From Candidatus Neomarinimicrobiota bacterium (GTDB taxonomy: Bacteria > Fidelibacterota > Fidelibacteria > Fidelibacterales > Fidelibacteraceae): DNA of 46,089 nucleotides. The notes under the pieces were generated by a model. That model was not told the DNA's origin and made no database searches. It was given only the letters and a program-made list of their open reading frames with translations. The position numbers were made by a program, and so were the translations under genes. Within the stretch, counting starts at the first letter, position 1. Each line of letters begins with the position of its first letter. Of this stretch, positions 1-46,089 are shown piece by piece. The stretch spans positions 1 to 46,089 of the forward strand of contig JAGGVO010000006.1 of assembly GCA_021157965.1 (NCBI GenBank). Direction: 5' to 3'.

Positions 1-1880
1 CGGTTTTTCGGGGCGATCGGCGTAAATAAATTGGGATCTCTGGGATCAGAGAGGACATGAAAATTCGGATTAAAATAATCAAGCCGAATGCCTGCATTGA
101 CAACAATCGTGTTGTATTCAATTTTATCCTGAATGTAAGCAGACAGCTGCCAGGGCTTTACAGGGTTGTCGTGAACATAATCAGAAAAATCCTTCAAAAC
201 ACTGTTTGCCTGTTCAATGGTCTCGAATGAGGCAAAGAGATAGTCTTGGAGAGTGGAAAATTTTCCATCCACCAGCATGTCAAAATTGGCATTTCCGGAT
301 TGCCCATCCAGGCCGAATTTAAATTCGGAAAGGCTGGTCTGTTTAAATTCCACGCCGGTTTTAATTTCATGATGAAGGGTGATCTGATTGACATAATCTG
401 CTTTCAGACTTGTCATGTTTAAACGGCGTTCATAATACTCGTTCTCCATTCCGCCGACATTGAACGTATGGAGAGGTTTTCCGGAATTACTGGTTGCCGT
501 ATTGATAATATCCATATTGATAATTTCATCCGGACCGTAAGGATAGTGGTGATAATTGCTGGAATACCGGGACAATCCGAACGTCATATAAGACCTGGAC
601 GAAATACCGCGGTGAATATTGATGTTGTGTGCAAAAGCCCGGTTGTATTTCTTATTGAGTCCGTCCGGAGTGTAGCGCCAATCATGGCTGTATTCGGTCC
701 AGGAAATATAATCGCCAAAAAGATTCGGCAGGTTATTACTGATAAAATTGTAGGATATTCGAAGTGTGGGATTGATTCGCCATGAGAGTTTTGTCTGAAA
801 ATTCAGTTCTTCCGACGTATTCATGGGAACCCATGCCCCGTCTCCCGTTTCATATAAAATAGTCAGAGTATCATTGGCAGGATCGCCGCCGTAATTGGGA
901 TTAATTGACAACATGTGGGACATAAATGTTTCGTAATTATCCGTGACAACCACTGAATCCGGTGAATCAAGATGGTAAAAAAAGTTGTCCGTATCAAAAC
1001 GCCGTTGGCCCCACAAATGTCCCTCGTGAGTGTAATATCTCACATTCGTATAGAAAAAGAGCTTATCTTTTACAATTGGTCCTTCAAAAGATAGTTGCAA
1101 ATTCTTAATACTGAATGGATTAATATTATCGATATGAGGAAAATAGTCAGTCTCATTGGAGATATAATCCCCAAAATATGTGTGGATATTGCCGCTGAAG
1201 GTGTTTGACCCGTCCTTTGTGACGATATTGACAACACCGGACATGGCATTTCCGTATTCCGCATTGAAGGATCCGGTGATGACCTGTAGTTCCGCCACAG
1301 CACCGGCATCTACCACAACACCTTGGTTTCCGGTAAAAGGATCGGTCACGGGGACACCATCCACCATATACATAGTCTCCCCTTTTCGTCCGCCCCTGAA
1401 ATGTCCGTCTACAATGCCAGCCTTGGTTCCGATGACCTCGCTAACGGTTTCGATGGGCATATTGGCAATATCCTCCGCACTGACATGGGAAGCCGACGAT
1501 GTCCGGTCACGAACAATCATAGGGCGATCGGCAACAACCGTTACCACTTCACCTTCCACCGCTTCCACGCGCATTTCAATGTCAAGATTCGTGGTACGGT
1601 CCACAGATACAGAGACATTTTGTAAGGACTGTGGTGCATACCCAATCATGGAAGCCTGAATTACATATTCCCCTGGAGGCACATTCAAAATGACAAAATC
1701 CCCGTTCATATCCGATGCGGCGCCCAGGTATGTGCCTTCAATGATGATATTACACCCTATTAACGGTTCACCGGTCCGGGCATCCGTTACCTGCCCGATA
1801 ATTTTTCCCGTTGTACTCGAATATAGCCATCCGGATGCTATAGATAGTATACATGATAAAACAAGAATTTTAAGCTTCAT
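1..1880 (-). CDS. TonB-dependent outer-membrane receptor, 3' end beyond the window
   Basis: About 626 residues are visible, open to the window edge, so the C-terminal barrel is cut off by the window rather than by mutation. A hydrophobic signal peptide (residues 1-22) is followed by a carboxypeptidase-regulatory-like beta-sandwich (about 25-105, with GQVTDARTGEPLIGCNI and a GEYVIQASMIGY strand). A plug domain comes next (about 115-230), with MVDGVPVTDP and GVVNIVTKDGSNTFSG, and then aromatic-rich beta-barrel strands. This order is the Oar-like or CarboxypepD_reg TonB receptor family, which imports large substrates across the outer membrane using TonB-ExbBD energy. The substrate cannot be told. 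ATG at 1880 follows a purine-rich GGAAGAAG, and a promoter candidate lies 40 bp upstream. No SusD-like partner is in the window. Confidence 0.9.
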   Translation of the reverse strand, partial: MKLKILVLSCILSIASGWLYSSTTGKIIGQVTDARTGEPLIGCNIIIEGTYLGAASDMNGDFVILNVPPGEYVIQASMIGYAPQSLQNVSVSVDRTTNLDIEMRVEAVEGEVVTVVADRPMIVRDRTSSASHVSAEDIANMPIETVSEVIGTKAGIVDGHFRGGRKGETMYMVDGVPVTDPFTGNQGVVVDAGAVAELQVITGSFNAEYGNAMSGVVNIVTKDGSNTFSGNIHTYFGDYISNETDYFPHIDNINPFSIKNLQLSFEGPIVKDKLFFYTNVRYYTHEGHLWGQRRFDTDNFFYHLDSPDSVVVTDNYETFMSHMLSINPNYGGDPANDTLTILYETGDGAWVPMNTSEELNFQTKLSWRINPTLRISYNFISNNLPNLFGDYISWTEYSHDWRYTPDGLNKKYNRAFAHNINIHRGISSRSYMTFGLSRYSSNYHHYPYGPDEIINMDIINTATSNSGKPLHTFNVGGMENEYYERRLNMTSLKADYVNQITLHHEIKTGVEFKQTSLSEFKFGLDGQSGNANFDMLVDGKFSTLQDYLFASFETIEQANSVLKDFSDYVHDNPVKPWQLSAYIQDKIEYNTIVVNAGIRLDYFNPNFHVLSDPRDPNLFTPIAPKN

Positions 1881-1919
1881 CTTCTTCCACTCAGTTAATT
1901 ATTCAAACAACTTTTGAAA

Positions 1920-1948
1920 AATATAAAATGACAGAAAACATAAAACAA
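1920..1948 (-). promoter_or_regulatory. Candidate sigma70-type promoter for the TonB receptor
   Basis: On the minus strand, TTGTTT (1948-1943) is separated by exactly 17 bp from TATATT (1925-1920), about 40 bp upstream of the receptor ATG in a very AT-rich gap. It is a pattern match only. Confidence 0.35.
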
Positions 1949-1995
1949 ATAAAAAGTCACTCAATTCTTAACAAATATCTTTTTTTCAGGAAACG

Positions 1996-3780
1996 TCAAG
2001 AAATTTCACGTGTCTGCTTCATCAGCCATTGCTGTTCTTCTTCAGTCAGGAGAGGTGATATTTTTTTCCGGACCCGGGCATGGTATGTATTTAGCCATTG
2101 CTTTTCTTCAGGTGTCAGGAGCTTTGCATCAATCAAAGAGATATCAATTGGACAGAGAGTGATTGTTTCAAATTCAAGAAAGCCCTTTTTTGAAGATTCC
2201 CGGCATAGAATAAGATTTTCGATCCGGATACCGTATTTCCCTTCAAAGTAGATTCCCGGTTCGTTGGACATGAGCATCCCTGCTTGCAGGGGCACATCCG
2301 ATTTCAGGGATATACGCTGAGGTCCCTCGTGCACATTGAGGAAACACCCGACACCGTGTCCTGTTCCATGGCCATAATTGAGTCCCTCCTGCCACAGAAA
2401 TTTCCGCGCCAGAATATCGAGATTGGCACCGGTTGTCCCCACAGGAAAGACGGCCCGGCTTAAATTGATCATCCCCTTCAGAACCCAGGTAAAGTGCTTC
2501 TTCTGGTCAGCTGTTGGTGCAGAGAGAGCAATCGTACGGGTAATATCTGTTGTTCCGTCTAAATACTGACCTCCGCTGTCCACCAGTAAAATACCTTTCG
2601 GTTTTATGACAGATGCCGTTTTCTCCTTAGCCGAATAATGCACAATCGCTCCGTGTTCCCCGTATCCGGCAATGGTGGAAAAAGAGAGTCCCCTAAATAG
2701 AGGCTGTTCAGACCGGAATTTTTCTAATTGATCGGCTATAGTTATTTCCGTATGCTTCTCATGTTTCACTGCTTTATAAAGCCAGGCCATCCACCGGACC
2801 ATGGCAGCCCCGTCCCGGATATGAGCCGACCGGATTCCATTCTGTTCAACATGGTTTTTAACACTTTTAAAAAGGGCCGCCGGGCTTTCCCCTTCAATCA
2901 CTTTATGAGCTGACTTCCTGATCAGGTGTTCATGAAAGGAGGATGTCCTTTCGGTGTCAATGAGCACATGCTGGCCGGAACACAGCTCAGGCAGCATTTT
3001 ATGGACATCTTCATAGTGCTTGAATGTTACACCCTCATCCCGGAGCTCTGAGTCCAAATCTTCCGGAACCTTTTCGGGATCGATAAACCAAATAATCCGA
3101 TGCCGATCCATCCAGAGATAAGAAACAATCAGAGGATTGTATTCAACATCCCTCCCCCGGACATTCAAAATCCAAGCGATTTCATCCAGAAGTGTAAAAA
3201 GAATGCCTTCGGTATGGTTTTCCAGTAAATATTTCCGAATGCGGTTAATTTTTTGGGAACTCCCTTCGCCGGCATAATCCATGATATAACGATAAGCAGG
3301 ATAGTGCGGTAAGGATGGCCTTTCACTCCAGATGCAACCGACAAGGTCTAAATTTCCCTGATATACATAATCCTTTTCAATAAAAAATTTATGCCATGTT
3401 TTAACCTTGGTAGCAGACAGGCAGGTACCGTTGAAACCGATGACCGATTTCGGAGGGAGTTTTTTCACTATGTATTCTTCGACAGAAGGAACCCCAGGAT
3501 TTCCGTACCGGAAAAGAGTGATTCCGGATCCGGCCAGCTCTTTTTCCGCCTGTATAAAATAGCGGGAATCCGTCCATAATCCGGCAAAATCCCGGGTAAC
3601 AACCAAGGTCCCTGCCGAACCGCTAAATCCCGAAAGCCATTTCCGTGTCTGCCAGTGATCCGGGACATACTCACCCAAATGGGGATCAGACCCGCTATCA
3701 TACCAAAGATCAATACCCTCATCTGCCATGACACAACGTAATTCTTCAACATGAGCAATATGTTTTTCTGCTGTTTTCAT
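1996..3780 (-). CDS. pepP: Xaa-Pro aminopeptidase (aminopeptidase P, M24B), long form
   Basis: This is a dinuclear metallopeptidase that removes an N-terminal residue preceding proline. Its roughly 594 residues match the long, three-domain XPNPEP1-like form: a creatinase-N domain (SSDPH-like SGSDPHLGEYVPDHW near the start), a second creatinase-like domain, the pita-bread M24 domain and a short M24_C tail. Metal ligands are visible: Asp pair in VDSGGQYLDGTTD, His in GHGTGHGVGCFLNVHEGP, Glu in SNEPGIYFEGKYGIRIEN. It lacks an evident signal peptide, so it is probably cytoplasmic. ATG 3780 is chosen because a GGGGAG stretch lies upstream, though the spacing is long; an in-frame ATG at 3807 would add nine residues. 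It follows the small membrane protein gene closely and is probably co-transcribed with it. Confidence 0.9.
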   Translation of the reverse strand: MKTAEKHIAHVEELRCVMADEGIDLWYDSGSDPHLGEYVPDHWQTRKWLSGFSGSAGTLVVTRDFAGLWTDSRYFIQAEKELAGSGITLFRYGNPGVPSVEEYIVKKLPPKSVIGFNGTCLSATKVKTWHKFFIEKDYVYQGNLDLVGCIWSERPSLPHYPAYRYIMDYAGEGSSQKINRIRKYLLENHTEGILFTLLDEIAWILNVRGRDVEYNPLIVSYLWMDRHRIIWFIDPEKVPEDLDSELRDEGVTFKHYEDVHKMLPELCSGQHVLIDTERTSSFHEHLIRKSAHKVIEGESPAALFKSVKNHVEQNGIRSAHIRDGAAMVRWMAWLYKAVKHEKHTEITIADQLEKFRSEQPLFRGLSFSTIAGYGEHGAIVHYSAKEKTASVIKPKGILLVDSGGQYLDGTTDITRTIALSAPTADQKKHFTWVLKGMINLSRAVFPVGTTGANLDILARKFLWQEGLNYGHGTGHGVGCFLNVHEGPQRISLKSDVPLQAGMLMSNEPGIYFEGKYGIRIENLILCRESSKKGFLEFETITLCPIDISLIDAKLLTPEEKQWLNTYHARVRKKISPLLTEEEQQWLMKQTREIS

Positions 3781-3820
3781 CACTTTTGTCTCACTCCCCG
3801 GTTTCATTTTCTAAGAATTA

Positions 3821-4255
3821 TCAGTTTTCAGCGCCTTTAGTTTTAAAGTAATCCTGGTACTCTTTTTGCATTTCCCGCAACTGTTTTGACAGGTCATTCA
3901 GTCTGAATTCGATTGAATTCATCACATGGAATTGAAAATGCTCCACTTTTGTCTGTTTATGAATCATCCAGACAATTTTAATTGAGACCAGCAATAATCC
4001 GATTTCGAGAGACAGAACAGAGGGTAAAAAATCTGCAAATTTAAAAATATGCCGAAGAATGTCGAAAGCAAAGAGCAAAGCCACAATAATTAAAAAAATA
4101 AAATTTATTTTCCGGTCTTTTTCAACCGATTCGATCCCGCCTATTTGTCCGACCAATTGACGGATCTTCTCCTTTTCGGCTTTAAACTCCTCCAGTTCAC
4201 GTCGTAAAGCTTCGGTATCTTTATTCCGGATATTGTCACCAATTTTATCCCGCAT
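3821..4255 (-). CDS. Small two-TM membrane protein with coiled-coil ends, unknown
   Basis: I do not recognise this family. It has about 144 residues. The N-terminal 45 are charged and heptad-like (RRELEEFKAEKEKIRQLVGQ), predicted coiled coil. Two hydrophobic segments follow (INFIFLIIVALLFAFDIL and VLSLEIGLLLVSIKIVWMI), and then a second amphipathic helical stretch (SIEFRLNDLSKQLREMQKEY). This suggests a helical hairpin in the inner membrane with both coiled-coil ends in the cytoplasm. ATG 4255 has AAGGG eight bases upstream; earlier in-frame starts at 4261 (ATG) and 4264 (GTG) are possible. It lies immediately upstream of pepP in the same orientation and is divergent from the flavin reductase gene. 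Confidence 0.6.
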   Translation of the reverse strand: MRDKIGDNIRNKDTEALRRELEEFKAEKEKIRQLVGQIGGIESVEKDRKINFIFLIIVALLFAFDILRHIFKFADFLPSVLSLEIGLLLVSIKIVWMIHKQTKVEHFQFHVMNSIEFRLNDLSKQLREMQKEYQDYFKTKGAEN

Positions 4256-4441
4256 ATTCATCACCCTTGTTTTTCAAACCTTTTCATGACGTTTTCAACA
4301 TGAGTTTTCATAGAAAATTTGCAACAATATAAGGTTTTCATAAAAGATATAAAAACAGCTTTCACCGGATTAAAAGAGATTCCATCCTTTTATTTTTATT
4401 CTAAACCGTTAAATTTCACAAAAAAATCGGGGAAACATCTC

Positions 4442-4969
4442 ATGAAAAAAGACTTGAAGAAAATCGGATTAAAAAAACTTGAATCAAAAATTTTTAAACT
4501 ATGGGATGATCAGTGGTTTTTGTTGAGTGCCGGTGATTTTAAAAAGGGGGACTTCAACACGATGACTGTTGCCTGGGGGAGTTTGGGCATTATGTGGTCT
4601 GTCCCTTTTGCCCAGGTTGTTGTCCGCCCCACACGCCATACCTATCATTTCATGAATAAATATAATGACTTTACCTTGTGTGCCTTTCCGGAGAAATACA
4701 GAAAAGATCTGTCCTATCTCGGATCTCATTCAGGCCGGGATGAAGATAAAATTGCAAAAACAGCCCTTACTCCTTGTGCTTCAGATTATGTGAAAGCTCC
4801 CTCTTTTGAAGAAGCTGAACTGATTATTGAGTGTCAGAAAATATATGAACAGGATATGGATCCGGATAAATTTCTGGAAGATTTTATCCATACGAAGTAT
4901 AAAGAAAACGATTACCACAGAATTTATTTTGGGAAAATTCTGAACCTGCTTCAGGCGAATCGACAATAG
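4442..4969 (+). CDS. Flavin reductase-like FMN-binding protein (flavoredoxin type)
   Basis: The 175-residue product resembles the flavin reductase / flavoredoxin split-barrel family, which binds FMN and passes electrons from NAD(P)H or ferredoxin-like partners. Visible family features are NTMTVAWGSLGIMWSVPFAQVVVRPTRHT (the strand-turn-strand that holds FMN phosphate, with VRPTRHTY typical of flavoredoxins), FTLCAFPEKYRKDLSYLGSHSGRDEDK and the late ELIIECQKIYEQDM strand. The frame is open upstream to 4319, but ATG 4442 is preferred: the family homology begins just after it and GGGGA lies 9 bp upstream. It stands alone, and its partner is unknown. Confidence 0.8.
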   Translation: MKKDLKKIGLKKLESKIFKLWDDQWFLLSAGDFKKGDFNTMTVAWGSLGIMWSVPFAQVVVRPTRHTYHFMNKYNDFTLCAFPEKYRKDLSYLGSHSGRDEDKIAKTALTPCASDYVKAPSFEEAELIIECQKIYEQDMDPDKFLEDFIHTKYKENDYHRIYFGKILNLLQANRQ

Positions 4970-5063
4970 TATTGACAGCAAAGAATGTTCTTTGAACCTG
5001 AGTAAACACTTTTCTAACTTTTAATACGTTCAACCCATCATATAAACACAGAAAGGTTTTGCC

Positions 5064-6185
5064 ATGACTGAAAATATGTATCCTGCCATGAAGATTGATA
5101 AAATAAATATATACCCTTTCAACATTGAAACTGAGGAAATCTTTAAAATTGCCACCATGAGCCTGAGTGGTGCAAGGAATGTTCTTGTGGAAATCAAAAC
5201 CAATCAGGGTCTCACAGGCTGGGGAGAAGCGAGTCCTTTCCGGGCGATTGTGGGTGAAACTCAGGGCATTGATCTTGCCGCGGCGGTTGAACTCCGGGAG
5301 GTGCTTTTGGGTAAAAATCCCCTGGAAGTCATGGCCCGGACGGAAGAGATGGAAGCCTGGCTCCCCTTCAATACAACCATCCGTTCTGCTTTCGACATGG
5401 CCTTATATGATATTGCCTCCCAGGCAGCAGGTTTACCCCTTTATGCCTATCTGGGGGGAACGCGTCGACCGGTGGAAACCGATTTGACCATTGGAATCGG
5501 AACCGCTGAAGAAGCGGCGGAAAAGACAAAAAAGATTCTGAATAAAGGCTTTCGGATGATCAAAACCAAAGTGGGTATCTCCATTGAGGATGATTTGAAA
5601 CGGTTGAGAGCCATCCGGGATACCGCCGGTCCGGACATAAAAATCCGGATCGATGCCAATCAGGGCTGGGACCGGGTAACGGCTGTCCGCTGCCTGGATA
5701 GCTATGAAGAACTGGATATCGAATTCTGTGAACAGCCGGTCCGCGCCCGGGATTTTGAAGGACTTAAATATGTCTCAGACCACTCAAAGATTCCCATTAT
5801 GGCCGATGAGTCTGTCTTTTCACCCCAGGATGCACTGGAGATTATCCGGACCCAGGCAGCGCCCCTCATCAATATCAAACTGAGCAAATCAGGCGGTATT
5901 TCGGCCGGACTTAAAATCGCCCATATAGCCCAGGCTGGTTATATTTCATGTATGACAGGCTGCATGTCCGAATCAGGATTGGCAAACACGGCTTTTACCC
6001 ACTTTGCCATGGCTAATTCAGCTGTAAAATATTTTGATCTGGATGCCAATGAAGGACATGTAAATGAACCGATCAAAGGGGGTGCCATTTTTGAAAAGGG
6101 CCATGTGATCGTCCCGGATGAGCCGGGTATCGGAGCCATTCCGGAACCGGATTTCATCAAAGAACTCAGCAGGGAGAAAATATAA
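5064..6185 (+). CDS. Dipeptide epimerase (L-Ala-D/L-Glu epimerase type)
   Basis: A 373-residue enolase-superfamily enzyme of the muconate-lactonising subgroup. It inverts the alpha carbon of the C-terminal residue of a dipeptide, classically L-Ala-D-Glu from murein. The acid-base pair is the KTKVG lysine (KxK motif) and the later NIKLSKSGG lysine. The Mg2+ ligands are the Asp of DANQGW, the Glu of EQPV and the Asp of MADES. The capping domain (about 1-125) includes LTGWGEASPF. AGAAAGG precedes ATG 5064; a second in-frame ATG lies eight codons on. It is separated from the next gene by three bases, so the two are surely one operon. Exact dipeptide specificity cannot be read from sequence alone. 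Confidence 0.85.
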   Translation: MTENMYPAMKIDKINIYPFNIETEEIFKIATMSLSGARNVLVEIKTNQGLTGWGEASPFRAIVGETQGIDLAAAVELREVLLGKNPLEVMARTEEMEAWLPFNTTIRSAFDMALYDIASQAAGLPLYAYLGGTRRPVETDLTIGIGTAEEAAEKTKKILNKGFRMIKTKVGISIEDDLKRLRAIRDTAGPDIKIRIDANQGWDRVTAVRCLDSYEELDIEFCEQPVRARDFEGLKYVSDHSKIPIMADESVFSPQDALEIIRTQAAPLINIKLSKSGGISAGLKIAHIAQAGYISCMTGCMSESGLANTAFTHFAMANSAVKYFDLDANEGHVNEPIKGGAIFEKGHVIVPDEPGIGAIPEPDFIKELSREKI

Positions 6186-6188
6186 TCC

Positions 6189-7292
6189 ATGAAAAAAAAT
6201 GTCCCGGTTTTACGGGCGGTCGATCCTACTCATGTGGAATTTGAGGGGGATACATATCTTTTTTTTGGAGGATATGATTATCACCGGCTTTCCTGGCATC
6301 CTGAAATCATGGATACCATGAACCGGGCAGCACGAAAATATGGCATCAATAGCGGTGGTTCACGGTGTACAACCGGAAACCACCCGTTGCATATCGATCT
6401 GGAGAGAACTCTTTCACGCTTTTTCAACCTTGAAGATGCCCTCCTGCTCCCTACCGGATATTTAGCAAATATTGCCCTTTTCCAGGGATTGAGAAAGCAC
6501 TTTGATATCGTCTTTATCGATGAAAAAAGTCACCCGTGTATCCGGAACGGGACTTATGTGGCGGGTATGGAGACACTTGTATATCCCCACATGGATGGTG
6601 ACTTTATTGAGAAACAGGTTCAAAAGTTACCCCGAAATAAAAAAAGATTCCTTATAGTTACTGAAGGAACCGGCTCGGTGTACAGTCCGATTGTACCTGC
6701 TGACCAATATGCCCGTATAGCAGAAAAATATAATGGTATGTTATTGGTGGATGAAGCACATACCGCCGGAATTCTGGGACAAACCGGCCGGGGCATTCGG
6801 GAGCATTTTAAAATTTGTGCGGACCGTTATTTGATTTCAGGTACATTAAGCAAAGCCTTTGGAACGTATGGAGGATTTATTGCCGGCGGAAAAAAGTGGA
6901 TTGAAACTATTCGGTGCACAGCCCATGCCTATCAGGGAAGCTCTGCCTTTCCCCTGCCCCTCTGTGCCGCCGGTATAAAAGCCATTGATATTATTGACCG
7001 ATCTCCTGAAAAAGTTCACGTGCTGCAACAAACAAGTCTGAAGGTGAAAAAATATCTTGCCGAAAAAGGATTTTCCCTTCCCCTCACTCCCACACCTACA
7101 ATTCCCGTACTATATGACACGCCGGCTCAAACAGAAAAACTGAAAAAAATTCTCAAACAGGCCGGGATTTATCCAACATACATTTTTTATCCGGGCGGTC
7201 CAAAAGCAGGGTACTTCCGTTTTGCCCTTTCCAGTGCTCATTCCGAAGAAGATATTAAAACGTTTCTTGAGTGTATTGATCAAAGCCTTTAA
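6189..7292 (+). CDS. PLP-dependent alpha-oxoamine synthase-like enzyme (BioF/Kbl fold)
   Basis: The 367 residues match fold-type I PLP enzymes of the BioF / Kbl / HemA group, which condense an amino acid with an acyl-CoA. Motifs: NSGGSRCTTGNHPLHIDLE (substrate loop), LLVDEAHTAGILG with the PLP-contacting Asp and His, and SGTLSKAFGTYGG with the Schiff-base lysine. It is slightly shorter than BioF, and no biotin genes are nearby, so biotin synthesis is not assumed; related aminotransferases and decarboxylases share the fold. It begins three bases after the epimerase stop. The pairing suggests the two act on one amino-acid or dipeptide substrate, perhaps in murein peptide use. Confidence 0.75.
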   Translation: MKKNVPVLRAVDPTHVEFEGDTYLFFGGYDYHRLSWHPEIMDTMNRAARKYGINSGGSRCTTGNHPLHIDLERTLSRFFNLEDALLLPTGYLANIALFQGLRKHFDIVFIDEKSHPCIRNGTYVAGMETLVYPHMDGDFIEKQVQKLPRNKKRFLIVTEGTGSVYSPIVPADQYARIAEKYNGMLLVDEAHTAGILGQTGRGIREHFKICADRYLISGTLSKAFGTYGGFIAGGKKWIETIRCTAHAYQGSSAFPLPLCAAGIKAIDIIDRSPEKVHVLQQTSLKVKKYLAEKGFSLPLTPTPTIPVLYDTPAQTEKLKKILKQAGIYPTYIFYPGGPKAGYFRFALSSAHSEEDIKTFLECIDQSL

Positions 7293-7372
7293 AGAATAAG
7301 ATTATAACGGAGCTTTTTTATGGAATACGGCTTTTTAATTAGCACCAGTATCGTCAGGCACAAAACACCGGA

Positions 7373-7573
7373 TTAGCGGATCAGTACTGCCTTCCGGATC
7401 TGCACTTCAGTTCCGGACTCAAGCCTGATCAGATAGATTCCGCTGCTGTACTCCACAGCATTCCACATAAAACGGTGTTCGCCGGCGTGGGTTTTCGGCA
7501 GTGTAATTTTCTTTCTGTAAAAAGGCTCAAAGTTTTTCAAATTCAGGTAACAAACAAATGAAAGGAAAAACAA
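7373..7573 (-). pseudogene. Remnant of a FlgD-like / type IX C-terminal sorting domain
   Basis: Only the last 40 or so residues of a secreted protein survive. GEHRFMWNAVEYSSGIYLIRL then a GTEVQIRKAVLIR ending and stop is the classic pattern of FlgD-Ig-like or Por-secretion C-terminal tails (W-x-G, SSGIY, KK-x-x-L-x-R). The preceding residues no longer look like an exported protein, there is no signal peptide and no good start. The stretch lies in a 324-bp gap between convergent genes. I read it as the 3' scar of a deleted exported protein. Nothing else recognisable is in 7293-7616. Confidence 0.5.
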
Positions 7574-7616
7574 TGAGCCTGGAAAAAAGTACGATATGTC
7601 ATTTTTTCAACACTAA

Positions 7617-8252
7617 TTAATATACATTCACTTCATACTTTTGTAGCGTCACCATATCCATAGATGTAAGGACCCGGAAATATCCGGCACCGGTATCGAG
7701 ATTTATCACATTATATTTATTTTTTTCAGCAGGTCCTGAAAGGGCTGTGTGTCCTAAAAAGTACCGGTCATACGGCAACCGGGGATCCTGTTCAAATACC
7801 CAAAAGTGCCGGTCCCACGTAAGAACTTCAGGGTCCTGGTCTTTTAGCGGGATTCCCGGTGTGATCCCCCCGTGAAAGACGGCTATGGAGAATTTCCCCA
7901 GGTCAATTTCACGATAATAGGGCATCTTTTCGTAATATTCCAAAACGATTTCGCGGGAGAGGGATTCTTTTTGCCATGAAAAGATAGTTTCATAACCGCC
8001 TTGACGCAACCAAATCATAGGTGCATATCCATGGGTTAAATACTCCAAAAACCACATATCATGATTCCCGCGGACTGATAAAACCTTGTGTTTAATGCAA
8101 AAATCCAAAACCTTAGCCGAATCGGGGCCACGGTCCGTCAAATCACCTACACAGTAAAGCATATCCCTTTTCGGAATATAATCCGCTTTCTTCAGGACAC
8201 GGATCAGTGCATCAAACTGTCCGTGGATATCACCAAGAATGAGATGACGCAT
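7617..8252 (-). CDS. Serine/threonine protein phosphatase-like metallophosphoesterase
   Basis: A 211-residue calcineurin-like phosphoesterase with the full dinuclear metal signature: GDIHG at residues 7-11, GDLTDRGPDS near 37-46 and GNHDMW near 62-67, with a later GHT-type histidine (FLGHTALSG). This set is shared by PrpA/PrpB and lambda phosphatase and by ApaH-type Ap4A hydrolases, and the sequence does not separate them. The size fits the bacterial PP2A-like group. No good ribosome-binding site precedes ATG 8252; instead the upstream bases fall in a degenerate short-repeat stretch. Confidence 0.85.
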   Translation of the reverse strand: MRHLILGDIHGQFDALIRVLKKADYIPKRDMLYCVGDLTDRGPDSAKVLDFCIKHKVLSVRGNHDMWFLEYLTHGYAPMIWLRQGGYETIFSWQKESLSREIVLEYYEKMPYYREIDLGKFSIAVFHGGITPGIPLKDQDPEVLTWDRHFWVFEQDPRLPYDRYFLGHTALSGPAEKNKYNVINLDTGAGYFRVLTSMDMVTLQKYEVNVY

Positions 8253-8271
8253 GATGTTAGTTGGCAGTGAG

Positions 8272-8299
8272 CAGTCGGCAGTTGTGAGTCAGGACATAG
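8272..8299. repeat. Degenerate ~7-bp tandem repeat (GCAGTGA-like)
   Basis: GCAGTGA, GCAGTCG, GCAGTTG and TGAGTCA follow each other with 7-base periodicity just upstream of the phosphatase gene. Short degenerate heptads of this sort recur at 8352-8403 and 22865-22920. Confidence 0.4.
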
Positions 8300-8351
8300 G
8301 TAACAGTTTTGTGTCATGTGTTGTTGAATGATGAACCAGCATCTGCACACA

Positions 8352-8403
8352 CAACCAAATTCTCAACTCAAAACTCCAACTCACTACTCATAACCCTCCA
8401 CTC
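8352..8403. repeat. Degenerate heptad repeat running into the 3' end of aspS
   Basis: Read on the minus strand this is GAGTGGA, GGGTTAT, GAGTAGT, GAGTTGG and so on to GAGTTGAGA, a loose 7-bp period around a GAGTTGA core. The aspS stop codon (TAG) and its last few sense codons lie inside it. Confidence 0.45.
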
Positions 8404-10153
8404 TTAAATGGAGTTCTTTCAGCTGTTTTTCATCCACCACATCGGGGGCATTATCCATGGGGGATTGGGCGGTGGTAGTTTTGGGGAAGGCAATGACCTC
8501 ACGGATGGAATTTGTCCCGGCCAGAATCATCACCAGCCTGTCAAAACCAAAGGCGATCCCGCCATGAGGTGGAGCTCCGTATTGAAAGGCATCCAGAAGG
8601 AAACCAAATTTCTGACGTGCATCTTCATAGGATATCCCCAGAACCCGAAACATCTTTTCCTGCAATGTTTCACGATAGATACGAATACTGCCTCCGGCAA
8701 TTTCATTGCCATTCAGAACCAAATCATATGCCATGGCGCGGACCGATTCGGGATCTGTTTCCATACTGTCTTCATCCTCCGGACGGGGAGACGTAAAAGG
8801 ATGATGCATCGCCACGTAACGGTCCTCTTCCTCACTTCTCTCAACAAGGGGAAAGTCGTTGACCCACAGTGCTTTATATGTATCTTTCTCAATCAGGTTT
8901 AAATCTTTTCCCAATTGTAAACGAACAGCCCCAAGCGCCGTTAATGCCGTAATCCATGCATCAGCACTAAAGAAAATCAGATCCCCGGGATTTGCACCGG
9001 ACACCGCAATCAATTCCCTTGCCAGAGAATCATTAAAAAACCTGGAAATACCGCCTGAGAGTCCTCTCTCCTCTACCTTAACAAATGCCAGTCCTTTGAG
9101 GCCGTATTTCCTGGCAAGATCTGTATATCCATCTATTTGTTTCCGGGACAAATTGCTCCCACCGGGGACCCGCACTCCGCGAACCACTCCCCTTGAGGCC
9201 AGCACGGACCGGAAAATCTGAAAATCGGATTTTACTGCTATTTCATCTAAGGCAAATAATGGCAGATCAAAACGGGTATCGGGCTTGTCACTCCCAAAAG
9301 TTTCCATGGCATCATGGTAGGATAAAACAGGCAACGGTAATGTCAGATCAATATCTTTCACTTCTTTCATCACACTGGCTAACAGGCGTTCTCCCATGTC
9401 TCTTACATCCGGCTCATCCACAAAACTCATTTCGATATCAATCTGGGTAAATTCAGGTTGCCGGTCCGCCCGAAGATCCTCATCCCGGAAACATTTGACA
9501 ATCTGGTAATATTTATCAAAACCGGAGACCATCAGAAGCTGTTTATAGGTTTGGGGAGATTGTGGCAGGGCATAAAAGTGTCCCTTATGCAGACGGCTGG
9601 GGACAAGAAAATCCCGGGCACCTTCCGGAGTGGATTTCATGAGAACTGGCGTTTCAATTTCCAGAAAATCCTCCCGGTTTAAAAAGTGCCTGACAGCCTG
9701 GGCTGCTTTATGGCGTAGCAGAATATTTTTTTGCAGGGTTCGTGTCCTCAAATCCAAATAACGGTATTTAAGACGCAGATCTTCACTTCCCGTTTCCCGC
9801 CTTGTAATTTCAAAAGGCGGTGTTTTGGCTTTATTTAAAAGTTCCACCTCTTCTGCCAACAATTCCAGAGTGCCGGTCTCCATTTTTGGATTAACAGCTT
9901 CCTCAGGTCGCAGGGCAAGTTGTCCCTTCACCGCAATAACATCTTCAGGAGTCATTTTTCTCACACTTTCACGCAGGGATTCCGGCAGTTCGGTCCCTAC
10001 CCTGACCTGAATCATGCCATACCGGTCCCGGATATCCAAAAAATATATTCCTCCCAAATCTCTGCGGGTATTTATCCAGCCATTGACAATCACGGTTTGT
10101 CCCACCAGGGACTCTTTTAATTCATGGCATCGGTGTGTACGCTTTAAATTCAT
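8384..10153 (-). CDS. aspS: Aspartyl-tRNA synthetase
   Basis: A 589-residue bacterial-type class II synthetase that charges tRNA-Asp. Order: OB-fold anticodon domain (VNGWINTRRDLGG), catalytic domain with motif 2 (FRDEDLRADRQPEFTQIDIE), a bacterial GAD insertion, and motif 3 (GGIAFGFDRLVMI). At the position where non-discriminating AspRS usually carries His (RRRDHGG), this protein has Leu (TRRDLGG), which favours a discriminating enzyme; that is inference. ATG 10153 has AGGGAG at good spacing; the frame is open to 10192 but without an RBS. The last codons and the stop overlap a degenerate heptad repeat. Confidence 0.95.
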   Translation of the reverse strand: MNLKRTHRCHELKESLVGQTVIVNGWINTRRDLGGIYFLDIRDRYGMIQVRVGTELPESLRESVRKMTPEDVIAVKGQLALRPEEAVNPKMETGTLELLAEEVELLNKAKTPPFEITRRETGSEDLRLKYRYLDLRTRTLQKNILLRHKAAQAVRHFLNREDFLEIETPVLMKSTPEGARDFLVPSRLHKGHFYALPQSPQTYKQLLMVSGFDKYYQIVKCFRDEDLRADRQPEFTQIDIEMSFVDEPDVRDMGERLLASVMKEVKDIDLTLPLPVLSYHDAMETFGSDKPDTRFDLPLFALDEIAVKSDFQIFRSVLASRGVVRGVRVPGGSNLSRKQIDGYTDLARKYGLKGLAFVKVEERGLSGGISRFFNDSLARELIAVSGANPGDLIFFSADAWITALTALGAVRLQLGKDLNLIEKDTYKALWVNDFPLVERSEEEDRYVAMHHPFTSPRPEDEDSMETDPESVRAMAYDLVLNGNEIAGGSIRIYRETLQEKMFRVLGISYEDARQKFGFLLDAFQYGAPPHGGIAFGFDRLVMILAGTNSIREVIAFPKTTTAQSPMDNAPDVVDEKQLKELHLRVEGYE

Positions 10154-10277
10154 GGTGTCTCCCTGTTTACCGGGTAAAGTTACAGAAAGCAAAGCATTTC
10201 TAAAACTGAAAGATATCCGTCGTTTTCAGCCCTTGTAAGCCTGCATAAGTTTATTTAGCTTTATACGGAATCAAGGC

Positions 10278-10619
10278 ATGAACCCGGAAATTTCAGGAGA
10301 TGTCAATCTTATAAAAAGTAGCCCTGTCTCTGAACTGACAGGCTCCATCAATATCCTCAATGACGCTTACAGAATTCAGCAAACCCTGAGCATTAAAGTA
10401 AACGGAAGAATGGCTACATCGGAAATATCATTTCTTTTGAATGTCAAGAAAATATCATCAGACCAACTCTTTGTCAGTTATAAAAAGACATTTATATTGG
10501 GTCAAAACCGTGAGATAATCCCCGATAAGGCTTCGGCTGAACATGAACTCAACCGGAACATTTTCATCCGGACCACTCGGGGAGGAATAAACAATCCACG
10601 TGTTTTGATATTATTTTGA
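10278..10619 (+). CDS. Doubtful 113-residue ORF, unknown or remnant
   Basis: I do not recognise this product. It is rich in short beta-like stretches (LTGSINILND, LSIKVNGRMATSEISFLLNVKK) and has no signal peptide, TM segment or conserved motif. The start lacks a well-spaced Shine-Dalgarno; the frame is open upstream for a further 12 codons with no better start. It ends 26 bp before the next gene, in the same orientation. It could be a short real gene, or the remnant of a longer beta-rich protein. The region 10154-10277 before it holds nothing else I can support. Confidence 0.3.
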   Translation: MNPEISGDVNLIKSSPVSELTGSINILNDAYRIQQTLSIKVNGRMATSEISFLLNVKKISSDQLFVSYKKTFILGQNREIIPDKASAEHELNRNIFIRTTRGGINNPRVLILF

Positions 10620-10645
10620 AATTTACAAAACGATAGGGGAAAGGA

Positions 10646-12136
10646 ATGAAAGTAAAACAACTCATCTTACTGACAATTCTGTTTGCACTCATGGTATCCT
10701 GTGCCGGACGGATTGAAGCACCTGTTAAGGAAGCCAGAGCTGTCTGGTATTCCCGGTTTGAATATTGCGGATCCACAAGGACTCATAACCAGGACTCCAT
10801 CAAACTTCACATCAGTTCGGTGATTGACAAAGCGGCAGATGCCAATTTTAACATCATCCTTTTTCAGATCCGGGGAAATGGAGATGCCTATTACAAATCG
10901 GATATTGAACCCTGGGGAAAACATCTGACAGGTGAATTCGGAAAAGATCCGGGTTGGGATCCCCTTGAATACGCTGTAAAGAAGGCACACAGCCGCGGTC
11001 TGGAACTCCATGCCTGGATAAACACCTTTCCTGTTTGGCGAGGGACGGAACCTCCTGTGAAAACAAGCCCCCTTTCCCCCTATCTTGCCCATCCCGAGTG
11101 GCTCGTGTGTGGTACTTCCGGAAAACCCCAGCCTTTAACAAATCACTATGTATCCTTCTCTCCGGGGATTCCGCAGGTCCATGATTACCTGATTACCCTG
11201 GTAAAGGATATCGTCAGCCGGTATGATATTGACGGAATTCACTTTGATTATATCCGGTATCCGGAAGGCAGCACCAAAAACGGATACTCCCATGATTCAA
11301 TCAGTGTCCGGCGTTTTCAGGATCCTGAAGATGGAAATCCTTACGGACTGGAATGGGAAGACTGGCAACGTGAACAATTGAATCAGTTTGTCTACAAAAT
11401 GTACAATGCAATCCACGAAATGGATCCGGCCCTCAAAATGTCCGCCTCCACCATAGGCAGTTATAACAAAGGGACATGGAACGGTTATCATGCCGTATAT
11501 CAGGATGGTCGCCGCTGGGCTGAAATGGGGAAAGTGGATTATCTGGCCCCCATGATTTACTGGGAAAGAACTCATCCCATTCAGCCTTTTATGAAACGAA
11601 GTGAAGAATGGCGTGAAAATGCCTTCGATAGATACTGTTTCCCCGGTATGGGCAGTTACCGTTACAACACAGACAAAAAACCCCATACCTGGGATGAAAC
11701 ACTGGGGCAAATCAGAGATATGCGTAAAAAAGGGTTCCCGGGTTTTGTCTTTTTTGATGCCGGCAGCCTTGAAGGACACTGGGAGGATTTAGGGTTCAGG
11801 GAATTTGCCACTCCTGCCAACATTCCCCCCATGCCCTGGTTGAAAGTTCAGGATCCCGTTTTACCTGAAAATATTACCGTAGAAATGCTGGATAAAAACC
11901 TGATCCGGATCCGTTGGAACAATACGACAGATCAATGGCAACGATATAACATATTTGTTGCCAAAGGGGCTGATATCGATTCGCTGTCCTCACATCATCT
12001 TCGAATGGTTACACTCCCGGGTGCCAATACAGCCGAACTGAAAATCAGTAACCAGGATACACATATTGCCCTATCCGCACTTAATAAAGCATGGGTTGAA
12101 AGCCCTTTAAGCCGGGTTATTCCCTTCAGAGAATAA
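10646..12136 (+). CDS. GHL10-type (DUF187) glycoside hydrolase-like lipoprotein
   Basis: The 496-residue product starts with a lipoprotein signal (ILFALMVSC, acylated Cys at 19). A TIM-barrel of the family-10-like glycosyl hydrolase group follows: ARAVWYSRFE at the first strand, NIILFQIRGNGDAYYKSDIEPW, LELHAWINTFPVW, then DIDGIHFDYIRYPE with the candidate acid residues, and VDYLAPMIYWE. The last 100 residues form a fibronectin-III-like module (ENITVEMLDKNLIRIRWNN). Related proteins are cell-surface or periplasmic and are thought to act on peptidoglycan or polysaccharide; activity here is not proven. AGGGGAAAGG precedes the ATG. Confidence 0.85.
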   Translation: MKVKQLILLTILFALMVSCAGRIEAPVKEARAVWYSRFEYCGSTRTHNQDSIKLHISSVIDKAADANFNIILFQIRGNGDAYYKSDIEPWGKHLTGEFGKDPGWDPLEYAVKKAHSRGLELHAWINTFPVWRGTEPPVKTSPLSPYLAHPEWLVCGTSGKPQPLTNHYVSFSPGIPQVHDYLITLVKDIVSRYDIDGIHFDYIRYPEGSTKNGYSHDSISVRRFQDPEDGNPYGLEWEDWQREQLNQFVYKMYNAIHEMDPALKMSASTIGSYNKGTWNGYHAVYQDGRRWAEMGKVDYLAPMIYWERTHPIQPFMKRSEEWRENAFDRYCFPGMGSYRYNTDKKPHTWDETLGQIRDMRKKGFPGFVFFDAGSLEGHWEDLGFREFATPANIPPMPWLKVQDPVLPENITVEMLDKNLIRIRWNNTTDQWQRYNIFVAKGADIDSLSSHHLRMVTLPGANTAELKISNQDTHIALSALNKAWVESPLSRVIPFRE

Positions 12137-12143
12137 ATAATTC

Positions 12144-12172
12144 TTGCAAAAGCCTCTTTTTGATAATATACT
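12144..12172 (+). promoter_or_regulatory. Candidate promoter of the response regulator gene
   Basis: TTGCAA (12144-12149), a 17-bp spacer, then TATACT (12167-12172). It lies between the GHL10 stop and the regulator ATG and gives a predicted leader of about 30 nt. Confidence 0.45.
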
Positions 12173-12207
12173 TTTGAACGAGATTGTCATTCAAATGGGA
12201 AATTATT

Positions 12208-12567
12208 ATGAAAAAAATCGTAATTGTAGAAGACGAACGGATAATAGCTGATGATTTACAGCTCACGTTTAAATCGTGGGGTTATAATAACGTTGTGATA
12301 GTCAGCTCGGCAGAAGATCTGCTTGAACATCTGGATAATATCAAACCGGATTTAATCCTCATGGATATTATGCTACAAGGTAAAATGAACGGCATTGAGG
12401 CTGTCCACATCATAAACAAGAAAAAACCAATCCCCGTCATCTATATTACGGCTTATACCAACAAAGCCACCATCGACAAAGCGATAGAAACCAATCCCCT
12501 GGGATATCTTATTAAACCCTTTGAAGAGTATCGGCTGAAAGAAATAGTAGAAGCGGCCTTCAAATAA
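12208..12567 (+). CDS. Stand-alone response regulator receiver domain
   Basis: 119 residues, a single CheY-like receiver and no output domain. The acidic pair is EDE at residues 8-10, the phosphoacceptor Asp is in LILMDIMLQG, the switch Thr in YITAYTNK, and the conserved Lys in YLIKPFEEYRL. The GKMNGIEA sequence after the phosphorylation site is typical of receivers paired with PAS/HisKA_2-type histidine kinases. No kinase is in the window, so it is an orphan. The frame can be extended to a TTG at 12184, but ATG 12208 gives the normal receiver N-terminus. It is monocistronic between a promoter candidate and a terminator. Confidence 0.9.
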   Translation: MKKIVIVEDERIIADDLQLTFKSWGYNNVVIVSSAEDLLEHLDNIKPDLILMDIMLQGKMNGIEAVHIINKKKPIPVIYITAYTNKATIDKAIETNPLGYLIKPFEEYRLKEIVEAAFK

Positions 12568-12590
12568 ACGGATTCTGAAATAAACCAAAG

Positions 12591-12616
12591 ACAGCCGGTA
12601 TATACCGGCTGTTTTT
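12591..12616 (+). terminator. Rho-independent terminator after the response regulator
   Basis: ACAGCCGGTAT / ATACCGGCTGT forms a perfect 22-bp palindrome (12591-12612), followed by a run of T (12612-12616). It closes the regulator transcript 24 bp past the stop. Confidence 0.85.
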
Positions 12617-12738
12617 GGTTAGGAAAAGAAAATTGGATGAATGGATGAGCTGATAAATATCAACTCTTGACTTCAGTCCGGGTGATTGGAATGCGATAAG
12701 GCGAAGTGGCGAAGCATGAAGCCTCGAGCTTATAAATC

Positions 12739-13887
12739 TTATTTAAGTTTTTCAGTTTCTTTAAACGATCTGTCAGGGCGAAGTTGATGCAGGATATGGT
12801 CATATTCATGAAAAGTATCGGATAAAATTTCCGCTGTTATCTCTCCAAGCCCGGAGCCCAGCATAAAGCCCTGACCACACATTCCCGCCAGCAAAAAATA
12901 GTTATCCAAGCCCGGAGCCCAGCCCACCAGAGGAAAACCATCCGGTGTCATAGGATAGAGTCCGCGCCAAATCCTTCGAACTCTCAGATGCCTCAGGCGG
13001 GGATAGAGTTCAACCATCCGCCTGGAAATCATCGGCAGAAATTCCGAAGTATTCTCACAATCTTTGCCTTTAATGGGTGGTTCAGGTGTAATACAAAAAA
13101 CAACCTGTCCTTCATCATTTTGATAAAAATAGAAATTTGAAGAGCCTTTTCCGGGACGAATATCCACAACCATGGGTTCAAAAAACCGTTTAACCGGTTC
13201 TGTGATTCCTCCTTCATGAGAATCCGGAAAAACAGGGATATCCAGTCCCAATTTGGCATTCAGTTCCCTGGAATCCGCGCCGCTGGCATCGACAAAAAGA
13301 GCAGCACTATATACATCTTTATTTGTTTTTACTGAAAGAATTTTACCTGCATCTCTTTTATAATCCTCTACGGTTTCATCAAAGAAGAAATCGACACCGG
13401 CATCCCTTGCCAGACAGGTATAGGCATCAATGAGTTTCAGGGGGCTGGCTGATCCATCCTCCGGAGAAAAAGTTCCGCCTCTCAAGCCGGCAGAAGAAAT
13501 GCCGGGAACCCGGGATTCCACCTCTTTCCTGTCCGCCCAATAAATATTCAGTTGGTGTTCATGCTGGATTGTTAAAAGTTCTTTCAGGGCAATTTCATCC
13601 TTTTGAGTATAGGCAGGAAAAAGGTATCCTCCCTGAAACCAGCCCACATCATACCCGTAAACCTCTTTAAAATGTCGGACAATTTCCAGGCTGCGTTTAC
13701 AGATTTGAATTTTAGCCGGATCGGAGTGAGTAGCCCTGATGCCGCCGATAGCCGCCCGATTCTGTCCCCTTCCGGCAGAATGGTTCTTTTCGATAACGGC
13801 AGTTTTAAACCCCTTCCGGGAGAGATAATAACTTAAAGGAACTCCGATACTTCCCGCACCGGTCACAATCACATCATAATTTTTCAT
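12739..13887 (-). CDS. FAD-dependent amine oxidase subunit (SoxB / HcnC / glycine oxidase-like)
   Basis: A 382-residue DAO-family flavoprotein. VIVTGAGSIGVPLSYYLSR is the N-terminal dinucleotide-binding loop, followed by VIEKN and the RGQNRAAIGGIR substrate-side loop. The C-terminal FAD contacts are GLYPMTPDGFPLVG and LLAGMCGQGFMLGSGLGEITAE. The closest functional groups are sarcosine oxidase beta, HcnC and dye-linked proline or hydroxyproline dehydrogenase beta subunits, which oxidise a secondary amine or amino acid. ATG 13887 is used; it overlaps the preceding gene by 14 bp and follows GAAGAAG. Together with that partner it should form a membrane-independent dehydrogenase complex. The substrate is unknown. 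Confidence 0.8.
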   Translation of the reverse strand: MKNYDVIVTGAGSIGVPLSYYLSRKGFKTAVIEKNHSAGRGQNRAAIGGIRATHSDPAKIQICKRSLEIVRHFKEVYGYDVGWFQGGYLFPAYTQKDEIALKELLTIQHEHQLNIYWADRKEVESRVPGISSAGLRGGTFSPEDGSASPLKLIDAYTCLARDAGVDFFFDETVEDYKRDAGKILSVKTNKDVYSAALFVDASGADSRELNAKLGLDIPVFPDSHEGGITEPVKRFFEPMVVDIRPGKGSSNFYFYQNDEGQVVFCITPEPPIKGKDCENTSEFLPMISRRMVELYPRLRHLRVRRIWRGLYPMTPDGFPLVGWAPGLDNYFLLAGMCGQGFMLGSGLGEITAEILSDTFHEYDHILHQLRPDRSFKETEKLK

Positions 13888-15955
13888 GGGGATCTTCTTC
13901 ATTAACAATTGATTTCAGAGGTATTTCAACGCTGAGAGGTCTGTATTTTACAGGCACTACATCCTTCAAATCCACACCTGCTTTTTTAAACAGAGCCGGA
14001 TAGTGTACGGTACAGTTTTTCCCACCACAGGCTCCCATTCCCGCCCTGAGTACCTTCAAATGGTTCATATCCCTGACATGATGCTTTCGGATAAATTGGA
14101 CAATTTCGCCGGCAGTTACCTGTTCACATTGACAAACCAGGGCATGATCCGGGAAGTATTCAGGGGTCGGATTCGGACGATATCTTGTCACTTCCGGATT
14201 CTGAACACGTATTCCTGCAACAGATGTGGCCTTTTCCAGGGGAACTATCACATGAATCAGGTGAGTTTTTGTTTTTTTATCATAACGGATCCGCAGCACC
14301 TCCCCTTCGCCGATATCATGGCCTTCCGCATCTCTCAGGGGGATTTGTGAGCCCGTTGAAAATTCGGGAATAAATTCAAAGGGCAAAACGACTTCAGCCT
14401 GTTTTTCGTTTTTTTTTCGGGCCAGGACAATCGCAAGACCGGGACAAATGGACACACACTTACCACATCCCGTACAACCTCCGATATATTCAGGGATATC
14501 CATCAAATCGTTACGACGGCGTTTAAGGCGGATTGCATTAACGGGACATGACGCCACACAAGGATTGCAGGGAATTTCCTGGCTACAGCGAATCACCGGC
14601 TGAAATGTTTCTTTCAGCTGAATGGCCGGTATCTCCCAGGTTCTTCCAGGTTTACTTTTTAAAAGTTCAGCCTTGTGATACCACTCTTCCCGGACAGGCA
14701 TTTCTTTTCCCATCCGACGGGACAATTCCCGGGCAGCCAGTCTTCCACCAAACATAGCTGATGAGGCTTCAGCAATTTCACCGGCATCCCCGGCCTTTAC
14801 AACGGGAAAACCATAACGCTTTGCCACATCATAATATTCATCAATAGGCGTGAGTCCGGCAGCGATCAGGAGTGTATCCACCTGAAAAGTTTTTGCCGTA
14901 TCCAATAGAGGCCTGAATGACTCATCCACCTGTGCAATGGTGATATTCTCTAAAATATCCTTCCCTTCTGCCGATAAAATGGTATGATTCAGCCAGACAG
15001 GAACCCCCATTCGCCTGATTTTGTCCGCATGAACCTTATATCCTGTCACTTCCGGAAGTATATCACATATCCCGGCAACTTCAATGCCGGCCTGCAGGGC
15101 GTGATAGGCTGCAATGAGTCCCACGTTGCCGCTGCCAACAATAAAAATCCGCTTCGATGACAAAACCAAATCCCGGTTAACCAGTGTCTGAAAGGCACCG
15201 GCGCCATATACACCGGGGAGATCATTCCCGGGAAAAACCAGAGATCGCTCTCTGGCACCTGCACTGATCATCAATCCCCTGAAGGCAATTCTGCCATAGT
15301 ATTTGTTGTCTGCAAAGACACCGGCATAACCATCTTCGTAAATTGCCACAATGGGTGAATTCAATAAAATTTTAATATTGGGATGGTTCCGGACTTTCTC
15401 TGATAGAATCCGGGCAATGTCAATTCCCCGAGTTCCGGCATAACAGTCTTCCACAGAACCAAAGAACTTATGCGTTTGAAGCAGTAATTTACCCCCCAGG
15501 CGGTCTTTGTCTTCGGCGATAAGTACCGAATACCCCATTTCAGCACATTCAAGGGCTCCTGTGAGTCCCGATGGACCGCCTCCCACCACCAGCACATCAC
15601 AATTGTACTCTTTCTGGGATGTACCATGATATACCGTGTCGTCATAAGGGATTTCAGGCAAACCATCCAGAAGTTGCACGGACATATTTTCTTCCAGGGG
15701 TGTAACACAGGATTTTTGCGGTTTACCGTTGATGATCAGTGTGCAATGAGAACACTGGCCGTTGGCACAGTAAATTCCTCTGGCAGCATGATTTTTAGGG
15801 TGCCGCGACAATACATAAATGCCGTTGGCAATCAATGCCGTAGCAACAGGCTCTCCTTTTATTCCCTGATAGGATTTACCATCACATGTAAATGAAACCA
15901 TTTCAGGCTTATCGGGAACAGTTAAGATGGGGTGTTTAAGAATGCGCTTCTGCAT
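13874..15955 (-). CDS. Multi-cluster NAD(P)/FAD oxidoreductase (SoxA / HcnAB-like fusion)
   Basis: 693 residues in a telling order. An N-terminal 2Fe-2S domain (GIYCANGQCSHCTLIINGKPQKSC) corresponds to HcnA. A two-dinucleotide-domain flavoprotein follows (VLVVGGGPSGLTGALECA; IFIVGSGNVGLIAAYHA). Two 4Fe-4S motifs come next: CSQEIPCNPCVASCP (C-x5-C-x2-C-x3-C) and CTGCGKCVSICP. Last is a BFD-like 2Fe-2S module (LVCQCEQVTAGEI ... GMGACGGKNC). This is the alpha subunit of sarcosine-oxidase or dye-linked proline dehydrogenase-type complexes, accepting electrons from the FAD partner encoded downstream. ATG 15955 has AAGGA at good spacing; the longer frame to 16051 has none. Confidence 0.85.
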   Translation of the reverse strand: MQKRILKHPILTVPDKPEMVSFTCDGKSYQGIKGEPVATALIANGIYVLSRHPKNHAARGIYCANGQCSHCTLIINGKPQKSCVTPLEENMSVQLLDGLPEIPYDDTVYHGTSQKEYNCDVLVVGGGPSGLTGALECAEMGYSVLIAEDKDRLGGKLLLQTHKFFGSVEDCYAGTRGIDIARILSEKVRNHPNIKILLNSPIVAIYEDGYAGVFADNKYYGRIAFRGLMISAGARERSLVFPGNDLPGVYGAGAFQTLVNRDLVLSSKRIFIVGSGNVGLIAAYHALQAGIEVAGICDILPEVTGYKVHADKIRRMGVPVWLNHTILSAEGKDILENITIAQVDESFRPLLDTAKTFQVDTLLIAAGLTPIDEYYDVAKRYGFPVVKAGDAGEIAEASSAMFGGRLAARELSRRMGKEMPVREEWYHKAELLKSKPGRTWEIPAIQLKETFQPVIRCSQEIPCNPCVASCPVNAIRLKRRRNDLMDIPEYIGGCTGCGKCVSICPGLAIVLARKKNEKQAEVVLPFEFIPEFSTGSQIPLRDAEGHDIGEGEVLRIRYDKKTKTHLIHVIVPLEKATSVAGIRVQNPEVTRYRPNPTPEYFPDHALVCQCEQVTAGEIVQFIRKHHVRDMNHLKVLRAGMGACGGKNCTVHYPALFKKAGVDLKDVVPVKYRPLSVEIPLKSIVNEEDPHEKL

Positions 15956-15965
15956 AATAAGGTCC

Positions 15966-16775
15966 TTAAAGTGGTTGTGTATGGAATGAACTTCTTGTAA
16001 TGGCCCCCGAAGGAGATTGAACAACCGCGTCGATGCCGTACCGCCCCTCATCCGGAATCAGCAGCCCAGTATCCGTGTTAAAACGCCAGATACCCATTAA
16101 TCCCGCATCACTCTCAGTCTGGTCATAATGTACAGTCAATTTGGATGGATTGAACCGGTGAAAAGGGATCAAATCATGACTAAGGCTTCTGTCCCATAAC
16201 CGGCATTCATCGATGAGTCCGGCCCAACCAAGTGTGTTTGGATCTTCTTCATCCTGCCCGATTTCCAGGAGCATCTGATCCACTGAATCGGGAATAGTAG
16301 TGAAATAAGATGTTGACGTTCCAATGAGAGTGCTGTCAATCCAGAGTTCTATCAGGGATGCATTATAATTCAGGTTCACGGTCATAAGATGGAACCGGTT
16401 ATCCCATACCGGGTTTGAAATTGCTGCCCTGATCAGCGTATCGGATACTGATAAAAGATGCCAGTAAGCAGTGGAATCCCTGAATAAAGAGACAGAAAGG
16501 ACGGATTGAGAGCCTTGATGGACAGAAAACAGAGTCCTGTTTTCGGGAAATATCAGCGTATCCAGAGTAAAAAAGATTTCAAAACACCACACCCCGTCAT
16601 TCAGAAGCTCAAGGCTGTCATGAGGCCCTATCAGAATACTTTCATTTCCGGAAAGAAGAATCGAATGATATTCTGTTCGTGACTCTTCACAGGCCTGTAA
16701 AAGGATTATAACAGCAAAGGTCATCACAATCAAAAAGACAGGAAAGGAATTTTTATTTTTAAACTTATACGGCAT
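15966..16775 (-). CDS. LamG-like (concanavalin A-fold) lipoprotein
   Basis: 269 residues. The signal peptide ends in a lipobox (VIILLQAC). The body is one laminin-G/pentraxin-like jelly roll: a WCFEIFFTLDTL strand, FHLMTVNLNYNASLIELWIDSTLIGTS and the very typical WAGLIDECRLWDRSLS. Such domains bind glycans or mediate surface contacts; no enzymatic residues are evident. The start ATG at 16775 shares one base with the stop of the gene before it (TAATG), so translation is coupled. It ends 10 bp before the iron-sulfur flavoprotein. A cell-envelope lipoprotein in a redox operon is unusual. Confidence 0.75.
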   Translation of the reverse strand: MPYKFKNKNSFPVFLIVMTFAVIILLQACEESRTEYHSILLSGNESILIGPHDSLELLNDGVWCFEIFFTLDTLIFPENRTLFSVHQGSQSVLSVSLFRDSTAYWHLLSVSDTLIRAAISNPVWDNRFHLMTVNLNYNASLIELWIDSTLIGTSTSYFTTIPDSVDQMLLEIGQDEEDPNTLGWAGLIDECRLWDRSLSHDLIPFHRFNPSKLTVHYDQTESDAGLMGIWRFNTDTGLLIPDEGRYGIDAVVQSPSGAITRSSFHTQPL

Positions 16776-17260
16776 TACAGAACTTTCCAGAGAGCAGCTG
16801 CAGCGAGAAGAATCAATCCCGATACACCGATAAGAGTCCACCGTGTGCGTTGATACTCTTTTTCCAGATGAGCCAGCTCAAGCATAACCGGTTGCCACTT
16901 CATCATGACTACTGCCGTATCACCGGGAAAAATCCTGCATTCCCGGGATGAGCGATACAGGATGTCAAGATAGGTCTCCCTGTCAAGATACCGTATTTTT
17001 TTATCAGCTGTCGGCGGAAAAAAGGTGATCAGGTAATCACCGGGTGTCAAATTGCATTCTACGGGAAGAGGTGATTTACCTGCATAGGTTCCATTTATAT
17101 AAAATGGAATATTATCGGTATCACAAACAATAGAAAGGCATCCGGTGTTTTCACTGTATGCCTTCGAGGCCGTCACACTAAGAATGATAAGAACCAGTCC
17201 CAGTATCAGGCTGAATCTTCCCTCTTTTTTCCAAAAAAGACAGTGATTATTTATCGTCAT
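16775..17260 (-). CDS. PEGA-domain exported protein with C-terminal TM anchor
   Basis: 161 residues. An N-terminal signal or anchor segment (FSLILGLVLIILSVTASKAYS) is followed by one PEGA module (GCLSIVCDTDNIPFYINGTYAGKSPLP ending in LTPGDYLITFF) and a C-terminal hydrophobic helix (WTLIGVSGLILLAAAALWKVL). PEGA modules are small beta-sandwiches found in surface-layer and envelope proteins. ATG 17260 overlaps the ilvE stop by 14 bp. Two possible membrane segments would leave the PEGA domain in the periplasm. Function unknown. Confidence 0.65.
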   Translation of the reverse strand: MTINNHCLFWKKEGRFSLILGLVLIILSVTASKAYSENTGCLSIVCDTDNIPFYINGTYAGKSPLPVECNLTPGDYLITFFPPTADKKIRYLDRETYLDILYRSSRECRIFPGDTAVVMMKWQPVMLELAHLEKEYQRTRWTLIGVSGLILLAAAALWKVL

Positions 17261-18317
17261 CAATGACTGTAAGCCATCCGAATTTATCGTCTAATTTTCC
17301 GTACTGAATACCTGTGATGGTATCATAAAGTTTTTGTGATTTTGGTCCGATCTTTCGGTCGTTAACAACCATCGCTTCCCCTTCATAGCAGAGTTCGCCA
17401 ACCGGAGAAATAATGGCGGCTGTTCCTGTTCCAAAGACCTCCTCAAGAACTCCCCGTTTATAGGCATCCACAACCTCATTGAAGGCAATCCGGCGTTCTT
17501 CCACGGGCCATCCCCAATCCCGGGCAATCTTCAGCACACTGTCCCGGGTAATACCCGGCAAAATGGTCCCATCATCAAGAGAAGGCGTGATCAATGTCCC
17601 GTCAATCACAAACATGATGTTCATGGTACCCACTTCATCCACATATTTATGTTCTTTTCCATCCAGCCATAAAACCTGAGGAAATCCTTTTTGTTTTGCC
17701 GTCTGTGTTGCATAGAGGCTGGCTGCATAATTGGCGGCAGCTTTAACCTCGCCCAATCCGCCTTTGACTACACGGCTGAATTGGGTATTTACTTCGATAC
17801 GAATGGGATTTAATCCTTCTTCGTAATAAGATGCCACTGGCGATGTAATCACCATCAACCGGTATGTTTCAGATACTTTCAACCCGAGGGTATTGTCCAT
17901 GGCAATGATAAAGGGGCGCAGATAGAGAGATGTCCCCCATTCCGTCGGGATGAAATCCCGGTCCAAATTCACCAGTTTTTTAACCGATTCTTTGTAAACA
18001 TCTTCCGGGACTTCAGGAATGAACATCCTTTTGGACGAATTCACAAGGCGCCTGTAATGACTATCCAGTCTGAAAAGCCGGATCTTCCCGTCAATCCCTT
18101 TAAAAGCTTTTTGCCCTTCAAAAACACATTGTCCATAATGCAGGGTAATATTTGCCGGTTCGATACACATAGGTTGATAAGGAATAATCCGTGGTTCTTC
18201 CCACTCTTTGTTTTTATAGTCCAAGACCAACATGTGATCGGAAAAATATTTTCCAAATCCAAGGTTTGAATAGTTAATCGATCCTTTTCGGGATGTTTTT
18301 ACTTTTTCAATTTTCAT
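17247..18317 (-). CDS. ilvE: Branched-chain amino acid aminotransferase
   Basis: A 356-residue fold-type IV PLP enzyme of the longer, eukaryote-like BCAT group. It interconverts Leu, Ile and Val with their 2-oxo acids using glutamate/2-oxoglutarate. Seen: LHYGQCVFEGQKAF, LYLRPFIIA, the PLP lysine in GLGEVKAAANYAASL, QVLWLDGKEHKYVDEVGTMNIMFV, and GTGTAAIISPVG near the phosphate cup. TGAGGA sits 4 bp from ATG. It heads a five-gene chain that ends with an amine oxidase complex, and a promoter candidate lies upstream. Confidence 0.93.
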   Translation of the reverse strand: MKIEKVKTSRKGSINYSNLGFGKYFSDHMLVLDYKNKEWEEPRIIPYQPMCIEPANITLHYGQCVFEGQKAFKGIDGKIRLFRLDSHYRRLVNSSKRMFIPEVPEDVYKESVKKLVNLDRDFIPTEWGTSLYLRPFIIAMDNTLGLKVSETYRLMVITSPVASYYEEGLNPIRIEVNTQFSRVVKGGLGEVKAAANYAASLYATQTAKQKGFPQVLWLDGKEHKYVDEVGTMNIMFVIDGTLITPSLDDGTILPGITRDSVLKIARDWGWPVEERRIAFNEVVDAYKRGVLEEVFGTGTAAIISPVGELCYEGEAMVVNDRKIGPKSQKLYDTITGIQYGKLDDKFGWLTVIDDDK

Positions 18318-18354
18318 ATTTTCCTCACATTCTTATGGGTTTAACGTACATGAT

Positions 18355-18383
18355 AATATGCAAAATCCGAACCAAACGGGCAA
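18355..18383 (-). promoter_or_regulatory. Candidate promoter of the ilvE operon
   Basis: Minus strand TTGCCC (18383-18378), exactly 17 bp, CATATT (18360-18355). It lies about 40 bp from the ilvE ATG. The -35 resembles that of the tRNA-Ala promoter candidate. Confidence 0.35.
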
Positions 18384-18472
18384 TCACCTATTAAAGCAAT
18401 CCTTAAAAGAAATTTACCAAAGCAGAAACCCCAATTTCAGGAAAATTTTCTATTTCTTCGGGAAATATTTTC

Positions 18473-19117
18473 TCATTTTTTGGAATTTTGCAAAATTTGA
18501 TAGATTAAGCGGAAAGATTCCACCCGGAATCCTTCGTCGGCAACAAAATCTTTATTATCTGTCGGTATAACCAGAGTATTAATTTCGCCGCTTTCCTGGA
18601 GTGAGTGGATCCAGTTATCGTAGTGAATATTCAATAAATGCAGGTATTCAGGATCGATGGATTGTTCATAATCCCTTCCCCGTTTCCGGATTCGGGAAAT
18701 GAGGGAATCAGTAGAAGCCTGGAGATAAACAATCAGATCCGGCTTTTTCAGATAGGATGTCATTTCATAGAATATTTCACGATAGCAGTCCCAGTCCCTG
18801 TCACTCATATTACCAAATTCATGAATGCTTTTAGCAAAAATCATGGCATCTTCATAGATGGTCCGGTCCTGAACAATGGTTTGTGTAAGATTCTGAATTT
18901 TTTTCTGGACCTTAAAGCGCTTACCAAGAAAAAATATTTGCAGGTGGAAGCTCCATTTTTTCATATCCGCATAAAAATCTGAAAGGTATGGATTATCCAC
19001 AACCACTTCAAAATGCGGCTCCCAACCATAATAGTCGCAAAGCATCCGGGTAAAAGTGGTTTTTCCGACACCGATATTTCCGGCGATTCCGATAAAAGAA
19101 GGTTTCACAGAATGCAT
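18473..19117 (-). CDS. Deoxynucleoside kinase (dNK/dGK family)
   Basis: 214 residues. The P-loop GIAGNIGVGKTTFTRML is at residues 10-25, the catalytic DRTIYEDAMIFAKSIHE is mid-protein, and the lid is RIRKRGRDYEQ. This family phosphorylates deoxynucleosides (dG, dA or dC) for salvage; the substrate is not decidable here. The ATG at 19117 abuts an AGAGG, whereas a GTG three codons later has ideal spacing from it, so the protein may start there. It overlaps mtaB by 13 bp and is the last gene of its operon. Confidence 0.85.
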   Translation of the reverse strand: MHSVKPSFIGIAGNIGVGKTTFTRMLCDYYGWEPHFEVVVDNPYLSDFYADMKKWSFHLQIFFLGKRFKVQKKIQNLTQTIVQDRTIYEDAMIFAKSIHEFGNMSDRDWDCYREIFYEMTSYLKKPDLIVYLQASTDSLISRIRKRGRDYEQSIDPEYLHLLNIHYDNWIHSLQESGEINTLVIPTDNKDFVADEGFRVESFRLIYQILQNSKK

Positions 19118-20403
19118 CCTCTAAGTATGTCTCCATGTACCGAAACAATGCTCACATCATTCATTTCATTCAGCTTAGCCTGGTGTTTTCCGGTTATCGT
19201 CTGAATATAATATTCATTAAAACCTTTTGCATCCTTCTCGTTTTCCGATTCCCACAAAACGCGGACTGTTTTTCCGGAAAATTGAGAGGCATAGTGAAAA
19301 CGGAGGTTTCTGTCCAGCTTGTGCAGAATTTGGCTACGCCTGATTTTTTCATTTTCAGATACCTGATCTTTAAAAATAGCAGCCGGCGTTCCCTTTTTCG
19401 GGGAAAAGCGGAATATATGGAGATAGCTGAATTTCAGTGTTTCAATAAAACGACAGGTTTCCAGAAAAAGCGATTCAGTTTCACCGGGGAATCCGGTGAT
19501 AATATCCGTCCCAATGGATGCCATCGGGATTTTTTCACGGATATACGTTACTTTTTCTGCAAATTCACGGCAGTTGTACTTCCGGTTCATGGCTTTTAGG
19601 ATAGTATCTGAACCAGCCTGGAGAGACAGATGAAAATGAGGGGCTGTGATCCGGGAACCGGCAATATGATCAATCAGAGCATCTGTGAGGGTGTTCATTT
19701 CTATGGATGATATCCGGATTCGTAAAAGCCCGTCTATCTTTTCCAGAGCACGGATAAGATCCAGCAAATCATGATCCCCGTCCCGATAGGCTCCAATATC
19801 TATTCCTGTCAGAACAATCTCTTTATAGTGATGATCTGTCACCAGTTTTCTTGTCTCTTCCATGGCATCGGTAAAGGACCTGCTTACCGGCTTGCCCCGG
19901 GCATAGGGAATCACACAAAATGTACAGTAATTTGCACAACCTTCCTGAATTTTTATAAAAGCCCGATTCCGGTTTCCCGTACTGCTGATAAAAATGTTTT
20001 CAGGGTAAATATCCTGATCTTCATCGCCGATACAGATTAAGGGACTGTCAGACTTGGGAGGTAAATCATCCAGGAATTCTAAAATCCTGAATTTATCACG
20101 GTTTCCCAAAATCAGGTCCACACCCTCAATACGGGATACGCTGTCCGCCGCCACCTGGGGCAGACACCCAATGACGGCAATTTTCCCATGGGGTGACGCT
20201 TTTACCGCCTGATAAATCGCGCTGCGGGTCTTTCTGTCCGCCTGGTTTGTCACGGTACACGAATTAATCACCGTCACATCCGCCGCTTGTCTGAATGGCA
20301 CAACAATCCACCCCTGTTCACTAAAAGCGGTTCTCAAGGCGTCTGTTTCCGCCTGATTAAGTTTACATCCTAATGTATGAAATGATACGGTTTTCTGTGT
20401 CAA
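19105..20403 (-). CDS. mtaB: tRNA t6A37 methylthiotransferase
   Basis: 432 residues, radical-SAM methylthiotransferase that converts t6A37 to ms2t6A in tRNA. N-terminal MTTase domain: FHTLGCKLNQAETD, NSCTVTNQADRK and IGCLPQVA give three cluster cysteines. Radical SAM core: GCANYCTFCVIPYARGKPVSR (C-x3-C-x2-C). A TRAM-like C-terminal part follows. The HTLGCKLN version separates MtaB from MiaB and RimO. The start codon is TTG at 20403, with AGGA seven bases upstream and no better alternative. It sits between rmlA and the kinase gene in one operon. Confidence 0.93.
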   Translation of the reverse strand: MTQKTVSFHTLGCKLNQAETDALRTAFSEQGWIVVPFRQAADVTVINSCTVTNQADRKTRSAIYQAVKASPHGKIAVIGCLPQVAADSVSRIEGVDLILGNRDKFRILEFLDDLPPKSDSPLICIGDEDQDIYPENIFISSTGNRNRAFIKIQEGCANYCTFCVIPYARGKPVSRSFTDAMEETRKLVTDHHYKEIVLTGIDIGAYRDGDHDLLDLIRALEKIDGLLRIRISSIEMNTLTDALIDHIAGSRITAPHFHLSLQAGSDTILKAMNRKYNCREFAEKVTYIREKIPMASIGTDIITGFPGETESLFLETCRFIETLKFSYLHIFRFSPKKGTPAAIFKDQVSENEKIRRSQILHKLDRNLRFHYASQFSGKTVRVLWESENEKDAKGFNEYYIQTITGKHQAKLNEMNDVSIVSVHGDILRGCIL

Positions 20404-20415
20404 GGGACTATCCTG

Positions 20416-21489
20416 TCAGCGAATCTGGACCTGGCTCTGGTCACCGATTATAAAACGGTGATTGGCGGGTATTCCTTCGGTTTTTCGAATCACGGCGGAT
20501 TTTCCCAAAATACTACTTTCAATCCGGATATCAACTTCCCGGATGGCGGCATCATCCATGAGAATAGAATATTCAATTTCCGAATTTAAAATTTCACACC
20601 CGTTCCCGATACAGGTATAGGGACCCAAATAGCTGTTGAGAATGCGGCAGTTTTTTCCAACATGCACCGGACCGCGAATAATGCTGTTTTCCACGACGCT
20701 GCCTTCTGATAAAAAGACATTACCGGTCAGGACGGACTTATCGTCGGAACAACCCAAATGTTGATTCTGCACATCCTGAAGAAGCATCCGGTTGGCTTCA
20801 AGCAGATCTTCCGGTTTGCCTGTGTCTTTCCACCAGCCTGTGATTTCTGAGTACGTAACTTTTCGGTTATGCTCAATCATGTATTGATGGGCATCGGAAA
20901 TTTCCAGCTCGCCGCGGGGACTGGGTTGAATGGCATGAACGGCTTCATAAATTGATTCGTTATAAAGATAAATGCCTGTAACGGCATAGTCACTTTTGGG
21001 CTTTTCCGGTTTTTCTTCAATTGATACAATACGTTCATCGACAATCTGGGGTACGCCAAAACGCTGGGGATCCCGAACCTTGGATAAAACCAGGTGACAA
21101 TCTGATTTGTTTTCATGAAATGCATTCAGGAATTGTTGTATCCCCCCTCTGAGAATATTGTCTCCCAGATAATAAACAAATGGTTCCCCTTTTAAAAAGG
21201 ATTCTCCGGTTATCACTGCATGGGCTAGTCCCAACGGCGCTTCCTGTGGAATGTAGGTCAGGCGCACGCCAAACATTTCCCCATTTCCAAAAGTTTTTTC
21301 CAGATCCTCAAAATCCGGATTGGTGATAATTCCAATCTCTTTAATCCCGGCTGAAGCCACATACTCAATGGCATATTGTAACATCGGTTTATTAACCAAA
21401 GGAATGAGATGTTTGTTGTGAACATAGGTAATGGGGCGCAGTCGTGTTCCCTTCCCTCCCGCCGTGATCAGGGCTTTTCTGAGTTTCAT
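20416..21489 (-). CDS. rmlA: Glucose-1-phosphate thymidylyltransferase, long form
   Basis: 357 residues. The nucleotidyltransferase domain has the signature ALITAGGKGTRLRPIT, then LGDNILRGG, EEKPEKPKSDYAVTGIYLY and GWWKDTGKPEDLLEAN. A left-handed beta-helix tail with hexapeptide-like repeats follows (VVENSIIRGPVHVG, CRILNSYLGPYTCIG). It makes dTDP-glucose or a similar sugar nucleotide for surface glycans. The long, helix-tailed form differs from classic RmlA and may use another sugar-1-phosphate. No rmlBCD genes are in the window. AAGGA precedes the ATG, which lies three bases after the upstream stop. Confidence 0.85.
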   Translation of the reverse strand: MKLRKALITAGGKGTRLRPITYVHNKHLIPLVNKPMLQYAIEYVASAGIKEIGIITNPDFEDLEKTFGNGEMFGVRLTYIPQEAPLGLAHAVITGESFLKGEPFVYYLGDNILRGGIQQFLNAFHENKSDCHLVLSKVRDPQRFGVPQIVDERIVSIEEKPEKPKSDYAVTGIYLYNESIYEAVHAIQPSPRGELEISDAHQYMIEHNRKVTYSEITGWWKDTGKPEDLLEANRMLLQDVQNQHLGCSDDKSVLTGNVFLSEGSVVENSIIRGPVHVGKNCRILNSYLGPYTCIGNGCEILNSEIEYSILMDDAAIREVDIRIESSILGKSAVIRKTEGIPANHRFIIGDQSQVQIR

Positions 21490-21492
21490 TTA

Positions 21493-22815
21493 TCAATCCT
21501 TTTTATTGTTATCATCATCATGAGAATGTGGTGCCGCTTTCCGTAGTTTCATTTCCAGTGCCCTAGGATGAATAATGCTCCCGTTCACCGCTGCTGCGAA
21601 ATTGGTAAGGATACTGCCAAGATACACATGGTGCCCTTCCGTACGACAGGCCGATTGAAAAAGTTCCGGCGATGTAGTCATTACATGGACAACTTTTGTA
21701 AAGATACCCAGACCTTCTTTCAGTAACTTAAAAAAGGAAGAAGGATATATTTCACATCCCAAATCCAGGAAAATTCCTGCCAGTCCATTATTGATCAAAT
21801 CACTGTAGACCACAGTATCCGACGGCATAATCATCATCTGGACTGCGGAATTGACAGGGTTATAACGCGTCAGTTTCAGGCCGATCTGAAAATCCTCATA
21901 CCTTCCTGATCCGCCGGCACCTGCCATAATTTTGTGGACAGGTTCATTGGCCAGGGATTCCACCGGAAAAATTTGTATTTCCTCCCCTTCGACAGCCACG
22001 GCAATCATAGGGGTTACGGCTGTAAGGTTAATTTCATAATCTTTCTCATATTCCGCTTTTTCGTCCGGTTGATCAAAAAAGGCCTCTTTATCTGTTCTTT
22101 GGTTCAAATATTGCAAAACTTCAGTATCTGCTTCAAAAAGAATGTATTCATAACCGAAAGCAGAGAGGACATTAGCCAGATTGAAGCGTTCATGAAGGGG
22201 AAGTTCAGCCAATCCTTCACCGGAAAATTCCAGCACGCATTTATGGTTTTCAGGTAAATCATAATTTTTCAGGATATGCAAACCTATATCGATTCCCGTC
22301 ACCCAATTCCCCAACGTCCCGCCGAAACGGAACCGTGCACTGGGAGGAATCTGAATCCATAATTCACCGGTTGCCAGGGAGAGAGCCATTTCATGAACAG
22401 AAGCCAGGACAGGAAAACTGCCCATAACACCCAATTCAGCGAACTGGGGCTCTGCCGAAACGGTAAGCATACCGGGAACAATATGTCCCTGGTTTATCAC
22501 CACATTGGACGGACACCCGCTGCGACCCACTTCATAATAAGTCTTTATCCGGTGATGATGGACAAATTCCTGGAAATGAAAGGTATCACGGGATTGATGG
22601 ACCGACTCGACAGGTGAGGCATTATTAACTAAAATAACCTTTTCCGGGCAGAGTACGGCTTTCATACCGCTTTGGTAAAATTTCTGAATAATGCTGTTAA
22701 TACTGTCGTTAGAGGCAAGAAGCAATTCCGGCTGAATCCGAATCAAATCACCAGAATGCTGATCAGTATGTCCTGTTTTTCTCGATAATATTTTCTGAAT
22801 CAGTGTTTGCGGCAT
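21493..22815 (-). CDS. LeuC/aconitase-family pseudoenzyme lacking cluster and catalytic residues
   Basis: 440 residues, colinear with the large subunit of 3-isopropylmalate dehydratase: IQKILSRKTG at the start, EFVHHHRIKTYYEVGRSG, HIVPGMLTVSAEPQF, ATGELWIQIP, ending YLGSILTNFAAAVNGSIIHPR. Yet active-site motifs are replaced. Catalytic Asp-Ser-His-Thr is AEPQF (121-125). The GSCTNGR ligand motif reads AGAGGSGR (298-305). The CGPCxG ligand pair is YPSSFFKLL (357-365). No [4Fe-4S] cluster is expected. A His/Asp-rich tail (HSHDDDNN) ends the protein. AAGGAGG precedes ATG 22815. It lies three bases before rmlA. The reading frame is intact, so it is a retained protein, function unknown. Confidence 0.8.
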   Translation of the reverse strand: MPQTLIQKILSRKTGHTDQHSGDLIRIQPELLLASNDSINSIIQKFYQSGMKAVLCPEKVILVNNASPVESVHQSRDTFHFQEFVHHHRIKTYYEVGRSGCPSNVVINQGHIVPGMLTVSAEPQFAELGVMGSFPVLASVHEMALSLATGELWIQIPPSARFRFGGTLGNWVTGIDIGLHILKNYDLPENHKCVLEFSGEGLAELPLHERFNLANVLSAFGYEYILFEADTEVLQYLNQRTDKEAFFDQPDEKAEYEKDYEINLTAVTPMIAVAVEGEEIQIFPVESLANEPVHKIMAGAGGSGRYEDFQIGLKLTRYNPVNSAVQMMIMPSDTVVYSDLINNGLAGIFLDLGCEIYPSSFFKLLKEGLGIFTKVVHVMTTSPELFQSACRTEGHHVYLGSILTNFAAAVNGSIIHPRALEMKLRKAAPHSHDDDNNKKD

Positions 22816-22864
22816 GTATGAATCCTCCTTGGGTTTAAAGTACCGATATTTTAAATGTAAATCA

Positions 22865-22920
22865 ATCAGAGTTGAGAGCTGAAAGTGGAGAGTATTGAGT
22901 GGGAGCTTTGAGTTTGATTC
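22865..22920. repeat. Degenerate GAGTTGA heptad repeat
   Basis: GAGTTGA, GAGCTGA, AAGTGGA, GAGTATTGA, GTGGGAG and TTTGAG follow in loose 7-bp phase upstream of the LeuC-like gene. It is the same core as at 8352-8403, in the opposite orientation. The region 22816-23184 holds no gene; apart from this and the inverted repeat it shows only AT-rich sequence. Confidence 0.4.
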
Positions 22921-23110
22921 CAGGGAAGAGCGAGAATGAATTTTATAAATTATTGCATTCATTAATGATAATGTTGAATGTTAAAAATGAGCTGCAAGGA
23001 TATGCAACAAGCTTTATTTGCGATGCTTGTTCATATTTTGATCCGGTCGGTATTTTCAGTTAAAATAAGTATCCCAAACAGGCACAACCCTTCCATTCAA
23101 TACTCTCCAC
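22885..23110. mobile_element. Possible MITE-like 226-bp element with 18-bp inverted ends
   Basis: The ends GTGGAGAGTATTGAGTGG (22885-22902) and CCATTCAATACTCTCCAC (23093-23110) are inverted copies with one mismatch in 18. The inner 190 bp encode nothing. I see no target-site duplication, and one end coincides with the heptad repeat, so the pair may reflect the repeat rather than a transposon. Confidence 0.3.
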
Positions 23111-23136
23111 GCAGCACTTATAGAATATATTTTTTC

Positions 23137-23165
23137 TTGGAAATCATTCAAGACTCGTGTACACT
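23137..23165 (+). promoter_or_regulatory. Candidate promoter of the carrier-protein-like gene
   Basis: TTGGAA (23137-23142), 17-bp spacer, TACACT (23160-23165). The predicted start would leave a short leader carrying the AAAAAGGAG ribosome-binding site. Confidence 0.35.
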
Positions 23166-23184
23166 CAACCAAAAAGGAGATCCT

Positions 23185-23511
23185 ATGAAAGTTTTGGAAT
23201 TTATACAGAACATGCTGAATGATATCTTTCCCGAAGGGGAATATAACGGATCCTCCACTTTTCAGGATCTGATTGATGGTGATATAGACGAACTGTCTTT
23301 GACACATTTTCTCTATGCCATTGAATTGGAATACAAAGTCAATCTTCCCGAAACACTGACAGACAATCCGGATATGGTTCTCAATGATTTCGCAAAGGAA
23401 GTAGAGAAACTGTCCCCGTCAGAAGATCCTATGTTCCGGTACAATCTGTTGAAGACGGTTTCTGATGAGATTGCCGCCTGTTATTTTGATGAAGATTTTA
23501 CAGAAGAATAA
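23185..23511 (+). CDS. Small acyl-carrier-protein-like acidic protein
   Basis: 108 residues, strongly acidic. Residues 1-75 follow the four-helix ACP pattern: helix 1 VLEFIQNMLNDIF, a loop, then DGDIDELSLTHFLYAIELEYKVNLPETLTDN, which parallels DSLDxVELxxxLEEEFxIxIPDE of carrier proteins, and a final helix MVLNDFAKEVEKL. The serine that would carry phosphopantetheine is present but the Asp before it is Leu, so modification is uncertain. A charged 30-residue tail follows. AAGGAG precedes ATG 23185; the open frame upstream to 22978 lacks a good start. It stands alone between a repeat region and a decayed gene. The assignment is fold-level only. Confidence 0.55.
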   Translation: MKVLEFIQNMLNDIFPEGEYNGSSTFQDLIDGDIDELSLTHFLYAIELEYKVNLPETLTDNPDMVLNDFAKEVEKLSPSEDPMFRYNLLKTVSDEIAACYFDEDFTEE

Positions 23512-23833
23512 TCAATTTTTTTCTATCGGTGATTTCAGAAAAAGGCTCATCTTTATTTCATCCCGGACTTTCATGGGACCGAAACCAGGCTCGGAATGGT
23601 TAGAATCCGGCATAATAATGATAAAATCAGCCCGGGCCGTCCAAGAATCGCCCTCTCAGTATTCACCAATCTACAAATACCTGAAACTACGTGACAACAA
23701 CAGGAAAATCACGGATCAGTGTTCAAGCAGTCCCCTTAACCCAGCCGGCGGACTCATTAAGGATATACTCCCGGGCATCTGTCAATGTCCATGATATCAG
23801 AAACATCATCAAGATTATTTTTATGTATTTCAT
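23512..23833 (-). pseudogene. Decayed small secreted-protein gene
   Basis: On the minus strand an intact signal peptide (MKYIKIILMMFLISWTLTDA) is followed by about 16 residues and a stop. After a stretch with stops in all frames, another frame reads on coherently (GDSWTARADFIIIMPDSNHSEP to LKSPIEKN, stop at 23512). The whole suggests one exported protein of about 100 residues broken by several lesions. I do not recognise the family. The remaining gap up to 23902 holds nothing else evident. Confidence 0.4.
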
Positions 23834-23902
23834 ACCATGTTCCTTTATTATTAAAAAAAGAGCATTAAATAAAAACAAGGCCACAGAAAAGTAACATGGA
23901 TA

Positions 23903-25489
23903 TTATATTACAGTATCTTTAAGTAATTTTTCCTGTTTATGGGGAAAATCCGTCCTGTAATGGAGCCCGCGGCTTTCTTCCCTGCTTAAAGCAGACCGGG
24001 TGATGAGATAAGCTATTGTTGTTAAATTCCTTAATTCAAGCAATCCTTTTGAAACACGGGTCCGTTTATAATAATCTTCAATTTCATCATACAGTAAATT
24101 AATTCGTCGCATAGCCCGGATCAGATGATTTTTTGAACGAATAATCCCCACGTAATCCCACATAATGGTTTGAATTTCAATGCGATTATGTCGCAGCACT
24201 CCCCATTCCTCATCATTTTCCACACCTGAGTCGTCCCAATCAGGAATCGTCACCTTAAATTGGGGACCGGGTTTCTGCAATACCTTCGAGGCGGCACGAT
24301 GGCTGAAGACGACAGCTTCCAGCAGGCTGTTGGATGCCAGGCGGTTGGCTCCGTGAACACCGGTATGGGCGTTCTCACCGCTGGCCAGAAGATTGTGCAT
24401 CGAGGTTTGCCCGTTCAGATTGGTCATAATACCGCCACAAACATAGTGTGCCGCCGGAACAACAGGAATCATGTCACGTGTTATGTCCAGATCCAGATAT
24501 TTTTTGCAGTGCCGGTAGATATTGGGAAATCTGTTTTTCACGTCGCTCGCCGGGAGCCCGGTCATATCCAGAAAAACATATTTGTCCCCGTTTATTTTCA
24601 TCTCACTGTCAATTGCCCGGGCCACAATATCCCGTGGAGCCAGCTCTTTTGCTTCATCATAACGGGACATGAACCGTTCACCCCGGCCGTTTCTCAGGAT
24701 GCCTCCAAAGCCTCGCAAGGCCTCAGAGATAAGAAACGGCTCGTGTTCCGGATCATACAGTGCCGTAGGATGAAACTGGATAAATTCCATATTGGCGATT
24801 TTTGTGCCTGCCCGGTACGCCATGGCAATGCCATCACCCGTGGCAATTTCGGGATTCGTCGTATGAAGATAGACTCTTGACGCTCCCCCTCCTGCCAGCA
24901 GTGTATAATCCGCCCTGAAAGCTTCCACTTCACAGGAAACATTATTTAAGGCATATACACCAAAGCACACATTGAATGCATACTGAAGATTATCCAATAC
25001 CTGATGTTCGGTAATCAGGTCAATGGCCGTGTAGTTCTCAAAAATCCGGACATTGGGGTGGTTGATTGCTTTATCCAGAAGGGTTTTTTCGATTTCGTCC
25101 CCCGTCATATCTGATGCATGAAGAATACGTTTTACCCGGTGTCCGCCCTCCCGGGCCAGATCCAGGTTTTTTGTGTCATCCCGTGAGAATTTCACCCCCC
25201 ATGAGATCAGATCCTTAATCCTGTCGGGACCTTCACTCACCAGAATCCGCACAGCATCTTCATGACACAAATCGGCACCTGCTTTTAAGGTATCTCTGAA
25301 ATGGTATTCAAACTGATCATCATCTGATGTTACGGCAGCGATGCCACCCTGGGCATAGCGGGTATTACTTTCTCCCGCCGTTTTTTTTGTTAAAATGGCC
25401 ACGGTTCCGTGGTCTGCAACTTTCAAAGCAAAGGTCAGTCCGGCAATGCCACTGCCGATAACAAGATAATCTGTTTTAATGCGCTTCAA
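23903..25489 (-). CDS. nadB: L-aspartate oxidase
   Basis: 528 residues, FAD enzyme that oxidises L-aspartate to iminoaspartate for NAD synthesis; in anaerobes fumarate can accept the electrons. N-terminal YLVIGSGIAGLTFALKVA is the FAD loop. SNTRYAQGGIAAV, HVKRILHASDMTG-like HRVKRILHASDMTGDE, MEFIQFHPTALYDPE and LLASGENAHTGVHGANRLASNSLLEAVVFSHRAA are family signatures that separate it from succinate dehydrogenase. Length is normal. It overlaps the polA stop by 14 bp. nadA and nadC are not in the window. Confidence 0.95.
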   Translation of the reverse strand: MKRIKTDYLVIGSGIAGLTFALKVADHGTVAILTKKTAGESNTRYAQGGIAAVTSDDDQFEYHFRDTLKAGADLCHEDAVRILVSEGPDRIKDLISWGVKFSRDDTKNLDLAREGGHRVKRILHASDMTGDEIEKTLLDKAINHPNVRIFENYTAIDLITEHQVLDNLQYAFNVCFGVYALNNVSCEVEAFRADYTLLAGGGASRVYLHTTNPEIATGDGIAMAYRAGTKIANMEFIQFHPTALYDPEHEPFLISEALRGFGGILRNGRGERFMSRYDEAKELAPRDIVARAIDSEMKINGDKYVFLDMTGLPASDVKNRFPNIYRHCKKYLDLDITRDMIPVVPAAHYVCGGIMTNLNGQTSMHNLLASGENAHTGVHGANRLASNSLLEAVVFSHRAASKVLQKPGPQFKVTIPDWDDSGVENDEEWGVLRHNRIEIQTIMWDYVGIIRSKNHLIRAMRRINLLYDEIEDYYKRTRVSKGLLELRNLTTIAYLITRSALSREESRGLHYRTDFPHKQEKLLKDTVI

Positions 25490-28187
25490 ACCAACTACCT
25501 CCTATACCGATATCCACTTTCAGAGGGACATCCAATTGCATTGCCGATTCCATATCTCTTTTCACCAGTTCACGGAGTACATCCCCTTCATCAGGCGCAG
25601 TTTCAAAAACCAATTCATCATGAACCTGTAAAATCATTCTGGATTTTAACTTTTCTTTCTGCATATCGTTATCAACCCGAATCATTGCCAGTTTGATCAG
25701 GTCTGCAGCCGTTCCCTGGACAGGCATATTAATAGCCATTCTTTCGGCGGCTTCCCGAAGATTCCGGTTTTCACTTCGGATATCCGGCACCTGCCGGTAC
25801 CGCCCCATAAGGGTGCGGACCAATCCCGTTTCCGCCGCCTCTTTCTTGATATTTTCCACATATTTTTCAACACCGGGATAAGTATCAAAATAGGCTTTTA
25901 TAAGGGCCGCCGCATCCTGACGGCTCATACTCAGTTCATTGGACATCCGAAAAGGGCCTGCTCCGTACATGATGCCGAAATTTACAACTTTTGCCTTTCG
26001 TCGCATATCATCCGTCACATCTTTTTCCGAAACACCAAAAACCAGGGCAGCCGTGCGGGCATGGACATCGGCATCCTCCAGAAAAGCCTGAATCAATTTT
26101 TCATCACCCGATAAATGGGCCATGATCCGTAATTCCACCTGACTATAATCCGCTGATAGAATCTTCCATCCTTTTTCCTGAGCGACAAAAGCTTTTCGAA
26201 TCCGCCGTCCCAGAGATGTTCGAATGGGGATATTCTGAAAATTCGGGTCCGTACTGCTCAGACGACCCGTCGCCGCTACCGTCTGGTTAAATGAGGTGTG
26301 TACCCGGCCGGTCCTCGGATTGACCTGCTTCGGCAATGTTTCAATATAGGTGGACTGTAATTTGCTGAGTGTCCGGTATTCCAAAAGATAATTCGCAATA
26401 GGATACTCTTTTTTCAGGATTTCCAATACCGTAACATCTGTTGAATATCCGGTTTTTGTCTTCTTTACAACAGGATATTTCAACTTTTCAAAAAGAATGT
26501 ATCCCAGCTGTTTGGGAGAGTTCAGGTTGAAACGTTCTCCGGCCAGATCGTATATTTTATCTGTTATTTTTGAGAGTTCGGCATGAACCTCTCCCTGCAT
26601 GGTTTTTAAAAAATCCACATCCAAATATACCCCGTTATCTTCCATGCGGGTCAGGACAGGGAGCAGGGGAATTTCAATGTTATGATAGATTTTATCCAGT
26701 TTTTCCTTATGAATTTTTTCCTTCAGGATCCCGTACAGTTTCCAGGTAATATCGGCATCCTCGGCGGCATAAAATCCCGCTTTATCAAGGGGAACTTTGT
26801 CCATCGTAATTTGTTTGGATTTTCTGTCGCCAATGAGTTCTTCTATAGGTTGCATCTGGTAATTCAGATACCGCTGTGATAAATAATCCAGCTTATACGA
26901 ATTCATATCGGGATTCAGAAGATATTCGGCAATCATGGTATCAAAGAGGGGTCCTTTCCCTTCCACGCCATATTTTTTCAGGACCAGCAAATCATATTTT
27001 AAATTATGACCGACTTTAAGAATTTTTTCATTTTCCAGAATAGGTTTCAATTGGCTGAGGACATATTCCACATCATCCGGGGCGTTAAAAAGTTCTTTTT
27101 CCTTATTCAGAAACTTTAAAGGAATGTACACCGCCTGTCCTGTTTTATAACTCAGGGAAACACCTACCAGATTTGCCCGATTGGCATCGATATGATCAGT
27201 TTCCGTATCGAAAGCAAAAGCTTTTTCACCGGATAATTTTTTAAAAAAATCATCCAGGGATGTCCGGTTATCCAGAATCCGGTAGCTTTGTTCCACATGC
27301 TCATGAGATTCACCCAGTTGCAATTCGTTGATCAGGGCATAAAACTCAAGTTTTTCAAGTGTTTTTCGCAGGGCGTTTTCATTGAAACCGGTAAACTGAA
27401 AAGTACTGAGATTCAATTCCGCCGGAACATCCGTTTTGATGGTCACCAGTTCACGGCTTAACAGACCTAATTCCCTGTTTTCTTTAATCCCTTTCCGGAT
27501 TCGGGCATTGCTTTCTTCCTGTCCATTTTCCAGAACATCATCAAAGGAACCATACTTTTTAATAAGCTTCACGGCTGTTTTTTCACCAATTCCGGGAATA
27601 CCCGGAACGTTATCCGACGAATCCCCCATCAAGGCAAGAAGATCAACAATCCGCTCTGGTCCAACACCCCACTTTTTTTTCACTTCATCCCTGGTATAAA
27701 CCACCAAATCCTTTTTTCCCACGGCCGGCGAATAGAGAAAAATATGGTCATTCACCAGCTGCATAAAATCCTTGTCCCCTGATACCATATAAACATCCAG
27801 TCCCTTTTCCTGTGCTTTCACGGCAAGTGTACCAATGACATCATCGGCTTCAAAACCGGATTTCACTAAGACGGGGATATTCATTGCTTCCAGAATGTCC
27901 TGGATCCAGGAAATCTGGGGACGCATTTCAAAGGGCATTTTTTCCCGGGTAGCCTTGTATTCAGGATATTTTTTATGTCTGAATGTCTTTTCCTTGGCAT
28001 CGAAAACAACTGCCAGAAAATCAGGATTTTCATCCCTGATGAGTTTAAGGACCGACTTTGTAAAACCATAAGCCGCACTGACATGTCTTCCATCGCTGGT
28101 CAGCAGGGGATTCCGAATAAAAGCAAAATGCGCTCTGTATGCCAACGCCATTCCATCAATCAGGAAAAGACGTTTTTTCTCTGTCAT
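25476..28187 (-). CDS. polA: DNA polymerase I
   Basis: 903 residues, all three activities. 5' nuclease: LIDGMALAYRAHFAF, GFEADDVIGTLA, VSGDKDFMQLV and the helix-3-turn-helix GIPGIGEKTAVKLI. Proofreading 3'-5' exonuclease: AFDTETDHID, HNLKYDLL and YAAEDADITW keep the four acidic residues. Polymerase: ADYSQVELRIMAHLSGD (motif A), RRKAKVVNFGIMYG (motif B, Phe at the ddNTP-selecting position) and LQVHDELVFE (motif C). It works in repair and Okazaki-fragment processing. AGGAG precedes the ATG. It lies 25 bp after the dehydrogenase-like gene and overlaps nadB. Confidence 0.97.
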   Translation of the reverse strand: MTEKKRLFLIDGMALAYRAHFAFIRNPLLTSDGRHVSAAYGFTKSVLKLIRDENPDFLAVVFDAKEKTFRHKKYPEYKATREKMPFEMRPQISWIQDILEAMNIPVLVKSGFEADDVIGTLAVKAQEKGLDVYMVSGDKDFMQLVNDHIFLYSPAVGKKDLVVYTRDEVKKKWGVGPERIVDLLALMGDSSDNVPGIPGIGEKTAVKLIKKYGSFDDVLENGQEESNARIRKGIKENRELGLLSRELVTIKTDVPAELNLSTFQFTGFNENALRKTLEKLEFYALINELQLGESHEHVEQSYRILDNRTSLDDFFKKLSGEKAFAFDTETDHIDANRANLVGVSLSYKTGQAVYIPLKFLNKEKELFNAPDDVEYVLSQLKPILENEKILKVGHNLKYDLLVLKKYGVEGKGPLFDTMIAEYLLNPDMNSYKLDYLSQRYLNYQMQPIEELIGDRKSKQITMDKVPLDKAGFYAAEDADITWKLYGILKEKIHKEKLDKIYHNIEIPLLPVLTRMEDNGVYLDVDFLKTMQGEVHAELSKITDKIYDLAGERFNLNSPKQLGYILFEKLKYPVVKKTKTGYSTDVTVLEILKKEYPIANYLLEYRTLSKLQSTYIETLPKQVNPRTGRVHTSFNQTVAATGRLSSTDPNFQNIPIRTSLGRRIRKAFVAQEKGWKILSADYSQVELRIMAHLSGDEKLIQAFLEDADVHARTAALVFGVSEKDVTDDMRRKAKVVNFGIMYGAGPFRMSNELSMSRQDAAALIKAYFDTYPGVEKYVENIKKEAAETGLVRTLMGRYRQVPDIRSENRNLREAAERMAINMPVQGTAADLIKLAMIRVDNDMQKEKLKSRMILQVHDELVFETAPDEGDVLRELVKRDMESAMQLDVPLKVDIGIGGSWFEAH

Positions 28188-28212
28188 GAAGAAACTCCTG
28201 TCTGCTTAAAAG

Positions 28213-29268
28213 TTAGGTCCCGACGCTCTCGGACAATTCACGATCCACAAAAGATGCGTATAATCCCGATACAGCCGATTTGCTCATGGTACCATCCATT
28301 TCAGGTGTCAGCCATCCTTTATCCATGGCCTCGTAAATACCCCTGCGCAGTACCCGTGCCGGAATAACCATATCCAGCAGATCATACAACATGGCCAGGG
28401 CATGATACACATTCAACGGGGATCTATAATTCAGAACACCTTTATAAAATTCAGTTATATTTTCGACATAAAATTTATTCTCATCTGTCATCAAGGCATA
28501 ACAGGAAAAGAAACCTTTATTCAAAAGCATATTCAGGGAATAGAATAGCATGTCACCCAATGGATCCGGGGCAAAGATCCACCGGAATTTTTTGGGTGTT
28601 TCAGTAAAGGATTTCCAGAATTCCTGAACAGTGAGAATCAGTGATGGCATCTGGGATTCAGTCGTCAATGCATCGAAAAGTATAGCCCATTTTTTAAATA
28701 TACTGCTTTTAATGGCCACGGGTAGCACCATTACAACATCCTCGGCATGTTTTTTTTCTGCCAGTTCGAGAAAGCATGAAAGAACTTTCGCCATATAGGA
28801 TACGGGATAGAAACTCTGATCGGAAATCACTTCAAAATCCCTGCCGGCATAATGGGTATCCCGGCTTAAGCTAACGGAACGCAGGCGCGTTTCACGGCAC
28901 AGGTAAAGGCGGACATCAGGAACCTGAATACCTTTCAGGGATGATGTGTTTTCATGATACATGATCACTGGACGTATCGCCAAATCATAATTCATGGTGT
29001 GAAAAAGTCTGACACGAATCCGGCCGCTGTTTTTAACACTCTTGTCATTCATCTGGTCAGCAAATACAGCTTTATATGTGCGGACTGTTTTTTGAAAAAA
29101 TTCATCGGTCAGAAGTGATGTTGTAGTATCAATGAGCTTTTTCTGATCTGAATAAAAATCAACCGTAACTTTTGATTTAAAATAGGCATTGACAATATCT
29201 GTCAAAGAGAGGATATCCTCTTTGAAAGCTGTATGATTTCCCTGGTAGGAAAATGAGGCAACGTTCAT
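28213..29268 (-). CDS. Isopropylmalate/isocitrate dehydrogenase-family pseudoenzyme
   Basis: 351 residues, the normal LeuB length, matching the beta-decarboxylating dehydrogenases end to end. LIDTTTSLLTDEFFQKTVRTYKAVFA (46-70) parallels the IDATGTPLP-to-ADAVLLG strand. LAIRPV (96-101) parallels the ANLRPV strand. RWIFAPDPLGDML (229-241) parallels VTPNLFGDIL. NVYHALAMLYDLL to MDKGWLTPEMDG matches the C-terminal helix pair. Catalytic residues are gone: RENTEG reads RETRLR (125-130), the Lys of VHKAN is Pro/Val (VLPVAI), the DAM metal Asp is absent, the second Asp of GDxxSD is Tyr, and the HGSAPDIAG cofactor loop is lost. It probably neither oxidises nor binds NAD. It lies in an operon with GWxTD and propeller genes. 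Confidence 0.75.
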   Translation of the reverse strand: MNVASFSYQGNHTAFKEDILSLTDIVNAYFKSKVTVDFYSDQKKLIDTTTSLLTDEFFQKTVRTYKAVFADQMNDKSVKNSGRIRVRLFHTMNYDLAIRPVIMYHENTSSLKGIQVPDVRLYLCRETRLRSVSLSRDTHYAGRDFEVISDQSFYPVSYMAKVLSCFLELAEKKHAEDVVMVLPVAIKSSIFKKWAILFDALTTESQMPSLILTVQEFWKSFTETPKKFRWIFAPDPLGDMLFYSLNMLLNKGFFSCYALMTDENKFYVENITEFYKGVLNYRSPLNVYHALAMLYDLLDMVIPARVLRRGIYEAMDKGWLTPEMDGTMSKSAVSGLYASFVDRELSESVGT

Positions 29269-29276
29269 AGAACCAC

Positions 29277-30497
29277 TTAATAAGTTACATCAAACACGGG
29301 GTCCGTAAGCTGGTAATCCCCAAACCCGGTATAATCCATAAAGACAAATTGTCTGTTCAAGTTATGATAATACCAGATGATATACGGTTTTGTTGAAAGA
29401 TCAAAGGTGTGCTGTTCCACATCATCAGGTTCACCAAAAATCGTGTATATCATGCCGCGGTCACTTTCCCACCCATCCAGGAATCCGGAAAATTGTTGAT
29501 TGGATAACTCGATTCTGTGAAAATATTCATTCATCAGCTCATTATTCCGGGTATTGGGGGATGGATCATTCCGTTTCCAAAAGTTCAGAAAAAGCTCTTT
29601 CTGCTCACCTCCGGTTGCATTCAACATTTTCTGGTATTCGTCGGCCTGAATAAAATTGGTCATGCGTAAATAGCGCATCTGCCGTATGGCCAGGTCAAGA
29701 TCATGGATCAGGGTGGACATATCCTTCCAGCGTATCTGGAACCGGGTGGAACGCTTGATTTCTTCATCATCAATCATGGTTGACAATTCAAGGGTATACT
29801 CTTTGTATCCCAGCTCATCAATTGAAACGGGAAAGGCATAATCCCGGGGATTTTTTTTCAGGTTTACAAAAAAATATCCTTCACGGATTTGTTTTCCGTT
29901 GTCAAAAATCCGGAAAGTAAATTTTTCTTTTTCTTCTTTGCCGGCAGCCGAAAAAATAAAACGGATATACCTTACCGGCGGATTTTTAGTACTATCCACG
30001 TGAATGGGTTCATCTGCCGGGAACACCTCACCCAGTGACCATGCCATATCTTTTAAAAGGGATAATTCGGCCGTAAACTCCTTTCTGCCTTTCCGCTGTG
30101 TATAGATATCTGCCACATAGACTACAACCTTCATATCCTCTGTTTCCAAATCATAGGTTTTTTCCAATTCCGTATACTGATTGGATGCAATGGATTCCTC
30201 GTAAGAATCCGTGGTAATGGTTTCAAACCAGGTGTCACCGCCAATTTTCCTGCCATTGTGCAGAATAGAGATAGTCACATCCAGGCGTGCTTCAAAAACT
30301 TCGCCGCTTTTTTTAAAGAGAATGGATTTATTGGGGATCTTGATCGTCATTTCAAGCTGTCCGTATCCTGCTTTATCCGAAGGTCTTATCCTGTGGTTCA
30401 CCTGAAAACGTATGGGATCTTCATCACGTTTCGGAGCAGGTAACAGCGTGGCTCCTGCAAAGACAATCAATAACAATATTTTACTTGTATATTTCAT
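29277..30497 (-). CDS. GWxTD-domain exported protein
   Basis: 406 residues, N-terminal signal peptide (ILLLIVFAGATLLPA). The first two thirds are beta-rich, resembling tandem Ig-like modules. The C-terminal 110 residues are the GWxTD domain: FWKRNDPSPNTRNNELMNEYF, then FSGFLDGWESDRGMIYTIFGEPDDVE (motif here GWESD) and the YIIWYYHNLNRQFVFMD strand. The family is common in FCB and Acidobacteria genomes; its role is unknown. It overlaps the propeller gene by 17 bp and precedes the dehydrogenase-like gene by 8 bp. Confidence 0.85.
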   Translation of the reverse strand: MKYTSKILLLIVFAGATLLPAPKRDEDPIRFQVNHRIRPSDKAGYGQLEMTIKIPNKSILFKKSGEVFEARLDVTISILHNGRKIGGDTWFETITTDSYEESIASNQYTELEKTYDLETEDMKVVVYVADIYTQRKGRKEFTAELSLLKDMAWSLGEVFPADEPIHVDSTKNPPVRYIRFIFSAAGKEEKEKFTFRIFDNGKQIREGYFFVNLKKNPRDYAFPVSIDELGYKEYTLELSTMIDDEEIKRSTRFQIRWKDMSTLIHDLDLAIRQMRYLRMTNFIQADEYQKMLNATGGEQKELFLNFWKRNDPSPNTRNNELMNEYFHRIELSNQQFSGFLDGWESDRGMIYTIFGEPDDVEQHTFDLSTKPYIIWYYHNLNRQFVFMDYTGFGDYQLTDPVFDVTY

Positions 30498-32055
30498 AGC
30501 GTGTCAACCCCCGGTCTGTCCCAATATATAAGATATTGCCAGATATTTCCAGCGTTTGAATATTATTGCTGCAAAGGCCTTCCTCGCGTGTGACATGTTC
30601 AGTTTGTTCTGTTTTCAGGTTGTACGAGTAGAGGCCCCGGTTCGTTCCAACCCATACATACGACGTATCACAGGCAATATCCCTAATCCGTATTCCCCTT
30701 CTCAGGCCTGCGACAGGCAATGTTTGGACAGATTCCAGCCGGGGGTCGCCCTTCATAATAAACACATCATCACTCCAAAAAACATATTCACCGTTTTCCG
30801 TTAAATGAGCTACTCCATAGCGGATATTGATAAAATTTTTCTTGAAATCCAGATGATTAGAATCACTTACTTCAAATACCATAATACCGGAATATGATCC
30901 AAGATATAAGTGGTTATTTATCTGTAATCCGGTCTGTATTTTAAAGGGAATATCCTGAATCGGGCGGATATAAAGCTCTTTCAAATCAACCTCAAAGACA
31001 CCGGTCTCGGCAATAATCCAGCCGGTATGTCCCTGTTGAACCACTTCGTGAACAGTATTGATAAGTCCCACACCGGGTGTGATGGTTTGAAAATTATCCT
31101 CACCGGGACCGGAGACAATAATTGAGTGGTCTGTAATCACCAGCAGGGTATCGCGATACTTCATAAATCCCCGGACGGACTGATTGCCCAATACAGCGAC
31201 CTCATCATCATCAATCCACTTAAACTCCTGGAATGCTTTGCAAGTCTCGGTCCATCCGTTCCGGTCATCCAATCCGTTATAATCAATACCATGACCGATA
31301 TAAATCTGATCCCCACTGACAAGGCACTGGGTTACATTGTCGTTCAACAGTCCATAGGGCTGATGTTCAACAATTCTCACAGTCCTGCCGCCTGTGTAAA
31401 GACCGTTTCCCAGCGTTCCCATCCATAGATTTTGGGAATTTCCGTAAACAGAAAATGCAATGGGATATTTTACGAAGGCGCTTCCCACAACTGAACCGTC
31501 TGTATCAATAAAATATTCCCCTGTAAACTGGACTTGATACAAATCCATTTCAATACCCGAGACAGACCAGTTAATTTTTAAGTCCGGTTCTTTGATAGTA
31601 TTGATCAAGGCCCCTGTGTAGGGGTCCAATTCTACAATTCCATCGTATGTATCTGCAAAAAGTCTGTCCCCTGCACTTCCGATGCGTTTGCAATATCCAT
31701 CAAAATCGACTTTCTCCCACTGAAAGGCTGCATCCCCAAACAGGACATACAAATCCCGGTTAACAGCCGCCCAAAGATAACCTGTAGCCCGGTGATAATA
31801 TATGGTCCTGATATCGGTATCTGGAAGCCCCATTGGCCGGTTCATGGGTTTTTCCCACTGATGGAAAAGATGAGAATAAACGATAACGCCGTTATTAGAG
31901 GCAAAATAGGTTCTATCATCAGACTGTGACATAGAATATAAATATCGGAAGGAGTGATAATTGGTCATTTTTTCCGAATAATGGGGGCTTACAGCATAGA
32001 GTGGGGTGATAAGCTTCCACAGCAGGAGAAGTGTCAGGATACGTATGGGTTTCAT
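30481..32055 (-). CDS. Exported beta-propeller protein (two-component-regulator propeller type)
   Basis: 524 residues. A signal peptide (ILTLLLLWKLITPLYA) is followed by seven or more propeller blades of the Reg_prop kind: MGLPDTDIRTIYYHRATGYLWAAVN, LWMGTLGNGLYTGG, YVWVGTNRGLYSYNL, LCSNNIQTLEISGNILYIGTDRGLTRYE. In hybrid sensors this propeller senses outside ligands, but here there is no TM, kinase or DNA-binding part, so it is a free periplasmic or surface propeller. GAGG precedes ATG 32055. It is first in the chain propeller - GWxTD - dehydrogenase-like - polA - nadB. Confidence 0.8.
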   Translation of the reverse strand: MKPIRILTLLLLWKLITPLYAVSPHYSEKMTNYHSFRYLYSMSQSDDRTYFASNNGVIVYSHLFHQWEKPMNRPMGLPDTDIRTIYYHRATGYLWAAVNRDLYVLFGDAAFQWEKVDFDGYCKRIGSAGDRLFADTYDGIVELDPYTGALINTIKEPDLKINWSVSGIEMDLYQVQFTGEYFIDTDGSVVGSAFVKYPIAFSVYGNSQNLWMGTLGNGLYTGGRTVRIVEHQPYGLLNDNVTQCLVSGDQIYIGHGIDYNGLDDRNGWTETCKAFQEFKWIDDDEVAVLGNQSVRGFMKYRDTLLVITDHSIIVSGPGEDNFQTITPGVGLINTVHEVVQQGHTGWIIAETGVFEVDLKELYIRPIQDIPFKIQTGLQINNHLYLGSYSGIMVFEVSDSNHLDFKKNFINIRYGVAHLTENGEYVFWSDDVFIMKGDPRLESVQTLPVAGLRRGIRIRDIACDTSYVWVGTNRGLYSYNLKTEQTEHVTREEGLCSNNIQTLEISGNILYIGTDRGLTRYEIYK

Positions 32056-32096
32056 CAAAGCCTCTTCAGAAAAGGGAAGGGAACATTTTTTATGGA

Positions 32097-33107
32097 TTAA
32101 AGGAAATTATGACTCATCTCTTTCAGAGCTTCAAGGGTGATGGGAATAATGCCAACCTCTTCACACACTCTACCGGCGGCAAGGTTTGCCATCACCGTGC
32201 TGACCCTGAGAGAATACCCGGCAGCGGAAAAGAGGGCCACCGTGGAAATTACAGTATCTCCGGCGCCGGTTACATCATGAATTTTCCTGGCCCGGGTTGG
32301 GATTTTCAAACAGGTATCAGATGCTTCCAGAAGGACCATCCCGTCTTCACCCAGTGTGATGAGAATATTCTGTGCTTTCAATATCTTTCGGATTTCCCGC
32401 GCTGCCAGACAGGCATCATCCGGTGAATTAATTTTGAGATGGAGCAGATCTTCCGCTTCTTTCCGGTTTGGTTTAAATAAAAACACCTGATTGTAAAGCC
32501 GGTAGTTCTCAAATTTGGGGTCAACAAAAACCGGAACGTTGTGTTTTTCACATATAGGCAGCACATTTTTGATCAAATCCGGGGATAACACGCCTTTGTT
32601 ATAATCCTGAAGAATCACGGCATTCAGAGAATCTGCCTGGTCCTGAAACCTGCGGGTCAAATCATGGCATATATCCTCATGAATCCATTTTTTTTCTTCA
32701 TGATCCATCCGCAGTAACTGCTGCCCATCACTCAGTATACGTGTCTTGGTGGTTGTAGGCCGGTCATATACGGATACCAATCCGTCTGTATTGACATCAT
32801 CTTCACCAAACAAACCCTTTAATTCTTCTCCCTGGTTATCCTCTCCCATGATACCAAAAATAGAACAGGATGCGCCCAGGGACCGGATATTCCGGCATAC
32901 ATTTGCAGCGCCACCGGGTTTAACAACTGATGAGCGGATATCAACAACAGGAACCGGGGCTTCAGGAGAAATCCGTGATACTTTTCCTTCGTGATAGACA
33001 TCCAGCATAACATCACCAATTACACCGATACGGAGATTCCTGAAACGTTTTCCGGCTTCTTTAAAATCCACGTGTCTGATCAGATCAATCAACGAGACAT
33101 TCTCCAT
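32097..33107 (-). CDS. hldA: D-glycero-beta-D-manno-heptose-7-phosphate kinase
   Basis: 336 residues, PfkB/ribokinase fold. It phosphorylates heptose 7-phosphate at C1 for ADP-heptose and LPS core synthesis. Seen: IGVIGDVMLDVYHEGKVSRISPEAPVPV, KPGGAANVCRNIRSLGA, the NKGVLSPDLI stretch and the catalytic DVTGAGDTVISTVAL with the Asp base. It is the kinase alone, without the adenylyltransferase half of HldE, so a separate HldC-type enzyme is expected elsewhere. It overlaps gpmI by 23 bp. Its presence argues for an LPS-bearing outer membrane. Confidence 0.9.
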   Translation of the reverse strand: MENVSLIDLIRHVDFKEAGKRFRNLRIGVIGDVMLDVYHEGKVSRISPEAPVPVVDIRSSVVKPGGAANVCRNIRSLGASCSIFGIMGEDNQGEELKGLFGEDDVNTDGLVSVYDRPTTTKTRILSDGQQLLRMDHEEKKWIHEDICHDLTRRFQDQADSLNAVILQDYNKGVLSPDLIKNVLPICEKHNVPVFVDPKFENYRLYNQVFLFKPNRKEAEDLLHLKINSPDDACLAAREIRKILKAQNILITLGEDGMVLLEASDTCLKIPTRARKIHDVTGAGDTVISTVALFSAAGYSLRVSTVMANLAAGRVCEEVGIIPITLEALKEMSHNFL

Positions 33108-34611
33108 TCATCTCGACGGGTTTGGGTATATCCAGCCATTTCAGCATTGTCGGAGCAATATCCGCCAATTTCCCGTCTTTTTTGAATGTATGGGGTCGGA
33201 TCTTCGGTTCTACAATAATAAAGGGGACTTTGTTCATGGAATGCTGAGTATGTGGTTGTCCGTTTTTTTCATCCCACATCTCTTCACAGTTTCCATGGTC
33301 GGCCGTCACAAAAACGGTCCCGCCCTTTTCATTAAAGAGTTTGACAATTTCTCCGATCCGTGTATCCAGGTATTCCATGGCTTTTACGGCTGCTTCAAGA
33401 ACACCGGTGTGCCCAACCATATCACCATTGGCATAGTTCAGAATGATGACATCGTATGTATCGTTTCTGATGGCTTCAATTAGCTTGTCACTGACCTCGG
33501 GGGCGCTCATTTCCGGTTTCAAATCGTAGGTTGCCACTTTCGGAGAGGGGACAAGAATACGTTCTTCATTTTCGAATCGTTTTTCTTCTCCTCCATTAAA
33601 AAAATAAGTGACATGGGCATATTTTTCAGTTTCCGCAATCCGGAGCTGTTTCATCCCGGCACGGCTTACCACCTCCCCGAAAATATTGGACAGTTTCTGC
33701 TTATCGAAAAGGACGGGATAGGGGAATGCAGCCTGATACCGGGTCATGGTAACATAATTCAGTCCCAACTTGCGTGTCCGGAATTCCCTGAAATCAGGAT
33801 CATTCAGAGCAACGGCAATTTCACGCATCCTGTCCGCCCGGAAATTAAAGGTCAATACCGTATCCCCCGGAATCATCAATCCATTATATCCGGGATTTTT
33901 AACCACAGCAGGATCCATAAATTCATCAGTTATCTTCTCTTTATATTTCTTTTCCATGTAGGCAACGGGATCATCCACATGTTCACCCACCCCCTCTGTC
34001 AGCATCCGGTAAGCCTTTTCAATACGGTCCCACCGTTTATCCCGGTCCATACCGTAATAACGACCGATAATGGTAGATAGTTTTCCGATTTTGTGTTCTT
34101 TCATGAAATCAAGGAGGTCCCGGATATAATCCACACCACTGTTAGGCGGTGTATCCCTGCCATCCATCAGGGCATGGACGTACACTTCCTTGATACCGTC
34201 TTTTTTGAGCTCCAGCATGATATTTTTCAAGTGGTAAATCTGGGAATGTACTCCCGCATCGGAAAGAAGTCCCATCAAATGAAAGCGACTTGTCCGGGAT
34301 TTACAAACATTCACACATTTCCGGTAGATGGGATTGTCTCTGAACGTCTCTTTTTCAAAGGATTCGTCAATGCGGATCAGGTCCTGCTTGACAATCCGGC
34401 CGGCACCAATATTCAAATGCCCCACTTCCGAATTACCCATCACACCATCCGGGAGTCCGACGGCTTTCCCGTTACACGTGAGAGATGTCCAGGGCCTTTC
34501 CTTAAAAAAAGTGTTTAAATTCGGTGTATTGGCAAGTTTTGTGGCATTGTTCTCTTTTTCTTCCCGGAGTCCATAACCATCCAGGATCATAAGTAATACT
34601 TTATTTGGCAT
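33085..34611 (-). CDS. gpmI: 2,3-bisphosphoglycerate-independent phosphoglycerate mutase
   Basis: 508 residues, Mn-dependent, alkaline-phosphatase superfamily. It interconverts 3- and 2-phosphoglycerate. MILDGYGLRE carries the first metal Asp, GLPDGVMGNSEVGHLNIGAGR the catalytic Ser, HALMDGRDTPP the substrate loop, IILNYANGDMVGHTG and VFVTADHGNCEEMWD the remaining metal ligands. Length is typical. AAGGAG precedes ATG 34611 and a promoter candidate lies just upstream. It is co-transcribed with hldA. Confidence 0.96.
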   Translation of the reverse strand: MPNKVLLMILDGYGLREEKENNATKLANTPNLNTFFKERPWTSLTCNGKAVGLPDGVMGNSEVGHLNIGAGRIVKQDLIRIDESFEKETFRDNPIYRKCVNVCKSRTSRFHLMGLLSDAGVHSQIYHLKNIMLELKKDGIKEVYVHALMDGRDTPPNSGVDYIRDLLDFMKEHKIGKLSTIIGRYYGMDRDKRWDRIEKAYRMLTEGVGEHVDDPVAYMEKKYKEKITDEFMDPAVVKNPGYNGLMIPGDTVLTFNFRADRMREIAVALNDPDFREFRTRKLGLNYVTMTRYQAAFPYPVLFDKQKLSNIFGEVVSRAGMKQLRIAETEKYAHVTYFFNGGEEKRFENEERILVPSPKVATYDLKPEMSAPEVSDKLIEAIRNDTYDVIILNYANGDMVGHTGVLEAAVKAMEYLDTRIGEIVKLFNEKGGTVFVTADHGNCEEMWDEKNGQPHTQHSMNKVPFIIVEPKIRPHTFKKDGKLADIAPTMLKWLDIPKPVEMNGECLVD

Positions 34612-34637
34612 ATTTTCTCCTTGTATAAATAGATGAA

Positions 34638-34666
34638 AATGTAACGCTTTTAACCGGAAAAATCAA
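34638..34666 (-). promoter_or_regulatory. Candidate promoter of gpmI-hldA
   Basis: Minus strand TTGATT (34666-34661), 17 bp, TACATT (34643-34638), in the 83-bp gap between ubiE and gpmI. Confidence 0.35.
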
Positions 34667-34694
34667 CGTACAAGGGAAAAAGGGTTATCACTGT

Positions 34695-35420
34695 TCACAC
34701 ACCTTTAAGTTCTTTTTTAGCACGATACAAGCGGCACACGCCTCCAGTCATGGAAATGGTGTCGAATACTGTAAAACCGCAGTTTTGAAGAAGTTGCTCA
34801 AATGAATTATGTGACGGGAATCGGTCCACCGAATCGGGCAGATAGGCATAAGCCCCGGGATGGCGTGATACCTTTTTCCCAATCCTCGGTAAGACGTTGT
34901 GAAAATAGAATCGAAACACGGTGTGCCACAAGCCTTTGGGGGGAACTGAAAATTCTAAGATATACAGCCTTCCCTCCTTTTTAAGTACACGGTACATTTC
35001 CTGTATTCCCAAAACGAGATTTTCAAGATTTCTCACACCAAAAGCCACCATGACATGATGAAAAGTCTCATCTTCAAAGGGAAGTGCCTCCAGGTCTCCT
35101 TCACGAAACTGTGTACGAATATCCCGGATGCGTAAGCTGGCGATATGAAGCATTTCCGGGGAAAGATCAATACCTGTCAGTTGAAAAGGCATGTCAGGAT
35201 ATCTTTTGAGTAATAGCCCGGAAAGAGCGCCGGTCCCACAGGCAGCATCCAGTATTTTTTCATCTGCCTGAAGATCAATACCATGTATAAGTCGTTTGCG
35301 CCAGACATAATCCAGCCCAAAACTGAGAAAACGATTGAGAAAATCATAAACCGGTGAAATAGAGTTGAAAAGAGCCCTGATTTTATCCTTATCAGGACCG
35401 GGTGAGATTGTCATCGACAT
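34695..35420 (-). CDS. ubiE: Demethylmenaquinone methyltransferase
   Basis: About 241 residues, SAM-dependent C-methylation of the quinone ring. IRALFNSISPVYDFLNRFLSFGLDYVWRK is the family N-terminus. ILDAACGTGALSGLLL is the SAM loop. FRFYFHNVLPRIGKKVSRHPGAYAYLPDSVDRFPS and the GFTVFDTISMTGGVCRLYRAKK ending are UbiE/MenG signatures. The start is uncertain: ATGs at 35447, 35420 and 35414 all lie inside the ubiX 3' end. I chose 35420 because the homology begins soon after. Last gene of the que-ubi chain. Confidence 0.92.
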   Translation of the reverse strand: MSMTISPGPDKDKIRALFNSISPVYDFLNRFLSFGLDYVWRKRLIHGIDLQADEKILDAACGTGALSGLLLKRYPDMPFQLTGIDLSPEMLHIASLRIRDIRTQFREGDLEALPFEDETFHHVMVAFGVRNLENLVLGIQEMYRVLKKEGRLYILEFSVPPKGLWHTVFRFYFHNVLPRIGKKVSRHPGAYAYLPDSVDRFPSHNSFEQLLQNCGFTVFDTISMTGGVCRLYRAKKELKGV

Positions 35421-36003
35421 TTTCCGACCAGCGGGGATAGAGTTCATGGGGAATTTTCAGGCTTTCCATTATTTTACCGCTGATATAGGCTTTGAAATCC
35501 TCCAGGCTTTTGGGAAAAGTATAAAAAGCGGGAACGGGCGGCAGGATAATGGCACCTGCTTTTCCGGCCTGTAACAGATTTTGAAGGTGAATAGAATTCA
35601 TGGGCGTTTCCCGGGGAACGAGTATGAGAGTCCTCCGTTCTTTCAGCATGACATCGGCAGCTCTTTCTATGAGGGAATATGAATATCCGTTTGCCACGGC
35701 AGACAGAGTCTTCATGGAGCATGGAATAATCACCATAGCATGGGCAACCCCTGAACCGCTGGCAAAGGGAGCGGAAAAATCACCGGGATTCCAGATATGA
35801 ATTGAATGTAATTCAGAAAAATAGTCATTGAGTGAAAGGTTTTCGGGCATTCCCGTCTCCTGGCGAAAAACCTTCTCCCCCATGGGTGAAAAAATCAAAT
35901 GGACTTCCGATATCCGGGGTGCAAGTTGCCGGATAAGATGTTCGGCCAGAGGAGCACCTGTGGCGCCGGTCACGGCCAGAACGATTTTTCCAATTTTCTT
36001 CAT
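35392..36003 (-). CDS. ubiX: Flavin prenyltransferase
   Basis: 203 residues. It makes prenylated FMN, the cofactor of UbiD-type decarboxylases. IVLAVTGATGAPLAEHLIRQLA is the FMN loop. FASGSGVAHAMVIIPCSMKTLSAVANGYSYSLIERAADVMLKERR and LVPRETPMNSIHLQNLLQAGKAGAIILPPVPAFYTFP are full family signatures. ATG 36003 overlaps the ubiA stop as ATGA, which fixes the start better than the TTG at 36018. No ubiD is in the window. With a UbiA-like prenyltransferase next door it fits menaquinone synthesis, possibly by the futalosine route (MqnM/MqnP equivalents). Confidence 0.93.
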   Translation of the reverse strand: MKKIGKIVLAVTGATGAPLAEHLIRQLAPRISEVHLIFSPMGEKVFRQETGMPENLSLNDYFSELHSIHIWNPGDFSAPFASGSGVAHAMVIIPCSMKTLSAVANGYSYSLIERAADVMLKERRTLILVPRETPMNSIHLQNLLQAGKAGAIILPPVPAFYTFPKSLEDFKAYISGKIMESLKIPHELYPRWSENVDDNLTRS

Positions 36004-36863
36004 GGCAGAAAAATACAATCCAATAAGACAAATCCAAAGTACATAAGGGAAATCATGCTATTCATATTAAAAAAAGCTTTATCAATATTATCATGACTTT
36101 TATAAACCAGAACATGCTCGTATAAGATGAATATGCTTATGAGTCCAGTACCTGTCCACAAAATCCATCCTGCAGGATAAATAAGATGGAGAATCATCAG
36201 GAATAGCATCATGAATGCATGGCAGATCCGGCTGATCACAATTGCCTTATCAATGGACATATCCGCCGGGATGGAATGCACTCTATATTGTCTGTCGAAA
36301 TCCACATCCTGAATGGCATAAAGAATGTCAAAGCCGGCTGTCCATACACCCACGGCGGCACTTAGCAAAATCGGGACGACATTTAATCCTCCGGTAACAG
36401 CCAACCAGACGCCCGAGGGAGCAATTCCGAGGGAAAGTCCTAATACAAAATGGGTCCCCGCCCAGTACCTTTTCAGGATGCTGTATCCCATCAAAACGGT
36501 TAGCACCGGGAAAGCAAGCCAGAAACAGACCTTATTCAGCATAGCGGCGGAAAAAAGAAAGAATATGGAGGATGCTGTAATAAACACAGTAACGGCTTTG
36601 GGAGTAATCAATCCGGCAGGAAGTTCTCTTTCGCGGGTCCTGGGGTTGAGTGCATCCAGATGCCGGTCTACCAGTCTGTTGAAGCCCATTGCGGCGCTGC
36701 GGGCGGAAACCATGGCAAAGAGAATCCAGACTAGTTTTCTCATCCATACGTCCGGGGGTATCGAAAATGTATCCACGGCAAAAGTAAAAGAAGCCAGAGC
36801 AAAGGGCAGGGCAAACAAGGAATGAGAGAATTTTATCATCCGTCCATAATCAAGAATTCTCAT
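36000..36863 (-). CDS. ubiA: UbiA-family prenyltransferase (MqnP/4-hydroxybenzoate type)
   Basis: 287 residues, about eight TM helices. It attaches a polyprenyl chain to an aromatic ring in quinone synthesis. The two Asp-rich motifs are present: MGFNRLVDRHLDALNPRTRERELPAG and FDILYAIQDVDFDRQYRVHSIPA. The frame stays open upstream as far as 37250, but that part is antiparallel coding noise over queC; the true start is ATG 36863, at the membrane helix SLFALPFALASF, overlapping queC by 14 bp. The NRLVDRxxDALNPRT pattern is common in futalosine-pathway MqnP proteins; that is inference. Confidence 0.88.
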   Translation of the reverse strand: MRILDYGRMIKFSHSLFALPFALASFTFAVDTFSIPPDVWMRKLVWILFAMVSARSAAMGFNRLVDRHLDALNPRTRERELPAGLITPKAVTVFITASSIFFLFSAAMLNKVCFWLAFPVLTVLMGYSILKRYWAGTHFVLGLSLGIAPSGVWLAVTGGLNVVPILLSAAVGVWTAGFDILYAIQDVDFDRQYRVHSIPADMSIDKAIVISRICHAFMMLFLMILHLIYPAGWILWTGTGLISIFILYEHVLVYKSHDNIDKAFFNMNSMISLMYFGFVLLDCIFLP

Positions 36864-37515
36864 GGCGAGCCCGTTGATACGCTTCAAAACCGGTTTTCCG
36901 CAACAGGCAGGCCGGGCAAGTTCCGCATCCAAAACCCCAGGGATGACGTGTCGAATGATCCCCGTGATAACAGGTATGGGTTTTTTCCACGATGGTATGT
37001 AAAACTCCCAATTCGTCGGACAATGCCCAGATCTCTTTTTTAGACAGATGTTGAAGGGGGGCCGTAATACGGATGGGATAATCCAGTCCTTCCCGGAGAG
37101 CTGATTCCATGATCTGAATAAAAGATGCCCGGCAATCAGGATATCCTGAAAAATCTTCATCATTGACCCCCACAATAACAGTATCGAAACCGAGTCTGTA
37201 TGCCAGGGATGCTGCCAGTGTGAGAAATACCATATTCCGTCCCGGGACAAACGTATTGGGGATGCCTTTGTCCGTCATCTGAATGTCCGTTTCTTCAATC
37301 ATGGCCGTACCCCCTATCTGTTGAAAAGCGGGAACATCCAGAATATGCAGGGGCACGTTGTTTTCCTCACAAAGACGTCGGGCACACTCCCTCTCAATTT
37401 TATGGCGTTGTTCGTAATTGAAAAAAACAGCCTCCGTTTGATTCATGTATCGGAGTGACCAAAAAAGACAGGTTGACGAATCCTGTCCACCAGATAAAAG
37501 AACAAGAGCTTTCAT
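36850..37515 (-). CDS. queC: 7-cyano-7-deazaguanine synthase
   Basis: 221 residues, ATP-dependent conversion of CDG to preQ0 in queuosine synthesis. LVLLSGGQDSSTCLFWSL is the PP-loop. FVPGRNMVFLTLAASLAYRLG and DCRASFIQIMESALREG are family motifs. CGTCPACLLRKTGFE together with the earlier TCYHG cysteine forms the zinc site. The start overlaps the queE stop by four bases (ATGA). No queF or tgt is seen in the window. Confidence 0.95.
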   Translation of the reverse strand: MKALVLLSGGQDSSTCLFWSLRYMNQTEAVFFNYEQRHKIERECARRLCEENNVPLHILDVPAFQQIGGTAMIEETDIQMTDKGIPNTFVPGRNMVFLTLAASLAYRLGFDTVIVGVNDEDFSGYPDCRASFIQIMESALREGLDYPIRITAPLQHLSKKEIWALSDELGVLHTIVEKTHTCYHGDHSTRHPWGFGCGTCPACLLRKTGFEAYQRARHENS

Positions 37516-38114
37516 GGAATATCCAAATATTTATGAAGTTGAACACTTAATCGCCAGTTGGGGTGACGCAGGACATAATCAAGACAATAGCGGAAATTTT
37601 CACGATCGATTTTTTGGAGATTGTTTAAGGGAGGATTCACGGGGCTGACAAAATAGTGATCTGCTCTGATGCCAAAATCACGGGGGATCTCCCCTTTTTT
37701 CAGCAGAACCCTTAATTCATTGCATTTCCTGACGACCGGATCATCTGTTTTCGGTGAGACAGCAACCCAATCAAAAAATCCTTCCGGCACGGGAAAAGTT
37801 CCGTTTGTTTCCAAATGAATGCTGAAATGAGATGATCGGAGTCTTTTCAGCAGTGGAATTAACGGATGGATCAGGGGTTCACCACCTGTCAGAATAACGA
37901 CCCTGGCCGGATAATTTTCCAGTCGCTTTAGAATTTCATCAACTGTAAGGGTTTCTTTCAGGGAATAATCTGTATCACAAAAATCACAGGCCAGATTACA
38001 TCCTGCAAAACGGATAAACGTAACCGGCAAACCTGTCCAGAAACCTTCTCCCTGAATGCTTGAAAAAATCTCGTTTACAGGGTAAGCACGGCTTTGCTTG
38101 TTGGTGTTTCCCAT
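37512..38114 (-). CDS. queE: 7-carboxy-7-deazaguanine synthase
   Basis: 200 residues, compact radical-SAM enzyme that rearranges carboxytetrahydropterin to CDG. IFSSIQGEGFWTGLPVTFIRFAGCNLACDFCDTDYS includes the C-x3-C-x2-C cluster motif. VILTGGEPLIHP is the SAM-binding GGEP. The C-terminal VQLHKYLDIP matches the family. It overlaps queD by 40 bp because the only ATG lies inside queD, so the start is not fully certain. Confidence 0.93.
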   Translation of the reverse strand: MGNTNKQSRAYPVNEIFSSIQGEGFWTGLPVTFIRFAGCNLACDFCDTDYSLKETLTVDEILKRLENYPARVVILTGGEPLIHPLIPLLKRLRSSHFSIHLETNGTFPVPEGFFDWVAVSPKTDDPVVRKCNELRVLLKKGEIPRDFGIRADHYFVSPVNPPLNNLQKIDRENFRYCLDYVLRHPNWRLSVQLHKYLDIP

Positions 38115-38482
38115 AGGATGATTTTAGAAATATCCAAATTCCGGGCCTGAAGGCGTTGGGCAATCCAGGCACACAGGTTTTCGGCAGTTGTTTCAAAAGG
38201 AAGCATCACGGAACGGAATTTTCCGGACAAAGAATCTACCAGCAGTGAATCCTTTTCATAGATGGCAACGCTGTGATCAAGCACATCCACGATCTCTTCC
38301 TTCACGATGTGTTTCAATTCTCCAAAGTCCATGACAAAGCCATGTTTATCCGGCACCCCCCGGACAAATACTTCCAATGTGTAGGTATGGCCATGCAGAT
38401 GCCGGCATTTTCCCCGATGAAAAGAGAGCCGGTGTGTCATGTCAAATTGAAAGGTCTTCGAAATTTCAAAAATTTTTGTCAT
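38075..38482 (-). CDS. queD: 6-carboxy-5,6,7,8-tetrahydropterin synthase
   Basis: 135 residues, PTPS fold. It converts dihydroneopterin triphosphate to carboxytetrahydropterin, the first dedicated step to queuosine. FDMTHRLSFHRGKCRHLHGHTYTLEV gives the zinc histidines and catalytic Cys (C-x3-HGH). GFVMDFGELKHIVKEEI and LDHSVAI follow, and TTAENLCAWIAQRL supplies the conserved E-N-L. It begins one base after the amylase stop. Confidence 0.95.
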   Translation of the reverse strand: MTKIFEISKTFQFDMTHRLSFHRGKCRHLHGHTYTLEVFVRGVPDKHGFVMDFGELKHIVKEEIVDVLDHSVAIYEKDSLLVDSLSGKFRSVMLPFETTAENLCAWIAQRLQARNLDISKIILWETPTSKAVLTL

Positions 38483-38483
38483 G

Positions 38484-40898
38484 TCATTTCAGTAAAAAAA
38501 TATGTCCCTGCAGGGGTTGTGAACGGATTGTTAATGTATTACCGTCCATCGTCATGTGATCCGAACCATAGAGAGACTGGACCTGCTGCAGATTAAGTTG
38601 AGGAGGTAGTTCGATAGTGATTATCCCTTCATAGTCGCTGCGATAGTTCACGACAAGGAGAGTTTCCTGTAAATCCCGGCGGATATAGGCGTAAGTAACG
38701 GGATCGGCTTTTACGGTATACAATACTCCATACCGGAGCGCTGAGTGTGTATTCCGGATATCAATCAGGCGGGATATCTGCATGCGGAGTTCTTTTTCCA
38801 CTTCTTTTACATTTTTACCCCAGCGCATCATCCGCCGGTTATCGGGATCTGCAGCACCGGTCATGCCGATTTCATCACCATAATAGATAATTGGAATCCC
38901 GGGGGTCGTCAGAAGGTAGTTCATATACAGATTAATAAGTTTGTATGTACGGGGATGATCGACCCGGATATTCCGTTCCCATCCTGCTTCAGCTGCATTT
39001 TCATCCCAACGGAGATCACCGTCTGCGTAGGCTGCAAAGCGTGGTTGATCATGGCTGTCCATCATATTTCCCATGACATGCAGCTGACCGTAATAATCCA
39101 GGGTTCGCTTCATATCCCTGTCCAGATTTTTAAAATCGAAAGAATCGGTAACGAATGCCATGCGTGCAGGCCAGTAGAGATTGAAATTAAACTGGGCATT
39201 CAATTGGCCGTTCGTTACATAGGAGCTGACCAGGTCATAATCGCCAAAGGTTTCACCAATCTGGTAAAGATCCCGGGAGGGAAAATTCTGACGGATTTTA
39301 CAGGTCAGTTTACGCCAGAACTCATTGGGAACGTGTTTGACGGCATCATGACGAAACCCGTCGAATTGATAGTTTTCAAGCCACCAGAGAGCATCGTTGG
39401 TTACGGTTTCCAGTGCTTCCGGTGATCTTTCAAAATCATAACTTGGGATATAAGGTTCGAACCAGGTTGTGAGCCGTTGTTCATCCCAGAGGCGCAAATT
39501 CAGGCGTCCATCGGGCAATTCGAGCTGACCGAACCAGTCCCGGTGCTCCTGAAAATAGGGATGTTCCTGATGGACATGATTGGATACAAAATCTTCGAGT
39601 ACCCAAAGTCCGTTTTTATGGGCTTTTTGTACCAGTTCTTTCAGCAATTCGTTGGTTCCGAAGCGGGGTTCCACTTTCCGGGGATGAACCGGCCAGTAAC
39701 CATGATAGCCGGTAAACCAGTGATGGGGTTCAGGTGTTTCCCGGAAAGCTTTATCCGTTGTCTCCTGAATTGGGGAAATCCAGAGTGTATTCACCCCTAA
39801 TCGGTTAAAATACCCATCCCCGATTTTTTCCATCAGCCCCGCTAAATCCCCTCCCTGAAAATTGGCGCGATCTGCCAGCTGGGGGTGCTCCACCGGATCA
39901 TCATTATCCGGATCTCCGTTGAAAAACCGGTCCACCATAAGAGAATATATAATCGCATCATTCCAAACCAGCTTTTCATTTTTCAAAGGAAGGGGCTTAC
40001 CATCCTTCAAATAGAACTCAACCACATTGCTTCTTACATGGCTATTTGCCAGCACACACCGCACACGGTGGAGTCCGCCCAGGGAAAAAACCCGCGGACT
40101 GAGGCTGACGATCACTTTATTGGCATCATCGAGAACCATGATATTTTTTTCGGAGATGCGATGGTTATCAAAGAGGGCGATGATATGGGTTTTATTGAGA
40201 GGATCCTGAAAATCCCCCCGTTCAATGATATAATGTAAATCAATCCTGCCGTTTTCCCTGGGACCGATTTTATCGGGAAAAATAAAGGGTTCTTTGCCCG
40301 GAAAGGCCGGATCTACCGACAGAATCGAGTTGAAACCACCCAACCCGTTGGGAAGGGAATCGGGATTGTTCGGATCTAAAAACTCCTGTCCGTCTACATA
40401 AAATTTGTATTCATACCGTCCCGGATCAAAACTGACATTGGCCGTATAAATGCCATTGTTATTATTATCTTCCATAATGATTTCATTTCGGTTCCAATTA
40501 TTGAATGATCCAAAAACAGTAATAATATCAGGCGTTTTTTCCGGACGGAAGACAAATGTTTTATTTATACGGGACTCAATTTTCAAAGGAATCACATATT
40601 CTGTGTTTTTATAAGTAAAAGGCAGGATGGCTACAGATCTTTGAGGTGCAAGTGCATGGATAATAATACTGGCATTCACCGTATCATAACGGACACGGAA
40701 TTCCTCGCTACTCCTGAAAACAATGGACTCATAGGAATCGGCATAAAACAGGTCCGACAATAAAACAGTTGTAGAATCTCCATGATACACGCGGATAAAT
40801 GGGATAATATCCAATTTTGATGCAGTATTATCCTGTTGTGATGAACAAGCAGTAACAAGAATTAATATGATAGTGAGAAAAAAAACCAAGCGCTTCAT
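38484..40898 (-). CDS. Alpha-amylase family (GH13) lipoprotein with E-set module
   Basis: 804 residues. A lipoprotein signal (TIILILVTACSS) is followed by an AMPK-like/CBM48 E-set domain (DIITVFGSFNNWNRNEI, GRYEYKFYVDGQEFLDP), a linker beta-domain, then the GH13 barrel. Conserved regions: FVSNHVH, DGFRHDAVKHVP (nucleophile Asp), YQIGETFGD (acid Glu), NMMDSHDQPRF (third Asp). A beta C-domain ends it. Size and modules resemble cyclomaltodextrinase/neopullulanase or surface maltodextrin hydrolases; as a lipoprotein it acts in the envelope on alpha-glucans. AGAGAGG precedes the ATG. A promoter candidate overlapped by a palindrome lies upstream. It is first of a seven-gene chain leading into que and ubi genes. 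Confidence 0.92.
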   Translation of the reverse strand: MKRLVFFLTIILILVTACSSQQDNTASKLDIIPFIRVYHGDSTTVLLSDLFYADSYESIVFRSSEEFRVRYDTVNASIIIHALAPQRSVAILPFTYKNTEYVIPLKIESRINKTFVFRPEKTPDIITVFGSFNNWNRNEIIMEDNNNNGIYTANVSFDPGRYEYKFYVDGQEFLDPNNPDSLPNGLGGFNSILSVDPAFPGKEPFIFPDKIGPRENGRIDLHYIIERGDFQDPLNKTHIIALFDNHRISEKNIMVLDDANKVIVSLSPRVFSLGGLHRVRCVLANSHVRSNVVEFYLKDGKPLPLKNEKLVWNDAIIYSLMVDRFFNGDPDNDDPVEHPQLADRANFQGGDLAGLMEKIGDGYFNRLGVNTLWISPIQETTDKAFRETPEPHHWFTGYHGYWPVHPRKVEPRFGTNELLKELVQKAHKNGLWVLEDFVSNHVHQEHPYFQEHRDWFGQLELPDGRLNLRLWDEQRLTTWFEPYIPSYDFERSPEALETVTNDALWWLENYQFDGFRHDAVKHVPNEFWRKLTCKIRQNFPSRDLYQIGETFGDYDLVSSYVTNGQLNAQFNFNLYWPARMAFVTDSFDFKNLDRDMKRTLDYYGQLHVMGNMMDSHDQPRFAAYADGDLRWDENAAEAGWERNIRVDHPRTYKLINLYMNYLLTTPGIPIIYYGDEIGMTGAADPDNRRMMRWGKNVKEVEKELRMQISRLIDIRNTHSALRYGVLYTVKADPVTYAYIRRDLQETLLVVNYRSDYEGIITIELPPQLNLQQVQSLYGSDHMTMDGNTLTIRSQPLQGHIFLLK

Positions 40899-40940
40899 AC
40901 TTCCTCTCTGATTTTCAAAAGGTAATTTAGAACAATAGAC

Positions 40941-40969
40941 AATAAAATGAGTAGAATTATCTTATTCAA
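40941..40969 (-). promoter_or_regulatory. Candidate promoter of the amylase-que-ubi chain
   Basis: Minus strand TTGAAT (40969-40964), 17 bp, TTTATT (40946-40941), 43 bp from the amylase ATG. The -35 falls in an inverted repeat. Confidence 0.3.
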
Positions 40970-40988
40970 TTGATTTCATGAAATTGAA
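40965..40988. promoter_or_regulatory. Inverted repeat, possible operator at the amylase promoter
   Basis: TTCAATT (40965-40971) and AATTGAA (40982-40988) are perfect 7-bp arms. Inside lies a perfect 12-bp palindrome, ATTTCATGAAAT (40973-40984). It overlaps the -35 candidate of the amylase gene, as a repressor site would. Confidence 0.3.
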
Positions 40989-41026
40989 ACATGTATATTA
41001 AACTTAGCATGAAATAAGTTATAAAC

Positions 41027-41040
41027 GTGATATACATCAC
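41027..41040. promoter_or_regulatory. CRP/FNR-family operator-like site
   Basis: GTGAT-ATAC-ATCAC is a perfect 5-bp inverted repeat with 4-bp spacer. Read as GTGA-N6-TCACA it differs from the CRP consensus in one position. It lies 62 bp before the MBL hydrolase ATG in the divergent gap with the amylase gene. No CRP-type gene is in the window. Confidence 0.4.
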
Positions 41041-41101
41041 ACAAAATTTAAAAAAAATTCAATAGTTTTCCAGACCAAATAATTTTCACTCGGAGACGTT
41101 T

Positions 41102-42052
41102 ATGAAAGTCCGTTTTTGGGGAGTTCGAGGTTCTTTACCGACACCGATATCGAACCAGCAGTACACTCAGAAAATAAGAAAAATACTTGAACAGGCTTCG
41201 AATGCGGATATATCCACAGCATCTCTGAGGGAGAAATTCATACAGGAACTTCCATTTACGGAAAGGATGCTTATAGGGGGCAACACAGCCTGCCTGGAGG
41301 TTCGAACCGACAACAAATTGATCATATTGGATATGGGCAGCGGACTGGTAAAACTGGGGAATTACATTAATGAACATGAACAGAATGGAAACCCTCTGGA
41401 TATTCATATTTTCATGAGTCACACCCATTGGGATCACATCATAGGTTTCCCATTTTTCAAACCGGCTTTTCTGCCACAGAACACCATAACTTTTTACAGT
41501 CCACACCCCAATTTTAAGGAACGCCTTGAATATCAACAGGATTTTCGCTTTTTTCCCATATCACTGGACCACATGGCTTCCAAAAAAGTATTTATCACCC
41601 TGGAGAAAAACAGCGACTACAAGTTGGGAGATGTGACAGTTAGTAATATCCTGCAATATCATCCCGGGGACTCATTCGGTTATAAAATATCCCATAAAGG
41701 TAAATCCTTTGTTTATGCGACAGATTCAGAATATAAAAATCTAACGGATGATTTTATTATCCGTCATAAAGCATTCATTAAAGACACCGATTTACTCATT
41801 TATGACGCGCAATATACGATGGAAGAAGCCCTTCACAAAGAAGACTGGGGACACAGTTCGGCAATGCAGGGTATCGATTTTGCAATTTCCGGCGGTGTAA
41901 AAAAACTGGCGCTCTTTCATCACGAACCGGATAATGATGATTACAGGATATACTCCATGTTAAAACGGGCATTTGAATACAAGCGGGCCAATTACCCCGA
42001 TTCCAAACTGGAGTTAATGTTGGCCCATGAAGATTTGATTATCAATTTGTAA
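41102..42052 (+). CDS. Metallo-beta-lactamase-fold hydrolase
   Basis: 316 residues. VRFWGVRGSLPTP and LIGGNTACLEVRTD at the N-terminus, LDMGSGLVKLG, then the metal motif SHTHWDHIIGFPFF, GYKISHKGKSFVYATDSE, and a late ALFHHEPDNDD histidine. This N-terminal pattern marks the RNase Z/cyclic-phosphodiesterase-like MBL subgroup, often annotated as phosphoribosyl 1,2-cyclic phosphate or cyclic-nucleotide phosphodiesterases. The substrate here is unknown. About 35 residues inserted between RGSLPTP and GGNTAC are predicted helical. GGAG precedes the ATG. It is monocistronic with a terminator. Confidence 0.8.
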   Translation: MKVRFWGVRGSLPTPISNQQYTQKIRKILEQASNADISTASLREKFIQELPFTERMLIGGNTACLEVRTDNKLIILDMGSGLVKLGNYINEHEQNGNPLDIHIFMSHTHWDHIIGFPFFKPAFLPQNTITFYSPHPNFKERLEYQQDFRFFPISLDHMASKKVFITLEKNSDYKLGDVTVSNILQYHPGDSFGYKISHKGKSFVYATDSEYKNLTDDFIIRHKAFIKDTDLLIYDAQYTMEEALHKEDWGHSSAMQGIDFAISGGVKKLALFHHEPDNDDYRIYSMLKRAFEYKRANYPDSKLELMLAHEDLIINL

Positions 42053-42073
42053 AAATATTACGGTTACCAATAA

Positions 42074-42099
42074 AAAAGCCCCGGTTAACCGGGGCTTTT
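42074..42099. terminator. Bidirectional terminator between MBL and LysM genes
   Basis: AAAAGCCCCGGTT / AACCGGGGCTTTT is a perfect 26-bp palindrome with A-runs before and T-runs after it. It can stop both convergent transcripts, 22 bp past the plus-strand stop and 20 bp past the minus-strand one. Confidence 0.9.
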
Positions 42100-42118
42100 C
42101 TTTTTCAAGGAGTTCCAA

Positions 42119-42745
42119 TTAATACAATTTCGTTCTGAGCTGCAGAACCGTTCCCGGTTCCAGCGTATTATAATCATTACCCAATTTATCGAAATTATCC
42201 CTGAGAATAACAACCCAGGCATAATTGTTGCCATATTCTTTTTGTGCAATGCTCCACAGGGTTTCTCCTTTTCCAACCGTATAATTATAGAAATCATATT
42301 TAACCGGTTTTGCAACTTCCCGTGGTTTTTTCAGGTCATATTCCTGATAGGGGTAAATAACATCCGGATTGTCACCGATTTTCTCATAATTCCAATTCCA
42401 TATCATTCTCCAGACAGATGCCCGTCCGTATTCATTCAGGGCAATTTTTGTCAAATAATCACCGGGACGGGTCATATAGATGACATTCACACTATCAGGC
42501 AATGAAACAGGAGTTACTTTCTTTTCAACAACGACCTTCTCGGAAACCGTTTTAATTTCCTTTTCAGTTTCTGTTTCTTTTACGACTTCTTTTTCAACAA
42601 CAGATTCCGCTGGTTTTTCTTCTTCCTGAGCTACAACAGTGTCTTGTTGTGCTTGTTCTGATGTCTCCACTTCTTCAATGACTTCTTTGCTGGAGCATCC
42701 GATCAGAAATCCCAGAACAAACATGACAAGCAGATATTTGCGCAT
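42119..42745 (-). CDS. LysM-domain lipoprotein
   Basis: 208 residues. The lipobox is LGFLIGC (Cys 17). Residues 20-80 are a low-complexity Glu/Val/Lys/Thr stretch (KEVVKETETEKEIK) likely to be an extended periplasmic tether. A first LysM-like unit (YMTRPGDYLTKIALNEYG to DVIYPYQEYDL) and a clear second one (YTVGKGETLWSIAQKEYG to LEPGTVLQL) follow. Such proteins bind peptidoglycan and link it to the outer membrane. GGAGGAG precedes the ATG. Confidence 0.88.
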   Translation of the reverse strand: MRKYLLVMFVLGFLIGCSSKEVIEEVETSEQAQQDTVVAQEEEKPAESVVEKEVVKETETEKEIKTVSEKVVVEKKVTPVSLPDSVNVIYMTRPGDYLTKIALNEYGRASVWRMIWNWNYEKIGDNPDVIYPYQEYDLKKPREVAKPVKYDFYNYTVGKGETLWSIAQKEYGNNYAWVVILRDNFDKLGNDYNTLEPGTVLQLRTKLY

Positions 42746-42850
42746 TTCTCCTCCATTTTGCGTTTATTTGATATTTTAATGCATATATGTCAAATAGGTT
42801 TCAATTTATTTTCAATTTAAGGGCAATATTAAAAAAATGAAGGTAAAAAC

Positions 42851-43606
42851 TCAAGATGAACTTTTTTCTGATAAGCGGACAATTGTGATACTGATTTCGT
42901 ATACGATTATCAGGGGGACAGCCATCAGCATCTGAGTAAAGGGGTCGGGAGGGGTCAGGATTGCAGCCAGAATAAAGATGACAATGAGTGCATATTTTCT
43001 GGTTTTTTTCATAAACCCGGCATGTAAAACACCCATTTTGGCTAAAATAAAACTCAGGACAGGTAATTCAAACACTACACCGACACTTAACATGAGCATG
43101 ACAACAAAGCGAATATAATAATCAATCGCAATGATTGGAGAAACTGAATAAGGCTGACTGATATTCATAAAAAAGCGGAGCGCCAGGGGAAGCATCAGGT
43201 AATAGGCCATGGCAGAGCCGACAATGAAACAGAAAAACGTGATGACGATTAAAAGTCCTACCCATTTACGTTCTTTCCTGTATAAACCCGGCTTCACAAA
43301 AGCCCAGATCTGATAAACCAGAACGGGAATTGACAGAATCAAGCCCCCGACAAAGGCCACAAGAACCTGAACGATAAACATTCCCTGAACTTTAAGGACC
43401 TGCAGATGAATGGGGGGATTCAGCATAAGGGCCGGATGAATCAAAAAATCTATCATCTCTTTTGCATAGATAAAACAGGCCACACCTGTCAGAACAATAG
43501 CCAGAATACTGTAAAAGAGCCGTTTTCTCAGTTCAGTCAGGTGATCCATAAAACTCATTTCAGGAAGTTCCTGCCTTGTATCTGTGGACTGGCTTTCTTT
43601 CGTCAT
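42851..43606 (-). CDS. tatC: Sec-independent protein translocase TatC
   Basis: About 251 residues, six TM helices. It recognises twin-arginine signal peptides at the inner membrane. MSFMDHLTELRKRLFYS is the conserved cytoplasmic start, with the Glu needed for signal binding. FVKPGLYRKERKW is the next loop. FELPVLSFILAKMG and AAILTPPDPFTQMLMAVPLIIVYEISI match the family. The start at 43606 has AGAAGG seven bases upstream; ATG 43636 would add ten residues with a poor RBS. tatA/B are not in the window. Confidence 0.95.
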   Translation of the reverse strand: MTKESQSTDTRQELPEMSFMDHLTELRKRLFYSILAIVLTGVACFIYAKEMIDFLIHPALMLNPPIHLQVLKVQGMFIVQVLVAFVGGLILSIPVLVYQIWAFVKPGLYRKERKWVGLLIVITFFCFIVGSAMAYYLMLPLALRFFMNISQPYSVSPIIAIDYYIRFVVMLMLSVGVVFELPVLSFILAKMGVLHAGFMKKTRKYALIVIFILAAILTPPDPFTQMLMAVPLIIVYEISITIVRLSEKSSS

Positions 43607-43667
43607 TTCCATGCCTTCTTGTTGATTTCCATCCATTAAATCTCAGCAGAAGTTACGGAAAATTCAT

Positions 43668-43696
43668 TTGCCTGCCAATTTTGTTCTATTTATATT
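43668..43696 (+). promoter_or_regulatory. Candidate promoter of tRNA-Ala
   Basis: TTGCCT (43668-43673), 17 bp, TATATT (43691-43696). It sits 20 bp before the first tRNA base. Confidence 0.5.
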
Positions 43697-43716
43697 TTCA
43701 GGCTTTTTGACGAAAT

Positions 43717-43789
<73 letters not shown>

Positions 43790-44018
43790 CACCTCATAAT
43801 TGATAAAATTGCTTTTTATATAATTAAATAAATTTGTTTAGTGCTATGAAACAAAGAATCAACATTTTCATTCTTCACTTCTTTGGTCAGCAGCAATGAC
43901 TAACAAGATAAATCTCATTCATTTAGTTATAATAACACATGTTAATATTATTCAATCATCCTCCCCGGCATTTACCAATCTCTTCTCTCCGGACTGAAGT
44001 TCGGGGTCATTCAGAAGA

Positions 44019-44789
44019 TCAGAACTCAATATCAATTCCGACAGGACAATGATCCGAACCCATGACCTGATCCAGAATAAATGCATCTTTCACATTCTCT
44101 TTGAGATCATGGGAAATATAGAAATAATCGATACGCCACCCGATATTCCGGGGACGGGCATTTGTCCGGTAAGACCACCAGGAATAACGGTCCGGTTCAT
44201 CAGGATGAAAAAGACGAAAGATATCCACATAACCATGATCTTCCAGTTTATCCATCCAGGCCCGCTCAATGGGTAAAAATCCTGACGTCTGCTCATTTTC
44301 TTTTGGTCTGGCAAGATCTATGGGATGATGGGCCGTATTGTAATCTCCACAGATAATGAGTTTTTCCCCTTGCTTCCTCAGTGACTCAAAATAGTGAAGA
44401 GCCTCTTCATAAAAATCCAGTTTATAGCGGAGTCTTTCGTCATTCATTTGTCCGTTGGGAAAATAGATGTTTAGCAGTGTAAAATTTTTGAAGCGGGTCA
44501 AAAGAACCCGTCCTTCATGATCATTCCATCGATCTCCAATTCCACGCCGGATCTCTTCAGGCTCAATTTTTGAATAAGTAGCCACACCACTGTAGCCTTT
44601 CCGTTCTGCAAAATGATAGTAAGCAAAGGGATATCCTGCGGGGTTCAACATTTCGTTGGTAAGCTGATCTTCCTGAATTTTTGTCTCCTGCAAACATACG
44701 ATATCCCCGCCCAGTTGAAGAAGAATATCGGGCAATCCTTTACGCAGGACAGCCCGCAAACCATTAACATTCCATGATATTAATTTCAT
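44019..44789 (-). CDS. xth: Exodeoxyribonuclease III
   Basis: 256 residues, AP endonuclease/3' exonuclease of base excision repair. MKLISWNVNGLRAVLRKG, IVCLQETKIQ (metal Glu), GYSGVATYSK, NIYFPNGQ, ICGDYNTAHHPIDLA (metal site), DRYSWWSYRTNARPRNIGWRIDYFYIS and MGSDHCPVGIDI (catalytic His) are all present. The frame continues to 44894, but ATG 44789, the third of three consecutive ATGs, has AAGGA seven bases upstream and the normal family start. Divergent from ferritin. Confidence 0.94.
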   Translation of the reverse strand: MKLISWNVNGLRAVLRKGLPDILLQLGGDIVCLQETKIQEDQLTNEMLNPAGYPFAYYHFAERKGYSGVATYSKIEPEEIRRGIGDRWNDHEGRVLLTRFKNFTLLNIYFPNGQMNDERLRYKLDFYEEALHYFESLRKQGEKLIICGDYNTAHHPIDLARPKENEQTSGFLPIERAWMDKLEDHGYVDIFRLFHPDEPDRYSWWSYRTNARPRNIGWRIDYFYISHDLKENVKDAFILDQVMGSDHCPVGIDIEF

Positions 44790-44853
44790 CATCATATCCT
44801 TATTTTTCATCTGTTTCAACAGGTCTGATATTTTAAGGCTTTTCCCGTTACGG

Positions 44854-44869
44854 ACAAGCAATTCCTTGT
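44854..44869. promoter_or_regulatory. Inverted repeat in the ferritin upstream region
   Basis: ACAAG-N6-CTTGT (44854-44858, 44865-44869), about 55 bp before the ferritin ATG, in the divergent gap with xth. Possible regulator site, weakly supported. Confidence 0.2.
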
Positions 44870-44923
44870 AACCTCCCGGGGCCGGAAAAATCATATCTAA
44901 ACAAACAACAGAAAGGAGTAACT

Positions 44924-45436
44924 ATGATATCGAAAAAGCTGGAAAAAGCTTTGAACGAACAAATCAACAAAGAGCTGTATTCCGAATACTACTATCTTGG
45001 AATGGCTGCCTGGTTCAATGATAAAGGACTGGACGGCTTTGCCAATTTTTTTAAGGTCCAGGTGCAGGAAGAACGCTTTCACGCCATGAAAATGTATGAT
45101 TACCTGGTAAACCGGGGAGGTAAGGTTGAACTGGAAACCATTCAGAAACCGCCTCAGGATTTTGAATCTGCCGAAGATATATTCAAAAAAGCCTATGAGC
45201 ATGAACAATTCGTGACAAAATCCATCAATGATCTGATGGATCTGGCCATTGCTGAAAATGATCATGCCACACGGAATTTTCTCAACTGGTTCATTGAAGA
45301 ACAGGTTGAAGAAGAAGCATCTATGGATGAACTGCTGACGAAAGTCCGTATGATCGGATCGAAAGGACACGGATTGTTGATGCTGGACGGACAACTTGCG
45401 CAACGGTCTTTCAACCCTGTTGATTCTGAGGCTTGA
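44924..45436 (+). CDS. ftnA: Ferritin (FtnA type)
   Basis: 170 residues, four-helix iron-storage subunit that assembles as a 24-mer. Ferroxidase-centre residues match E. coli FtnA numbering: Glu17, Glu50 and His53 (VQEERFHAMK), Glu94, Gln127 and Glu130 (IEEQVEEE). Tyr24 is present (SEYYYLGMA). No haem Met of bacterioferritin is apparent. AAAGGAG precedes the ATG. It is followed 82 bp later by superoxide reductase, a pairing that limits iron-driven oxidative damage. Confidence 0.96.
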   Translation: MISKKLEKALNEQINKELYSEYYYLGMAAWFNDKGLDGFANFFKVQVQEERFHAMKMYDYLVNRGGKVELETIQKPPQDFESAEDIFKKAYEHEQFVTKSINDLMDLAIAENDHATRNFLNWFIEEQVEEEASMDELLTKVRMIGSKGHGLLMLDGQLAQRSFNPVDSEA

Positions 45437-45439
45437 TGT

Positions 45440-45473
45440 CATTACCGGTGGGTAATGATTCTTAATGAGAATG
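45440..45473. promoter_or_regulatory. Nested inverted repeats between ferritin and SOR, possible Fur/PerR-type operator
   Basis: CATTACC-GGTG-GGTAATG (45440-45457) is a hairpin without a T-run. It is followed at once by ATTCT-N5-AGAAT (45458-45472). The AATGATTCTTAATGAGAAT stretch recalls Fur/PerR-family boxes, and the flanking genes are classic targets. Pattern only. Confidence 0.3.
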
Positions 45474-45518
45474 TGATACATAAGGATTTACACATAATCA
45501 ATGCAAAAAGGAGAAATA

Positions 45519-45899
45519 ATGCCTGTTCAAGGAGACTTACTCTATTCACCAAAAAGTAAAACATTAGTGGAAGTGATTCATGGAAGTGAGAACCTGCCGG
45601 AATGCGACGGGTTCCCCATGAAAATACTGGAAGCCAAAACAGAAGATTCCAAACACGAAAAACATGTCCCCTATGTGGAAACAAAGGATGACGGCGTTTT
45701 GGTAAAAATCGGCCAGAACGAAGACCACCCCATGACCGAAGAACACTACATATATTACATTGAAGTCCGTACCGGGGATATGAGCCTGCGAAAATACCTG
45801 AAACCCGGGGACAAACCCCAGGCCTGGTTTCCGGTAAACCGCTTCGAGATTGTGGAAGTTCTGGAATGGTGTAACATTCACGGATTGTGGAAAGCATGA
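45519..45899 (+). CDS. Superoxide reductase with a vestigial desulforedoxin domain
   Basis: 126 residues, full desulfoferrodoxin length. It reduces superoxide to peroxide. The catalytic iron site is complete: Glu47-Lys48-His49, His70, His76, Cys118 and His121 (EKHVP, HPMTEEHY, WCNIHGLWKA). The N-terminal desulforedoxin module keeps its fold-like sequence (LVEVIHGSEN) but its rubredoxin-like ligands are lost: two cysteines are Ser10 and Ser13, and only Cys29 remains. That makes it a class III SOR as in Treponema. AAAAAGGAG precedes ATG 45519. The tandem repeat begins one base after its stop. Confidence 0.92.
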   Translation: MPVQGDLLYSPKSKTLVEVIHGSENLPECDGFPMKILEAKTEDSKHEKHVPYVETKDDGVLVKIGQNEDHPMTEEHYIYYIEVRTGDMSLRKYLKPGDKPQAWFPVNRFEIVEVLEWCNIHGLWKA

Positions 45900-45900
45900 C

Positions 45901-46089
45901 GTTGAGACGTTAAGACGTTGAGACGTTGAGAGGTTGAGAGGTTGAGACGTTGAGACGTTGAGAGGTTGAGACGTTGAGAGGTTGAGACGTTGAGAGGTTG
46001 AGACGTTGAGACGTTGAGAGGTTGAGACGTTGAGACGTTGAGACGTTGAGACGTTGAGACGTTGAGAGGTTGAGACGTTGAGAGGTTGA
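45901..46089. repeat. 8-bp tandem repeat GTTGAGA(C/G), continues past the window
   Basis: There are 23 full units and a partial one. Unit 2 has one extra change (GTTAAGAC); otherwise only the eighth base varies, C or G. The order of that base is CCCGGCCGCGCGCCGCCCCCGCG. No spacers, so it is not CRISPR. It starts one base after the SOR stop codon. Confidence 0.97.

Follow-up and report, generated by a model that had tools for sequence, protein, structure and literature searches.

The gene cluster upstream of polA

The window, i.e., the whole stretch of 46,089 nucleotides analyzed here, derives from a member of the phylum Marinimicrobia, now Fidelibacterota, which has a cultivated relative in Fidelibacter multiformis (PMC11652737). 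Its minus strand carries an open reading frame (ATG at 29268, stop at 28213) coding for a degenerate relative of isopropylmalate dehydrogenase, termed pseudo-LeuB below, which starts 8 bp after the end of a GWxTD gene and stops 25 bp before polA. The first-pass annotation had correctly positioned the gene between these two neighbors and had expected simple similarity searches to leave its product hypothetical; both Pfam and NCBIfam gave it no name. The features of the cluster are as follows:

32097..33107, minus strand: PfkB-family kinase (PF00294, 6.5e-39)
30481..32058, minus strand: PorZ-like beta-propeller protein, 525 aa (PF21544, 5.1e-6; NF052228, 1.9e-9, far under its cut-off)
29277..30497, minus strand: GWxTD-domain protein, 406 aa (PF20094, 2.6e-18; TIGR04514, 3e-30)
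28213..29268, minus strand: pseudo-LeuB, degenerate LeuB/Iso_dh-fold protein, 351 aa (homology, profile, fold search, purifying selection)
25476..28187, minus strand: polA, downstream of pseudo-LeuB (PF00476, 1.4e-164)
21493..22827, minus strand: LeuC/aconitase-family protein without the Fe-S cysteines, termed pseudo-LeuC (PF00330, 9e-24; motif loss, dN/dS, tree)

Synteny analysis displayed conservation of the pfkB-PorZ-GWxTD-Iso_dh run, with pfkB first, across several families, while polA adjoined pseudo-LeuB in no genus other than g1 across the loci read. No PF00180 match for pseudo-LeuB was found in Pfam at E≤1, a PF00180 search of its own genome at E≤10 returned two other proteins without it, and no NCBIfam model detected it; hits to RFC_C (0.05) and capsid (0.15) were weak and were taken as chance. 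Each of the five other genomes searched within the genus had an orthologue (61-91% identity, with 91% in G004), as had a sister genus (26-27%), which, together with dN/dS values of 0.09-0.19, indicated that the reading frame is not a chance one.

A separate, complete LeuB (TIGR00169, 510 bits) is encoded beside leuC and leuD on another contig of the same genome, such that pseudo-LeuB should not be needed for leucine. That displacement by a second LeuB freed the old copy is not put forward as a general rule: it fitted G000, G009, G028, and G045, but G096, G117, G142, and G229 showed no LeuB of this type at an equal score, and G025 has both.

Pseudo-LeuC lies 5 kb from pseudo-LeuB; replacements affect the GDSHT motif and each of its three Fe-S cysteine positions (GSCTNGR to GAGGSGR; TCGACLG to DLGCEIYP). 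Purifying selection acts on this gene as well (dN/dS about 0.07). In the tree, one clade united its relatives from two genera of family f1 and from the neighboring family f2, and no spare small subunit was found in its own genome. A common origin with the LeuC of family f3 was considered and received no support from the tree. The exact patterns of the Fe-S and GDSH motifs were likewise not found in three further LeuC-type proteins on long branches (L195 in G025, L208 in G053, and L212 in G045), which could be either diverged enzymes or additional dead copies. A small open reading frame without a Pfam match (22978-23508, plus strand) was also observed between nadB and pseudo-LeuC on the opposite strand; within the genus, its downstream portion (from MKVLEFIQNML) shows conservation, and by eye it resembles an acyl carrier.

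Iso_dh descent and the catalytic residues

Pseudo-LeuB is a member of the Iso_dh superfamily by descent and has the two-domain Iso_dh fold. Profile-profile comparison (hhalign) with an alignment of true and intact Iso_dh proteins covered its whole length (348 columns, probability 99.9, E=3.5e-34). A profile built solely from members of the window's genus and of its sister genus, containing no bona fide Iso_dh, was searched against the PDB with hmmsearch and matched tartrate dehydrogenase 3flk best (2.3e-16, residues 2-335) in addition to many LeuB structures. The AlphaFold model was moderate to weak (pLDDT 60, pTM 0.54), with pLDDT <50 over residues 95-153, so that the newly conserved segment described below cannot be placed in three dimensions. 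Foldseek with this model gave a best match at E=1.1e-13 (probability 1.00, TM about 0.70), and all 50 PDB matches listed were isopropylmalate, isocitrate, tartrate, or related beta-decarboxylating dehydrogenases. The isopropylmalate dehydrogenase fold assigned in the first-pass annotation thus held in the profile search, which could have returned a different fold or no Iso_dh match, and in the structure search, where the matches listed comprised only entries of the isopropylmalate, isocitrate, and tartrate dehydrogenase types.

LeuB and an intact orthologue served as alignment references for pseudo-LeuB, with residues given in Thermus LeuB numbering. The catalytic Lys185 and Tyr139 were both missing (Pro183 and Val132 in pseudo-LeuB) and Asn187 was replaced by Ala185. 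One of the three metal-binding Asp residues was kept (Asp241 as Asp239; Asp217 and Asp245 being Gln215 and Tyr243), as were two of the three substrate Arg residues (Arg104 as Arg99 and Arg132 as Arg125; Arg94 being Phe89), with a Gln at the Arg104 equivalent in the G002 orthologue. The NAD loop HGSAPDIAG...NP was replaced and three residues shorter, retaining only its final Pro, and the N-terminal GDGIG motif, on which the earlier annotation had been silent, was lost (SYQGNH). The losses that this annotation did list, namely the catalytic Lys, two of three Mg-binding Asp, the HGSAPDIAG cofactor loop, and the context of the RENTEG arginine, were all recovered, with the refinement that the context now reads RETRLRSV and the RENTEG Arg itself survives. 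Judged from these replacements, none of the sites for substrate, metal, and NAD is intact in the window's genus and the protein is probably without enzyme activity, while the Arg104, Arg132, and Asp241 equivalents may still confer some anion or metal binding.

Constraint within the genus and the orthologue series

Within the genus, pseudo-LeuB evolved at dN/dS 0.088-0.19 (about 0.09 between near genomes), compared to 0.05-0.08 for polA and 0.08-0.20 for pfkB, with conserved length and no frameshift or internal stop in any genus member. The branch leading to the genus was very long (2.3 changes per site), and a very long branch followed by constraint is the usual picture of changed function. 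Of the 351 positions, 157 were invariant among the six genus members, and these were concentrated in three segments:

28828..28968, minus strand: residues 101-147, newly conserved and Arg-rich, aligning with the RENTEG loop and arm of LeuB
28519..28602, minus strand: residues 223-250, aligning with the Mg/dimer helix (NMFGDILSD) of LeuB, of which only Asp239 is left
28285..28428, minus strand: residues 281-328, the most conserved C-terminal segment

The segments held 88 of 123 residues invariant in genus g1 versus 69 of 228 elsewhere, their boundaries having been chosen after the data were seen, compared to 59 of 123 versus 117 of 228 at the same positions in eight true LeuB paralogues, which lacked such a bias. 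Shuffling tests free of this selection supported clustering strongly by variance (0 of 5000) and modestly by the best 30-residue window (p=0.02). The conserved patterns were VIMYH...LKG.QVPDVRLY.CRE.R.R.VSL.RDT.Y..RDFEV for residues 101-147, with invariant Arg around residues 118-147 (R120, R125, R128, R130, R136, and R143), ETP..fRWIFAPDPLGD.L..SLN.LLN for residues 223-250, and YRSPL..Y..LAM.YDL.DM.IPAR.LRRGI.EA..KGWLTPE..GTM for residues 281-328. Going by general knowledge of the fold and by the alignment, the three segments would correspond in LeuB to the arm and the loop with the substrate Arg residues, to the Mg/dimer helix, and to the C-terminal portion of its first domain, respectively. 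Conservation mapping, proposed earlier as a route to a new binding site, therefore located redistributed constraint in three segments and identified no ligand.

An Iso_dh-like gene was identified downstream of GWxTD in nine families (f1, f3, f8, f9, f10, f12, f14, f19, and f25, the f12 loci coming from one genus), and in most of these loci a PorZ-like propeller gene adjoins GWxTD; a contig end precedes GWxTD in G232 and a dapA-like gene intervenes in two f3 genomes. Among 36 operon-linked orthologues, five keep the main catalytic set and 31 lack part or all of it. The set is kept in f3 and f8 (with Asp245 to Glu in f8) and partly or wholly lost in the other seven families, with different residues lost by family and the gene of the window as the most extreme member of this phylum-wide lineage. 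In the tree, one branch (support 96/95) separated the 36 linked proteins from 27 LeuB/IDH paralogues, with f3 nearest to the paralogues; at least two changes of catalytic state were needed on this tree, for which the program flagged long-branch doubts. The f3 orthologues scored 404.7 and 409.9 against the NF002898 3-isopropylmalate dehydrogenase cut-off of 393, for which reason the gene probably started out as a LeuB, with catalysis as the likely ancestral state. A search of the f3 genomes for a TIGR00169-type LeuB gave none at that level of score.

GWxTD without an adjoining pseudo-LeuB was identified in f6, f13, f21, part of f12 and f14, and the second genus of the window's family. Any role of pseudo-LeuB for GWxTD is accordingly dispensable, since several lineages dropped the gene and kept GWxTD. 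An apparent GWxTD-Iso_dh fusion in G062 (L071, G062:C62) was rejected as an artefact spanning a scaffolding run of N between contig pieces.

Two further arrangements were observed among the loci. In genus g2, a sister genus from which pseudo-LeuB is absent, the gene after GWxTD encodes a chorismate mutase domain protein of 86 aa (PF01817; L139:5348-5605, also L137 and L140), and next comes a protein of ~650 aa without a confident family. Family f3 includes a tandem Iso_dh pair (L143, G020:C11:47507-49470, and L144, G026), one member with RENTEGLY/HGSAPDIAG motifs and one without, which is a possible bacterial catalytic/regulatory NAD-IDH pair.

Candidate roles and comparison with known systems

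The interpretation we favor, with confidence somewhat better than even, is that pseudo-LeuB is a LeuB-derived pseudoenzyme, most likely cytosolic and non-catalytic, in which the old cleft or dimer face binds another ligand or partner. The ancestral copy would have been a catalytic LeuB at the end of the PorZ-like-GWxTD operon, as apparently still in f3, and the catalytic residues of the operon-linked LeuB would have decayed in most lineages. In the window's genus, the two-domain fold would have been retained under strong purifying selection despite the broken sites, with a different ligand or a partner protein binding where the cleft or dimer face used to be (residues 101-147, 223-250, and 281-328). 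The role of pseudo-LeuB might then be that of a sensor or a scaffold and no longer that of a dehydrogenase, by analogy with the non-catalytic IDH3 subunits. A cytosolic location is probable from an N-terminus that by eye does not resemble a signal peptide, and the conserved operon hints at a possible tie to the envelope genes beside it. Direct contact with the mature GWxTD protein is not obvious because only GWxTD begins like a secreted protein, its N-terminus being signal-peptide-like by eye. A bolder proposal, to which we give little credence, is that LeuB and LeuC both became pseudoenzymes in one Fidelibacterota cluster and now serve, each alone or the two jointly, as regulators or scaffolds without catalysis that are tied to cell-envelope assembly.

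An enzyme with new chemistry, independent of the LeuB metal and NAD machinery and using an active site newly formed in the old cleft, is unlikely. The strongest constraint does fall in segments aligned with the old cleft, and several of the invariant positions carry charged or aromatic residues that the intact orthologue does not have; however, no new catalytic signature was common to the degenerate families, the invariants of the wide alignment being mostly structural (G9, E125, E145, W193, P224, P283, and G325), and the loss of different residues by different families resembles a release more than the rise of a single new chemistry.

Similarly improbable is a non-catalytic regulatory subunit of the cell's own LeuB or IDH, resembling the beta and gamma subunits of mitochondrial NAD-IDH. 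Non-catalytic subunits are known in the superfamily from IDH3 beta/gamma (PMC7752914; PMC5282582) and yeast IDH1 (PMC8333347), the Iso_dh dimer joins two subunits, and the genome encodes LeuB and IDH-like proteins as candidate partners. Nevertheless, the gene occurs in G007 (92% complete) without any other PF00180 protein, a catalytic Iso_dh was never adjacent in the loci read, and the orthologues of seven families decayed differently.

Retained or regained beta-decarboxylating dehydrogenase activity of the ordinary kind, with unusual residues, is very unlikely: the Arg104, Arg132, and Asp241 equivalents remain, but the catalytic Lys, two Mg-binding Asp, Tyr, the GDG motif, and the NAD loop are replaced, the last with a deletion. 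A decaying pseudogene that is open by chance has almost no standing, as the loss of nearly all family motifs and the absence of the gene from some relatives are outweighed by dN/dS values like those of polA and pfkB, which exclude neutral evolution unless they are an alignment artefact, and by intact frames of conserved length in the genus.

The LeuB-derived pseudoenzyme interpretation names a protein that annotation pipelines would leave hypothetical and offers a new lead on the GWxTD proteins. Literature searches, with subscription journals mostly outside their reach, returned nothing relevant on isopropylmalate dehydrogenase pseudoenzymes, no paper on GWxTD proteins, and no bacterial operon-conserved LeuB-derived pseudoenzyme lineage with intermediates.

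Several known systems were compared. The gene two upstream of pseudo-LeuB weakly matches the propeller of PorZ from type IX secretion, although it scores 36.5 against a cut-off of 260, and no evidence in this analysis connected pseudo-LeuB with secretion. A homologue of SprA, the T9SS translocon, was observed elsewhere in the same genome, outside the window (G000:C41:114627-120410, 785 bits in all). Tartrate dehydrogenase/decarboxylase of Pseudomonas putida (3flk), the best PDB profile match and among the top fold matches, differs in that its entry title includes NADH, oxalate, and a metal ion, the corresponding residues being absent from pseudo-LeuB. The IDH3 beta/gamma subunits and yeast IDH1 share the superfamily and place a regulatory role on a dehydrogenase fold (PMC7752914; PMC8333347) but are complexed with a catalytic partner, whereas pseudo-LeuB has no adjacent partner gene and, in G007, no other Iso_dh in the genome. 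A further comparison is with LeuB of the NF002898/PRK03437 branch, to which pseudo-LeuB is homologous over its whole length and in fold and whose cut-off is passed by the f3 operon-linked orthologues, while Lys185, Tyr139, Asn187, Asp217, Asp245, Arg94, the GDG motif, and the NAD loop are missing from pseudo-LeuB. Pseudoenzymes are usually found singly with their intermediates lost; here, a single operon position spans intact LeuB-like proteins (f3 and f8), partly stripped ones (f9, f10, and f12), and a form unrecognized by family models (f1), a graded series in which the transition from enzyme to non-enzyme can be tested one stage at a time.
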